64,000 nt of DNA from Kineosporia corallincola. GTDB taxonomy: Bacteria; Actinomycetota; Actinomycetes; Actinomycetales; Kineosporiaceae. Positions within the stretch are counted from its first letter, which is position 1; every line of letters begins with the position of its first letter. The notes under the pieces are model-generated. The model did not search any database. It saw only the letters and a list, made by a program, of their open reading frames with translations, and was not told the DNA's origin. The stretch lies in the NCBI RefSeq assembly GCF_018499875.1, contig NZ_JAHBAY010000001.1, forward strand, positions 620,001 to 684,000. Direction: 5' to 3'. Position numbers and translations under genes: made by a program. Positions 1 to 64,000 of the stretch are shown one piece after another.

Positions 1-1
1 C

Positions 2-703
2 GACGACAACTCGGTCGTCGGGCACGCCCGCCCGCTGGCCGGGCTCTCGCAAGACGTCTTCATCGGGGGCGGCGCCCTGCTCGTGCGGTGCAGCCGGCAG
101 ACCGCCTTCTTCCCGGAGAACATCTACAACGAGGACTGGCTCTTCCTCATCCAGACACTGGCGTCCGCACCCGACTACCAGCATGCGGTCGCCAACGCCG
201 GGGCGGTGCACCAGGCTCCCTACGAGGCGTTCGACCCGCTGCGCGCCCGGTCCGAAGAGGTCGGCGAGATCATCGGCGAAGGGCTGATGAACCTGGTCGA
301 AGACCACGGGCCGGGATTCGCGCCACTGATGAGCGGCCGTTACTGGAAACGCGTCATGGCCGGCCGGCGCGCGCTGCTGCGCCGCATCATCCGTAACGTC
401 GACGGCGAGACGGTGCTCTGGGCCGGAGATGAACCCGCTCGTTCCGACCATCCCGTGGTGGTCTGCATGAACACCGCCTTGTGGAGCCATGAAGACGTCA
501 CCAGCCGCAGCCTGGCCGGCTACACCCGGCTGTGGTGGCACGACCAGCACATCTGGCGGGACTGCCTGGCCGTGCTGAGCCACGAGACGGCGGGCCGGGC
601 CGCCCCGGAACGGCTCGTCCCGCAGTGGCTGCGGCAGGCCCGGGCGCCCTGGCCGGCCGGCGGGGTGTCCGGCTGGGAGGAGTGGCAGCACTCGCGGCGC
701 TGA
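2..703 (+). CDS. Glycosyltransferase-like protein, C-terminal part (5' end outside window)
   Basis: The reading frame is open from the first bases of the window, so the start lies upstream and only about 233 C-terminal codons are seen. The visible part contains a GGGALLVR segment followed by FFPENIYNEDWLFL. This resembles the acceptor-side region of GT-A fold (family 2-like) glycosyltransferases, where a Gly-rich strand is followed by an N/D-E-D motif. The rest is Arg- and Trp-rich with no membrane segment. It ends six bases before the stop of the converging response-regulator remnant. The donor and acceptor sugars cannot be inferred and the family assignment is tentative because the nucleotide-binding half is missing. 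Confidence 0.6.
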   Translation, partial: DDNSVVGHARPLAGLSQDVFIGGGALLVRCSRQTAFFPENIYNEDWLFLIQTLASAPDYQHAVANAGAVHQAPYEAFDPLRARSEEVGEIIGEGLMNLVEDHGPGFAPLMSGRYWKRVMAGRRALLRRIIRNVDGETVLWAGDEPARSDHPVVVCMNTALWSHEDVTSRSLAGYTRLWWHDQHIWRDCLAVLSHETAGRAAPERLVPQWLRQARAPWPAGGVSGWEEWQHSRR

Positions 704-709
704 ACCGGG

Positions 710-1201
710 TTACCGCGCGGTGGCCGGTGGCGGCAGAAGGCCCAGCTCCATCGCCGCCGTCACCGCGCGGGTCCGGTCGTCCACCCCGAGCTTGGTGAAA
801 ACCCTGATCAGATGGGTCTTCACGGTAGCCTCGCTGATGAAGAGTCCACGGCCCAGGTCGGCGTTGGTCAGCCCTCGCGCCACGGCGCGCAGCACTTCCA
901 CCTCGCGCGGGGTGAGCAGTGACGCGGCCGGCGCCGGCGCCCGCAACCGGGACACCAGCTTCGCCGCCACCGGCGGGGCCAGCACGGTCTCGCCCCGGGC
1001 CGCCGCTCGCACCGCGTCGACCAGTACCGCCCGGGGCGTGTCTTTCAGCAGGTACCCGGTGGCCCCGGCCTCGACCGCGTTCACGATGTCGTCGTCCGTG
1101 TCGTAGGTGGTCAGCACCAGCACCCGGGTGGTGGGCAGCCGGGCCGAGATCTGCCGGGTGGCGCCCACGCCGTCCAGGCCCGGCATCTGCGGTGGGGGCA
1201 C
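710..1201 (-). pseudogene. NarL/LuxR-family response regulator, remnant lacking the N-terminal half of its receiver
   Basis: The frame encodes the second half of a receiver domain (QMPGLDG, then VLVLTTYD with the conserved Thr, then GYLLKD with the conserved Lys) and a complete LuxR-type helix-turn-helix (LTPREVEVLRAVARGLTN to TVKTHL). The first half of the receiver, with the acidic pocket and phospho-accepting Asp, is absent from this frame. A piece reading DVVLM is found in another frame at the tail of the upstream kinase gene. The only start available is a GTG inside the receiver, so a product would lack the phosphorylation site. I read this as a decayed gene; a shortened DNA-binding protein expressed from the internal GTG cannot be excluded. 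Confidence 0.6.
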
Positions 1202-1212
1202 CGCCCGGCCCG

Positions 1213-2091
1213 CTAGGGCTGGGGGACCATCAGGACGACGTCGGGTCGCAACGCGATGGCCCGGGCCACCGCCTCGAGGCCGAACCCCAGCGGCCGGTCG
1301 ACGGAGTGCATGTCGAAACCCTTTCCGTCGTGCACAATTTCGGTTTTCGCGTCGAGTGCGTCGCCGCTCAGGCCGACCCGCACCGATCGGGCCGCGGAAT
1401 GCCGGCGCTCGTTGGCCAGCGCCTCCTGCGTCGCTCGTAGCAGAACCACCTCGCGATCGCGGGTCAGGCCGGTCAGGTCGCCGTCCACCGTCACCTCCGT
1501 CCGGATCCGGGTCTCGGCGCCGAACCGGCCGGTCAGCCTGCGCACCGCCTCGGCCAGCGTGGAGTCGTCCAGGCCGACCGGGCCGAATGCGGCAACCAGG
1601 GCCCGGGCCTCGCCGAGGTTCTCCCGGGCCACCTCCTCGATCAGTGTCAACCTTTCGTCCACCTGTGAAACATCAGCGCCCTCCAGCATTTCCAGATGGG
1701 ATCGGGCCACCTGGGTGAGCATGACGATGCTGGTGAAGCCCTGCGCCAGGGTGTCGTGGATCTCCCGGGCCAGGCGCTCGCGCTCGGCCGTCACACCGTG
1801 GGAGTGGTACACCCGGCCGAGTTCCGCCCGGGTCGCCTCGAGCTGCCGGATCAGCTCGGACCTTTCGGTTGACTGGTCGATGCCGGGCCGTTGCCGATCG
1901 GACCGGAAGGCCAGGAACCCGAGCGTGATCGTCGCGACGCAGGTCAGGGCGCCGATACGGGATCCGGCGGTGAGGTCGCCGGCGGTGGACACCCGGACCG
2001 TGGCCACCGCCATGAACACCCAGAAGCCGATCGTCCAGCCCCACCCCGGCCCCTGCCAGGCGTGCTCCGGTGCGGCCGGCTGCTCACTCAC
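1213..2091 (-). CDS. NarL-type sensor histidine kinase, C-terminally truncated and fused to a receiver fragment
   Basis: A 292-residue protein of the HisKA_3/HATPase family. The GTG start overlaps the stop of the ABC permease by four bases, so translation is probably coupled. Two short hydrophobic stretches lie at about residues 18-31 and 47-62. The phospho-acceptor is His112 in AREIHDTLAQGF, the N-box Asn227 in QEALANERRHS, and the G1 box DGKGFD is at 255-260. After GFGL (269-272), where the last strands of the ATPase domain should follow, the sequence switches to receiver-like EAVARAIALRPDVVLM and stops. This looks like an internal deletion joining kinase to regulator. Whether it still binds ATP is doubtful. 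Confidence 0.7.
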   Translation of the reverse strand: MSEQPAAPEHAWQGPGWGWTIGFWVFMAVATVRVSTAGDLTAGSRIGALTCVATITLGFLAFRSDRQRPGIDQSTERSELIRQLEATRAELGRVYHSHGVTAERERLAREIHDTLAQGFTSIVMLTQVARSHLEMLEGADVSQVDERLTLIEEVARENLGEARALVAAFGPVGLDDSTLAEAVRRLTGRFGAETRIRTEVTVDGDLTGLTRDREVVLLRATQEALANERRHSAARSVRVGLSGDALDAKTEIVHDGKGFDMHSVDRPLGFGLEAVARAIALRPDVVLMVPQP

Positions 2092-2906
2092 CGCGCGTCG
2101 TGCCTCTGCCAGCGAAAGGTCTTCAGGGCCAGCAGGGTCCCGGCGACCAGCCATCCGGTCAGGACCAGAGCCGTCAGCCCGAGCTGCCAGGAACCGCCGG
2201 CCTCGGCCGCGGCGAAGTCTTCCGGCAGGAACACCGACCGCATGCCCTGTGAGAGCCAGCGCAGCGGGAAGACCGACCCGATCGCCTGCATCCAGCTCGG
2301 CAGGTCGGTGAAGACGAAGAACACACCGGAGATGAACTGGAGCAGGATCACCACCGGACTCACAACCGCCGCAGCGGTTTTCGACGACCGAGCGAGTGAG
2401 GAGTAGGCGATGCCCAGAACCGTTCCGGAGGCCGTGCCGAGCAGGAAGATCCAGGTGAACCGCAACCACAGGCCCGGGGTGGAGGGCAGGTCGAGACCCA
2501 TCATCAGGGTGCCCAGGAGCAGCAGCACCGCGGTCTGCACCACGCTGGTGACCAGCACCAGGCCGATCTTGCCGAGGAAGTAGGCGACCGGGGGCATCGG
2601 CGTTCCGCGCAGGCGCTTGAGGGTGCCGTCGTCCCGCTCGATCGCGATCCCGATGGCCAGGGTCTGGAAGCTCGACAGCACGATGCCGGAGGCGATCATC
2701 CCGGCGGTGAAGTACTGGGTGAACGACACCCCGGGGGCCAGGTCGTCGTCGAAGACCGAGCCGAACACGAACAGCAGGATCACCGGGAAGCTGAAGGTGA
2801 ACACCACGGTCTCGCGCAGCCGGAAGAACTCCTTGAGCTCGATCCCGGTACGCGCCAGCCCCAGCGGCACGGCACCCGGCAGCAGGCCCGTCGGACGCTC
2901 ACTCAT
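2088..2906 (-). CDS. ABC-2 type transporter permease
   Basis: A 272-residue membrane protein with about six hydrophobic segments: near residues 33-50, 65-85, 108-135, 145-170, 178-198 and 240-262. This is the usual size and layout for ABC-2 (DrrB-like) exporters. The motif ERDDGTLKRLRGTP, between the second and third segments, is typical of this family. Its start overlaps the ATPase gene end by eight bases and its stop overlaps the kinase start. ATPase, permease and kinase/regulator thus form one minus-strand operon, an arrangement often seen for drug or lipid exporters controlled by a NarL-type system. The substrate is unknown. Confidence 0.9.
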   Translation of the reverse strand: MSERPTGLLPGAVPLGLARTGIELKEFFRLRETVVFTFSFPVILLFVFGSVFDDDLAPGVSFTQYFTAGMIASGIVLSSFQTLAIGIAIERDDGTLKRLRGTPMPPVAYFLGKIGLVLVTSVVQTAVLLLLGTLMMGLDLPSTPGLWLRFTWIFLLGTASGTVLGIAYSSLARSSKTAAAVVSPVVILLQFISGVFFVFTDLPSWMQAIGSVFPLRWLSQGMRSVFLPEDFAAAEAGGSWQLGLTALVLTGWLVAGTLLALKTFRWQRHDAR

Positions 2907-3756
2907 CCCGCTCGCCCCCGATCAGGCTCAGGTAGATGTCTTCCAGTGTGGGACGCAGCACCTGGAGGCCGGGTATCTCGCCGTCGTAGCGCCCGGCCAG
3001 CTCGGTCACCAGGCGGGTGGGGGAGTCCGTCATCTCCTCGCCGTCCCGCCAGCGCACCCGGGCCTGGCGGCTCTCCCGGCCGCCCAGTCGTTCCGGCGAG
3101 TCCAGGGCCACGAGCCGTCCCGCGGTGATCACGCCCACCCGGTCGGCCAGTTGCTCGGCCTCGTCCAGGTAGTGGGTGGTGAGCAGGATCGTGGTGCCCT
3201 CGTCGCGCAGCCGCCGGATCAGTTCCCAGAACGAGCGCCGGGCCTGCGGATCGAAGCCGGTCGTCGGCTCGTCGAGGAACAGCAGCTCAGGGGTGCCGAT
3301 GATGCCCAGCGCCACATCCAGGCGGCGTCGCTGGCCGCCGGACAGGGCACGCACCCGGGTACGCCGCTTGCTCTCCAGGCCGACCGCGCCGATCACCTCG
3401 TCCACGTCCCGGGCCCGCGGGTAGTAGCGCGCGAAGTGCCTGGTCAGCTCCTCCACCGAGAGCTCGGCGTAGTCGTTCGAACTCTGGAGCACGATGCCGA
3501 TGCGGGAACGCCAGGACCGGCCGGCCACCTGGGGGTCCTCGCCGAGCACGCTGACCTCCCCGTCGTCCCGCCGCCGGAATCCCTCCAGGATCTCCGTGGT
3601 CGTGGTCTTGCCGGCACCGTTGGGGCCGAGGAGGGCGAAGATCTCGCCGGAGTCGATGTCCAGGTCGAGCCGGTCCACCGCGATCAGGTCGCGGTACCGC
3701 TTGACCAGCCCACGGACGCGCACCGGCGCACCCGGGGAAGTTCTGTCGATGACCAT
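2899..3756 (-). CDS. ABC transporter ATP-binding protein (DrrA-like)
   Basis: A 285-residue cytoplasmic ATPase that would power the adjacent ABC-2 permease. Walker A is GPNGAGKT (44-51), the signature is LSGGQ (138-142), Walker B is LLFLDEP (158-164) and the switch His is His195 in TTHYLDEA. The C-terminal extension ending TLEDIYLSLIG matches DrrA-type exporter ATPases. I chose the ATG at 3756 because it is preceded by a GGATGA ribosome-binding site and gives the family's usual N-terminus; the frame is open further upstream but codes for nothing recognisable. It is the first gene of the minus-strand operon. Confidence 0.93.
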   Translation of the reverse strand: MVIDRTSPGAPVRVRGLVKRYRDLIAVDRLDLDIDSGEIFALLGPNGAGKTTTTEILEGFRRRDDGEVSVLGEDPQVAGRSWRSRIGIVLQSSNDYAELSVEELTRHFARYYPRARDVDEVIGAVGLESKRRTRVRALSGGQRRRLDVALGIIGTPELLFLDEPTTGFDPQARRSFWELIRRLRDEGTTILLTTHYLDEAEQLADRVGVITAGRLVALDSPERLGGRESRQARVRWRDGEEMTDSPTRLVTELAGRYDGEIPGLQVLRPTLEDIYLSLIGGERDE

Positions 3757-3989
3757 GCGTTCATCCTGATCGGTGAGAGTTTCCGGGGGAGCGCTCGACC
3801 GGCTGACCGGCGTCCGCCGGTCGGTGGACGCGGGATCCGGCAGGGGTGTTCCAGCACCTCTGACACCCCCGCCGACGTGCCGGTTCGACCCAGGCGCCCT
3901 CAGATGCGTAAACTCTCGCCCGGGTGGTTGCGAACCGCCGGACTCGGTGTGCCGATGGCATGTCAGGTCCGACGGAAACATCCATCCGT

Positions 3990-4062
3990 AGGGCAGTGGC
4001 GCAATTGGTAGCGCACCGGTCTCCAAAACCGGCGGTTGTGGGTTCGAGTCCCTCCTGCCCTG
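3990..4062 (+). tRNA. tRNA-Trp (anticodon CCA)
   Basis: A 73-base cloverleaf. The 7-bp acceptor stem AGGGCAG/CTGCCCT lies at 3990-3996 and 4055-4061, with discriminator G at 4062. A 5-bp anticodon stem CCGGT/ACCGG encloses CTCCAAA with anticodon CCA at 4023-4025, and the T-loop is TTCGAGT. CCA is not encoded. The T stem GTGGG/CCCTC has a U-U mismatch at its second pair. tRNA-Trp just upstream of secE is the usual actinobacterial order. Confidence 0.95.
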
Positions 4063-4221
4063 CGGGATGTGTTCGTGGCAACAGGATGTGCCACGAGGCT
4101 GTAAGGGCCGGTATCGATTCTCGGTGCTGGCCGAGACCACGGGCCGACCGCGTCCCACGCTACGGCGCGGGGCAGCAGGCGGTCCGGGCCTCAACGGGGC
4201 CTAGACAACCAGGTGAGGACC

Positions 4222-4440
4222 GTGAGCAGCACGTCATCGACGAAGAAGCGCAGGGGCGGGCCTCTGCTCTTCCTGCGGCAGGTCGTGGCCGAGCTGCGGA
4301 AGGTCGTCCGGCCGACCCGGACCGAACTGATCACCTATACCTCGGTGGTGCTGGTCTTCGTCCTCGCTGTGATGCTTTATGTGTCGGCGCTGGACTTCGG
4401 CTTCGGCAAGTTCGTGCTCTGGGCGTTCGGCGGCGACTGA
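4222..4440 (+). CDS. secE: Preprotein translocase subunit SecE
   Basis: A 72-residue single-span SecE. A basic, Ser/Thr-rich N-terminus is followed by the amphipathic FLRQVVAELRKVVRPTRTEL helix and one membrane segment (about residues 38-60, SVVLVFVLAVMLYVSALDFG). It clamps SecY in the translocon at the plasma membrane. I prefer the GTG at 4222 because AGGTGA lies five bases upstream; an in-frame GTG at 4213 would add three residues. It precedes nusG, as in nearly all actinomycetes. Confidence 0.92.
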   Translation: MSSTSSTKKRRGGPLLFLRQVVAELRKVVRPTRTELITYTSVVLVFVLAVMLYVSALDFGFGKFVLWAFGGD

Positions 4441-4546
4441 TTCCGCCCGTCGGCCGGCTCTCGCCCAGCATTGAATGCGAACGTTGAGAGCGGGCCTGAC
4501 CTGAACCAGACCAGGCCGGAAGGTACGAAGGGAAGCAGGACAAAGC

Positions 4547-5350
4547 GTGTCCGAGAACACCTCGCAGTTCACCGAGGAGGAGACCGCCCTCGCCGCCAAG
4601 ACGGCTGAGGCGGATCTCGCCGACCCCACCCGTGACGAGGTGGCGGACGCCCTCGAGCAGGACGAGCTCACCTCGGGCGACGACGACCAGCCCGCGGCCG
4701 AAGAGACCGTGGACGTGGAGCCTGCCACCGCCGGTGCCGACGACGAGCCCCCTGGCGACCCGGTCGAGGAGTTCAAGGCCGGCCTGCGCCGCGCCCCGGG
4801 CGACTGGTACGTGATCCACTCCTACGCGGGTTACGAGAACCGGGTCAAGGCCAACCTCGAGAACCGCACCACGAGCCTCAACATGGAGGATTACATCTTC
4901 CAGGTCGAGGTGCCGATGGAAGACGTCACGGAGATCAAGAACGGCCAGCGCAAGCAGGTGCGCCGGGTCCGGATCCCCGGTTACGTGCTGGTCCGCATGG
5001 ATCTCACCGACGAGTCCTGGGGCGCCGTCCGGCACACCCCGGGCGTCACCGGCTTCGTCGGTCACACCCACCAGCCGGTTCCGCTGAGCCTGGACGAGGT
5101 CTTCTCCATGCTCGCCCCGGCGCTGGCTCCGGTGGAGGCGGCGAAGACCGCCAGCCCCGGCAAGTCCGAGGTGAAGGTTGTCGACTTCGAGGTCGGCGAG
5201 ACCGTCACCGTGATGGAGGGCCCGTTCGAGACCCTGCCGGCCACCATCTCCGAGATCAACGCCGACGCCCAGAAGCTCAAGGTGCTGGTCTCGATCTTCG
5301 GTCGGGAGACTCCGGTGGAACTTTCGTTCGCCGACGTCTCCAAGATCTGA
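4547..5350 (+). CDS. nusG: Transcription termination/antitermination protein NusG
   Basis: A 267-residue NusG. About the first 75 residues are an acidic Glu/Asp/Ala-rich extension common in actinobacteria. The NGN domain follows ([18 protein letters not shown], then [15 protein letters not shown] and [11 protein letters not shown]), then a KOW domain (about 210-267, [19 protein letters not shown]). NusG binds the RNA polymerase clamp and links it to Rho or to the ribosome. The start is the GTG following GGAAGCAGGA. It lies between secE and rplK in the standard order. Confidence 0.96.
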
Positions 5351-5381
5351 TCGCCAAACACCCGGATAAAGGAACATCGTC

Positions 5382-5813
5382 ATGCCCCCCAAGAAGAAGG
5401 TCTCAGCTCTGATCAAGCTGCAGATCAACGCCGGCCAGGCAACTCCCGCCCCGCCGATCGGCCCCGCGCTCGGTCAGCACGGCGTGAACATCATGGAGTT
5501 CTGCAAGGCCTACAACGCCAAGACCGAAGCACAGCGCGGCAGCGTGGTGCCGGTGGAGATCACGGTCTACGAAGACCGTTCCTTCACCTTCATCACCAAG
5601 ACCCCGCCGGCGGCCGAGCTGATCAAGAAGGCCGCGGGCGTCGCCAAGGGTTCGGGCGAGCCGCACAAGACCAAGGTCGGCAACCTCACCGCCGCCCAGG
5701 TCCGCGAGATCGCCACGACCAAGCTGGAAGACCTCAACGCGACCGACCTGGACAACGCGTCCCGGATCATCGCCGGCACGGCCCGCTCGATGGGGATCAC
5801 CGTCGAGGGCTGA
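5382..5813 (+). CDS. rplK: 50S ribosomal protein L11 (uL11)
   Basis: A 143-residue L11 of normal length, part of the GTPase-associated centre of the large subunit. It has the Pro-rich N-terminal domain ([20 protein letters not shown]) that contacts thiopeptide antibiotics and release factors, and the rRNA-binding C-terminal domain ending [16 protein letters not shown] lies before the ATG. It is followed 135 bases later by rplA, with a hairpin in the gap. Confidence 0.97.
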
Positions 5814-5826
5814 GTGCCTTCCAATT

Positions 5827-5866
5827 GTGGACGACGCTGAGCTCGCACGAGCCCCTCGGCGTCCAC
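5827..5866 (+). promoter_or_regulatory. Hairpin between rplK and rplA
   Basis: GTGGACG (5827-5833) can pair with CGTCCAC (5860-5866), with an inner GCTC/GAGC stem (5841-5852). No T-run follows, so it is not an obvious terminator. In other bacteria L1 regulates this operon by binding an mRNA mimic of its rRNA site. That this hairpin plays such a role is inference. Confidence 0.35.
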
Positions 5867-5948
5867 CATTGAACCGAACGTTATTCACAGCACCACGTGG
5901 CAGGGCCGGGCGCGGCCCGACGACCACAGCCTCTCCAGGAGGAGAACC

Positions 5949-6659
5949 ATGAAGCGCAGCAAGGCCTACCGCGCAGCGGCGGAGAAGATCGACAGCGACG
6001 AGCTGTACTCCCCGCTCGCAGCGATCAAGCTGGCCAAGGAGACCTCGGCCACCAAGTACGACGCCACCGTCGAGGTCGCGTTCCGCCTCGGTGTCGACCC
6101 CCGTAAGGCCGACCAGATGGTGCGTGGCACCGTGAACCTGCCGAACGGCACCGGCAAGACCGCCCGGGTGCTGGTCTTCGCCAACGGTGACCGGGCCGCG
6201 CAGGCCGAGGCCGCCGGCGCCGACTACGTCGGTTCCGACGACCTGATCGAGCGGATCCAGGGCGGCTGGCTCGACTTCGACGCCGTCGTCGCCACCCCCG
6301 ACCTGATGGGCAAGGTCGGGCGTCTGGGTAAGGTGCTCGGCCCCCGTGGCCTCATGCCGAACCCGAAGACCGGCACGGTCACCATGGACGTCGCCAAGGC
6401 GGTCGAGGAGATCAAGGGCGGAAAGATCGAGTTCCGCGTCGACAAGCACTCGAACCTGCACTTCATCATCGGCAAGACCTCGTTCACCGAGACTCAGCTG
6501 GTGCAGAACTACGCGGCGGCGATCGACGAGGTCATGCGCCTCAAGCCGTCCGCTGCCAAGGGCCGTTACCTGAAGAAGGCCACCGTCACCACGACGATGG
6601 GCCCGGGTATCCCGGTCGACCCGAACGCGGTCAAGGCTCTGGAAGAGACCGAGGCCTGA
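5949..6659 (+). CDS. rplA: 50S ribosomal protein L1 (uL1)
   Basis: A 236-residue L1, full length, forming the mobile L1 stalk that moves deacylated tRNA out of the E site. Domain I carries the N- and C-terminal parts, and domain II the [20 protein letters not shown] signature. A strong AGGAGGAG site lies just before the ATG. The gene ends the secE-nusG-rplKA unit and is followed by a 17-bp terminator hairpin. Confidence 0.97.
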
Positions 6660-6723
6660 TCGGTCTTCACGACCGACGTGGCGGGCACGGCCTGAGGGCC
6701 GTAAGCCCACCTCGGGACCTGTG

Positions 6724-6760
6724 AAAAGGCCCCGCCCGCAGTCTGCGGGCGGGGCCTTTT
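6724..6760 (+). terminator. Rho-independent-type terminator after rplA
   Basis: A perfect 17-bp stem (6724-6740 with 6744-6760) with a three-base GTC loop. The right arm ends in TTTT and the left begins with AAAA, so it can act in both directions. Confidence 0.88.
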
Positions 6761-6845
6761 CCATGAGTGGCGGACTACTGGATCATGAGTCCGGGCTCGG
6801 CCAGTTTCGACTGATCCGCAAGGTAGGGTTAACAGGCGCGGCGTA

Positions 6846-6866
6846 TGTGGGTGAGGTCTACCCACA
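6846..6866 (+). promoter_or_regulatory. 7-bp inverted repeat upstream of the signalling operon
   Basis: TGTGGGT (6846-6852) and ACCCACA (6860-6866) form a dyad with a seven-base spacer, about 70 bases before the phosphatase gene. It could be an operator or a short leader hairpin. No -35/-10 pair convinced me nearby. Confidence 0.3.
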
Positions 6867-6934
6867 ACGAGGGTCCAGCAGCCGGGCCCCAGCGCTATCT
6901 GCTGTGCGCGGAATGTGTGTAGGCGGAGGGCCCG

Positions 6935-8131
6935 GTGTACGAAACAGAACGACTGGAGGAGCCGGCGGCACGCTCGGAGAGCAGGCTGCTGCTCGTCGAG
7001 GACGACGACGGCGACGCCCTGATCGTCGAGGACCTGCTCGACCTCGCCGACAGCGGTTTCGAGATCGTTCGCGCCCGCACCCTGAAGCAGGCCCGCGAAC
7101 TGCTGCGCCGTTCCCGGTTCGGTTGTGTCCTGCTCGACCTCGGTCTTCCCGACGGTCAGGGTCTCGACGTCGTGCACACCCTGCTCGACGAGGCCTCGGA
7201 CGTCGCGGTGATCTGCTTCACCGGTCTGGACGACGAGCGGTCCGGCTCGGCCGCGGTCGCCGCCGGTGCGCAGGACTACCTGGTCAAGGGCCAGGTCGAC
7301 GGTGAGCTGCTGAGCCGTGCCATCCGCTACGCGATGGAGCGGCGCCGGGCCGAGGAACAGTCCCGCCAGCTCTACGCCAGCGAGGTGCGCACCCAGGAGT
7401 ACGCCCGGCTGGAGCGGGGTCTGCTGCCGCTCACCCAGACCCGCGACCCCGCGCTGGGCGTCACCGCGCGCTACCGGCCGCAGGCCGGTGACCTACTCGG
7501 CGCCGACTTCTACGACGTGGTCGAGGCCCCCGACGGCAGGGTGTTCATCCTGATCGGCGGCGTGGCCGGGCACGGTCCGGAAGAGGCCGCCCTGGGTGTC
7601 AGCCTGCGGGTCGCCTGGAGGGCCCTGGTGATCGCCGGCGTCGACCCGGGCCGGCAACTGCCGGTGCTGGAAGATGTGCTGATCCGGGAGCGTCGCTCCG
7701 ACGAGATCTTCGTGCAGGCATCGCTCTGCGTGATCGACGCCGACCGGCTCACCGCCCACCTCTGGCTGGCCGCGCACCTGCCGCCGATGCTGCTCGACCC
7801 GGTTCCCACCCAGCTGCCGGGCGACCCGGCCAGCCTGGCCCTGGGACTGCTACCGCCCGGGGTCTGGCGCGGTCGCAAGATCACCCTGCCGACCCGCTGG
7901 CGCCTGGTCTTCTACACCGACGGCCTGGTCGAGGGCTCACGTGGCCGCGGTCTGCCGCACGAGCTGGGGGTTCCCGGCCTGCTCGAGCTGGCCCAGGCCA
8001 GCCGCACGATCAGCGACGACGGTGCCGAGGTGGTCGACGACCTGCTCGACCGGGTCCAGGGGGCGCACGGGGGCGAACTGCCCGACGACGTGGCGGTCAT
8101 CGCCGTCCAGTGGCCGCGGGACTTCCAGTGA
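6935..8131 (+). CDS. Response regulator with SpoIIE-type PP2C phosphatase output (altered metal site)
   Basis: A 398-residue protein: receiver domain (about 16-135) with acidic pocket VEDDDGD, phospho-acceptor Asp68 in VLLDLGLPDG and Lys118, then a coiled linker (about 135-160), then a SpoIIE/RsbU-like PP2C domain (about 172-394). Phosphatase motifs seen are GADFYD (189-194), FYTDGLVE (Asp329) and PDDVAVIAV (Asp384/385). The second metal-binding motif, normally GDVxGHG, reads GGVAGHG with Gly209 in place of Asp, and NAGHPP is AAHLPP. Activity may therefore be weak or lost. The start is a GTG behind GGAGGG. The gene overlaps the kinase by four bases. Such proteins often act on anti-sigma-factor antagonists, but none is encoded here. 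Confidence 0.88.
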   Translation: MYETERLEEPAARSESRLLLVEDDDGDALIVEDLLDLADSGFEIVRARTLKQARELLRRSRFGCVLLDLGLPDGQGLDVVHTLLDEASDVAVICFTGLDDERSGSAAVAAGAQDYLVKGQVDGELLSRAIRYAMERRRAEEQSRQLYASEVRTQEYARLERGLLPLTQTRDPALGVTARYRPQAGDLLGADFYDVVEAPDGRVFILIGGVAGHGPEEAALGVSLRVAWRALVIAGVDPGRQLPVLEDVLIRERRSDEIFVQASLCVIDADRLTAHLWLAAHLPPMLLDPVPTQLPGDPASLALGLLPPGVWRGRKITLPTRWRLVFYTDGLVEGSRGRGLPHELGVPGLLELAQASRTISDDGAEVVDDLLDRVQGAHGGELPDDVAVIAVQWPRDFQ

Positions 8132-9855
8132 CCGACGAAACGGAACGCACCAGCCCGACGGAAGAGACAGGACAGACCGTGCAGGCGCACAGGCGCGAAT
8201 CCGATCGGAAGCCGGTCTCTCGCTGGCAGCAGATGTGGCAGCCCCGGCTCTGGGGGGTGCACGGTCGCATCGCCGCGGCCCTGGCGGTCGTGGTCGCCCT
8301 GCTGATGGCCGTGGTCTCGGCGTCGGTGGTGGTGCTGCTGGAGACCCGGCAGTCGCAGCGTGAGGTGGTGCGCGACTACTACGAGGGGCTGCGGTCGTCA
8401 CAGAACTATTTCATCGCGATGCTCGACTCGGAGACCGCCATCCGGGGGTACGCGCTCACGCACGACCCGTCGGCCCTGGACCCGCTCAACGACTCCGGCC
8501 AGCCCTGGGCCCACCCGATCTCCAGCTCGCTGGCCGACGTGCTGCCCGACACCGCGGCGCTCCCGGCGATGCGCGACGCCGAGGAGGCCGCCGAGGCATG
8601 GTACGCGGACTGGGCCGAACCGACGATCCGGAGCATCGACGACGGCGCCGAGCTCACCACGGACGATTTCAACGACGGCCGTAAGCTTTTCGACTCCTTC
8701 CGCACCGAGTACAACGAGTACATCAACACCCTGCGCCCCGAGCGCGAGGCCGCGGCACACCACCTGGCCGAGGTGACCAACCTGGGCTTCGCGATCGGCG
8801 TGCTCAGCGCGATCATCTGCCTGGTCGCCGGGCTGGTGCTGTGGCGCCTGATGCGGCGCTGGGTGAGCAACCCGGCCACACACCTGGCCGGCGAGGCCCG
8901 CATCGTGGCCGACGGCGAGCTCGACCACAAGGTGATCGGCCAGGGCCCGCCGGAGTTCGTGCAGCTCGGTGACGACGTCGAGCTGATGCGGCAGAGGCTG
9001 GTGGCCGAGATCGACCAGGCCGACCAGGCCCGGCGCGAGGTGATCCGGGCCCGGGCGGTCCTGGAGGAGCAGACCCAGGAGCTCCAGCGGTCCAACCGCG
9101 AGCTCGAGCAGTTCGCCTACGTCGCCTCGCACGACCTCCAGGAGCCGCTGCGCAAGGTGGCCAGTTTCTGCCAGATGCTCCAGCGTCGTTACGGCGGTCA
9201 GCTGGACGACCGGGCCGACCAGTACATCCACTTCGCGGTGGATGGTGCCAAGCGCATGCAGCAGCTGATCAACGACCTGCTGGAGTTCTCCCGGGTGGGC
9301 CGGATCAGCACCCCGGCCTCGGACATCGACCTGTCCGAGTGCCTGGGTGCCGCGCTGCTCAACCTGGAGACGGCCAGGGAGGAGTCCGGGGCGGAGGTGG
9401 ACGCCGACGACCTGCCGGTGGTGCGGGGCGAGGCGCCGCTGCTGACCCAGCTGTTCCAGAACCTGGTCGGCAACGCCATCAAGTTCCGGGCCGGTGCGGC
9501 ACCGCGGATCCGGATCACCTCGCGGCGCGAGGGGGACTTCTGGGAGTTCTCCTGCTCCGACAACGGCATCGGGATCGAGCCGGAGTACGCCGACCGGGTC
9601 TTCCTGATCTTCCAGCGGCTGCACCCCAAGGAGGCCTACGGGGGCACCGGGATCGGCCTGGCCATGTGCAAGAAGATCGTCGAGTACCACGGCGGCAGGA
9701 TCTGGGTGGACGCGGTTCCGGAACAGGTGGGGTCGAAGAGCGGTGAGGGTGACGAGCAGAACGGCCCGGGCACCACGATCCGCTGGACGCTCCCGGTGAC
9801 GGCCGAGCACCTGCGACTGCCGGAGGCCGAGCCGGCCGTCGAGGTGGCCCGATGA
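8128..9855 (+). CDS. CHASE3-HAMP sensor histidine kinase
   Basis: A 575-residue membrane kinase from the GTG overlapping the previous stop (GTGA); an in-frame GTG at 8110 is less likely. Order: basic cytoplasmic tail, membrane span at about 49-70, extracytoplasmic CHASE3-like domain (71-218, SETAIRGYALTHD), second span 219-242, HAMP, coiled coil, HisKA with His335 in YVASHDLQEPL, and HATPase with Asn445/449, DNGIGI (478-483) and GGTGIGLA (505-512). The kinase core resembles phytochrome-type kinases that pair with small Rcp1-like receivers, and such a receiver follows with a four-base overlap. The signal is unknown. Confidence 0.92.
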   Translation: MTDETERTSPTEETGQTVQAHRRESDRKPVSRWQQMWQPRLWGVHGRIAAALAVVVALLMAVVSASVVVLLETRQSQREVVRDYYEGLRSSQNYFIAMLDSETAIRGYALTHDPSALDPLNDSGQPWAHPISSSLADVLPDTAALPAMRDAEEAAEAWYADWAEPTIRSIDDGAELTTDDFNDGRKLFDSFRTEYNEYINTLRPEREAAAHHLAEVTNLGFAIGVLSAIICLVAGLVLWRLMRRWVSNPATHLAGEARIVADGELDHKVIGQGPPEFVQLGDDVELMRQRLVAEIDQADQARREVIRARAVLEEQTQELQRSNRELEQFAYVASHDLQEPLRKVASFCQMLQRRYGGQLDDRADQYIHFAVDGAKRMQQLINDLLEFSRVGRISTPASDIDLSECLGAALLNLETAREESGAEVDADDLPVVRGEAPLLTQLFQNLVGNAIKFRAGAAPRIRITSRREGDFWEFSCSDNGIGIEPEYADRVFLIFQRLHPKEAYGGTGIGLAMCKKIVEYHGGRIWVDAVPEQVGSKSGEGDEQNGPGTTIRWTLPVTAEHLRLPEAEPAVEVAR

Positions 9856-10274
9856 TCGCGGTGCTGCTGGTCGAAGACGATCCGGGCGACGTGATGATGA
9901 CCCGGGAGGCGCTGGAGGAGACCGGCGTCACCAGCCGCCTGAACGTGGTCGGCGACGGTGCGGAGGCCCTGGACTTCCTCTACCGGCGGGAGCCGTACAC
10001 CGACGCGCAGCCGCCCGACCTGATCCTGCTCGACCTGAACCTGCCCAAGATGAACGGCCGCGACGTGCTGGCCCAGGTCAAGGAGGACCCGGACCTGCGG
10101 CACATCCCGGTGGTGGTGCTGACCACCTCGGAGGCCGAGGAAGACGTGCTGCGCAGCTATGACCTGCATGCCAACGCCTACGTGACCAAGCCGGTGGACT
10201 TCGAGCGGTTCGTGGCCGTGGTGCGGCACATCGACGACTTCTTCGTGAGCATCGTGCGCCTGCCCCGCCGGTGA
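9852..10274 (+). CDS. Single-domain response regulator (Rcp1-like)
   Basis: A 140-residue stand-alone receiver with no output domain. It has acidic residues Asp9/Asp10 in LLVEDDPGD, phospho-acceptor Asp61 in LILLDLNLPKMNG, the TTS switch at 91-93 and Lys113 in VTKPVDF. The loop after NVVGDGAEALDFL is typical of Rcp1 partners of phytochrome-like kinases. It most likely takes phosphate from the kinase whose gene overlaps it (ATGA) and may shuttle it to the receiver-phosphatase. That relay is inference from gene order. Confidence 0.92.
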   Translation: MIAVLLVEDDPGDVMMTREALEETGVTSRLNVVGDGAEALDFLYRREPYTDAQPPDLILLDLNLPKMNGRDVLAQVKEDPDLRHIPVVVLTTSEAEEDVLRSYDLHANAYVTKPVDFERFVAVVRHIDDFFVSIVRLPRR

Positions 10275-10277
10275 ATT

Positions 10278-10306
10278 TTGTTTCCGGGGGCCGACGCGGT
10301 TAGTCT
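10278..10306 (+). promoter_or_regulatory. Promoter of rplJ-rplL
   Basis: TTGTTT (10278-10283), a 17-base spacer and TAGTCT (10301-10306) match a vegetative actinobacterial promoter. Transcription would start near 10313, where the L10 leader begins. A TTGACA overlaps the -10 at 10306-10311 but has no partner downstream. Confidence 0.55.
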
Positions 10307-10313
10307 TGACACA

Positions 10314-10464
10314 GCCAAAGATCGCCGGTCGCCGTCCTCGTCAGGGGGCGGCCGAAGGTCCCGCATTTCGTGGGCGACCTGCGTAGGTGTTCGGTCAGGC
10401 ATTGACCTCTCCTGCCCTCGTGGCAGGTGACTTCCAACGCCCCGTGCATCTGCGCGGGGCGTTT
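10314..10464 (+). promoter_or_regulatory. Ribosomal protein L10 leader
   Basis: The leader begins with CCAAAGATCGCCGGTCG and contains GACCTGCGTAGGTG, both features of the actinobacterial L10 leader that L10(L12)4 binds for autoregulation. Two hairpins follow: CCTGCC/GGCAGG (10411-10427) and a 9-bp AACGCCCCG/CGGGGCGTT stem (10436-10463) with a short T-run. The last is a candidate attenuator before rplJ. Confidence 0.75.
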
Positions 10465-10513
10465 CGCACTTCTGGGGCCGTGAGCACACCGGTTACGGAA
10501 GTGAAGGAGTCCC

Positions 10514-11074
10514 ATGGCACGGGCAGACAAGGCTGCGACGATCGCAGAACTCACCGAGAAGTTCCGCGGTTCCAACGCCGCGGTCCTGACCGAGTACCGA
10601 GGACTGACCGTCTCCCAGCTCACCCAGCTGCGTAAGAGCATCGCGGAGCACGCGACCTACACGGTCACCAAGAACACGCTGACGAAGCTGGCGGCGCAGA
10701 ACGCCGGCGTCACGGCGTTCGACGGCGAGCTGGCCGGTCCGAGCGCGGTCGCGTTCGTCACCGGTGACGCGGTCGAGGTGGCCAAGAGCCTGCGCGACTT
10801 CTCGAAGGCGAACCCGGCTCTCGTCGTCAAGGGCGGTTTCCTCGACGGCAACCCGCTGACCGCCGACGAGGTCCGCAAGCTGGCCGACCTGGAGTCCCGC
10901 GAGGTCCTGCTGGCCAAGATGGCCGGCGCGATGAAGGCGTCCCTCACCAAGGCCGCCGTCCTCTTCCAGGCCCCGCTGTCCAAGACGGTTCGCACCGTCG
11001 AGGCGCTGCGGGAGAAGCAGGCCGCCGGAGCTCCGGCAGCCGAGGGCGAGACCAGCGAGACCGTGGAGGCCTGA
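10514..11074 (+). CDS. rplJ: 50S ribosomal protein L10 (uL10)
   Basis: A 186-residue L10, the base of the L7/L12 stalk that recruits translation GTPases. The rRNA-binding N-terminal domain ([19 protein letters not shown]) and the C-terminal helix that holds L12 dimers are present, with an Ala/Glu-rich tail. The start is an ATG after AAGGAG. It is preceded by its own promoter and leader, separating it from the upstream signalling operon, and is followed by rplL. Confidence 0.97.
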
Positions 11075-11197
11075 CCTCAGGTCAGTCCCGTACCACTCAG
11101 AACCACACGGATCCTGCGGGGCAGGTTCGCAGGTCCGATTCTCCAGACCTCGTTGCGCAGCCAGACTCGCAACGCAGTACCGAAAGGGAAAGCCATC

Positions 11198-11584
11198 ATG
11201 GCGAAGCTCAGCACCGACGAACTGCTCGACGCCTTCAAGGAACTGACCCTGATCGAGCTCTCCGAGTTCGTGAAGGCCTTCGAGGAGACCTTCGACGTCA
11301 CCGCTGCCGCCCCGGTCGCCGTGGCCGCCGCTGCCGGTGGCGCGGGCGCCGCTGCCGAGGCCGTCGAGGAGAAGGACGAGTTCGACGTCATCCTCGAGTC
11401 CGCCGGTGACAAGAAGATCCAGGTCATCAAGGAGGTCCGTGGCCTCACGTCGCTGGGCCTCAAGGAGGCCAAGGACCTCGTGGACGGCGCCCCGAAGCCC
11501 GTCCTCGAGAAGGTCGCCAAGGACGCCGCGGAGAAGGCCAAGGCTGCCCTCGAGGGCGCCGGCGCCACCGTCACCCTCAAGTGA
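11198..11584 (+). CDS. rplL: 50S ribosomal protein L7/L12 (bL12)
   Basis: A 128-residue L12: N-terminal dimerisation helices ([20 protein letters not shown]), an Ala/Gly-rich hinge (about 37-55) and the globular C-terminal domain with the factor-binding KVIKEVR-like segment and [16 protein letters not shown] chose the ATG at 11198, which has an AAAGGGAAA site; the frame is open upstream but the residues there are not L12-like. It ends the operon and a terminator hairpin follows. Confidence 0.97.
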
Positions 11585-11617
11585 CCTCCGCCCGGCGCTA
11601 GCCGGGTAGCACATCGG

Positions 11618-11652
11618 TTCCCCGTACCGCCCCGGCGGTGCGGGGAATCTTT
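11618..11652 (+). terminator. Terminator after rplL
   Basis: TTCCCCGTACCGCC (11618-11631) pairs with GGCGGTGCGGGGAA (11634-11647) with one G-U pair, followed by TCTTT. It separates rplJL from rpoBC. Confidence 0.75.
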
Positions 11653-12134
11653 GGTTTGGGATGATTCACACCGCTTCGGGCGGCTCCCGGCGTGCGTCGT
11701 CCGGCGATCTGCGCGATCATGGTCCGCATCGTCCGAACGGCCGGGTACCTGGGTCGTTACTCCGGACGATGCGTGTCTGTACTGCTTGTCACCGGCAAGT
11801 GGGACGGGAAGTCGGCGCAAAGTCCGCGCACCGGTCGCCGGAATGTGGCGGCGCGTGGGGTTGACGCTGGTCTGAGCGCTTGTCATGCTCTTTCTGCAAG
11901 CACCGCTGGAGAGCATGAACATGCAGGTGAGATGGGCCGTGTCCGTCTCTGCCGTAGGCTCTGCACCGGCGTCGTGCCGAGGAGCCAGAACCGGCTGAAA
12001 TTGCCGGGTAGACAGTCCTGGCCTTTTACGAGTACGGTGAGCCTTTGCGCTGACCTCTGCCCTCCACGCGTCCATTCGCGGGAGATTTCAGAGGGCGCGC
12101 ACGTTACGCCCGCAGGCCCGTGGAAGGACCCCTC
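11653..12134 (+). other. Long rpoB leader and promoter region
   Basis: About 480 bases without a supported gene. Besides the promoter candidate at 11861-11889, a second -10-like TAGGCT lies at 11955-11960. Open frames here lack coding character and run into rpoB out of register. A long, multi-promoter rpoB leader is usual in actinomycetes. Confidence 0.5.
11861..11889 (+). promoter_or_regulatory. Candidate rpoB promoter
   Basis: TTGACG (11861-11866), a 17-base spacer and CATGCT (11884-11889). The -35 is strong and the -10 is moderate. It would give a leader of about 240 bases before rpoB. Confidence 0.45.
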
Positions 12135-15611
<3,477 letters not shown>

Positions 15612-15624
15612 TCCGGTTGAGGAC

Positions 15625-15648
15625 GGCCGCGCCGTGAGGCGCGGCCGG
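15625..15648 (+). terminator. Hairpin between rpoB and rpoC (possible attenuator)
   Basis: CGGCCGCGCC (15625-15634) and GGCGCGGCCG (15639-15648) form a perfect 10-bp stem with a GTGA loop. No T-run follows, so it may be an mRNA processing site or attenuator rather than a full stop. Confidence 0.45.
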
Positions 15649-15719
15649 CCCCCGGCTCATCACGGGCCTTAGAGCACGGTCAGTAAACAAAGAACCACCC
15701 AGGAGAAAGCAGGCACGTC

Positions 15720-19595
<3,876 letters not shown>

Positions 19596-19629
19596 GGTAT
19601 TCGAGTTCTGTGATGTGTCCCGAGCGGCT

Positions 19630-19670
19630 CCGCGTACCGGCCTCGCCAGAGGAACAAAACCGGTACGCGG
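19630..19670 (+). terminator. Terminator-like hairpin after rpoC
   Basis: CCGCGTACCGG (19630-19640) and CCGGTACGCGG (19660-19670) pair perfectly over 11 bp with a 19-base loop, followed by GGCCGTTTGG. It lies 34 bases after the rpoC stop. Confidence 0.55.
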
Positions 19671-19776
19671 GGCCGTTTGGGCTCTCAGAGATCGAACGAC
19701 ACCGGTGTCCGGCCGGGGCCGTTCGAGTGAGATCTGTGACGGCAGGGGAGAAGCCCCTGACCCATGTGCGGGCCGT

Positions 19777-19806
19777 TTTGACGCTCGTGCTGGCCAGCGG
19801 GTAGCC
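19777..19806 (+). promoter_or_regulatory. Promoter of the str operon (rpsL-rpsG-fusA-tuf)
   Basis: TTGACG (19777-19782), an 18-base spacer and TAGCCT (19801-19806) are a good vegetative-promoter match. The transcript would have a leader of about 250 bases before rpsL. I see no gene in that leader. Confidence 0.6.
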
Positions 19807-20060
19807 TCACAGTTCGTGCCCGAGTTCTCTCGGGCTGCCGCGCGTGCCCTCCTGACGGTCCGGAAGCTGTCAGCGTGCAGTACGCGAGCGAAGCTCCCCA
19901 CCCTGCGGGACGTCGCCGGGGTAGTTCGCGAAAGCGCGACACACCCGAGCGCGGGGTACGGCCAGCAGTGGCTGTGAGCGACGATCCGGACAACGGCAAC
20001 ACCAGCACCACCAGCAAGTCAGGTAGAGCAGCACAAGCGAGCAGAGAGTTCGGAGAACCG

Positions 20061-20435
20061 GTGCCCACGATCCAGCAGCTGGTCCGAAAGGGCCGGCAGG
20101 ACAAGGTCAGCAAGACCAAGACCCCTGCTCTCAAGGGCAGCCCCCAGCGCCGTGGTGTGTGCACGCGTGTGTACACCACCACGCCGAAGAAGCCGAACTC
20201 CGCTCTGCGTAAGGTCGCTCGTGTGAAGCTGACCTCCCAGATCGAGGTCACGGCGTACATCCCGGGTGTCGGCCACAACCTCCAGGAGCACTCGATCGTG
20301 CTCGTGCGTGGCGGTCGTGTGAAGGACCTCCCCGGCGTCCGCTACAAGATCATTCGCGGTTCGCTCGACACCCAGGGTGTGAAGAACCGTAAGCAGGCTC
20401 GTAGCCGTTACGGCGCGAAGAAGGAGAAGAGCTAA
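20061..20435 (+). CDS. rpsL: 30S ribosomal protein S12 (uS12)
   Basis: A 124-residue S12 at the decoding centre. I chose the GTG at 20061 ([11 protein letters not shown]), behind CGGAGAA; the frame is open for 62 codons upstream without S12 homology. Lys43 in [10 protein letters not shown] and Lys88 in GGRVKDLPG are the streptomycin-sensitive wild-type residues. The stop overlaps the rpsG start (TAATG). Confidence 0.97.
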
Positions 20436-20905
20436 TGCCCCGCAAGGGCCCGGCCCCCAAGCGGCCGCTCGTCATCGACCCCGTTTACGGCTCGCCGCTG
20501 GTCACGCAGCTGGTGAACAAGATCCTGCTGGACGGCAAGAAGTCCACCGCCGAGCGGATCGTCTACGAAGCGCTTGAGGGCTGCCGCGACAAGACCGGTA
20601 ACGACCCGGTCATCACGCTGAAGCGCGCGCTGGACAACGTGAAGCCGAGCCTCGAGGTCCGCAGCCGCCGCGTCGGTGGCGCGACCTACCAGGTCCCGGT
20701 CGAGGTCAAGGCCGGCCGTTCCACCACGCTGGCCCTGCGCTGGCTCGTCAGCTACTCCCGGGCCCGCCGGGAAAAGACGATGACGGACCGCCTCATGAAC
20801 GAGATCCTGGACGCGAGCAACGGGCTCGGTGCAGCGGTCAAGCGCCGTGAGGACACGCACAAGATGGCCGAGTCGAACCGCGCGTTCGCTCACTACCGCT
20901 GGTAA
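20435..20905 (+). CDS. rpsG: 30S ribosomal protein S7 (uS7)
   Basis: A 156-residue S7, the main organiser of the 30S head and close to the E-site tRNA. It begins [11 protein letters not shown] and has the conserved core [21 protein letters not shown] and [14 protein letters not shown]. The ATG shares a base with the rpsL stop, so the two are translationally coupled. A 135-base gap with no strong terminator leads to fusA. Confidence 0.97.
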
Positions 20906-21040
20906 TTCAGCAGGTAGTCACCTACCCACCACTGCGGCCGCCGCGACCCGGCGGCCACAGTGGCGCCGGGGAATCCCGGCAGTACGGCACTGCGGGTATT
21001 TCCCCCCTGGAACTGAAACCTCATGAGAGAGGCGATCGGC

Positions 21041-23143
21041 GTGGCACAAGACGTGCTGACGGACCTCAACAAGGTCCGCAACATCGGCATCATGGCTCAC
21101 ATCGACGCCGGCAAGACCACCACCACTGAGCGGATCCTGTTCTACACCGGGATCAACTACAAGATCGGTGAGGTCCACGACGGCGCCGCCACGATGGACT
21201 GGATGGAGCAGGAGCAGGAGCGTGGCATCACCATCACCTCCGCTGCCACCACCTGCTTCTGGGAAGGCAACCAGATCAACCTGATCGACACCCCCGGGCA
21301 CGTCGACTTCACCGTCGAGGTCGAGCGCAACCTGCGCGTCCTCGACGGCGCGGTCGCGGTGTTCGACGGCAAGGAGGGTGTCGAGCCGCAGTCCGAGACG
21401 GTCTGGCGGCAGGCTGACAAGTACGACGTCCCCCGTATCTGCTTCGTCAACAAGATGGACAAGCTGGGCGCGGACTTCTACTTCACGGTCCAGACGATCA
21501 TCGACCGCCTCGGGGCCAAGCCGCTGGTCGTCCAGCTGCCGATCGGCGCCGAGTCGGACTTCACCGGTGTCATCGACCTGATCTACATGCGTGCACTCAC
21601 CTGGCGTGGCGACACGGGCAAGGGCGAGGCGTACGAGATCGAGGAGATCCCGGCCGACCTTCAGGAGAAGGCCGAGGAGTGGCGCCAGAAGCTGCTCGAG
21701 ACGGTCGCCGAGTCCGACGAGGCGCTGCTCGAGAAGTTCTTCGGTGGCGAGGAGCTCACGCCCGAGGAGATCAAGGGCGCGATCCGTAAGCTCACCATCG
21801 CGAGCGAGGTCAACCCGGTCCTGTGCGGCTCGGCGTTCAAGAACAAGGGCGTTCAGCCCATGCTCGACGCCGTGATCGACTACCTCCCGACCCCGCTGGA
21901 CGTTCCCGACGTCGAGGGCCACGCGCCCAACGACGAAGAGACCGTCATCACGCGTGCGGCCAACAACGAGGCCCCGTTCTCCGCCCTGGCGTTCAAGATC
22001 GCGGCGCACCCGTTCTTCGGGAAGCTGACCTACATCCGGGTCTACTCCGGCAAGGTGGCCAGCGGCGCCCAGGTCGTGAACTCGACCAAGGGCAAGAAGG
22101 AGCGCATCGGGAAGATCTTCCAGATGCACTCCAACAAGGAGAACCCGGTCGACGAGGCGGCTGCCGGCCACATCTACGCCGTCATCGGTCTGAAGGACAC
22201 CACGACCGGTGAGACCCTGTCGGACCCGACGAACCCCATCGTCCTCGAGTCGATGACGTTCCCGGAGCCGGTCATCTCGGTCGCCATCGAGCCGAAGACC
22301 AAGGGTGACCAGGAGAAGCTGGGCACCGCGATCCAGAAGCTCGCCGAGGAGGACCCGACTTTCCAGGTCCGCCAGGACGAGGAGACGGGTCAGACGATCA
22401 TCGCCGGCATGGGCGAGCTCCACCTGGACATCCTGGTGGACCGCATGCGCCGCGAGTTCAAGGTCGAGGCCAACGTCGGCAAGCCGCAGGTGGCCTACCG
22501 CGAGACCATCCGCAAGGCCGTGGTCAAGCTCGACTACACCCACAAGAAGCAGACCGGTGGGTCGGGTCAGTACGCCAAGGTCCAGGTGACCATCGAGCCG
22601 CTGGACACGTCCGAGGGCGTGTTCTACGAGTTCGAGAACAAGGTCACCGGTGGTCGCGTCCCGCGCGAGTACATTCCGAGTGTGGACGCCGGTATCCAGG
22701 ACGCCATGCAGTTCGGCATCCTGGCGGGCTACCCGCTGGTCGGGATCAAGGCGATCCTGCTCGACGGTGCGGCGCACGACGTCGACTCGTCCGAGATGGC
22801 GTTCAAGATCGCCGGCTCGATGGTGCTGAAGGAGGCTGCCCGCAAGGCCAGCCCCGTGCTCCTCGAGCCGATGATGGCCGTCGAGGTCCGCACGCCGATG
22901 GAGTACATGGGCGACGTCATCGGCGACCTGAACTCCCGCCGTGGCCAGATCCAGGCCATGGAGGACGTCAGCGGTGCCAAGGTCGTGAAGGCCGCGGTTC
23001 CGCTGTCGGAGATGTTCGGTTACGTGGGTGACCTGCGCAGCAAGACGCAGGGACGTGCCGTGTACACCATGCAGTTCGACTCCTACGCAGAGGTTCCCCG
23101 GAACGTTGCGGAAGAGATCATCAAGAAGGTTCGCGGCGAGTAA
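21041..23143 (+). CDS. fusA: Elongation factor G
   Basis: A 700-residue EF-G that drives translocation with GTP. The P-loop [12 protein letters not shown], the switch II region [22 protein letters not shown] and domains II-V (ending [23 protein letters not shown]) are complete. I chose the GTG at 21041 ([14 protein letters not shown]) because GAGAGG lies upstream and it matches known N-termini. An ATG at 21023 would add six residues and lacks a clear site. tuf follows after 62 bases. Confidence 0.96.
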
Positions 23144-23205
23144 TCGCGCCACCAGCATCCCGTCGAACCCCAGACAGATAACAACCCGTCCGACAGGAGG
23201 ACCCC

Positions 23206-24402
23206 GTGGCGAAGGCGAAGTTCGAGCGGACTAAGCCGCACGTCAACATCGGCACCATTGGTCACATTGACCACGGTAAGACGACGCTGACTGCTGCGAT
23301 CAGCAAGGTTCTGCACGGCAAGTACCCGGAGCTGAACCCGGACACCCAGGCGTTCGACCAGATCGACAAGGCGCCCGAAGAGCGTCAGCGTGGTATCACG
23401 ATCTCGATCGCTCACATCGAGTACCAGACCGAGACGCGTCACTACGCGCACGTCGACTGCCCGGGTCACGCCGACTACATCAAGAACATGATCACCGGTG
23501 CGGCCCAGATGGACGGCGCCATCCTCGTGGTGGCGGCGACCGACGGCCCCATGCCGCAGACCCGTGAGCACGTGCTGCTCGCGCGTCAGGTCGGTGTGCC
23601 CTACATCGTCGTGGCCCTGAACAAGTCCGACATGGTGGACGACCCGGAGATCATGGAGCTCGTCGAGCTCGAGGTCCGGGAGCTGCTCTCCTCGTACAAC
23701 TTCCCGGGTGACGACCTGCCGGTCGTCCAGGTCTCCGCGCTGAAGGCGCTGGAGGGCGACCCGGAGTGGTCCGAGAAGCTGCTCGAGCTGATGGCCGCCG
23801 TGGACGAGTCGATCCCGGAGCCGCAGCGCGACACCGAGAAGCCGTTCCTGATGCCGATCGAAGACGTCTTCACGATCACCGGTCGTGGCACCGTCGTCAC
23901 CGGCAAGGTGGAGCGCGGCGTGCTCAAGACCAACGAGACCGTCGAGATCGTCGGTATCAAGGACAAGAGCACCACGACCACGGTCACCGCCATCGAGATG
24001 TTCCGCAAGACTCTCGACGAGGCCATGGCCGGCGAGAACTGCGGTCTGCTCCTGCGTGGTATCAAGCGCGAGGACGTCGAGCGCGGCCAGGTCGTCGTGA
24101 AGCCGGGCTCGATCACTCCCCACACGGAGTTCGAGGCCAACGTCTACATCCTGTCCAAGGATGAGGGCGGCCGGCACACGCCGTTCTACGACTCCTACCG
24201 TCCGCAGTTCTACTTCCGGACGACGGACGTCACGGGCGTCGTGAAGCTCCCCGAGGGCACCGAGATGGTCATGCCCGGTGACAACACCGAGATGTCCGTC
24301 TCGCTGATCCAGCCCATCGCCATGGAAGACGGTCTGCTCTTCGCCATCCGTGAGGGTGGCCGGACCGTCGGCTCGGGCCGCGTCACCAAGATCCTCAAGT
24401 AG
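23206..24402 (+). CDS. tuf: Elongation factor Tu
   Basis: A 398-residue EF-Tu that delivers aminoacyl-tRNA to the ribosome. [30 protein letters not shown] and SALKALEG are the nucleotide-binding motifs, and domains II and III are complete up to [15 protein letters not shown]. The start is a GTG behind ACAGGAGGA. It is the last gene of the str operon, followed seven bases later by a strong hairpin, so the S10 operon probably starts separately. Confidence 0.98.
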
Positions 24403-24408
24403 TAACCA

Positions 24409-24443
24409 CCAGCGGCGGCAGCCTCTCCGGCTGCCGCCGCTGG
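24409..24443 (+). terminator. Terminator hairpin after tuf
   Basis: A perfect 15-bp stem (24409-24423 with 24429-24443) and a five-base TCTCC loop. There is no T-run, as is common for actinobacterial hairpin terminators. Confidence 0.75.
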
Positions 24444-25002
24444 CGTGCGTCTGGGCCCGCAACGCCGTCTGCGCCATTGTGCCGGGCGTCTCTTTCCAGC
24501 TCCGTCCACCCGACCTCGCGCAAGCGAAAGCGGGGGAGCGGCAAGGGATCACGGGTCCAGTGGTGTGTTCATGTCAGCGTCATGCCGCTCTGATCCGTTC
24601 ACCTCGCGGACCACGATTGGTCAATGACGTCCTGCGTCTGGCACACTGGACAGGTTGCTCGCGCACCGTCGCGTCCGTCGCGCCCTCCGGGGCCCGGATC
24701 GACCGGCACCGGGTAGCCGCCAATGCACCATCGGCCCAGCCCCCTGGTCCTCGTTGAAAACGATGGACGAGTCTGGTCCGCGAACGCGACACGCCCGACC
24801 TCGGGGGTCGGTGTTCGCAAGCACCGCCCCACACGGTTGTGAGCGTCGCAGAAGACGTGGAACACCAAGCACGACCCCGCACCACAGCAGTTAAGGCCCG
24901 GGCCGCACACCACGGCCCGGGTGGACCACAGACAGTGCCGAACGGCAGCAGTACCGGCCGCTCAACGCCTGTCGACCAAGCGAAAGAGAGCGCAACGACG
25001 CC
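24444..25002 (+). other. S10-operon promoter and leader region
   Basis: About 560 bases without a supported gene. A weak promoter candidate is TTGGTC (24617-24622) with CACACT (24642-24647), spacer 19. Two leader hairpins are visible: GTCCTCGTT/AACGATGGAC (24747-24768, one bulged T) and CCCGGGCCG/CGGCCCGGG (24897-24921, seven-base loop). They may serve S10-operon regulation, but no L4-site resemblance is evident to me. Confidence 0.4.
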
Positions 25003-25311
25003 ATGGCGGGACAGAAGATCCGCATCCGGCTGAAGGCCTACGACCACGAGGTCATCGACAGCTCGGCCCGCAAGATCGTCGACACGGTCGTTCGGACTGG
25101 CGCGACGGTCGCGGGCCCGGTGCCGCTGCCGACGGAGAAGAACGTGTTCTGCGTCATCCGTTCGCCGCACAAGTACAAGGACAGCCGCGAGCACTTCGAG
25201 ATGCGCACGCACAAGCGGTTGATCGACATCATCAACCCGACGCCGAAGACGGTGGACTCGCTGATGCGGCTTGACCTGCCGGCCGGCGTGGACATCGAGA
25301 TCAAGCTCTAG
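25003..25311 (+). CDS. rpsJ: 30S ribosomal protein S10 (uS10)
   Basis: A 102-residue S10 of the 30S head, which is also NusE, a partner of NusB and NusG in antitermination. Conserved segments are [14 protein letters not shown], the loop [26 protein letters not shown] and [10 protein letters not shown]. First gene of the S10 operon, after a 560-base leader; rplC follows in 14 bases. Confidence 0.97.
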
Positions 25312-25325
25312 AAGGACCTCATCTG

Positions 25326-25997
25326 ATGACTCTCAAGACGATCAGTAAGCCGACGGTGACCACCGTCAAGGGCTTGCTCGGCGAAAAGCTCGGGATGACC
25401 CAGGTCTGGGACGCGAACAACCGGCTCGTCCCGGTCACCGTCATCCAGGTGGGTCCGTGCGTCGTCACGCAGGTGCGCAACGCTGAAGGCGACGGTTACC
25501 CGGGCGTCCAGATCGCGTACGGCGCGATCGACCCGCGCAAGGTGACCAAGCCGCTGGCCGGTCACTTCGCGAAGGCCGGCGTCACGCCGCGCCGTCACGT
25601 GATCGAGCTGCGCACGGCCGACGCCGCCGAGTACAGCCTGGGCCAGGAGCTCACGGTGGAGACCTTCGAGGCCGGCCAGACGGTCGATGTCTCCGGTACC
25701 ACCAAGGGCAAGGGCTGGGCGGGTGGCATGAAGCGTCACGGCTTCAAGGGCCTCGGCGCCTCGCACGGTACGCAGCGCAAGCACCGCTCCCCGGGTTCCA
25801 TCGGCGGTTGCGCCACTCCGGGTCGTGTCTTCAAGGGCACCCGGATGGCCGGTCGCATGGGTGGCGAGCGCCAGACCACGCAGAACCTCAGCGTCTACGC
25901 CGTTGACGCCGAGCGCGGTCTGCTCCTGATCAAGGGTGCCGTTCCGGGGCCGCGCGGCGGCATCGTCCTGGTCCGCACCGCGGCGAAGAAGGGCTGA
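25326..25997 (+). CDS. rplC: 50S ribosomal protein L3 (uL3)
   Basis: A 223-residue L3, one of the first assembly proteins of the 50S. The signature [14 protein letters not shown] and the long central extension reaching the peptidyl-transferase centre ([34 protein letters not shown]) are present. rplD begins four bases after the stop. Confidence 0.97.
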
Positions 25998-26001
25998 AAC
26001 C

Positions 26002-26682
26002 ATGGCCACCGAAACCACCACCAAGCTGAGCCTGGACGTCGTGGACGGCGCGGGTGAGAAGGTCGGCTCCGTCGATCTCCCCGCGGTCATCTTCGACGCC
26101 CAGACCAACGTGCCGCTGATCCACCAGGTCGTCGTGGCCCAGCTGGCCGCGGCTCGCCAGGGCACGCACGACACCAAGACCCGTGGCGAGGTCCGAGGCG
26201 GCGGCAAGAAGCCGTACCGCCAGAAGGGCACCGGCCGCGCCCGTCAGGGCTCGACCCGCGCCCCGCAGTTCGCCGGCGGTGGCGTCGTTCACGGCCCCAC
26301 GCCGCGCGACTACTCGCAGCGCACCCCGAAGAAGATGATCGCCGCCGCGCTGCGGGGATCGCTCTCGGACCGCAACCGTCACGGTCGCGTTCACGTGCTC
26401 TCCGAGCTGGTCAAGGGCGACGCCCCCTCGACCAAGACGGCCTCGAAGGCTCTGAAGAGCCTCACCGAGCGCCTGAACCTGCTGGTCGTCGTGACCCGCA
26501 CGGACGAGGTCGGCAAGCGCAGCCTGTCCAACCTGGACGGCGTGCACGTGCTGCCCTTCGACCAGCTGAACGCCTACGACGTGCTCTGCGCCGACGACGT
26601 GGTGTTCACCAAGGCCGCGCTGGACTCGTTCCTCGAGAGCCCGGTCGTCACCAAGGTCACCGCGAAGGAGGATGCCAAGTGA
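26002..26682 (+). CDS. rplD: 50S ribosomal protein L4 (uL4)
   Basis: A 226-residue L4 that lines the exit tunnel, and in enterobacteria also represses the S10 operon. The tunnel loop [27 protein letters not shown] is intact. I chose the ATG at 26002 ([14 protein letters not shown]); earlier in-frame codons lie within rplC. The stop overlaps the rplW GTG by four bases. Confidence 0.97.
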
Positions 26683-26990
26683 GCACCATCGGAGGCGTCC
26701 ACAAGGACCCGCGCGACATCCTGCTGGCGCCGGTCGTCTCGGAGAAGAGCTACACGCTCCTGGACGAGGGCAAGTACACCTTCCTCGTCGACCCGAGCGC
26801 GAACAAGACCGAGATCAAGATCGCGGTCGAGACGGTCTTCGGGGTCAAGGTTGCCGCTGTGAACACCGCCAACCGGCAGGGCAAGACCCGCCGCACGCGG
26901 AACGGCATCGGTAAGCGCAAGGACACCAAGCGCGCCATCATCACGCTCAGCGAAGGCACCATCGACATCTTCGGCGGGCCGGTCTCCTGA
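26679..26990 (+). CDS. rplW: 50S ribosomal protein L23 (uL23)
   Basis: A 103-residue L23 at the tunnel exit, the docking point for trigger factor and [20 protein letters not shown] and the tip [20 protein letters not shown] are conserved. The GTG start overlaps the rplD stop. It is separated from rplB by 89 bases. Confidence 0.96.
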
Positions 26991-27079
26991 CTCCCAGTTC
27001 GTTCCGATCCGGTCAGTAACGGCCGGATTGAGGGCGTCCGAAGACCGACATCCGAGAAACAGCAAGAGGACTGACTCAC

Positions 27080-27916
27080 ATGGGAATCCGCAAGTACAAG
27101 CCGACGACACCGGGCCGCCGCGGTTCGTCTGTCGCCGACTTCGTGGAGATCACCCGGTCGGAGCCGGAGAAGTCCCTGGTGCGCCCGCTGACCAAGAGCG
27201 GCGGCCGGAACAACACCGGCCGGATCACCACCCGGCACAAGGGCGGCGGTCACAAGCGCGCCTACCGGGTGATCGACTTCCGTCGTCACGACAAGGACGG
27301 CATCCCGGCCACGGTCGCTCACATCGAGTACGACCCCAACCGCACGGCGCGCATCGCCCTTCTGCACTACGCGGACGGCGAGAAGCGCTACATCATCGCC
27401 CCGACCAAGCTCAAGCAGGGCGACCGCATCGAGAACGGCCCCACGGCCGACATCAAGCCGGGTAACAGCCTCGAGCTGCGCAACATCCCGGTCGGTACGG
27501 TTGTCCACGCGATCGAGCTGCGGCCCGGTGGCGGCGCCAAGATCGCCCGCTCGGCCGGCGCCTCGGTGCAGCTGGTCGCCCGTGAGGGCCGCTTCGCGCA
27601 GCTGCGCATGCCATCCGGCGAGATCCGCAACGTCGACGTGCGCTGCCGCGCCACCGTCGGCGAGGTCGGCAACGCCGAGCAGTCGAACATCAACTGGGGC
27701 AAGGCCGGCCGCATGCGCTGGAAGGGCAAGCGCCCGACCGTCCGTGGTGTCGCCATGAACCCGATCGACCACCCGCACGGTGGTGGTGAGGGTAAGACCT
27801 CCGGTGGTCGCCACCCGGTGAGCCCGTGGGGTCAGGCGGAGGGCCGCACCCGTCGCCCCAACAAGGAGAGCGACAAGATGATCGTTCGCCGCCGCCGTAC
27901 CGGCAAGAAGCGCTGA
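27080..27916 (+). CDS. rplB: 50S ribosomal protein L2 (uL2)
   Basis: A 278-residue L2 needed for subunit joining and peptidyl transfer. The C-terminal segment [26 protein letters not shown], including the conserved His, is intact. The start ATG has an AAGAGGA site. rpsS follows in 16 bases. Confidence 0.98.
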
Positions 27917-27932
27917 TAGGAGCCTTTCGAGA

Positions 27933-28214
27933 ATGCCTCGCAGTCTGAAGAAGGGTCCCTTCGTCGACGACCACCTCCAGAAGAAGGTGGACGCTCAGAA
28001 CGAGAAGGGGACCAAGAACGTCATCCGGACCTGGTCCCGGCGCTCGATGATCGTGCCCGACATGCTCGGTCACACGATCGCCGTGCACGACGGCCGCAAG
28101 CACGTCCCGGTGTTCGTCACCGAGTCGATGATCGGTCACAAGCTGGGCGAGTTCGCCCCCACCCGCACGTTCCGCGGACACGAGAAGGACGACCGCAAGG
28201 GCCGTCGGCGCTGA
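27933..28214 (+). CDS. rpsS: 30S ribosomal protein S19 (uS19)
   Basis: A 93-residue S19 of the 30S head, which contacts S13 and the A-site finger. [14 protein letters not shown], the core [29 protein letters not shown] and [12 protein letters not shown] are conserved. Preceded by TAGGAGC. Confidence 0.97.
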
Positions 28215-28261
28215 TCGCGCCCACCCGAGCAGTCAGAAGCGACAGAAGGTAGGAAGCAGCG

Positions 28262-28657
28262 ATGGAAGCCAAGGCGCAGGCGCGGTACGTCCGTGTCACG
28301 CCCATGAAGGCCCGCCGCGTCGTCGACCTCATCCGTGGGAAGCAGGCGCCGCAGGCGATTGCCGTGCTGGAGTTCGCTCCGCAGGCCGCCAGCGAACCCG
28401 TGCTCAAGGTCGTGCAGAGCGCGATCGCGAACGCCCGGGTGAAGGCCGCCGCCGCGTCCGAGGCGTTCGACGAGCGCACCCTGGTGATCCAGGAGGCGTA
28501 CGTTGACGAGGGCCCGACGCTCAAGCGGTTCCGGCCGCGGGCGCAGGGCCGGGCGTATCGGATCCGCAAGCGGACCAGCCACATCACCGTTGTGGTCGGC
28601 CCGGCCGAGAAGAAGAGCGGCGCTCAGCCCGCCGCCGCGAATGGAGGGACCCGCTAG
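28262..28657 (+). CDS. rplV: 50S ribosomal protein L22 (uL22)
   Basis: A 131-residue L22 with its tunnel hairpin ([20 protein letters not shown]), the site of many macrolide-resistance changes; I see no unusual deletion there. The N-terminal domain [19 protein letters not shown] is normal, and the C-terminus is a short Ala-rich tail. Its stop shares a base with the rpsC GTG. Confidence 0.97.
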
Positions 28658-29484
28658 TGGGACAGAAGGTCAACCCGCACGGGTTCCGCCTGGGCATCAC
28701 CACTGAGCACAAGAGCCGGTGGTTCGCCGACAGCACCAAGGGTGGGCAGCGGTACCGCGACTACGTGAAGGAAGACGTCGCGATCCGCAAGCTCATGTCC
28801 AAGGGCATGGAGCGGGCCGGCATCAGCCGCGTCGAGATCGAGCGCACCCGTGACCGGGTTCGCGTCGACATCCACACCGCCCGTCCGGGCATCGTCATCG
28901 GTCGCCGTGGCGCCGAGGCCGACCGGATCCGTGGCGAGCTGGAGAAGCTCACCGGCAAGCAGGTTCAGCTGAACATCCTCGAGGTGAAGAACCCCGAGGT
29001 CGACGCTCAGCTGGTCGCCCAGGGCATCGCCGAGCAGCTGGCGAGCCGCGTGTCCTTCCGTCGTGCGATGCGCAAGGGCATGCAGTCCTCGCTCCGCGCC
29101 GGCGCCAAGGGCATCCGGGTCCAGTGCTCGGGCCGTCTCGGCGGCGCCGAGATGAGCCGGTCGGAGTTCTACCGCGAGGGCCGTGTGCCGCTGCACACGC
29201 TCCGCGCGAACATCGACTACGGCCTGTACGAGGCCCGCACCACGTTCGGCCGTATCGGCGTGAAGGTGTGGATCTACAAGGGCGACATCACCAGCCGCGA
29301 GCTCGCTCGTGAGCAGGCTGCGGCCCCGCCGCGTGGCCCGCGTCGTGACGGCCCGGGTGGCCGCGCGCAGCGTCCGTCGCGTCGTCGTCCGCAGCAGCAG
29401 CAGTCCGCTGACAGCGCTCCCGCCGCCGAGGCGCCCGCGGCGTCCGCGCCGGCCGCTGACGCGGGTACCGGAACGGAGGCCTGA
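28657..29484 (+). CDS. rpsC: 30S ribosomal protein S3 (uS3)
   Basis: A 275-residue S3 with KH domain ([22 protein letters not shown]) and C-terminal domain ([20 protein letters not shown]), forming part of the mRNA entry channel. After about residue 220 comes an Arg/Pro, then Gln- and Ala-rich tail typical of actinobacterial S3. GTG start coupled to rplV. Confidence 0.97.
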
Positions 29485-29489
29485 GTCCC

Positions 29490-29909
29490 ATGCTGATCCC
29501 GCGTCGGGTCAAGTACCGCAAGCAGCACCACCCCGGTCGCTCCGGCATGTCGAAGGGCGGCAACGCCGTCACCTTCGGCGAATGGGGCATCCAGGCTCTG
29601 GAGCCCGCGTACGTCACCAACCGGCAGATCGAGTCCGCTCGTATCGCCATCACCCGTCACATCCGTCGTGGCGGCAAGGTCTGGATCAACATCTACCCGG
29701 ACCGCCCGCTGACGAAGAAGCCGGCCGAGACCCGCATGGGTTCCGGTAAGGGTTCCCCGGAGTGGTGGGTCGCGAACGTCAAGCCCGGTCGCGTGATGTT
29801 CGAACTCTCGTTCCCGACTGAGAAGGTGGCGAAGGAGGCCCTGACCCGGGCCATCCACAAGCTGCCGATGAAGTGCCGGATCGTCCGGCGCGAAGGCGGT
29901 GAAAGCTGA
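29490..29909 (+). CDS. rplP: 50S ribosomal protein L16 (uL16)
   Basis: A 139-residue L16 that stabilises the A-site tRNA region. [14 protein letters not shown], the loop containing [16 protein letters not shown] and MFELSF are conserved. The Arg expected in the 81-82 region is present (PAETRMG). The stop overlaps the rpmC start (TGATG). Confidence 0.97.
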
Positions 29910-30142
29910 TGGCCATCGGTTCGAAGGACCTGAACCCGGCCAACCTGCGTGGTTTCGACCAGGATCGTCTGGTCGAGGAGCTGAAGAAGGCGAAGGAAGA
30001 GCTCTTCAACCTTCGCTTCCAGTCCGCCACCGGCCAGCTGGAGAACAACATGCGACTGCGCGCGGTGAAGCGTGACATCGCACGGATTTACACGATCATG
30101 CGCGAGCGCGAGCTCGGCATCACCGCCAGCCCGGAGGCCTGA
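29909..30142 (+). CDS. rpmC: 50S ribosomal protein L29 (uL29)
   Basis: A 77-residue, mainly helical L29 next to L23 at the tunnel exit. The segment [27 protein letters not shown] is the family signature. Coupled to rplP by overlapping stop and start; rpsQ follows after two bases. Confidence 0.96.
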
Positions 30143-30144
30143 GC

Positions 30145-30426
30145 ATGAGTGAGAACACCCAGGCTGACGCCCCGGAGCGTGGCCAGCGTAAGGCGCGCCG
30201 CGGCTACGTCGTCAGCGACAAGATGGACAAGACCGTGGTGGTCGAGGTCGAGGACCGGGTCAAGCACCCGCTCTACGGCAAGGTCATCCGGCGCACCACC
30301 AAGGTGAAGGTGCACGACGAGGCCAACACCGCCGGTGTCGGTGACCTGGTGTCGATCTCGGAGACCCGTCCGCTGTCGGCGACCAAGCGCTGGCGCCTGG
30401 TCGAGATTCTGGAGAAGGCCAAGTGA
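30145..30426 (+). CDS. rpsQ: 30S ribosomal protein S17 (uS17)
   Basis: A 93-residue S17, an OB-fold protein that nucleates 30S assembly. After a 17-residue polar extension comes the conserved [19 protein letters not shown] and [13 protein letters not shown]. The stop overlaps the rplN GTG (GTGA). Confidence 0.96.
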
Positions 30427-30791
30427 TTCAGCAGGAGTCGCGGCTGCGCGTCGCCGACAACACGGGTGCCAAGGAGATCCTCTGCATCCGTGTTCTCGGC
30501 GGGTCCGGCCGTCGTTACGCCGGCATCGGTGACGTCATCGTCGCCACCGTGAAGGACGCGATCCCCGGCGGCAACGTCAAGAAGGGCGACGTCGTCAAGG
30601 CCGTCATCGTGCGCACCGTCAAGGAGCGCCGCCGGCCGGACGGCTCGTACATCCGCTTCGACGAGAACGCCGCGGTGATCCTCCGCAACGACGGCGACCC
30701 GCGGGGCACGCGCATCTTCGGGCCGGTCGGCCGCGAGCTGCGCGACAAGAAGTTCATGAAGATCATTTCGCTGGCTCCGGAGGTGCTCTGA
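30423..30791 (+). CDS. rplN: 50S ribosomal protein L14 (uL14)
   Basis: A 122-residue L14 at the subunit interface, near the RsfS silencing-factor site. [19 protein letters not shown], the core [15 protein letters not shown] and the end [19 protein letters not shown] are fully conserved. The GTG overlaps the rpsQ stop. First gene of the classical spc set; no promoter gap separates it here. Confidence 0.97.
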
Positions 30792-30792
30792 G

Positions 30793-31158
30793 ATGGCGAA
30801 GCTGAAGATCAAGAAGGGCGACACCGTCCAGCTGATCACCGGCCGTTCCCAGAAGAACGGCGGGGACCGGAACAAGACCGGCAAGGTTATCGCCGTCTAC
30901 CCGGACACCGAGCGGGTCCTGGTCGAGGGCATCAACCGGGTCAAGCGCCACACCAAAGAGGGTCAGTCCGGCCGGGGTTCCAAGACCGGCGGGATCATCA
31001 CTCAGGAGGCGCCGGTCCACATCAGCAACGTGATGCTGGTCGACCCCGAGACCAAGAAGCCCACCCGCGTCGGCGTCAAGGTCGAGACCGTCGAGCGTGA
31101 CGGCAAGACCAAGACGGTGCGGGTTCGCTACGCCAAGCGTTCCGGTAAGGACCTGTGA
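30793..31158 (+). CDS. rplX: 50S ribosomal protein L24 (uL24)
   Basis: A 121-residue L24 with an N-terminal KOW domain ([20 protein letters not shown]...[10 protein letters not shown]), an assembly initiator of the 50S. It starts one base after the rplN stop. The frame is intact and of normal actinobacterial length. Confidence 0.96.
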
Positions 31159-31160
31159 CG

Positions 31161-31733
31161 ATGACTGTGACTGACGAGGGCACCAAGGTGCAGCCGCGGC
31201 TCCGCGCCCGGTACGACGCCGAGATCGCGCCCGAGCTGCGCAAGCAGTTCAACTACGCGAACGTGATGCAGACTCCGCGTCTGGTCAAGGTCGTCGTGAA
31301 CATGGGTGTGGGCGAGGCCGCCCGCGACTCCAAGCTCATTGACGGCGCGATCCGTGACCTGAGCGCGATCACCGGGCAGAAGCCGCAGGTGACCAAGGCC
31401 CGCAAGTCCATCGCCCAGTTCAAGCTGCGTGAGGGCATGCCGATCGGCGCGCACGTCACGCTGCGCGGCGACCGGATGTGGGAGTTCCTGGACCGGCTGG
31501 TCAGCATCGCCCTGCCGCGTATCCGTGACTTCCGTGGTCTGAACGGCAAGCAGTTCGACGGGCGTGGCAACTACACGTTCGGTCTGAACGAGCAGTCCAT
31601 GTTCCACGAGATCGACCAGGACCGGATCGATCGCGTTCGTGGTATGGACATCACGGTCGTCACCACGGCCACCAACGATGAAGAGGGGCGCGTCTTCCTG
31701 AAGCTCCTCGGTTTCCCGTTCAAGGAGAACTGA
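31161..31733 (+). CDS. rplE: 50S ribosomal protein L5 (uL5)
   Basis: A 190-residue L5 that binds 5S rRNA and the P-site tRNA elbow. [39 protein letters not shown] and [16 protein letters not shown] are conserved. I chose the ATG at 31161, nine bases behind AAGGA; a GTG at 31155 overlapping the rplX stop is possible and adds two residues. Confidence 0.94.
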
Positions 31734-31735
31734 CA

Positions 31736-31921
31736 GTGGCGAAGACTGCGCTGATCAACAAGGCGGCGCGGAAGCCGAAGTTCGGCGTCCGGGCGTACAC
31801 CCGGTGCCAGCGCTGCGGCCGCCCGCACTCGGTCTACCGCAAGTTCGGCCTGTGCCGGATCTGCCTGCGAGAGATGGCGCACCGGGGCGAGCTCCCGGGC
31901 GTCACCAAGAGCAGCTGGTAG
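31736..31921 (+). CDS. rpsN: 30S ribosomal protein S14, zinc-binding type (uS14)
   Basis: A 61-residue type-Z S14. The zinc ligands are the pairs CQRC and CRIC, and the C-terminus [11 protein letters not shown] is conserved. The GTG start is two bases after the rplE stop. It is followed not by rpsH directly but by an extra small reading frame. Confidence 0.96.
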
Positions 31922-31928
31922 GCCGGCC

Positions 31929-32192
31929 GTGTCACAGCTGACGATCCCGAACCCGGGCGCCACTCAGGTGGCGCTCCGGACCGGCCGCCGTCGGACGGTG
32001 CGCAACAATCGCATGGTTTCGCTGCGCTCCAGCCTTCCGACCGGCCTGGTGACGCTGCGGCACGATGTTCCGGAATACCTCCCCGAGTTCCTCGAGCCCG
32101 AGGTTCTCGCAGAAGCAACTACGCCGCAGGTCGACGCCTCCGAGAAGGTCGCCGAAACCGCGGTGGGAAAGGGCGGACAAGCCCAATGGTGA
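31929..32192 (+). CDS. Small protein of unknown function inserted between rpsN and rpsH
   Basis: An 87-codon frame starting with GTG seven bases after rpsN and ending inside the rpsH start (its TGA overlaps GTGATG). I recognise no family. The N-terminal half is basic ([16 protein letters not shown], residues 17-32) and the C-terminal half acidic ([14 protein letters not shown]). It has no Cys and no membrane segment. About 78% of its third codon positions are G or C by my count, coding-like but lower than its neighbours. There is no clear ribosome-binding site, so re-initiation after rpsN would be needed. The gene pair rpsN-rpsH is nearly adjacent in other actinobacteria I know. It could also be a non-translated spacer. 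Confidence 0.5.
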
Positions 32193-32584
32193 TGACCGAT
32201 CCGATCGCGGACATGCTGACCCGCGTCCGGAACGCGAACTCCGCGTACCACGACCAGACTCAGATGCCTTACAGCAAGCTCAAGCAGAAGGTTGCTGAGC
32301 TGCTCCAGGCCGAGGGCTACATCTCCAGCTGGGAGGTCGCGGATGCCGAAGTCGGCAAGACGCTGACCGTCAAGCTGAAGTTCGGCCCCAACCGGGAGCG
32401 CTCGATCGCCGGTCTCCGGCGCATCAGCAAGCCCGGTCTGCGGGTCTACGCGAAGTCGACGAACCTGCCCCGCGTCCTCGGCGGACTCGGCGTGGCGATC
32501 CTCTCGACGTCCTCCGGTCTCATGACCGACAAGCAGGCCAAGCAGAAGGGCGTGGGTGGGGAAGTCCTCGCCTACGTCTGGTAA
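32186..32584 (+). CDS. rpsH: 30S ribosomal protein S8 (uS8)
   Basis: A 132-residue S8 that binds helix 21 of 16S rRNA and, in E. coli, represses the spc operon. [16 protein letters not shown] and the C-terminal [20 protein letters not shown] are conserved. ATG at 32186 or 32192 are both possible; the second gives the usual MTDPIAD start. AAAGGG lies upstream within the preceding small frame. Confidence 0.96.
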
Positions 32585-32602
32585 CGGGAAGGGAGAGAGA
32601 GC

Positions 32603-33145
32603 ATGTCCCGAATTGGACGACTGCCGATCACCGTTCCCGCCGGCGTCGACGTGACCCTCGATGGTGCTGACGTGACCGTGAAGGGCCCGAAGGGCACCCT
32701 CACGCACACCGTCGCCGCCCCGATCACCGTCGCCCGCGAGGACGACGGCACGGTCAAGGTCACGCGCCCGGACGACGAGCGTACGTCGCGCGCACTGCAC
32801 GGCCTCACCCGCACCCTGATCGCCAACATGGTGACCGGTGTGACGGATGGCTATGTCAAGAAGCTCGAGATCGTCGGCACCGGTTACCGCGTGCAGGCGA
32901 AGGGCTCCAACCTGGAGTTCGCTCTCGGCTACAGCCACTCGATCACGATCGAGCCGCCGGCCGGCATCACCTTCGCGGTGGAGGGCCCGACCAAGTTCTC
33001 GGTCTCGGGCATCGACAAGCAGGCTGTCGGCGAGGTTGCTGCCAACCTCCGCAGCCTGCGCAAGCCCGACCCGTACAAGGGCAAGGGTGTCCGCTACGCC
33101 GACGAAGTGATCAAGCGCAAGGTCGGAAAGGCGGGCAAGAAGTAA
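32603..33145 (+). CDS. rplF: 50S ribosomal protein L6 (uL6)
   Basis: A 180-residue L6 with two repeated domains, near the sarcin-ricin loop. [17 protein letters not shown] and the C-terminal [19 protein letters not shown] are conserved. A GGGAAGGGAGAGAG purine run serves as ribosome-binding site. The stop overlaps the rplR ATG (TAATG). Confidence 0.97.
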
Positions 33146-33534
33146 TGGCTATCGGTGTGAAGCGCAGCGGTGGTGGCTCGGTCCGCAACAAGCAGGCCGC
33201 CCGTACCCGCCGCCACCTGCGAGTGCGCAAGCAGCTGCGGGGCTCGACCGAGCGCCCGCGTCTGGTCGTGAAGCGTTCCGCCCGGCACGTTTTCGTGCAG
33301 ATCGTGGACGACACGGTGGGCAAGACCCTGGCTTCGGCCTCCACCCTGGAGGCGGACCTGCGAGCCCTGGACGGCGACAAGACCGCCAAGGCCCGCAAGG
33401 TCGGCGAGCTGGTGGGAGAGCGTGCCAAGGCCGCCGGTGTGAGCGCTGTGGTCTTCGACCGCGGCGGGAACAAGTACCACGGTCGCGTCGCCGCCATTGC
33501 GGACGGCGCCCGTGAAGCCGGCCTGGTCCTGTAA
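33145..33534 (+). CDS. rplR: 50S ribosomal protein L18 (uL18)
   Basis: A 129-residue L18 that binds 5S r[24 protein letters not shown] and [25 protein letters not shown] are conserved. Start coupled to rplF; 47 bases separate it from rpsE. Confidence 0.97.
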
Positions 33535-33581
33535 CCCATGCGCACGCTGACCTTTACGAAGCGAGAGAGAAGGAACGTCTG

Positions 33582-34241
33582 ATGGCTGGACCTCAGCGTC
33601 GCGGGCCCGGGGGTAACAACAACTCCGGCGGGCCGAACAGCGGCGGCGAGAACAGCGGCGGCGGCGGTCGCCGGGGCGGCCGCGACCGCGACAACCGCGG
33701 GGGTCGTGACGGCGGCCAGGACAAGAACCAGTTCGTCGAGCGCGTCGTCACGATCAACCGGGTCGCCAAGGTCGTGAAGGGTGGTCGTCGCTTCAGCTTC
33801 ACCGCCCTGGTCGTGGTCGGTGACGGCGACGGCACCGTGGGCGTCGGTTACGGCAAGGCCAAGGAAGTTCCCGCGGCCATCGCCAAGGGTGTCGAAGAGG
33901 CGAAGAAGGCCTTCTTCAAGGTTCCCCGCATCCAGGGCACCATCCCGCACCCGAGCCAGGGTGAGGAGGCGGCCGGCGTCGTCCTGCTGCGCCCGGCGTC
34001 CCCGGGTACCGGCGTCATCGCCGGTGGTCCGGTGCGCGCCGTGCTGGAGTGCGCCGGTATCCACGACGTGCTGAGCAAGTCGCTCGGCTCGGACAACGCG
34101 ATCAACGTCGTGCACGCGACCGTTGCCGCGCTGCGTGGCCTGGAGCGTCCGGAAGAGGTTGCGGCCCGTCGTGGTCTGCCCCTCGAGGACGTCGCCCCGG
34201 TCGCTCTGCTGCGCGCCCGGGCGGCGGGGGTGGCCGGCTGA
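33582..34241 (+). CDS. rpsE: 30S ribosomal protein S5 (uS5) with RGG-like N-terminal extension
   Basis: A 219-residue S5 important for decoding fidelity and mRNA unwinding. Residues 1-48 are a low-complexity Gly/Arg/Asn/Asp extension with RGG-like repeats ([18 protein letters not shown]), then the normal core [20 protein letters not shown] and [12 protein letters not shown]. The start is an ATG behind AGAGAGAAGGA. The stop overlaps the rpmD ATG (TGATG). Confidence 0.97.
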
Positions 34242-34423
34242 TGGCTCAGATCAAGGTCACCCAGGTCAAGTCGAAGATCGGTGGCAAGCAGAACCAGCGC
34301 GACTCGCTGCGTTCGCTCGGCCTGAAGCGGATCGGCGACACCGTCGTCAAGGAGGACCGTCCCGAGATCCGCGGGATGGTCAACACGGTGCGGCATCTCG
34401 TCACCGTCGAGGAGGTGGACTGA
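34241..34423 (+). CDS. rpmD: 50S ribosomal protein L30 (uL30)
   Basis: A 60-residue L30: [20 protein letters not shown], then [22 protein letters not shown] and [11 protein letters not shown]. Its ATG overlaps the rpsE stop, fixing the start, although the frame is open upstream inside rpsE. rplO starts two bases after its stop. Confidence 0.96.
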
Positions 34424-34424
34424 G

Positions 34425-34886
34425 ATGGCAGAAGGCCAGCGCGAGCACGCGCTGAAGGTGCATCACCTGCGTCCTGCCCCCGGTGCCAAGACCGCCAAGA
34501 CCCGCGTGGGTCGTGGTGAAGGCAGCAAGGGTAAGACGGCGGGCCGCGGTACCAAGGGTACGAAGGCTCGTTACCAGGTTCCGGCCCGGTTCGAGGGTGG
34601 GCAGATGCCGCTGCACATGCGGCTGCCCAAGCTCCGTGGCTTCAAGAACCCGTTCCGGACCGAGTACCAGGTCGTCAACCTGGACAAGCTCGGCAGCCTG
34701 TTCCCCGACGGCGGCAGCGTCACCGTCGCGGACCTGGTCGCCAAGGGCGCGGTCCGTGAGGGCCACCTGGTCAAGGTCCTCGGCGACGGCGAGATCTCGG
34801 TCGCGCTCAACGTGAGCGCGAACAAGTTCTCCGCCAGCGCCAAGGAGAAGCTGGCCGCGGCCGGCGGCAGCGCCACCGAGCTGTAA
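34425..34886 (+). CDS. rplO: 50S ribosomal protein L15 (uL15)
   Basis: A 153-residue L15. The Gly/Lys-rich N-terminal arm ([26 protein letters not shown]) runs through the 50S, and the core [20 protein letters not shown] is conserved. It ends the spc ribosomal set; a long hairpin separates it from secY. Confidence 0.97.
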
Positions 34887-34912
34887 GAACCAGCTCACCA
34901 GGCACGATCCAA

Positions 34913-34955
34913 AACACCCCGGCGACTCGCGAAAAACGCGGGTCGCCGGGGTGTT
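34913..34955 (+). terminator. Terminator hairpin between rplO and secY
   Basis: A 19-bp stem (34913-34931 with 34937-34955) with one G-U pair and a loop of five A. No T-run follows. It suggests partial uncoupling of secY-adk-map from the ribosomal genes. Confidence 0.75.
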
Positions 34956-35077
34956 AAGGTCACCCGACCGGCGTCTTGCGGACCGGCCCCCGGCCGCGTC
35001 CCTGCGCACCCATACGGCCCATCCACGGCCCGTCACGACGAGCTGCCCTGCATGGGGCGGCGCGCAGGAGGTTTTGC

Positions 35078-36388
35078 GTGCTCACCGCGTTCTTCCGGGC
35101 GTTTCGCACCCCCGATCTGCGGCGCAAGATCTTCTTCACCGTAGCGATCATGGCGCTCTTCCGGTTCGGCTCCTACATCCCCACCCCGGGGATCGACTAC
35201 GCCGCGGTCCAGCGCTGTATCGATCTCTCCAGCAACAGTGACTCGACCGGCCTCTACGCGCTGGTCAACCTGTTCAGCGGCGGTGCGTTGCTCCAGCTGT
35301 CGATCTTCGCGCTGGGGATCATGCCGTACATCACGGCCTCGATCATCATCCAGCTGCTCACCGTGGTCATCCCGCGGTTCGAAGCGCTGAAGGAAGAGGG
35401 TCAGTCCGGCACCGCCAAGCTGACCCAGTACACCCGGTACCTCACCATCGGCCTCGCCGTGCTCCAGTCGACCACCTACGTGGCGATCTCGCGCACCCAG
35501 GGTGGCCTGTTCACCAACTGCTCCGAGACGCTGATCCCGAACGACAGCCTCTTCACCCTCGGCGTCATGGTGCTCACCATGACGGCCGGTACCGGCCTGA
35601 TCATGTGGCTGGGTGAGCTGGTGACCGAAAAGGGCATCGGCAACGGCATGTCGCTGCTGATCTTCACCTCGATCGCGGCCTCGTTCCCCTCGGCCCTGTG
35701 GACGATCAAGACCCAGCGCGGCTTCAACACCTTCTTCCTGGTCATCGCCATCGGCTTGCTGATCATGGCGGCGGTCATCTTCGTCGAGCAGAGCCAGCGC
35801 CGGATTCCGGTGCAGTATGCCAAGCGGCAGGTCGGCCGGCGGGCCTACGGTGGCACCACGACGTACATCCCGATCAAGGTCAACATGGCCGGCGTGATCC
35901 CGGTGATCTTCGCGTCGTCCCTGCTCTATCTGCCCGCCCTGATCGCGCAGTTCCAGGGGCAGAACAGCACGGCCGGATGGGTGACCTGGATCAACGACCA
36001 CCTGGTGCGTGGCGACCACCCGATCTACATCACGGCCTACTTCGTTCTGATCGTGTTCTTCACGTACTTCTACGTGGCGATCACCTTCAACCCCGACGAG
36101 GTCGCCGAGAACATGAAGAAGTACGGCGGCTTCATCCCCGGCATCCGCGCCGGGCGCCCCACCGCCGACTACCTGGAATATGTTCTGAGTCGCATTACTC
36201 TCGCTGGTGCTCTGTACCTGGGCATGGTGGCATTGGTCCCTCTGATCGCGCTGATCCTCGTCGATGCGAATCAGAACTTCCCCTTCGGCGGCACGTCCAT
36301 CCTGATCGTCGTCGGAGTGGGGCTGGAGACGGTCAAGCAGATCGAGTCCCAGTTGCAGCAGCGTCACTACGAAGGGTTCCTGCGATGA
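35078..36388 (+). CDS. secY: Preprotein translocase subunit SecY
   Basis: A 436-residue, ten-span channel protein of the Sec translocon, which pairs with SecE encoded at 4222. LFRFGSYIPTPGID, the GGALLQLSIFALGIMPYITASII plug region and the cytosolic loop QRRIPVQYAKR are conserved. I chose the GTG at 35078, six bases after AGGAGG; the frame is open 34 codons further upstream without homology. adk follows after 13 bases. Confidence 0.96.
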   Translation: MLTAFFRAFRTPDLRRKIFFTVAIMALFRFGSYIPTPGIDYAAVQRCIDLSSNSDSTGLYALVNLFSGGALLQLSIFALGIMPYITASIIIQLLTVVIPRFEALKEEGQSGTAKLTQYTRYLTIGLAVLQSTTYVAISRTQGGLFTNCSETLIPNDSLFTLGVMVLTMTAGTGLIMWLGELVTEKGIGNGMSLLIFTSIAASFPSALWTIKTQRGFNTFFLVIAIGLLIMAAVIFVEQSQRRIPVQYAKRQVGRRAYGGTTTYIPIKVNMAGVIPVIFASSLLYLPALIAQFQGQNSTAGWVTWINDHLVRGDHPIYITAYFVLIVFFTYFYVAITFNPDEVAENMKKYGGFIPGIRAGRPTADYLEYVLSRITLAGALYLGMVALVPLIALILVDANQNFPFGGTSILIVVGVGLETVKQIESQLQQRHYEGFLR

Positions 36389-36401
36389 GAGCGGTGCGTC
36401 G

Positions 36402-36974
36402 ATGAGGCTTGTGATCCTCGGTCCTCCCGGCGCCGGAAAGGGCACGCAGGCCAAGAAGGTGGCCGCCCACTTCGGCATCCCGGCCATCTCGACCGGCGAC
36501 ATCTTCCGGCAGAACGTCGCCGACAAGACGCCGCTCGGCGTTCAGGTGGAAGAGATCATGAAATCCGGCAAGTACGTGCCGGACGAGGTGACCAACGAGA
36601 TGGTCCGCAACCGTCTCCTGGAAGACGACGCGGCGGTCGGCTTTCTGCTCGACGGGTACCCGCGTACCGCGGCCCAGGTGGACGAGCTGGATTCGATGCT
36701 GGCAGCGGCGGGCACCAGGCTGGACACCGTCCTCGAGCTGACCGTCGACATGGACGAGGTGGTCACCCGGCTGCTGAAGCGTGCCGAGATCGAGGGCCGA
36801 CCGGACGACACGGAAGACGTGATCCGGCACCGGCTCGAGGTCTACACGGAGCAGACCGCGCCGCTGGTGCACATCTACTCGGACCGTGACCTGCTCCAGC
36901 GGGTCGACGGCATGGGCGAGATCAGCGACGTCACCGGTCGGCTGCTGGCCGCCTGCGACGACTTCGCCGCCTAG
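36402..36974 (+). CDS. adk: Adenylate kinase
   Basis: A 190-residue short-lid adenylate kinase (2 ADP to ATP + AMP). P-loop GPPGAGKGTQA (8-18), AMP-site ISTGDIFR, and DGYPRTAAQ are present. The lid lacks the Cys zinc cluster, as usual for actinobacterial short forms. It sits in the conserved secY-adk-map order. Confidence 0.97.
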   Translation: MRLVILGPPGAGKGTQAKKVAAHFGIPAISTGDIFRQNVADKTPLGVQVEEIMKSGKYVPDEVTNEMVRNRLLEDDAAVGFLLDGYPRTAAQVDELDSMLAAAGTRLDTVLELTVDMDEVVTRLLKRAEIEGRPDDTEDVIRHRLEVYTEQTAPLVHIYSDRDLLQRVDGMGEISDVTGRLLAACDDFAA

Positions 36975-37005
36975 AACCGCCCGCACAGGATCAGGAAGAA
37001 AGACG

Positions 37006-37860
37006 ATGCTCGGTCGCGACCGGATTCAGTACAAGACGCCCGACCAGGTCAGGCTCATGCGGGCCGCCGGCCTGATCGTGGCCGACGCCCTGGACGCCGT
37101 GCGCGCGGCGCTGGCTCCTGGCCTGACCACAGGCGACCTGGACCGGATCGCGAACGAGCTGATCGTCGGGCGGGGCGCGACCCCGTCGTTCCTGAACTAC
37201 GGCCACCCGCCCTACCCGGCCACCCTCTGCGTGTCGGTGAACGACGAGGTCGTGCACGGCATCCCGGGCAGCAAGGTGCTCAAGGCCGGCGACGTGGTGA
37301 GCATCGACTGCGGCGCCATCCTGAAGGGCTGGCACGGCGACTCGGCCTTCACCGCCGTGGTGCCCGGCGCCGGTGACGAGCGCACGCCGGAGCAGGTCAA
37401 GGCCGACCAAGACCTCATCGACACCACCGAGGAGTCGATGTGGCGGGGCATCGCCGCGATCGCGGCGGGGGACCGGCTGAACGCCGTCGGCATCGCCGTC
37501 GAGGACTTCGTCGGTGACCGGTTCGGGCTGGTCGAGGACTACGGCGGCCACGGCATCGGCACCGAGATGCACCAGGAACCGCACGTGCTGAACTACCGCA
37601 CACGCGACCGCGGCCCCAAGCTGAAGCCGGGTATCTGCCTGGCGATCGAGCCGATGCTCACCGCCGGCGGCCCGGACACCAAGGTGCTCTCCGACGACTG
37701 GACGGTCGCCACGACCGACGGTGGCAAGGCCGCCCACTGGGAACACTCGGTGGCCCTGCTCGAAGACGGGCTCTGGGTGCTCACCGCCCGGGACGGTGGC
37801 GTGGCGAAACTGTCCGGTCTGGGTGCAAAAATTTCTGCCCTGGCCACAGAGGGGCAGTAG
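37006..37860 (+). CDS. map: Methionine aminopeptidase, type I
   Basis: A 284-residue enzyme that removes the initiator Met from nascent proteins. Metal ligands lie in SIDCGAILKGWHGDSA (two Asp), GGHGIGTEMHQEP (His), CLAIEPML (Glu) and WEHSVAL (Glu). The substrate-site His is in GHPPYPATLCVSVNDEVVHG. The start ATG at 37006 has an AGGAAGAAAG site; upstream in-frame codons lie in adk and are not homologous. Confidence 0.96.
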   Translation: MLGRDRIQYKTPDQVRLMRAAGLIVADALDAVRAALAPGLTTGDLDRIANELIVGRGATPSFLNYGHPPYPATLCVSVNDEVVHGIPGSKVLKAGDVVSIDCGAILKGWHGDSAFTAVVPGAGDERTPEQVKADQDLIDTTEESMWRGIAAIAAGDRLNAVGIAVEDFVGDRFGLVEDYGGHGIGTEMHQEPHVLNYRTRDRGPKLKPGICLAIEPMLTAGGPDTKVLSDDWTVATTDGGKAAHWEHSVALLEDGLWVLTARDGGVAKLSGLGAKISALATEGQ

Positions 37861-37866
37861 CTCGAT

Positions 37867-37896
37867 TTCGCTGACCGGCGTGGTATCACGTAGACT
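37867..37896 (+). promoter_or_regulatory. Candidate promoter of the infA-rpmJ-rpsM-rpsK-rpoA-rplQ operon
   Basis: TAGACT (37891-37896) is an excellent -10. TTCGCT (37867-37872) is a weak -35 at 18 bases. It would give a leader of about 175 bases before infA. Confidence 0.5.
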
Positions 37897-38080
37897 TCTG
37901 CGTCGGCTCATGTGCTGAACTGCTTCGTCGCCTGGCACCGCCCGGCGACGGCCCGAGACAGCCTCAAGACGTCAGTCTGAGCCGTCTGGAGAAACGCCTG
38001 ATCGTTGCCGGACCCGGAGCCATCGGGGCCGGGGAGCGGCCGGGCGCCGCGATGAACGATCGACAGGAAAAGCGGAGGAC

Positions 38081-38302
38081 ATGCCGAAGAAAGACGGCGT
38101 CATCGAAATCGAAGGCTCCGTGGTGGAGGCACTGCCGAACGCCATGTTCCGCGTGGAGCTTTCCAACGGACACAAGGTGCTCGCACACATCTCCGGCAAG
38201 ATGCGTCAGCACTACATCCGGATCCTTCCGGAAGACCGGGTCGTGGTGGAACTCAGCCCGTACGACCTGTCCCGTGGGCGCATCGTCTACCGCTACAAGT
38301 GA
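38081..38302 (+). CDS. infA: Translation initiation factor IF-1
   Basis: A 73-residue OB-fold factor that fills the A site during initiation. [44 protein letters not shown] and [13 protein letters not shown] are conserved. The ATG lies behind GCGGAGG. First gene of the alpha operon; rpmJ follows after 61 bases. Confidence 0.97.
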
Positions 38303-38363
38303 CATCTCCGCACCACCGCCTTAATTGCCAGCAGCCACGCCGATCCAACTAGCGGAAGCCACG

Positions 38364-38477
38364 ATGAAGGTCAAGCCGAGCGTCAAGAAGATCTGCGACA
38401 AGTGCCGAGTGATCCGCCGTAACGGCCGGGTCATGGTGATCTGCGACAACGTGCGCCACAAGCAGCGCCAGGGCTGA
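38364..38477 (+). CDS. rpmJ: 50S ribosomal protein L36 (bL36), zinc-binding type
   Basis: A 37-residue L36. Zinc ligands are Cys11, Cys14, Cys27 and His32 (KKICDKC ... [10 protein letters not shown]), so this is the zinc-containing form. Length and sequence match actinobacterial L36 exactly in layout. The start ATG follows GCGGAAGCC. A 194-base stretch without a gene leads to rpsM. Confidence 0.96.
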
Positions 38478-38671
38478 TTCAGCCCAGCAGCACCAGGCAC
38501 CACCGCAGGATCTGAGCAGAACAGCAGCGCACGCCTCTGAGGCGCAGGGCGACACGCCCGACCTCGTGGGGCGATACCCCCGGGCCACCGGGCCGGGGAC
38601 CCAGGCAGTGATCCAGCCAGGGAAGTGACGCTGCTCCACACCTGGTACTAGCAGAAGAGAGAACTCCTGCA

Positions 38672-39052
38672 ATGGCACGTCTCGTCGGAGTCGACCTGCC
38701 CCGCGAAAAGCGGCTCGAGGTCGCCCTCACCTACATCTTCGGCGTCGGGAAGACCCGCGCGAAGGAAACCCTCACGGCCACCGGCCTGAGCGCTGACCTG
38801 CGCGTGCGTGAGCTCAGCGAAGAAGACCTCGTCAGCCTGCGCAACTACCTCGAGGGCAACTTCAAGCTCGAGGGTGACCTGCGCCGCGAGGTCGCCGCCG
38901 ACATCCGCCGCAAGGTCGAGATCGGCTGCTACGAGGGCCTGCGCCACCGCCGTGGCCTGCCGGTCCGCGGTCAGCGCACCAAGACCAACGCCCGTACCCG
39001 CAAGGGTCCGAAGCGCACCGTTGCCGGCAAGAAGAAGGCCGGCAAGAAGTAG
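38672..39052 (+). CDS. rpsM: 30S ribosomal protein S13 (uS13)
   Basis: A 126-residue S13 at the top of the 30S head that contacts P-site tRNA and L5. [26 protein letters not shown] and the C-terminal [25 protein letters not shown] are conserved, followed by a Lys/Gly tail. Next gene is rpsK, 75 bases away. Confidence 0.97.
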
Positions 39053-39127
39053 TCCCGCTCCAACCCCTGATCCAGGGTCCGGAGCACGGACCGACGACCT
39101 CAGCGCCATTCGTAGGAAGAGCTTTCA

Positions 39128-39535
39128 ATGCCTCCCAAGTCACGCCAGTCCGCTGCGTCGCGCAAGCCGCGTCGCAAGGAGAAGAAGAACGTCGCTCACG
39201 GGCACGCCCACATCAAGAGCACGTTCAACAACACCATCGTCTCGATCACCGACCCGGTCGGTAATGTCATCGCCTGGGCCTCGTCGGGTCAGGTCGGCTT
39301 CAAGGGCTCGCGTAAGTCCACGCCGTTCGCCGCGCAGATGGCCGCCGAGGCTGCCGCCCGCCGCGCCCAGGAGCACGGCATGCGCAAGGTCGACGTCTTC
39401 GTGAAGGGCCCGGGCTCGGGCCGCGAGACCGCGATCCGCTCCCTCCAGGCCACCGGCCTCGAGGTCGGCTCGATCCAGGACGTCACGCCCACGCCGCACA
39501 ACGGCTGCCGCCCGCCCAAGCGTCGCCGCGTCTAG
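39128..39535 (+). CDS. rpsK: 30S ribosomal protein S11 (uS11)
   Basis: A 135-residue S11 of the platform near the E site. [19 protein letters not shown] and [18 protein letters not shown] are conserved. In many bacteria rpsD follows; here rpoA is next, after a gap with two hairpins. Confidence 0.97.
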
Positions 39536-39543
39536 TGCTTGAA

Positions 39544-39599
39544 GGGTGGCCCGTGTGAACGGGCCACCCGACCCGCCGGCCGGACAGAGGGTCGGCGGG
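39544..39599 (+). promoter_or_regulatory. Two hairpins between rpsK and rpoA
   Basis: GGGTGGCCCG/CGGGCCACCC (39544-39569, loop six) is perfect over 10 bp. CCCGCCG/CGGCGGG (39572-39599, loop 14) follows. They occupy the place where rpsD lies in mycobacteria and may tune rpoA expression. Confidence 0.5.
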
Positions 39600-39653
39600 A
39601 CACCCCCAGCAGGCGTCATATAGCGGTCGCCTGTAGCGAAAGGGAAACCACCA

Positions 39654-40670
39654 GTGCTTATCGCACAGCGCCCCATCCTCGCCGAGGAAGCGGTCTCCGA
39701 GCACCGTTCCCGGTTCGTCATCGAGCCGCTGGAGCCGGGTTTCGGCTACACCCTCGGTAACTCGCTGCGCCGCACGCTGCTCTCGAGCATCCCGGGTGCC
39801 TCGGTCACGAGCATCCGCATCGACGGTGTGCTGCACGAGTTCACCACCGTGCCCGGTGTCAAGGAAGACGTCACCGAGCTCATCCTGAACATCAAGCGGC
39901 TGGTCGTCTCCTCGGAGCACGACGAGCCGATCGTGATGTACCTGCGCAAGCAGGGCCCGGGAACGGTCACCGCCGCGGACATCGCTCCGCCGGCCGGTGT
40001 CGAGGTGCACAACCCCGACCTTCACATCGCCACCCTGAACGGCAAGGGCAAGCTCGAGCTCGAGCTGACCGTCGAGCGCGGTCGTGGCTACGTGTCGGCC
40101 AACCAGAACAAGACCGGTGAGCAGGAGATCGGGCGCATCCCGATCGACTCCATCTACTCCCCGGTGCTGAAGGTCACGTACAAGGTCGAGGCGACTCGTG
40201 TCGAGCAGCGCACCGACTTCGACCGGCTGATCGTCGACGTCGAGACCAAGCCGTCGATGCAGCCGCGCGACGCCATGGCGAGCGCCGGCAAGACGCTGGT
40301 CGAACTGTTCGGCCTGGCCCGTGAGCTGAACCTCGAGGCCGAGGGCATCGACATGGGCCCGTCCCCGTCGGACGCCGCCCTGGCCGCTGACCTGGCTCTT
40401 CCGATCGAGGAGCTGGACCTCACGGTTCGGTCGTACAACTGCCTCAAGCGCGAGGGCATCCACACCGTGGGTGAGCTCGTCGGGCGCAGTGAGGCCGACC
40501 TGCTCGACATCCGGAACTTCGGTGCCAAGTCCATCGACGAGGTCAAGGCCAAGCTCCACGGCATGAGCCTCGCGCTGAAGGACAGCCCGCCCGGATTCGA
40601 TCCCTCCCTCGTCGTCGACAGCTTCGGGGCGGACGACGACATGTCGTTCGCCGAGGACGAGCAGCTCTGA
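39654..40670 (+). CDS. rpoA: DNA-directed RNA polymerase subunit alpha
   Basis: A 338-residue alpha subunit. The N-terminal assembly domain (about 1-230; [25 protein letters not shown]) dimerises and holds beta/beta'. The C-terminal domain (about 255-315; [19 protein letters not shown], then [20 protein letters not shown]) binds UP-element DNA and activators. The start is a GTG after AAAGGGAAA. The acidic C-terminus is typical of actinobacteria. A strong hairpin separates it from rplQ. Confidence 0.98.
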
Positions 40671-40680
40671 CAACCCCATA

Positions 40681-40713
40681 ACCCGGCGCGGGAGGCGAAC
40701 GCCCGCGCCGGGT
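40681..40713 (+). terminator. Hairpin between rpoA and rplQ
   Basis: A perfect 12-bp stem (40681-40692 with 40702-40713) with a nine-base loop, no T-run. Probably an attenuator or mRNA-processing element. Confidence 0.5.
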
Positions 40714-40737
40714 GCGCATCTCTAGGAGTTCACCGAC

Positions 40738-41346
40738 ATGCCCACGCCCACCAAGGGTCCCCGGCTCGGGGGTGGTCCCGCGCACGAGCGGCTGCTGCTC
40801 GCCAACCTCGCGGCCCAGCTGTTCACGCACAAGTCCATCACCACCACGCAGACGCGTGCGAAGCGCATGCAGCCGCTGGCTGAGCGCATGATCACGTTTG
40901 CGAAGCGCGGTGACCTGGCGGCCCGCCGCCGGGTGCTCCAGACGATCACGGACAAGGGCGTGGTGCACACGCTCTTCACCGAGATCGCTCCGGTGGTGGC
41001 CGAGCGCAAGGGTGGCTACACCCGGATCACGAAGATCGGCAACCGCAAGGGCGACAACGCGGCCATGGTCGTCATCGAGCTCGTTCTCGAGCCGCTGACC
41101 GCCGGTCAGGCCACCGTGCGTGAGGCCGAGGCCGCCACGGCCCGCGCCTCCCGCGGCAACCAGTCCGCCGCCGAGACCGCTGCCGAGAAGGCCGAGGACG
41201 CCAAGGCCGCCGGTGACGCCGAGGCCGCTGTCGACGCCGCCGCCGAGGCCGAGGCTGCTGCCGACGCCGAGGGCACCGCGGACGCGGAGGCTGCTGCCGA
41301 GGTTGCCGAAGAGGCCGCCAGCGACGCTGTCGACGGCAAGAAGTAA
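40738..41346 (+). CDS. rplQ: 50S ribosomal protein L17 (bL17) with Ala/Glu-rich C-terminal extension
   Basis: A 202-residue L17. Residues 1-125 are the conserved protein ([45 protein letters not shown]). From about 130 on is an Ala/Glu/Asp-rich low-complexity tail with repeats such as AEAAADAEG, common in actinobacteria but long here. It ends the alpha operon and is followed by a terminator. Confidence 0.96.
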
Positions 41347-41356
41347 GTAGTTCAGC

Positions 41357-41408
41357 ACGCCGAGCCCGTCATCCCCGTGAGGGGGTGGCGGGCTCTCGGC
41401 GTTTCTCC
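41357..41408 (+). terminator. Terminator after rplQ
   Basis: An outer stem ACGCCGAG..CCCG pairs with CGGGCTCTCGGCGT (two bulged bases). An inner CATCCCC/GGGGGTG stem carries a GTGA loop. TTTCTCC follows. Confidence 0.8.
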
Positions 41409-41447
41409 TGCCAGAACGCGCAGCCCACGAGAAGGACCTGAAGAACG

Positions 41448-42374
41448 TTGCCAGAGGACGCCGCCGGCCCGGACCCCCGATCAGAGGACGACGTGGAGGC
41501 CGGCCCGCCCTCGTCGTCCACCATTGACGGTACGCTGATCCGGATCCGGCTCGATCTGGGTTACGACGGAACGGATTTCAGCGGCTGGGCCGCCCAGCCG
41601 GGCCGGCGCACGGTGGAGGAGGTCCTGGCCACCGGGCTCGGCACGATCCTGCGACTGCCGCGGCCACCGAAACTGACCGTGGCCGGCCGGACCGACGCCG
41701 GGGTGCACGCCCGGGCGCAGGTGGCCCACGTCGACGTGCCGCGTGAGGTGTGGGAACGGGTGCCCGGCCGCAGCGACCGGCCACCGGCGGCGGCCCTGCT
41801 GACCCGCCTGGCCGGGGTGCTGCCGGGAGACGTGCGGGTGCACGGGGCCTCGATCGCCCCGGCCGGGTTCGACGCCCGGTTCTCCGCCGTGCACCGGCGC
41901 TACGCCTACCGGATCAGCGACCATCCGGCCGGTGCCCCGCCGCTGCGCCGCCGGGACGTGCTGAGCCATCGCCGTCCCCTGGACGCCGCGGCGATGAGCG
42001 CCGCCGCCACCACGCTGACCGGGCTGAACGACTTCGCCGCGTTCTGCAAGCACCGCGAGGGCGCCACGACCATCCGCACCCTGATCACCTACGAGTGGCG
42101 CCGCGACGAGGACGGCCTGCTGGTGGCGACCGTGCTGGCCGACGCGTTCTGCCACTCGATGGTGCGGGCGCTGGTGGGCGCCGTGCTGCCGGTGGGGGAG
42201 GGACGGCGCCCGGTCTCCTGGCCGGCGCAGATCCTGACCGCCGCCCGCCGTGACCCGCACGTCACGGTGGTGCCGCCACACGGTCTGGTGCTGGAGGAGG
42301 TCGGCTACCCGGCGGACGCCGAGCTGGCGGCGCGGGCCCGGGAGGCGAGGGCGGTACGGACCCTGGGAGGCTAG
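41448..42374 (+). CDS. truA: tRNA pseudouridine(38-40) synthase TruA
   Basis: A 308-residue enzyme that makes pseudouridine in the tRNA anticodon arm. The catalytic Asp83 lies in [34 protein letters not shown] and [17 protein letters not shown] are family motifs. The start shown is TTG behind GAAGGA; the first 30 residues are not conserved and a later GTG is possible. truA after rplQ is the usual actinobacterial order. Confidence 0.93.
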
Positions 42375-42462
42375 TACCGGCGTGGGGGCGGGTCCGACCG
42401 CTCGTCCCCACGTCATGTTCTGTTCACACCAATCGCACAGAACGCTCTTAGAATCCTCGACC

Positions 42463-44373
<1,911 letters not shown>

Positions 44374-44383
44374 CCCCTGGAAC

Positions 44384-44429
44384 GGTGGACGACGCCGGGC
44401 CGTGACGACCCGGCGTCGTCCACCATTTT
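44384..44429 (+). terminator. Terminator after the nuclease gene
   Basis: A perfect 16-bp stem (44384-44399 with 44409-44424), nine-base loop, followed by ATTTT. Confidence 0.88.
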
Positions 44430-44495
44430 CAAGATCACACGGCAGGTGCGGGTTACGAATGGCGGGCGCGGCCGGACAGTGCCAAGGTCGCCTGC

Positions 44496-44981
44496 ATGAG
44501 CAATCCGACCTTTGAACCCGGCGACTCGGACGAGGTCTACCAGCCGCCGGAAGACGGTTCCGACGACACGTACGACCTGGACCAGGCGTTCGGCGACGAC
44601 GACGTGGACGGAGCGGTGTTCGACGCCAGCTACTCCCCGCCGGAGAAGCCCCGGGGCATGACCCGGTTCGGCACCACCGCGGAGGAGGAGCTCCAGGGCG
44701 AGTCCCTGGACCAGCGTCTCTCGCAGGAGGAGCCCGACCCGAACCTGGCCTCCGACCTGGAGGCCTCGCCCTCGGACGAGAACGTCGACTCGGTCGACAA
44801 CAGCCGGATCGAGGACGAGGACCTGTCGTACGCCGAGGTGGGCGGAGACCGCGCCGGCCGGCTGGTGGACCCGGACGAGGGCCTCGGCTCGGACACCGAG
44901 AAGGACCTGATCGGGTCCGACGTCGGCATCGACCAGGGCGCGGCGAGCGCCGAAGAGGCCGCGGTCCACGTCATCGACTGA
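44496..44981 (+). CDS. DUF5709 family protein
   Basis: A 161-residue, very acidic, probably disordered protein. The central motif YSPPEKPRGMTRFGTTAEEELQGESLDQRL followed by EEPDPN is the DUF5709 signature found across actinomycetes. Its function is not known. No signal peptide or membrane segment. It lies alone between the nuclease terminator and the ABC-F gene. Confidence 0.85.
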   Translation: MSNPTFEPGDSDEVYQPPEDGSDDTYDLDQAFGDDDVDGAVFDASYSPPEKPRGMTRFGTTAEEELQGESLDQRLSQEEPDPNLASDLEASPSDENVDSVDNSRIEDEDLSYAEVGGDRAGRLVDPDEGLGSDTEKDLIGSDVGIDQGAASAEEAAVHVID

Positions 44982-45024
44982 AACCGGTTGTCGCCCGGGG
45001 GCCCACCCCGGGCACACTGGCCCC

Positions 45025-46716
45025 GTGGCCGGTATCGACGTCAATCAGGTTTCCTTCACTCTGCCCGACGGGCGTCCCCTGCTGGACGAGGTCACGTTCA
45101 AGGTGCCCGACGGTGCGGTGGCCGCGCTGATCGGGCCGAACGGCACCGGCAAGACCACCCTGCTGCGGATCCTGGCCGGCGACACGGCCGCGCAGTCCGG
45201 CGCGGCCGTGGTCGCCGGTTCGCTCGGGGTGATGCGGCAGTTCATCGGCAGCGTGCGCGACCGCACCAGCGTGCGTGACCTGCTCATCTCGGTGGCGCCC
45301 GCACCGGTCCGGATCGCCGGGCAGGCCCTGGAGGCCGCCGAGCTGGCGATGATGGAACGCGACGACGAGCCGACCCAGATGGCCTATGCGCAGGCGCTGT
45401 CCGACTGGGCCGACGCCGGCGGTTACGAGGCCGAGACGGCGTGGGACGTGTGCACGGTGGCCGCGCTCGGCATGCCGTTCGAGAAGGCCCAGTGGCGTAA
45501 TGCCGACACGCTCTCCGGCGGTGAGCAGAAGCGCCTGGTGCTGGAGGCCCTGCTGCGTGGGCCCGACGACGTGCTGCTGCTCGACGAGCCGGACAACTAC
45601 CTCGACGTGCCGGGCAAGCGCTGGCTGGAACAGCGCCTGGCCGAGACCCCGAAGACCGTGCTGCTGGTCAGTCACGACCGGGAACTGCTCTCGCACGCCG
45701 CCACCCGCATCGTCACCCTGGAGCCGCACGCGGCCGGGGCCAACGCCTGGATCCACGGCGGTGGTTTCGGCACCTACGCGCAGGCCCGGGCCGACCGCAA
45801 CTCCCGGCTGGAAGAACTGCGGCGCCGCTGGGACGAGGAGCACGCCAAGCTCAAGCAGCTCGTGCTGATGCTGAAGACCAAGTCCTCGTTCATGGACTCG
45901 ATGGCCGCGCAGTACCACGCCGCCCAGACCCGGCTGGCCAAGTTCGAGGCGGCCGGCCCTCCGGAGCTGGTGGCGAACGAGCAGAACGTGCACATGCGGC
46001 TCAAGGGCGGGCGCACCGGAAAGCGCGCCGTGGTGGCCGAGAACCTGGAGCTGACCGGGCTGATGAAGCCGTTCAGCACCGAGCTGTGGTTCGGCGACCG
46101 GGTGGCCGTGCTCGGCTCGAACGGGTCGGGCAAGTCGCACTTCCTGCGGTTGCTCGCGGCCGGGGGCAGCGACCCGGACATCGAGCACCAGCCGGTGGAC
46201 GACTCGCCGACGGCACGCCCGGGCAGCGTGGAGCACACCGGCTCGGTGAAGCTCGGGGCCCGGGTGCGGCCGGGCTGGTTCGCCCAGACCCACCAGCACG
46301 TCGAGCTGGCCGGGCGGGCGCTGCTCGACATCCTGCACCGGGGTGACGGGCACCGTTCCGGGCTGCCGCGCGAGGCGGCCAGCCGGGTGCTCGACCGGTA
46401 CGAGCTCAGCGCCCAGGCCGAGCAGAAGTTCGAGTCGCTGTCGGGCGGTCAGCAGGCCAGGTTCCAGATCCTGCTGCTGGAACTGTCGGGTGCCACCCTG
46501 CTGCTGCTCGACGAGCCCACCGACAACCTCGACCTGCACTCGGCCGAGGCCCTGGAGAAGGGACTGTCCGCGTTCGAGGGCACGGTGGTGGCGGTGACTC
46601 ACGACCGCTGGTTCGCCCGGGAGTTCGACCGGTTCCTGGTGTTCGGGTCGGACGGCAGGGTGTACGAGTCGGACGAGCCGGTCTGGGACGAGACCCGGGT
46701 CCAGCGGGCACGCTGA
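45025..46716 (+). CDS. ABC-F family ATPase
   Basis: A 563-residue soluble tandem ATPase without membrane domain. First half: Walker A GPNGTGKTT, LSGGEQKR, LLLDEPDNYLD. Linker: about 235-320, a charged helix pair, as in ribosome-associated ABC-F. Second half: Walker A GSNGSGKSH, LSGGQQAR, LLLDEPTDNLD. It probably acts on the ribosome, either in general translation or antibiotic protection; the sequence does not decide. GTG start; CACACT lies 9 bases upstream, so the transcript may be leaderless. Confidence 0.92.
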   Translation: MAGIDVNQVSFTLPDGRPLLDEVTFKVPDGAVAALIGPNGTGKTTLLRILAGDTAAQSGAAVVAGSLGVMRQFIGSVRDRTSVRDLLISVAPAPVRIAGQALEAAELAMMERDDEPTQMAYAQALSDWADAGGYEAETAWDVCTVAALGMPFEKAQWRNADTLSGGEQKRLVLEALLRGPDDVLLLDEPDNYLDVPGKRWLEQRLAETPKTVLLVSHDRELLSHAATRIVTLEPHAAGANAWIHGGGFGTYAQARADRNSRLEELRRRWDEEHAKLKQLVLMLKTKSSFMDSMAAQYHAAQTRLAKFEAAGPPELVANEQNVHMRLKGGRTGKRAVVAENLELTGLMKPFSTELWFGDRVAVLGSNGSGKSHFLRLLAAGGSDPDIEHQPVDDSPTARPGSVEHTGSVKLGARVRPGWFAQTHQHVELAGRALLDILHRGDGHRSGLPREAASRVLDRYELSAQAEQKFESLSGGQQARFQILLLELSGATLLLLDEPTDNLDLHSAEALEKGLSAFEGTVVAVTHDRWFAREFDRFLVFGSDGRVYESDEPVWDETRVQRAR

Positions 46717-46771
46717 CCGCTCTCAGCCGACTTTCACGGAACAATCAGTTTCGGCCCGTAGTTTGATCACC

Positions 46772-47716
46772 GTGATCGAGTCTCCGGCCGTCCTCATCGT
46801 GAACTCGGCCTCCCGTCGGGGGCAGGAGAACTTCTCCCAGGCCCGCGACCGGCTGACCGAGCTGGGCGTGGAGCTGATGGCCGCCCACGCGGTCGAAGAC
46901 CCGAGCACCCTGCCCGACGTGGTGGCGCGGTCCGTCGCCGCCGGTGCCCGCACGATCGTGCTGGGTGGCGGCGACGGCACGGTCAGCTCGGTGGCGCCGC
47001 AGCTGTGCAGCACCGAGGTGGTGCTCGGGCTGCTGCCCACCGGCACCGCCAACGACCTGGCCCGCACTCTGGGTCTGCCCACCGATCTGGCCAGGGCCTG
47101 CGAGAACGTGGCCAACGGCAAGATTGTGGACGTCGATCTGGGCGTGGTGGGCGACGACCGGTTCCTCAACGTCAGCTCGATCGGCCTGGCCGTCGGCGTC
47201 ACCGAGCAGCTCAACCCCAGGCTGAAGAAGCGGCTCGGGGCACTGGCCTACCCGGTCGCCACGATCAAGGCCTACCGCCGGTTCCAGACCTTCTCGGCCA
47301 AGCTGGAGTTCCCCGACGGCGACCACCCCGACGTCGAGCTGGACGACCTGCTCCAGCTGGCCGTGGCCAACGGCCGCTTCTACGGCGGGGGAGCGGTGGT
47401 GGCGCCGAACGCCGGCATCGACGACCACCTGCTCGACGTGTACGCCATCCCGCGCGGCACGCCACGGCAGCGCTGGCAGGTGGCCCGGCACTTCGTCAGT
47501 GGGGCCTTCACCGAGAGCGACCACGTGTACCACGTGACCACCCGCAACGTGCGCGTCTCCACCGTGCCCGGGCAGGCGATCAACGTGGACGGCGAGCTGT
47601 CCGCGCACACCCCCGAGACCTTCGGCGTGGTGCAGGGCGGCCTGCGGGTGATCGTGCCGGAAGACGCCACGGTCGGGGTGGCCGACATCAGTGCGAGACA
47701 GCGGGCCCGTTCGTGA
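46772..47716 (+). CDS. Diacylglycerol kinase family lipid kinase
   Basis: A 314-residue DAGK-catalytic-domain protein (YegS/DgkB-like) that phosphorylates a lipid, probably diacylglycerol, using [14 protein letters not shown] (65-75) and [13 protein letters not shown] (88-99) are the nucleotide-binding motifs, and DHLLDVYAI and VDGE are later family motifs. I chose the GTG at 46772, seven bases after TAGTTT (46759-46764), which fits a leaderless promoter; a TTG nine bases earlier is possible. It converges with and overlaps sthA by 29 bases. Confidence 0.9.
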
Positions 47717-49169
47717 GCGGCTCCACGTCGTCCTCCACCCGGTGCGGGTCGGAGGCGAAGAACCGCTCGACGGCACGGATCTTGTTCACCGCGTCGAGCG
47801 CCGCCACCTTGTAGGCCTCGGACAGCGTGGGGTAGTTGAACACTGTGTCCACCAGGTTGTCCACGGTGCCCTCGCAGGTCATGATCGCCTGGCCCAGGTG
47901 CACCAGCTCGGTGGCCTGGGAGCCGAACACGTGCACCCCGAGCAGCTTTCGCGTGCCGGTGCTGACCAGCAGTTTCAGCATGCCGTAGGAGTCACCGGCG
48001 ATCTGCCCGCGGGCCAGCTCGCGGTAGCGCGAGATGCCCACCTCGTAGGGCACGGACGACGAGGTCAGGTCGGCCTCGGTCCAGCCGCAGTAGCTGATCT
48101 CCGGGATCGTGTAGATGCCGATCGGCTGGAGCCCGATCAGGCTGTTCACCTGCTCGCCGAAGGCGTGGTAGGCGGCCAGCCGGCCCTGTTCCATCGAGGT
48201 CGCGGCCAGCGCCGGGAACCCGATCACGTCACCCACCGCGTAGATGTGCCCGACGCTGGTGCGGTAGTGCTCGTCCACGGTGATCCGGCCCCGGGCGTCG
48301 GCCTCCAGGCCCGCGTTGGCCAGGTCGAGGGCGTCGGTCGCGCCCTGCCGGCCGGCCGAGTACATCACCGCGTCCGCCGGAATCCGCTTGCCCGACACCA
48401 GATTCGTCACCGTGCCGAGCTCGTTGTTCTCGACCGAGGCGACCTTCTCGCCGAACCGGAAGGTGACCGACAGGTCGCGCAGGTGGAACTTGAGCGACTC
48501 GACGATCTCCGAGTCGCAGAAGTCGAGCATCTGGTCGCGTTGCTCCACCACGGTGACCTTGCAGCCGACCGCGGCGAACATCGAGGCGTACTCGATCCCG
48601 ATCACCCCGGCACCGACCACGACCAGCGACCGGGGCAGCTGGTCCAGGTGCAGGATGCCGTCGGAGTCGATGACCTTCTTGCCGTCGAAGTCGATCGAGC
48701 CGGGTCGCGCCGGGGTGGTGCCGGTGGCGATCACCACATAGGCCGCAGTGACGCTGTGCGAGCCACCCGGGCCGCCCTCGATCAGCACGGTGTGCGCATC
48801 GGTGAACCGGCCGGTGCCGTGCAGCAGGTCCACGCCGTTGCGGTTGAGCTGGCTGCGGATCACCTCGATCTCGCGGCCGATCACGTGCGTGGTGCGGGCC
48901 AGCAGGTCTTCCAGGGTGATGTCCTGCTTCACCCGGTAGTTCTGGCCGTACATGTCCCGCTGGTAGGTGCCGGTGAGATAGAGCACGGCCTCGCGCAGGG
49001 TCTTCGAGGGGATCGTGCCGGTGTTGATGCAGACCCCGCCGACCATGTCGCCGCGCTCCACCACGGCGGCCCGGCGGCCCAGCTTGGCCGCGGCGATCGC
49101 GGCCTTCTGACCACCCGGCCCGGACCCGATCACCACCAGGTCGTAGTCGTACTCGGATGACTCGGCCAT
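47688..49169 (-). CDS. sthA: Soluble NAD(P)+ transhydrogenase (Si-specific)
   Basis: A 493-residue FAD protein of the pyridine nucleotide-disulfide oxidoreductase family. GSGPGG (15-20) binds FAD and [15 protein letters not shown] binds NAD(P). The redox-active CxxxxC of lipoamide dehydrogenases is CINTGT (Cys47, Thr52), the single-Cys form typical of SthA, so a lipoamide dehydrogenase role is unlikely. The C-terminal dimer domain ([15 protein letters not shown]) is complete. It would balance NADPH and NADH. Confidence 0.9.
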
Positions 49170-49259
49170 GATCGAACTCCCCGTGATCGCAGACGCTGCC
49201 TCCTGCCATCATCGGCGCCTTCCGGGCGGGGGTGAAGGCTCGCCTGCGGCGCCCGCGTT

Positions 49260-49288
49260 TTGACCCTCCGGAAGCGGGCCGGTAATCT
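49260..49288 (+). promoter_or_regulatory. Promoter of rplM-rpsI
   Basis: TTGACC (49260-49265), a 17-base spacer and TAATCT (49283-49288), the best vegetative promoter match in this part. It gives a leader of about 155 bases. Confidence 0.6.
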
Positions 49289-49449
49289 GTTTTCTCGTTG
49301 TGTGACCCGTCCGTCATGTCGAGCCTTACTGGCACGTGGCACGTCGGGCGCGGAGCACCGGCCCTCCCAGAAGCTGTGGGAGCTGGTTGATGCCCGTGGC
49401 ACATGAAAATGCCGACCCGAATGCTATGACCCAGAACGAGGCTGCGACC

Positions 49450-49893
49450 GTGCGTACGTTTACCCCCAAGCCCGGTGATGTCGAGCGTCGCTGGCACGTC
49501 ATCGACGCGTCCGACGTCGTCCTTGGCCGACTTGCCACGCAGGCCGCGGTGCTGCTGCGGGGCAAGCACAAGCCGACCTTCGCTCCGCACGTCGACACCG
49601 GCGACTTCGTCATCATCATCAACGCCGACAAGGTTGCCCTGACCGGCAACAAGCGCGAGCAGAAGAAGGCCTACCGGCACTCCGGCTACCCGGGTGGTCT
49701 GCGTTCGGTCACCTACACCGAACTGCTGGACAAGAACCCGGAACGGGCCGTCGAGAAGGCGGTTCGGGGCATGCTGCCGAAGAACTCCCTCGGTCGTGCC
49801 GTGCTCGGCAAGCTCAAGGTCTACTCCGGCCCGGAGCACCCGCACGCCGCGCAGCAGCCCGTCCCCTTCGAGATCACCCAGATCGCCCAGTAA
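49450..49893 (+). CDS. rplM: 50S ribosomal protein L13 (uL13)
   Basis: A 147-residue L13, an early 50S assembly protein. [28 protein letters not shown] and the end [12 protein letters not shown] are conserved. I chose the GTG at 49450, matching the Streptomyces start (MRTYSPKPGD) with ACGAGG upstream; an ATG at 49426 is possible. Forms an operon with rpsI, 66 bases downstream. Confidence 0.95.
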
Positions 49894-49959
49894 TCCCAGG
49901 CGCCGGATTCCGGCGCCCGCGGATCGCGATCCCGTAGCCAAGCGCAAGCAAGGAGAACC

Positions 49960-50463
49960 GTGAGCGAGCCCACCACCGACGTGGTCGAAGAGACCACCGA
50001 CGAGTTCGAAGAGGACGCGCCCAGCAGCTACACCTCCGCCACGCCGGCGGCCAAGGGTGGCGGCTCGAGCATCACCGCCCCCGGTGGGGCCACCGGCCGC
50101 CGCAAGGAGGCCGTCGCCCGCGTCCGCCTCGTGCCCGGCACCGGGCAGTGGAAGATCAACGGCCGCACCCTCGAGGACTACTTCCCGAACAAGGTGCACC
50201 AGCAGCTGGTCAACGAGCCCTTCCGGGTCACCGAGACCGAGGGCCGCTTCGACGTCATCGCCCGTCTGCACGGTGGTGGCTCGTCCGGTCAGGCCGGTGC
50301 GCTGCGTCTGGGCGTCGCCCGTTCGCTGAACGAGATCGACGAAGAGGCCAACCGCCCGTCGATGAAGAAGGCCGGCTTCATGACTCGTGACCCGCGGGTC
50401 AAGGAGCGCAAGAAGGCTGGTCTCAAGAAGGCGCGTAAGGCTCCTCAGTACAGCAAGCGCTGA
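49960..50463 (+). CDS. rpsI: 30S ribosomal protein S9 (uS9)
   Basis: A 167-residue S9. The first 38 residues are an acidic, Thr/Ala-rich actinobacterial extension. Then comes the conserved [17 protein letters not shown] and the C-terminal tail [12 protein letters not shown], whose last Arg reaches the P-site tRNA anticodon. GTG start behind AAGGAGAA. A terminator hairpin follows. Confidence 0.97.
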
Positions 50464-50481
50464 TCTGCTCATCAGCTGCGC

Positions 50482-50524
50482 ACGCACGGCCCCGGGGCTC
50501 TTCTGCTCCGGGGCCGTCGTGCGT
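50482..50524 (+). terminator. Terminator hairpin after rpsI
   Basis: GGCCCCGG/CCGGGGCC core stem (50488-50515) extended by ACGCAC/GTGCGT with a three-base bulge. No T-run. Confidence 0.6.
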
Positions 50525-50613
50525 CCACAGCGGGGGACCTGTGGTTTTGGCGTACCGGAGCTTCGGGGGCAGAGTGCGCGTAGGCTTTGGACATTCCCGC
50601 TAGGAGGAACGCG

Positions 50614-51960
50614 TTGGCGCGACTATTCGGCACGGACGGCGTCAGAGGACTGGCCAATCGTGACGTGACCGCTGAGATCGCCCTCGACCTCACGGTCGCG
50701 GCGGCGCATGTGCTCGGTGAGGTCGCGGACTTCCACGGCCGCCGGCCCCGGGCCGTCATCGGCCGTGACACCCGCGCCTCCGGCGAGTTCCTGTCCGCCG
50801 CCGTGATGGCCGGCCTGGCCAGCGCCGGGGTCGACGTGGAAGACGCCGGTGTGGTGCCGACGCCCGCGGTCGCGTTCCTGGTCGACGACACCGAGGCCGA
50901 TCTGGGTGTGGTGCTGTCGGCATCGCACAACCCGATGCCCGACAACGGCATCAAGTTCTTCGCCAGCGGCGGCTTCAAGCTTCCCGACGAGGTCGAGGAC
51001 CAGATCGAGCGCCGGATGGGTGAACCCTGGGACCGCCCGGTCGGTGCCGAGGTGGGCCGCACCCGCCGCCTGGCCAAGGCCGACGACCGCTACGTGAAGC
51101 ACCTGGTCGGCACCCTGCCCTGCCGCCTCGACGGCCTGAAGGTCGTGCTCGACTGCGCTCACGGCGCGGCCAGCACGGTCTCTCCCCGGGCCTTCCGTGA
51201 GGCCGGTGCCGAGGTCGTGGTGATCGGGGCCGAGCCGGACGGGCTCAACATCAACGACGGCTACGGCTCCACCCACCTGGACCGCCTGCGCGAGGCCGTG
51301 ATCGCGAACGGCGCCGACGCCGGCATCGCGCACGACGGTGATGCCGACCGCTGCCTGGCCGTCGACCACCTGGGCCGCGACGTGGACGGCGACCAGATCA
51401 TGGCCATCCTCGCCCTGGCCTTCGCCGACCGCGGCGTGCTGGCCCACAAGACGCTGGTCACCACGGTGATGAGCAACCTGGGCCTGAAGCTGGCCATGGA
51501 GCGCGAGGGCATCCGCATGGTGCAGACCGCCGTGGGTGACCGCTACGTGCTGGAAGAGATGCGGGCCGAGGGTTATTCGCTCGGCGGCGAGCAGTCCGGT
51601 CACGTGGTCATGCTCGAGCACAGCACCACCGGTGACGGCGTGCTCACCGGCCTGCACCTGCTGGCCCGCATGGCCGAGACCGGTAAGTCGCTGGCCGAGC
51701 TGGGCTCGGTGATGGAGCGGCTGCCGCAGGTGCTGGTGAACGTGAAGGGCGTGGACAAGAGCCGCTGCCACGACGACGCCGAGGTCCAGGCCGCCGTCTC
51801 CGCCGTGGAGGCCCGGCTGGGTGACACCGGGCGGGTGCTGCTGCGTCCCTCCGGCACCGAGGCGCTGGTGCGCGTCATGGTCGAGGCCAAGGAGGCCGGG
51901 CAGGCCCGCGCCGAGGCCGACGGCCTGGCGTCGGTGGTGAAGGCGCAGCTCGCGCTGTAA
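50614..51960 (+). CDS. glmM: Phosphoglucosamine mutase
   Basis: A 448-residue enzyme converting glucosamine-6-phosphate to glucosamine-1-phosphate for UDP-GlcNAc and wall synthesis. The phosphorylated Ser104 lies in [12 protein letters not shown], metal-binding DGDADRC and C-terminal [12 protein letters not shown]. The start is TTG after AGGAGG, giving [18 protein letters not shown] at 50581-50586 may be its -10. Its substrate is supplied by GlmS, encoded nearby. Confidence 0.97.
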
Positions 51961-51980
51961 CCACCGGCTGACAGACAGGC

Positions 51981-52020
51981 CGAAGGGCCGGTACCGCCCC
52001 TCCGCGGTACCGGCCCTTCG
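51981..52020. terminator. Bidirectional terminator between glmM and the sigma-partner gene
   Basis: A perfect 17-bp stem (51981-51997 with 52004-52020) and a six-base loop, between two converging genes. Confidence 0.85.
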
Positions 52021-52042
52021 TCGTCCCCCGTTCGTTCCCCGG

Positions 52043-53551
52043 CTACAGGCCGACCGAGGTGGCGTCCGCGTCCGGGTTCGCGTCCCGGGTGTCCAGCAGG
52101 TCGCTCTCCTGCGCCTCCGGTGCGGTGATGCTCGTGACCACCGAGCCGTCCGAGGACAGGGCCTCGGCCTCAGCCGGTTTCCCGTCATCGGTCACCGACT
52201 GCGGCACCGTCACCACGGCGAGCCGGTTCTCGACCTTCGCGGTGACGTCGCCGACTCGCACCCGGGTGGCGTCCTCCGGCGCGATGACCAGGTAGCGCCG
52301 GGTCTTGCCGCTGTTCACGTAGACACCCGCCATGGCCTCTCCGTCGCCGTCGGCCGTGGTCACCATGTGCCCGCGCTTGATGTCCTCGCCCATCGTCTCG
52401 CCGTCCTCGTCGTCGAGAACGTCGGTGGCGGGGACCACGTCGGCGAAGGCCGCCAGGTACACGCCGTCGGCCGAGCGCAGCAGGGCGGCCGACGCGTGGC
52501 CCCCCTTCTTGCCGACGTCGAGGGCACCGGCCCAGACCGGCACCTCGGCCGTCGACGCCCGCCGGCCGCCCAGACTGCCGCCCAGGTCTTCGAGCGCGGC
52601 GGCGTCGGTACCTGTTGCCGCCACCGCGGCCAGGTCGTAGCCCGGGGCGGTCGACATCGAGTTGCTGTCCAGGCGAGTGCCGCCGGCCTCGATCTGGACG
52701 GTGGACAGCAGGTACTCGTCCTCGGTGACCGGCCCGGCCCAGAAGCCGTCGCCGATCTTCGGCACGGCCTCGTACCGGTCGGTGATCTTCTCGGCGCCGT
52801 TCTCCACCGCGAACGTCCGGCCGGAGGTGATCCGCACCTGGTCGGCCTGCGGGGCGACGACGAGCACGACGGCCTGGTCAAGGTTCGAGCTCCGGTCGGT
52901 GGCCGAGGAGGGGGAGACGAACAGGGTGTAAGGGTCGTGGGGCACCTGGCCCGGCCCCTCCGGAAGGCCCTGGTACGAGACCACGTCCAGGTCGGTGGCA
53001 GCGGCCCCGGCCCGGCCGAGCAGGAAGCTCCGGTCCCAGTAGGTGCGGCCCTTCTTCTGCCAGCTGAACAGCACCATCGCGTAGCGGGCCCGGCCGTCGA
53101 CGTCACCCGCCGCCACCACCCGCACGTCGTCGGCCGCGATCGCCGGCTCGTCCGGGTCGTGCCAGTCGTCGTTGCCGCTGAACTCCTCGCGCAGGTCGCC
53201 GAGCCAGGCGTCGTCGCCGGCCAGAGACCCGACGGTGCGCTCCGGGTAGCCGGCCTCCTCGGGAGTGCTCGGTTCCTTCGTCGCGGTGGCGGTCACCTGC
53301 GGCGTGGCCGGGGTGCCCTGCTGGTCGGCCCGGTCGATGGCACCGCCGGCCAGCACCTCCACGCCGATCACCACCGCGGCCACCGCCCCGGCCAGCGCCA
53401 CCCCGCCGTACCGGGTCACCCGGGAGCGCCGGATCGCCGTCTCCACCCGGGGGAACGGCCGGCTCCCCGCCGTCCCGGTCTCGGCCAGCCGCCGCATCCG
53501 CTGCACCAGCTCGTCGGGAAGGCCCTGCTCATCGGTCTGTCCGGTCTTCAT
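52043..53551 (-). CDS. Membrane protein partner of the ECF sigma factor (putative anti-sigma factor)
   Basis: A 502-residue protein with a cytoplasmic N-terminus of about 46 residues, one membrane span (about 47-69, GGVALAGAVAAVVIGVEVL) and an extracytoplasmic domain of about 430 residues. Its ATG overlaps the stop of the sigma gene (ATGA). This arrangement suggests an anti-sigma factor. The N-terminus has no zinc motif (no Cys at all) and no known anti-sigma domain that I recognise, so the role is inference from gene order. The external part resembles no family I know. Confidence 0.75.
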   Translation of the reverse strand: MKTGQTDEQGLPDELVQRMRRLAETGTAGSRPFPRVETAIRRSRVTRYGGVALAGAVAAVVIGVEVLAGGAIDRADQQGTPATPQVTATATKEPSTPEEAGYPERTVGSLAGDDAWLGDLREEFSGNDDWHDPDEPAIAADDVRVVAAGDVDGRARYAMVLFSWQKKGRTYWDRSFLLGRAGAAATDLDVVSYQGLPEGPGQVPHDPYTLFVSPSSATDRSSNLDQAVVLVVAPQADQVRITSGRTFAVENGAEKITDRYEAVPKIGDGFWAGPVTEDEYLLSTVQIEAGGTRLDSNSMSTAPGYDLAAVAATGTDAAALEDLGGSLGGRRASTAEVPVWAGALDVGKKGGHASAALLRSADGVYLAAFADVVPATDVLDDEDGETMGEDIKRGHMVTTADGDGEAMAGVYVNSGKTRRYLVIAPEDATRVRVGDVTAKVENRLAVVTVPQSVTDDGKPAEAEALSSDGSVVTSITAPEAQESDLLDTRDANPDADATSVGL

Positions 53552-54075
53552 CAGCGGGCTCCTTCCGAGTGCCGGCCGGGGGCCGGGGACTGCGGGTCGG
53601 TGATCGTCATGGCGGTACGCAGCTTGGCCACGCCCCGGCTGGCGGCGCTCTTCACGGTGCCCGCCGAGCGGCCGAGCAACTGCGCGGTCTCGGCCTCGGA
53701 CCGGTCCTCCAGGTAGCGCAGCACCACCACGGCACGCATCAGCGGAGGCAGCGAGCGCAGGGCCGCGATCAGCTGGTCGTCGACCGGCTCCTCCGACTCC
53801 AGGCGCACGCTCGGGGCGGGCGCGGAATCCAGCGGCACCTCACGGATGCGCCGCTTGCGGCGCCACGACAGGGCCGCGTTCACCACGGCTCTGCGCACGT
53901 ACGGCTCCGGGTTGTCGTCACCCAGCCGGTGCCAGCGCCGGTGCACGCTGGTCAGGGCCTCCTGCACGCAGTCCTCGGCGATGCCGCGGTCCACGGTGAT
54001 CAGGTAGGCGCTCTGCACCAGGGCGGGCCAGCGAGCGGTGACGAACTGCCGGAACGCGGCTTCCTCGTCGTCCAT
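53551..54075 (-). CDS. ECF RNA polymerase sigma factor, SigE-family
   Basis: A 174-residue ECF sigma. Region 2: FRQFVTARWPALVQSAYLI to AEDCVQEALTSVHRRW. Region 4: LRSLPPLMRAVVVLRYLEDRSEAETAQLLGRSAGTVKSAASRGVAKLR. I chose the ATG at 54075, behind GGAAGGAAC; upstream in-frame codons lie in coaA. Coupled to the putative membrane anti-sigma gene. The signal and regulon are unknown. Confidence 0.92.
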   Translation of the reverse strand: MDDEEAAFRQFVTARWPALVQSAYLITVDRGIAEDCVQEALTSVHRRWHRLGDDNPEPYVRRAVVNAALSWRRKRRIREVPLDSAPAPSVRLESEEPVDDQLIAALRSLPPLMRAVVVLRYLEDRSEAETAQLLGRSAGTVKSAASRGVAKLRTAMTITDPQSPAPGRHSEGAR

Positions 54076-54170
54076 GAACGGTTCCTTCCCCCACAGCCAG
54101 GGTGGCCTCTCTCGGGGGACTACACGCGTCCATGCTTCTTCGGGGTTGCTCGAGTCACCGGCGAACGTGG

Positions 54171-55202
54171 TTACAGCTTGCGCAACCGGATCCGCCGGGT
54201 CGCGTGGTCCGCACCCTTGGTCAGGACCAGGGTGGCCCGCCCGCGGGTCGGCAGCACGTTCTCGACCAGGTTCTTCTCGTTGATGTCGTGCCAGATCCGC
54301 TCGGCCGTGGCCACCGCCTCGTCGTCGGTGAGGGCGGCGTAACGGTGGAAGTACGACTCGGGGTGGGTGAACGCGGTCTCCCGCAGCCGCAGGAACCGGT
54401 TCACGTACCACTTGCGCACCTGGTCGGTGTGCGCGTCCACGTAGATCGAGAAGTCGAAGAAGTCGCTGACCGCCACGCCCTGCCGCCCGTCGGCGCGCAC
54501 CCGGGCCGGTTGCAGCACGTTCAGGCCCTCGACGATCAGCACGTCGGGCCGCCGCACCACGACCTCCTCGCCGGGCACGATGTCGTAGGTCAGGTGCGAG
54601 TAGACCGGCGCCTTCACCTCGGCCTTGCCGGACTTCACGTCGGTGACGAAGCGCAGCAGCCGGCGCACGTCGTACGACTCCGGAAAACCCTTGCGGCCCA
54701 TCAGCCCGAGCCGGTCCAGCTCGGCGTTCGGGCGCAGGAAGCCGTCGGTGGTGACCAGTTCCACCCGTGGGGTGCTGGGCCAGCGGCTGAGCAGTTCACG
54801 CAGGATGCGGGCGGTGGTGGACTTGCCCACGGCCACCGAGCCGGCGATGCCGATGACGAACGGGGTGCGGGCCGGGGTCTCCTGGAGGAACGTGGAGGTG
54901 GCCTGGTGCAGCTGGGCGGTGCCGGCCACGTAGAGGTTCAGCAGCCGGCTCATCGGCAGGTACACCTCCTCGACCTCGCGCAGGTCGAGCGGGTCGCCGA
55001 GGCCGCGCAACCGGGCGACGTCATCGGCGGTCAGCGTCATCGGGGTGTTCGCCCGCAGCGCTCGCCAGCCCTCCCGGTCCAGCTCCACGTAGGGGGTGCG
55101 GGTGCCGGTGACCCGCTCGTCGGGACGGGTCGTGGCGGCACCGGTGCCCTCGTGGCGTTCCGGTGCGCTCAAGGGGTGCAGGCGCCTGGGCACGGGAGAC
55201 AT
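54171..55202 (-). CDS. coaA: Type I pantothenate kinase
   Basis: A 343-residue kinase starting CoA synthesis (pantothenate to 4'-phosphopantothenate). P-loop [27 protein letters not shown], then [14 protein letters not shown] and VEGLNVLQP are family motifs. The ATG at 55202 is the first reasonable start; a GTG at 55112 would give a product nearer 313 residues, the usual length, and cannot be excluded. Divergent from glmS with 144 bases between. Confidence 0.93.
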
Positions 55203-55346
55203 TCTGCCCGGACGGGGAGTGCGGACGTCCCCCGGGCACCGTGACGGATGCAACGCTTTACCCAGTGTTACCGGGCGATGGCCAGTCGGGGGAACGGAGG
55301 ACGTTCGGCGAGGGCACCCCCTCGGGGCCGACTAGGCTCAGCCACC

Positions 55347-57215
55347 ATGTGCGGAATCGTGGGCTACACGACGGATCCTGCCGCTTCGAACACCGGAGCG
55401 CTCGACGTCGTGCTGGAAGGTCTGCGGCGGCTCGAGTACCGGGGCTACGACTCCGCCGGGGTCGCCCTTCAGGTCGGTACGGGCGGCCAATTGTGGACGG
55501 CGAAGAGGTCGGGCAAGCTCGCCCGTCTGGAAGAGGCTCTGGCGGCCGCGTCGCCGCCGGTCTCCGGGACGGGCATCGGGCACACCCGCTGGGCCACCCA
55601 CGGCGGGCCGACCGACGAGAACGCGCACCCGCACCTCGGCGGCAACGGCCGGGTGGCCGTGATCCACAACGGCATCATCGAGAACTTCGCGGTGCTGAAG
55701 AACGAGCTGCTGGCCGACGGCGTGGAGTTCCTCAGCCAGACCGACACCGAGGTCGCGGCGCACCTGCTGAACGCGGCCTACGAGACGGCCGGCGACCTGA
55801 CCGAGGCCATGCGCCTGGTGGCGAACCGGCTGGAGGGTGCCTTCACCCTGCTCGCCGTGCACGCCGACGTGCCGGACACGGTGGTCGGGGCGCGCCGCAA
55901 CTCCCCGCTGGTGGTCGGGGTCGGCGACGGCGCGAACTATCTGGGCTCGGACGTCGCGGCCTTCATCGGCTACACCCGGGACGCGATCGAGCTCGGCCAG
56001 GACCAGATCGCGACGATCACGCCGCGCACCGTCGGCATCATCGACTTCGACGGAAACCCGGTCGAGGGCAAGAAGTTCCACGTGGACTGGGACGCCGCGG
56101 CGGCCGAGAAGGGCGGGCACCCGTCGTTCATGGCCAAGGAGATCATGGACCAGCCGCAGGCGGTGGCCGACACCCTGCTCGGCCGGTACGACGCCGACGG
56201 CAACCTGGTGCTCGACGAGCTGCGCATCGACGAGTCCGCCCTGCGCTCCGTGGACAAGATCGTGGTGCTGGCCTGCGGCACCTCGTCGTACGCCGGGATG
56301 GTGGCGAAGTACGCCATCGAGCACTGGTGCCGCATCCCGGTCGAGGTCGAGCTGTCGCACGAGTTCCGCTACCGCGACCCGGTGGTGAACCCGCGCACGC
56401 TGGTGGTCGCGATCTCGCAGTCCGGCGAGACGATGGACACGATCATGGCGATCCGGCACGCCCGCGAGCAGGGCGCCAAGGTGGTCGCGATCTGCAACAC
56501 CCACGGCTCCACCATCCCGCGTGAGTCCGACGCCGTGCTGTACACGCACGCCGGCCCGGAGATCGCCGTAGCCTCGACCAAGGCGTTCCTGGCCCAGATC
56601 ACCGCCTGCTACCTGCTCGGTCTCTACCTGGCCCGGCTGCGCGGCAACAAGTTCCCGGACGAGATCCGCGAGATCCTCGGCCAGCTCCAGGCGATGCCCG
56701 ACAAGATCCAGAAGGTGCTGGACGGCCTGGAGCAGGTGCGCACCATGGCCCGCTGGATGGCCGACACCCGCTCGGTGCTGTTCCTCGGCCGGCACGTCGG
56801 CTACCCGGTGGCGATGGAGGGCGCGCTCAAGCTCAAGGAGCTCGCCTACATCCACGCCGAGGGCTTCGCCGCCGGTGAGCTGAAGCACGGCCCGATCGCC
56901 CTGATCGAGCCCGGCCAGGCGGTGTTCGTGATCGTGCCCTCGCCGCGTGGCCGGGACTCGCTGCACTCCAAGGTGGTCTCCAACATCCAGGAGATCAATG
57001 CCCGGGGCGCCCGCACCATCGTGATCGCCGAGGAGGGCGACACCGACGTGGTGCCGTACGCCAGCGAGGTGATCTACGTCCCGCAGACCCCGACGCTGCT
57101 GGCCCCGCTGGTCACCGTCGTGCCGCTCCAGGTGTTCGCCTGCGAGCTCGCCACCGCCAAGGGCCTGGACGTCGATCAGCCGCGCAACCTGGCCAAATCG
57201 GTGACCGTGGAGTAG
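55347..57215 (+). CDS. glmS: Glutamine-fructose-6-phosphate aminotransferase (isomerizing)
   Basis: A 622-residue enzyme making glucosamine-6-phosphate. The start MCGIVGY fixes the N-terminus, since Cys2 becomes the catalytic N-terminal residue of the glutaminase domain. Two SIS isomerase domains follow (ACGTSSYAGMVAKY; FLGRHVGYPVAMEGALKLKE) and the C-terminus is PRNLAKSVTVE. TAGGCT (55333-55338) lies eight bases before the ATG and no ribosome-binding site is seen, so a leaderless mRNA is likely. Confidence 0.97.
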   Translation: MCGIVGYTTDPAASNTGALDVVLEGLRRLEYRGYDSAGVALQVGTGGQLWTAKRSGKLARLEEALAAASPPVSGTGIGHTRWATHGGPTDENAHPHLGGNGRVAVIHNGIIENFAVLKNELLADGVEFLSQTDTEVAAHLLNAAYETAGDLTEAMRLVANRLEGAFTLLAVHADVPDTVVGARRNSPLVVGVGDGANYLGSDVAAFIGYTRDAIELGQDQIATITPRTVGIIDFDGNPVEGKKFHVDWDAAAAEKGGHPSFMAKEIMDQPQAVADTLLGRYDADGNLVLDELRIDESALRSVDKIVVLACGTSSYAGMVAKYAIEHWCRIPVEVELSHEFRYRDPVVNPRTLVVAISQSGETMDTIMAIRHAREQGAKVVAICNTHGSTIPRESDAVLYTHAGPEIAVASTKAFLAQITACYLLGLYLARLRGNKFPDEIREILGQLQAMPDKIQKVLDGLEQVRTMARWMADTRSVLFLGRHVGYPVAMEGALKLKELAYIHAEGFAAGELKHGPIALIEPGQAVFVIVPSPRGRDSLHSKVVSNIQEINARGARTIVIAEEGDTDVVPYASEVIYVPQTPTLLAPLVTVVPLQVFACELATAKGLDVDQPRNLAKSVTVE

Positions 57216-57234
57216 TACCGCTCGCCGGACGGCT

Positions 57235-57263
57235 GCACCGCGCGTGGAGGAAACGTGCGGTGC
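57235..57263 (+). terminator. Hairpin after glmS
   Basis: GCACCGCGCGT (57235-57245) pairs with ACGTGCGGTGC (57253-57263), 11 bp with one G-U and a seven-base loop; no T-run. Confidence 0.5.
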
Positions 57264-57326
57264 CCGTTCGGCCCAGTGACGTGCAGGTAGGGATGCCACC
57301 CGCCCGGCAGTTGCTTAGATGAGCGA

Positions 57327-58847
57327 ATGACACGAGCGAACCCAAAGGCGGGACGCGGACCGGTTGCCTACCGCGTGGAAGACCTGCGCAAGGCCGAACA
57401 GGAAGTGATGGCCTCGTCGCCGGACGGGGCCCTGATGCAGCACGCCGCGGCGGGTCTGGCCGTCATCTGCGCCCGGGTCCTGCGCGAACGCACCGGTCGT
57501 GTCTCCGGCAGACGTGCCGTGCTCCTGGTCGGCCCGGGCGACAACGGTGGTGACGCGCTCTTCGCCGGCGCCCGCCTGGCCCGTCGCGGGGTCGCCGTCA
57601 CCGCCCTGCTCACCTCCGAGAAGGCCCACGCCGCAGGCAGATCCGCGCTCGCCACGGCCGGTGGCCGGTGCGTCGAGGCCGGCCCGGACACCGCCGTGGA
57701 GGCCTGGACCCACCTGGAGGCCGCCGACCTGGTGGTCGACGGCCTGGTCGGGCTGGGCGGCCGCCCCGGTCTGCGGGAACCCGCCGCCGGGCTGGTCGAG
57801 CGGATCCCCGACCACGCCGCCGTGGTGGCCGTGGACCTGCCCAGCGGGGTGGACCCGGACACCGGCGCCACCGGCCCCTCACACGTCTGGGCCGATCTCA
57901 CCGTCACCTTCGGGGCCGCCAAGGCCTGCCTGCTGCTGCCCCCGGCCAGCGCCGCGGCCGGCGACCTGGAGATCGTCGACATCGGCCTGGCCCCGCACCT
58001 GCCCCCCGAGCCACTGGTCGGCCGGCTGGCCGCACCGGACGTGGCCCGGCTGTGGCCGGTGCCGCCGCCGAGCGCCGACAAGTACCGGCGCGGCGTGCTC
58101 GGCGTGGTGGCCGGCTCGGCCGGCTACCCGGGCGCCGCCGTGCTGGCCGTGGCCGGCGCGCTGCGGACCGGCGTCGGGATGGTGCGCTACGTCGGCCCGG
58201 CCGACGCCACCGACGCGGTGCGCTCGGCCTGGCCGGAGATCGTGGCGGGCCAGGGCCGGGTGCAGGCCTGGCTGCTCGGCTCCGGGGTGGACCCGGAGGC
58301 CGACGACGAGCAGCCGCGGGCTGTCCGCGCCGCCCTCGACGAGGGGCACCCCTGCCTGGTGGACGCCGGTGCGCTCGGCCTGCTTCCGGCCGAACTGCGC
58401 TCGCACGCCTCGGTGCCGGACCGGTCGGACCGGTTGCTGCTCACCCCGCACGCCGGCGAACTGGCCCGGCTGCTGGGTGAACTCGGCGAGGACGTGCACC
58501 GCGAGGAGATCGAGACCCAGCCCTATCGGCACGCCCTGGCCGCGGCCCGGCTGACCGGTGCCACGGTGCTGCTGAAGGGCTCGACCACGCTGGTGGTGCG
58601 TCCCGACGGCCGGGCCCGCAGCCAGGCCGAGGCGCCCTCGTGGCTGGCCACGGCCGGGGCCGGGGACGTGCTCGCCGGGATCGCCGGGGCACTGCTGGCC
58701 GGTGGCCTGAGCCCGTTCGACGCGGGCAGCGTGGCCGCGTTCGTGCACGGTAAGGCCGCGGCGCGGGCGTCCGGTGGTGGGCCGATCGTGAGCCTGGACG
58801 TGGCCCAGGCGGTGCCGGCCACGGTGGCCAAGCTGCTCCAGCACTGA
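57327..58847 (+). CDS. nnrD: Bifunctional NAD(P)H-hydrate epimerase/dehydratase
   Basis: A 506-residue repair enzyme. The N-terminal YjeF_N epimerase domain (about 1-225; LLVGPGDNGGDALFAGARLARRG, DLPSGVDPDTG) is fused to an ADP-dependent dehydratase domain (about 235-505; LLTPHAGELARLLG, LLKGSTTLVVRPDG, TAGAGDVLAGIAGALLA). Together they restore damaged NADHX and NADPHX. TTAGAT ends six bases before the ATG, fitting a leaderless start. acpS, often between glmS and this gene in actinomycetes, is absent. Confidence 0.94.
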   Translation: MTRANPKAGRGPVAYRVEDLRKAEQEVMASSPDGALMQHAAAGLAVICARVLRERTGRVSGRRAVLLVGPGDNGGDALFAGARLARRGVAVTALLTSEKAHAAGRSALATAGGRCVEAGPDTAVEAWTHLEAADLVVDGLVGLGGRPGLREPAAGLVERIPDHAAVVAVDLPSGVDPDTGATGPSHVWADLTVTFGAAKACLLLPPASAAAGDLEIVDIGLAPHLPPEPLVGRLAAPDVARLWPVPPPSADKYRRGVLGVVAGSAGYPGAAVLAVAGALRTGVGMVRYVGPADATDAVRSAWPEIVAGQGRVQAWLLGSGVDPEADDEQPRAVRAALDEGHPCLVDAGALGLLPAELRSHASVPDRSDRLLLTPHAGELARLLGELGEDVHREEIETQPYRHALAAARLTGATVLLKGSTTLVVRPDGRARSQAEAPSWLATAGAGDVLAGIAGALLAGGLSPFDAGSVAAFVHGKAAARASGGGPIVSLDVAQAVPATVAKLLQH

Positions 58848-58881
58848 GACCAGCACCGAGACCAACACCGAGACCAGCACC
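58846..58881 (+). repeat. 12-bp tandem repeat after nnrD
   Basis: Three copies of GAGACCARCACC starting within the nnrD stop codon, followed by a degenerate GAGATC. It lies in the nnrD-alr spacer. Confidence 0.8.
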
Positions 58882-58934
58882 GAGATCGGCCGCCGGGCGG
58901 CGGCCCGCTGCCCGGGCTGCGACAATCGCTGGTT

Positions 58935-60113
58935 ATGAGCGTGTCGCCACCGGTCCCCCCGATCGAGCTGCCGGAGGGCCTGCCCTCGGCCGCCGTGATC
59001 GACCTGGACGCGATCGCGGCCAATGTCCGCGCGCTGCGGGGGCACGCCCCCGGCGCCGGGCTGATGGCCGTGGTCAAGGCCGATGCCTACGGTCACGGCC
59101 TGGTGCCCGCCGCCCGCGCGGCGCTGGCCGGGGGTGCGGCCTGGCTGGGCACCGCGCAGTTGTCCGAGGCCCTCGCGCTGCGGGCGGCCGGCCTCACCGC
59201 GCCCACCCTGTCGTGGCTCACCGTGCCCGGCGACCGCTACGCCGAGGCGATCCGGCAGGGCGTCGACATCGGGGTCAGCGCCGGCTGGGCGCTCGCCGAG
59301 ATCGCGGCCGCGGCCCGCGAGGTGGGCGGCACGGCCCGGCTGCACCTGAAGGTCGACACCGGTCTCAACCGCAACGGCTGCACTCTGGCCGACTGGCCGC
59401 AGCTGCTCGAAGACGCGCTGAAACTCCAGGCGGACGGCCTGGTCTCGGTGGTCGGCGGGTTCTCGCACTTCGTCTCCGCCGACGAGCCGGCCGATCCGGT
59501 CAACGCCCGCCAGCTGGAGAACTTCGTCACCGCTCTCGACCTGGCCACCACCGCCGGGGCCCGGTTCGAGGTGCGGCACATCGCCAACTCGCCGGCCACG
59601 CTGAGCAACCCGGACGCGCACTTCGACCTGGTCCGGCCCGGCCTGTCGGTGTACGGCCTGAGCCCTTTCCCGGAACGCCCGCCGCACGAGTTCGGCCTGC
59701 GCCCGGCGATGACGCTGCTCGGCCGGGTGGCCAACGTGAAGCGGGTCGCGGCCGGGCAGGGCGTCTCGTACGGCCACACCTACGTCACGTCCACCGACAC
59801 CGAGGTGGCCGTGGTGCCACTGGGTTACGGCGACGGCATTCCCCGGCACGCCAGCGGCACCGGGCCGGTGCAGCTGGGTGGGCGGCGGTTCCGGGTCTCC
59901 GGCCGGGTCTGCATGGACCAGGTGGTGGTCGACCTGGCCGACGGCGGCATCGGCCGGGTGGCCGCGGGTGACGTGGCGGTGCTGTTCGGCGGCGCCCCCG
60001 GCGAGCCCTCGGCACAGGACTGGGCGCAGGCCGCGGGCACGATCAACTACGAGATCGTCACCCGGCTCGGAGCCCGGGTGCCGCGGGTTCACACCGGGTC
60101 GGCGGGGCGGTAG
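58935..60113 (+). CDS. alr: Alanine racemase
   Basis: A 392-residue PLP enzyme making D-Ala for peptidoglycan. PLP-binding Lys48 lies in AVVKADAYGHG, the second catalytic base Tyr in QGVSYGHTY, and the barrel end LVRPGLSVYGLSP and GRVCMDQVVVD are conserved. The ATG is 87 bases after nnrD, with no strong ribosome-binding site. The hydrolase gene begins 12 bases after its stop. Confidence 0.96.
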   Translation: MSVSPPVPPIELPEGLPSAAVIDLDAIAANVRALRGHAPGAGLMAVVKADAYGHGLVPAARAALAGGAAWLGTAQLSEALALRAAGLTAPTLSWLTVPGDRYAEAIRQGVDIGVSAGWALAEIAAAAREVGGTARLHLKVDTGLNRNGCTLADWPQLLEDALKLQADGLVSVVGGFSHFVSADEPADPVNARQLENFVTALDLATTAGARFEVRHIANSPATLSNPDAHFDLVRPGLSVYGLSPFPERPPHEFGLRPAMTLLGRVANVKRVAAGQGVSYGHTYVTSTDTEVAVVPLGYGDGIPRHASGTGPVQLGGRRFRVSGRVCMDQVVVDLADGGIGRVAAGDVAVLFGGAPGEPSAQDWAQAAGTINYEIVTRLGARVPRVHTGSAGR

Positions 60114-60125
60114 GAGCAGGGCACC

Positions 60126-61619
60126 ATGGACGGGAAACGGACCGGCAGGGCGGCCGGGGCGCCGGGTGGGAAAACCCCGGCCGGCGGCGGCAGATCGGCC
60201 AAACCCGGAGCGGCCGGCAAGTCGGCCGGCTCGGGGGCGACGGGCAGATCGGCCCGATCGGGGACGGCGGGTGGACCGGCCGGCTCAGGGGGGACGGGCA
60301 GAGCGGTCAGAGCGGGGACGACGCGAGCGGGCCGGGTTCCCCGCAGTCGTGTGCCGGAGCGGGTGACGATCGTGCGCCCCGACCCCTCCGGCGAGCGCGA
60401 CAGCCTCTGGCGCCCGGACAAGACCGTGCTGGCGTTCGGCGTCGGACTGGCCGCCACCGGCATCGGAGCGGCGATCGGCCTGGCCGCCGAGCGCCTCGCC
60501 GTGACCCGTAACCTCACGGCCGGCAACCAGGACAGGCCGGGTGACAGGCGGGACGACAGGCCGGACGACGGGCCGGAACTCGGCTCGCTGCGCGGCAGTC
60601 CGCGCGTGGTGCTGAGCGACGGCGTACCCCTGCACGTCGAGGTGGACGAGGCCGATCCGGGCGCGGCGGCGGGCGGGCCGGAGCTCACCGTCGTCCTCAC
60701 GCACGGCTATTCGCTGAGCCTGGACGCCTGGCACTACCAGCGCCTGGCGCTGCGCGGGCGCTACCGGCTCGTGCTCTGGGACCAGCGCGGGCACGGGAGC
60801 TCGGGCACCGGCGAGCCGGGCTCCTCGACGATCGACCAGATCGGCCGGGACCTGTCCGCGGTGATCGACGAGGTGGCCCCGCAGGGTCCGCTGGTGCTGC
60901 TCGGGCACTCGATGGGCGGCATGACCGTGATGGCCCTGGCCGACCGGCGTCCCGAGCTGTTCGCCGAGCGGGTGGTCGGCGTCGGCCTGTTCTGCACCAG
61001 CGCGGGTGGCCTGGGCGCGATCGACCTCGGCCTGTCCGGTCTGGGCCGGGCCCTGGTGTCGGTGGCCCCGGCGGCGGCCCGGGCCCTGGCCCGGCAGCCC
61101 AGGCTGGTGGCGCACGGCCGACGCATCGGCAGTGAGCTGGAAAGCCTTCTGGTGCGCCGCTACTCGTTCGCCTCGCCGGTGCCGCGCGAGCTGGTGCGGT
61201 TCTCCGCGCAGCTGATCGCGCAGACCCGGATGGAGGTGATCTCCGACTTCCTGCCCACCCTGAACGCGCACGACAAGCGGGTCGCCCTGGCCGTGCTGGA
61301 AGATCATCCGCTGCTGGTGATGGCGGGGGAGAACGACCTGCTGATCCCGCGGGCGCACAGCGACGAGATCGCCGCCGCGCTGCCCGGGGCCGAGTACGTG
61401 GTGGTGCGCGACGCGGGCCACCTGCTGCCCCTGGAGCACCCCCGGCTGGTGAACACCTACCTGCTGGAACTGCTCTCCGACGCGGACGAGACGGCGCGTA
61501 ACCGGCGGTCGGGTCGTCGCCGGGGGTGGGGACGCCGTACCGTGACCCCCGTACGAGAGCAACGCCGTGAACCACGCCGTGCCGAGCGGGCAGACGAACG
61601 AGGAGGAAGTCACAGGTGA
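60126..61619 (+). CDS. Alpha/beta hydrolase with low-complexity N-terminus and membrane segment
   Basis: A 497-residue protein. Residues 1-85 are a Gly/Ala/Arg/Ser-rich basic tail, 101-121 a hydrophobic segment (VLAFGVGLAATGIGAAIGLA), and about 165-470 an alpha/beta hydrolase fold. Nucleophile Ser262 is in GHSMGG, the acid probably in MAGENDLLIP and the His in DAGHLLPLEHP. It probably sits on the membrane; substrate unknown. A hydrolase between alr and tsaE is conserved in many actinomycetes. The start follows GTAGGAGC. Its stop overlaps tsaE. Confidence 0.9.
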   Translation: MDGKRTGRAAGAPGGKTPAGGGRSAKPGAAGKSAGSGATGRSARSGTAGGPAGSGGTGRAVRAGTTRAGRVPRSRVPERVTIVRPDPSGERDSLWRPDKTVLAFGVGLAATGIGAAIGLAAERLAVTRNLTAGNQDRPGDRRDDRPDDGPELGSLRGSPRVVLSDGVPLHVEVDEADPGAAAGGPELTVVLTHGYSLSLDAWHYQRLALRGRYRLVLWDQRGHGSSGTGEPGSSTIDQIGRDLSAVIDEVAPQGPLVLLGHSMGGMTVMALADRRPELFAERVVGVGLFCTSAGGLGAIDLGLSGLGRALVSVAPAAARALARQPRLVAHGRRIGSELESLLVRRYSFASPVPRELVRFSAQLIAQTRMEVISDFLPTLNAHDKRVALAVLEDHPLLVMAGENDLLIPRAHSDEIAAALPGAEYVVVRDAGHLLPLEHPRLVNTYLLELLSDADETARNRRSGRRRGWGRRTVTPVREQRREPRRAERADERGGSHR

Positions 61620-62164
61620 GTGGGGCGCACCGTGCCGACCGCGCCGGATCGGTCGACGAGCCGGCCGTGACCGTGACGTCCGACGTGCCCTCCGCGGCCG
61701 CGATGAGAGACCTGGGCGGCCTGATCGCCGCCCTGCTCAGACCGGGTGACCTGCTGGTCCTCACCGGCGACCTGGGCGCGGGCAAGACCACGATGACCCA
61801 GGGCATCGGCGAGGGTCTGCGGGTGCGCGGCGACATCACCAGCCCGACCTTCGTGATCGCCCGGGTGCATCCGTCGCTCGTCGACGGCCCGGCGCTGGTG
61901 CACGTCGATGCCTACCGGCTCGAGACCCTGTCCGAGGTGGACGATCTCGACCTGGACGCCGACCTGTCCGACTCGGTCACCGTGGTGGAGTGGGGCGAGG
62001 GGCTGGTCGAGGGGCTGGCCGCCGACCGGCTGGAGGTCCGGCTGGCCCGCCCGCGCGGCGCGTCCGGCCCCGACGACCCGGAGACCTCGGGCGACGAGCC
62101 GCGCACCGTCCGGCTGCGGGGCTACGGCCCGCGCTGGGCCGGTGTCGAACTGCCCTCCCTCTGA
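61616..62164 (+). CDS. tsaE: tRNA t6A37 threonylcarbamoyltransferase complex ATPase TsaE
   Basis: A 182-residue ATPase needed for the t6A modification cycle. Walker A LTGDLGAGKTTMTQGIGEGL and the following SPTFVIARVH, plus HVDAYRLE and VVEWGEGL, define the family. The GTG overlaps the hydrolase stop, so it is translationally coupled. tsaB follows after 25 bases. Confidence 0.95.
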   Translation: MSGAHRADRAGSVDEPAVTVTSDVPSAAAMRDLGGLIAALLRPGDLLVLTGDLGAGKTTMTQGIGEGLRVRGDITSPTFVIARVHPSLVDGPALVHVDAYRLETLSEVDDLDLDADLSDSVTVVEWGEGLVEGLAADRLEVRLARPRGASGPDDPETSGDEPRTVRLRGYGPRWAGVELPSL

Positions 62165-62189
62165 ACCGATCCGACCGAGAGAACGACTG

Positions 62190-62867
62190 ATGACCGACCT
62201 GCTCACCCTGGCCCTGGACACCGCGTCCGCCACGGTCTCGGTCGCCGTGCACGACGGCGACCGGGTGCTGGCCGAGCGCGCCGGCGAGCGCACCGGGAAA
62301 CACGCCGAGCAGCTCACCCCGCTGATCGAGACGGTGCTCGCCGAGGCCGGGGCCACCCGGGCCGATCTCACCGGGATCGTCGCCGGGGTCGGGCCGGGCC
62401 CGTTCACCGGGCTGCGCGTCGGCGTGGTCACCGCCCGGGTGCTGGGCTACGCGCTCGACCTGGAGGTGACCGGCGTGTGCAGCCTCGACGCGGTCGCCCT
62501 GGGAGCCGTGAACGCCGGTGCCGAGGGCACTTTCGTGGCCGCCATGGACGCCCGCCGGCGCGAGGTCTACTGGGCCCGCTACGAGGTCACCGAGATCGGC
62601 GGCCGGCGGGTGCCGGTGCGTGCGGAGCTGCCCGACGTGGTGGCCCCGGCGGACCTCGACCTGGCCGGGCTGCGGGTGGCCGGACGTGGCGCCCTGCTCT
62701 ATCCCGACCTGCTCGGTGAGCCGCTCGACGGCCCGCCCGATCCGCCGGCCGGGGCCCTCGCGACCCTCGCCCACCTCGACCAGCGGTTCGTGGTGGACGC
62801 CGAGCCGCTGTACCTGCGTCGCCCCGACGCCGAGGCGAACATCAGCCGGAAGCGCGTTCTGAAGTGA
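62190..62867 (+). CDS. tsaB: tRNA t6A37 threonylcarbamoyltransferase complex subunit TsaB
   Basis: A 225-residue TsaB, the scaffold partner of TsaD. LLTLALDTASATVSVAV, the KHAEQLTPLIETVL helix and VGPGPFTGLRVGVVTAR are typical. The ATG at 62190 follows GAGAGAACG; the frame is open upstream inside tsaE but not homologous. The stop overlaps the rimI GTG. Confidence 0.95.
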   Translation: MTDLLTLALDTASATVSVAVHDGDRVLAERAGERTGKHAEQLTPLIETVLAEAGATRADLTGIVAGVGPGPFTGLRVGVVTARVLGYALDLEVTGVCSLDAVALGAVNAGAEGTFVAAMDARRREVYWARYEVTEIGGRRVPVRAELPDVVAPADLDLAGLRVAGRGALLYPDLLGEPLDGPPDPPAGALATLAHLDQRFVVDAEPLYLRRPDAEANISRKRVLK

Positions 62868-63334
62868 GCCTGCGGCTGCGGCCGATGCGCTGGTGGGACG
62901 TGGCCGCCCTGATGCCGCTGGAACGGGAGCTGTTCGGCGGCACGGCGTGGACCGAGGAGATGTTCTGGTCCGAGCTCGCCCATCCGGAGACCCGGCACTA
63001 CCTGGTGGCGGAAACGGTGGACGACGAGGGGCCCGCGACGGTCCTTGGCTACGCCGGTCTGCTGGCGCCCGGCCCGGAGGCCGACGTGCAGACCGTGGCC
63101 GTGGCTCCCGCGGCGCAGGGCCAGGGGGTGGGCCGCCGGCTGCTCGACGCGCTGATCGGGGCCGCCCACGAGCGCCGTGCCACCAGCCTGCTGCTGGAGG
63201 TGCGGGCCGACAACGAACCGGCGATCGGGCTGTACGGCAGCCGGGGCTTCGAGCGGATCGCGATCCGCCGCCGGTACTACCCCGGCGACGTCGACGCCTG
63301 GGTCATGCGACTGCGCCCCCTGACGAGTGAATAG
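62864..63334 (+). CDS. rimI: Ribosomal protein S18 alanine N-acetyltransferase (RimI-type GNAT)
   Basis: A 156-residue GNAT enzyme. The acetyl-CoA loop is VQTVAVAPAAQGQGVGRRLL, and EVRADNEPAIGLYGSRGF is the usual C-terminal motif. In its family it acetylates the N-terminal Ala of S18, and in actinobacteria possibly other N-termini. GTG overlaps the tsaB stop (GTGA). Confidence 0.93.
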   Translation: MSLRLRPMRWWDVAALMPLERELFGGTAWTEEMFWSELAHPETRHYLVAETVDDEGPATVLGYAGLLAPGPEADVQTVAVAPAAQGQGVGRRLLDALIGAAHERRATSLLLEVRADNEPAIGLYGSRGFERIAIRRRYYPGDVDAWVMRLRPLTSE

Positions 63335-63343
63335 GCTGAGACC

Positions 63344-64000
<657 letters not shown>

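Follow-up and report, generated by a model that had tools for sequence, protein, structure and literature searches.

A candidate S8 operator before rpsH across the class Actinomycetes, and a Kineosporiaceae reading frame that runs through it

Introduction

What is an open reading frame (ORF) of 87 codons doing between rpsN and rpsH, within the spc operon of Kineosporia corallincola? We studied this gap in a window of 64,000 nucleotides (the whole stretch of DNA analysed, positions 620,001 to 684,000 of contig NZ_JAHBAY010000001.1) taken from a genome of 8.2 Mb. The initial annotation, made from the sequence alone, had seen there a single unrecognised gene and had proposed three roles for it: a small ribosome-associated protein, a re-initiation relay setting rpsH translation, or an S8-binding regulatory leader. 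The relevant part of a 2024 review states that spc operon control in B. subtilis 'or other species' is unknown, with the exception of E. coli and V. cholerae (PMC10931766), and a passage of PMC8470358 speaks of 'almost no information' for Actinobacteria and other phyla.

Results

The ORF and its neighbours

The features that define the locus are the following.

31736..31921, + strand: rpsN (S14 type Z), the upstream neighbour (Pfam PF00253, NCBIfam NF005974)
31929..32192, + strand: ORF of 87 codons with a GTG start and a TGA stop at 32190-32192; a syntenic ORF is present in 13/13 family genomes
32186..32584, + strand: rpsH (S8), the likely ligand and target (Pfam PF00410, NCBIfam NF001109)

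The identity of rplE is likewise backed by Pfam. The ORF lies exactly where it had been placed, starting 7 nt past the rpsN stop (31921), and its TGA overlaps the rpsH ATG at 32186. This overlap, real in the window, is partly trivial outside the genus, because rpsH begins there with ATG ACN and any frame in that register stops at ATGA. The near-adjacency of rpsN and rpsH assumed for actinobacteria holds outside the class (15 of 23 loci, 3-18 nt) but fails inside it, where the gap measures 52-282 nt in 62 of the 63 S8-anchored loci with rpsN upstream, with a median of 88 nt over the 63.

The absence of a known protein family was confirmed, no match being found in Pfam (0/13 family members at E 0.1), in NCBIfam (the window's protein) or in PHROGs (0/3 family members). 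The single PDB profile match, at E 0.41, was taken as chance. The predicted structure of the peptide, too uncertain to serve as a query for similar folds, has a mean pLDDT of 56.6 and contains a possible beta hairpin formed by residues 23-31 and 40-48. On the minus strand, an ORF of 324 codons (31964-32938), probably a shadow frame of this high-GC DNA, spans the gap, rpsH and part of rplF. For Streptomyces ambofaciens, a passage of PMC8388888 reports an RNA antisense to rpsH.

A probable coding segment specific to Kineosporiaceae

The family sample (f1) comprises 13 genomes from six genera, with 11 distinct gap sequences, and rpsH was found by S8 search in all of them; the family and class names of the compared genomes were deduced from kinship labels and from named records that carry the ORF. 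In 13/13 genomes the rpsN-rpsH gap, of 197-287 nt, holds an ORF that ends at the rpsH start. In the alignment of the proteins an N-terminal core and a C-terminal end are conserved, and a linker of variable length separates them; the part upstream of the C-terminal end divides in the window as follows.

31929..32012, + strand: N-terminal extension found in the genus only (codons 1-28), pN/pS 0.41 over codons 2-28
32013..32084, + strand: core conserved as protein (codons 29-52), with a pN/pS of 0.03 among members of the genus and, across genera, several synonymous codons at most conserved residues
32085..32114, + strand: variable linker with in-frame length changes in the family alignment

The ratios in the genus were summed over the 15 pairs of six members, pairs which are not independent and which include two species almost identical in this region; they amount to 0.03 in the core (61 synonymous versus 5 non-synonymous differences) and to 0.68 in codons 63-86 (21.5 versus 41.5). 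Between genera, the core ratio ranges from 0.34 to 0.77 in 13 of 15 pairs, the two others (1.69 and 1.27) both involving genome G007, and that of the operator part described below ranges from 0.79 to 1.63, about 1; pS is there as low as pN. The choice of codons tells the same two parts apart. Most of the conserved core residues vary in codon (R33 and S34 use four codons each among the 13 genomes), with the exception of L32, encoded by one codon in 13/13, whereas T65, V68, E76, T77, K81, G82 and A85 of the operator part are each encoded by one codon in 13/13, P66 (two codons) and G83 (several) being those that do vary. From the codon usage and the pN/pS contrast, we therefore conclude that the first part is held as protein and the last part as nucleotide sequence. 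Codons 29-52 are very likely protein-coding on this comparative evidence, and the small-protein option, as a protein that may be ribosome-associated, is supported for the N-terminal core by its codon-level constraint, but not for the 3' part, which is conserved as nucleotides.

In the family members outside the genus of the window, the proteins begin with MATLE or MPTLE. Within the genus the core is preceded by 28 codons, and GTG 31998 (codon 24) lies at the same distance from the core as the start of the other genera, so that GTG 31929 and GTG 31998 are both candidate starts. The variable sites of the extension distribute as 5/5/13 over codon positions 1/2/3; 13 of 23 at the third position corresponds to p of about 0.02 if sites are independent, which hints at a weak coding constraint on codons 1-28.

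The search for homologues with a protein profile matched 32 of 396 order genomes, 13 of them belonging to f1. Among the 19 others, 17 have loci (L061-L077), 16 of which are rpsH loci, the match of L073 lying elsewhere; G101 and G186, without loci, were left out of the inspection. Thirteen of these 16 loci match from model position 31 onwards, that is, over the linker and operator part, and the matches of L066, L069 and L076 reach positions 17-21. Outside the family, this profile search of 396 order genomes gave no convincing relative of the core. A contig scan with one peptide pattern from the operator part, a weak test, returned 7 loci. Most of the named records in which the ORF occurs belong to Kineosporia species, the others being a Kineosporiaceae MAG and an unclassified Actinomycetota MAG; Kineosporia mesophila is assigned to class Actinomycetes in the NCBI taxonomy.

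An RNA structure in the last codons

The last 24 or so codons of the ORF (32119-32185), conserved as nucleotides rather than as protein, coincide with an RNA element made of the following parts.

32119..32191, + strand: putative S8-operator RNA element (match of covariance model R1, 59.9 bits)
32122..32126, + strand: 5' strand of helix P1, CGCCG
32128..32132, + strand: 5' strand of the candidate S8 core, AGGUC, equivalent to 16S helix 21 positions 595-599 (core as defined in the relevant part of PMC4176348)
32154..32159, + strand: 3' strand of the candidate S8 core, GAAACC, equivalent to positions 639-644, with 641-642 unpaired
32161..32165, + strand: 3' strand of helix P1, CGGUG
32165..32173, + strand: purine-rich Shine-Dalgarno-like stretch GGGAAAGGG in the sequence, touching P1
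32171..32184, + strand: small hairpin P2 (GGGC/GCCC) of the MFE fold, between the Shine-Dalgarno stretch and the rpsH start

Two helices flank an asymmetric internal loop that contains the helix 21 core, read as A595, G596-C644, G597-C643, U598-A640 and unpaired 641 and A642. Covariation was evaluated on 54 elements picked from 84, five poorly pairing copies being left out: in this set 93.6% of the cells are paired and compensatory changes occur in 9 of 12 pairs. The pairing falls to 36-46% when the partner strand is slid, and the covariation score is 0.375, that of shuffles being 0.156 and that of the slid versions not exceeding 0.083. As a control free of any motif pattern, stretches of at most 62 nt were cut before rpsH, yielding 65 distinct sequences. 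A642 is the one invariant column in their alignment, and C643 is kept at 90% or more. In 30 of the 65, chosen mostly for short loops, RNAalifold returned the same structure with 6/10 pairs compensated, and G597-C643 is G-C in all 30 of this chosen subset. Taken alone, the window copy folds into the S8 core, with a fold z-score of only -1.33; in the whole 282-nt ORF region, minimum-energy folding gives a structure other than that of the operator.

In three of the six members of the genus (L037, L039, L040), a G-C pair of P1 is replaced by A-U, through a change of CCG to CCA on one strand and A78V on the other; since the synonymous CCA change is matched by A78V, the pair was kept at the cost of an amino-acid change. 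Downstream of P1, a loosely defined Shine-Dalgarno-like purine word is found in 96 of 97 loci, the distance from P1 to the rpsH start being 16-27 nt in the 97 copies. A hairpin of at least 4 bp precedes the start in 45 of 69 distinct tails, compared with a mean of 11.75 and a maximum of 21 in shuffles.

Distribution of the element

Anchoring on S8 across the class matched 137 of 148 genomes, and 69 loci besides our own were examined. A core pattern requiring A595, G597, C599, G639, A642 and C643 was found before rpsH in 68 of the 69, and in 97 of 98 after the addition of 13 family loci and 16 profile matches; the constancy of these six positions among pattern matches is by construction, because the pattern required them. 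The strict form, with five P1 pairs, is present in 53/69 class loci, and four or more P1 pairs in 61/69; shuffled gaps yield on average 0.015 strict loci in each round of 69. Two chance occurrences of the strict form, both on the minus strand of the window and at a distance from rpsH, make the pattern alone weak evidence. With covariance model R1, the genome of K. corallincola yields one strong match, at 59.9 bits, the next scoring 20.7; for the window copy only this uniqueness counts, because that copy was a training row.

Of the 68 class loci with the element, 62 have rpsN upstream. The element also precedes rpsH in five loci where the next upstream gene is rplE (L082, L085, L086, L145, L146). 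Seven class loci (L085, L086, L097, L101, L119, L145, L146) have three P1 pairs or fewer in the standard register, and some of them pair in a shifted one. In the f19 loci L085, L086, L145 and L146, where rplE adjoins rpsH, the apical loop CGTGYAACG is shared and P1 seems to pair one base closer. The sole class locus examined in which a gap of 12 nt separates rpsN from rpsH, L121, contains no element, an apparent loss.

The coding frame is distributed otherwise. Among the 62 class loci with a long enough gap, 37 have no start codon in the frame of the ORF and 35 have a stop, the two sets overlapping; an ORF of at least 25 codons in this frame is present in 11. The initial annotation had made the absence of a conserved frame in homologous gaps, together with that of ribosome footprints, the mark of a spacer: the frame is kept within the family, and it is absent (no ORF of at least 25 codons) from 51 of the 62 class loci, where the RNA remains.

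A covariance scan of the phylum matched 22 of 296 genomes. By their coordinates, 18/18 class matches lie at an rpsH start, several of them in genomes outside the training set (e.g. G412, G441, G424, G017). The four matches outside the class (L176-L179), for which no rpsH was found in the fetched stretch, were treated as chance. The scan missed eight class genomes, six of which have the element by pattern, namely G032 (L086), G048 (L085), G063 (L145), G420 (L118), G480 (L088) and G516 (L111), so that 22/296 is an underestimate. As for the 23 rpsH loci outside the class, 21 are devoid of the core pattern, and the matches of the other two are weak and involve very long loops. At the sensitivity of the present scans, we thus see the element as what appears to be a feature of class Actinomycetes.

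Rfam 15 gives no match above gathering in the window from 20000 to 45000, nor in 20 class loci. The sub-threshold matches in the region, npcTB_6715 (E 0.014), sbcD and CDKN2B-AS_2, as well as c-di-GMP-II-GAG (E 0.65), which overlaps the operator, are far below gathering and were rejected.

Other gaps carry conserved sequences of their own. Outside the class, the f63 loci L183, L185, L188, L189 and L191 have 99-185 nt before rpsH; the gaps of L183 and L185 end with another hairpin, GGGAAGTGC..GGGAACCCC, which may be a divergent S8 site, and the motif GGGAAGT is common to L188, L189 and L191. The f72 loci L204 and L205 share a very similar gap of 114 nt before rpsH, in which the segments GGTTGAAAGGTTGC..GCAACAGTAACC look paired and do not resemble the class element. 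In the f37 loci L091, L093, L095, L096, L100, L103 and L106, the gaps of 209-214 nt contain, before the operator, further conserved blocks (CTCTCGGTAAG.., GGTTGGGCG..) for which the operator does not account.

Correspondence with the S8 site of 16S rRNA

The S8 core of helix 21 consists, in the part of PMC4176348 that defines it, of the triple 595-(596-644), the triple (G597-C643)-641 and the invariant A642. The sequence of the element, A-G-G-U-C / G-A-(A or U)-A-C-C, pairs as this core does. A595 accompanies a 596-644 pair that is G-C in 53/54 elements and A-U in 1/54, combinations compatible by sequence with the natural variants given there (PMC4176348). At position 641, 89 of the 97 copies carry A and the remaining 8 carry U; the base is U641 in E. 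coli 16S, and the same source writes N641 for natural S8 sites. U598-A640 is swapped for C-G in 11/54 elements.

The 16S rRNA of the same genome reads G595 C596 G597 U598 C599 / G639 G640 U641 A642 C643 G644 in helix 21, in a tentative E. coli numbering obtained by alignment. The operator has the same pairing and the same A642 but differs from it at 596-644 (C-G in the rRNA, G-C in the mRNA), 595 (G and A), 598-640 (U-G and U-A) and 641 (U and A), and the flanking helices are unlike. With its structure, its covariation and its class-wide position, the S8-binding leader of the initial annotation is strongly supported for the 3' part of the ORF, and the element at 32119-32191 is very likely, on these sequence comparisons, an S8 operator.

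Discussion

The model we propose integrates what was observed, namely the signature of coding and an RNA structure that covaries, keeps its position throughout the class and agrees with the S8 core; we give the model a probability of roughly three in four. It replaces the view of a single gene, the ORF being a family-specific coding segment in frame with a class-wide RNA element. The rpsN-rpsH gap would hold an operator for S8 that reproduces in mRNA the S8 site of 16S helix 21 and immediately precedes the rpsH ribosome-binding site. Whenever S8 is in excess over rRNA, the free protein would bind this operator and clamp P1 beside the Shine-Dalgarno sequence, thereby lowering the translation of rpsH and, by coupling, that of the genes behind. 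In the Kineosporiaceae, a coding segment, which we infer to be younger than the operator, separates rpsN from the operator, with a frame that crosses the latter and stops on the rpsH start. Since the ORF runs through the operator, the ribosomes translating it would have to cross the operator to reach rpsH; in doing so they would unfold it and could reinitiate at rpsH. The repression by S8 would then become a contest with the translation arriving from upstream. The conserved peptide may have a function of its own. In a more far-reaching version, which we regard as possible but doubtful, the ORF would be a double-coded regulator, with an N-terminal core acting in S8 or 30S homeostasis and C-terminal codons that are the S8 operator, so that its synthesis would erase S8 repression and the operator would dictate the tail.

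Among the alternatives, the whole ORF could be an ordinary small protein gene, the conservation of its 3' DNA coming from the protein and from the rpsH ribosome-binding site; the frame is indeed open to the rpsH start, and the C-terminal motif readable, in all 13 family genomes. The same 3' bases are nevertheless found across the class, in gaps of which 37/62 have no start codon and 35/62 a stop, and in this part pS is as low as pN and pairs are compensated, so that such a gene is very improbable and already largely refuted; conservation of the whole ORF as protein was ruled out, because the 3' part behaves as RNA. A plain spacer with a chance ORF is the least credible reading of all. This GC-rich DNA is rich in open frames (41 ORFs of at least 50 codons, real genes included, overlap 30000-34500), and 11/62 class gaps have one of at least 25 codons in the same frame, but the codon-level selection in the core and the covariation in the 3' part already refute it.

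The element might bind a ligand other than S8, for instance S14 or another assembly protein, or be a structural spacer placing the Shine-Dalgarno sequence; its frequent position downstream of rpsN (62/68 class loci that have it) and the second hairpin, P2, which spaces the Shine-Dalgarno stretch and the start, would fit. We hold this to be improbable, the element remaining 5' of rpsH where rpsN is not upstream and reproducing the S8 core base by base, A642 included. On the other hand, the ORF could matter through the translation that couples rpsN to rpsH, with a peptide devoid of function. The geometry makes a re-initiation relay setting rpsH translation plausible, and family f15 offers a parallel: in 12/12 genomes an open frame of 28-36 codons begins at a GTG within the rpsN stop and extends to the rpsH start, the gap lengths (82, 94, 97, 106) are all 1 modulo 3, rpsN ends with TGA in 12/12 compared with 5/63 S8-anchored class loci, and upstream of the operator the peptide visibly lacks conservation. 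The GTG of f15 is, however, a by-product, because TGG TGA yields it automatically, and the f15 frame supports a relay at most; a quick L5+S8 tree, modestly supported, does not place f15 as sister of f1, and we accordingly regard the short f15 frame as a separate case. The core peptide of the Kineosporiaceae is itself conserved, and we consider a relay without a functional peptide rather unlikely. Our preferred reading remains the S8 operator crossed by a translated, family-specific frame.

Relation to known systems

Translated leader ORFs control the downstream gene by coupling, and in them, as here, the stop of the ORF overlaps the next start. The Kineosporiaceae case differs from them in that the core is conserved as a peptide and that the putative operator is encoded inside the ORF.

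In Actinobacteria, cis RNA elements have been proposed or shown to control ribosomal protein genes, as in the leaders of L17 and L31 (PMC7247131, Table 1) and of rpsO (passages of PMC8470358). The part of that Table 1 that was covered contains no S8 leader, and a search of PMC8470358 for the terms rpsH, uS8 and spc gave no result. In the titles and abstract openings of the open-licence literature we found no earlier description of an S8 leader in Actinobacteria, and one may exist elsewhere.

The closest counterpart is the S8 operator of the E. coli spc operon, also an mRNA copy of the S8 core of 16S helix 21, built on the triple at 595-(596-644), the pair 597-643 and positions 641-642 (relevant parts of PMC4176348 and PMC10931766). 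The pair 597-643 and A642 recur in the present element, whose bases would also be compatible with the triple. The E. coli operator is located at the start of rplE, whereas the actinomycete element lies directly 5' of rpsH, has mostly A at position 641 and is class-wide; the window contains no copy of the strict pattern at rplE. A conserved S8 site before rpsH across the Actinomycetes would offer a directly testable answer on the control of the spc operon in this class. Furthermore, the putative operator of the Kineosporiaceae, unlike that of E. coli, lies inside the reading frame of another gene that extends up to the rpsH start. Can a ribosomal operon, however highly conserved, acquire a new gene whose frame passes through an RNA switch? 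The Kineosporiaceae case suggests how it could.
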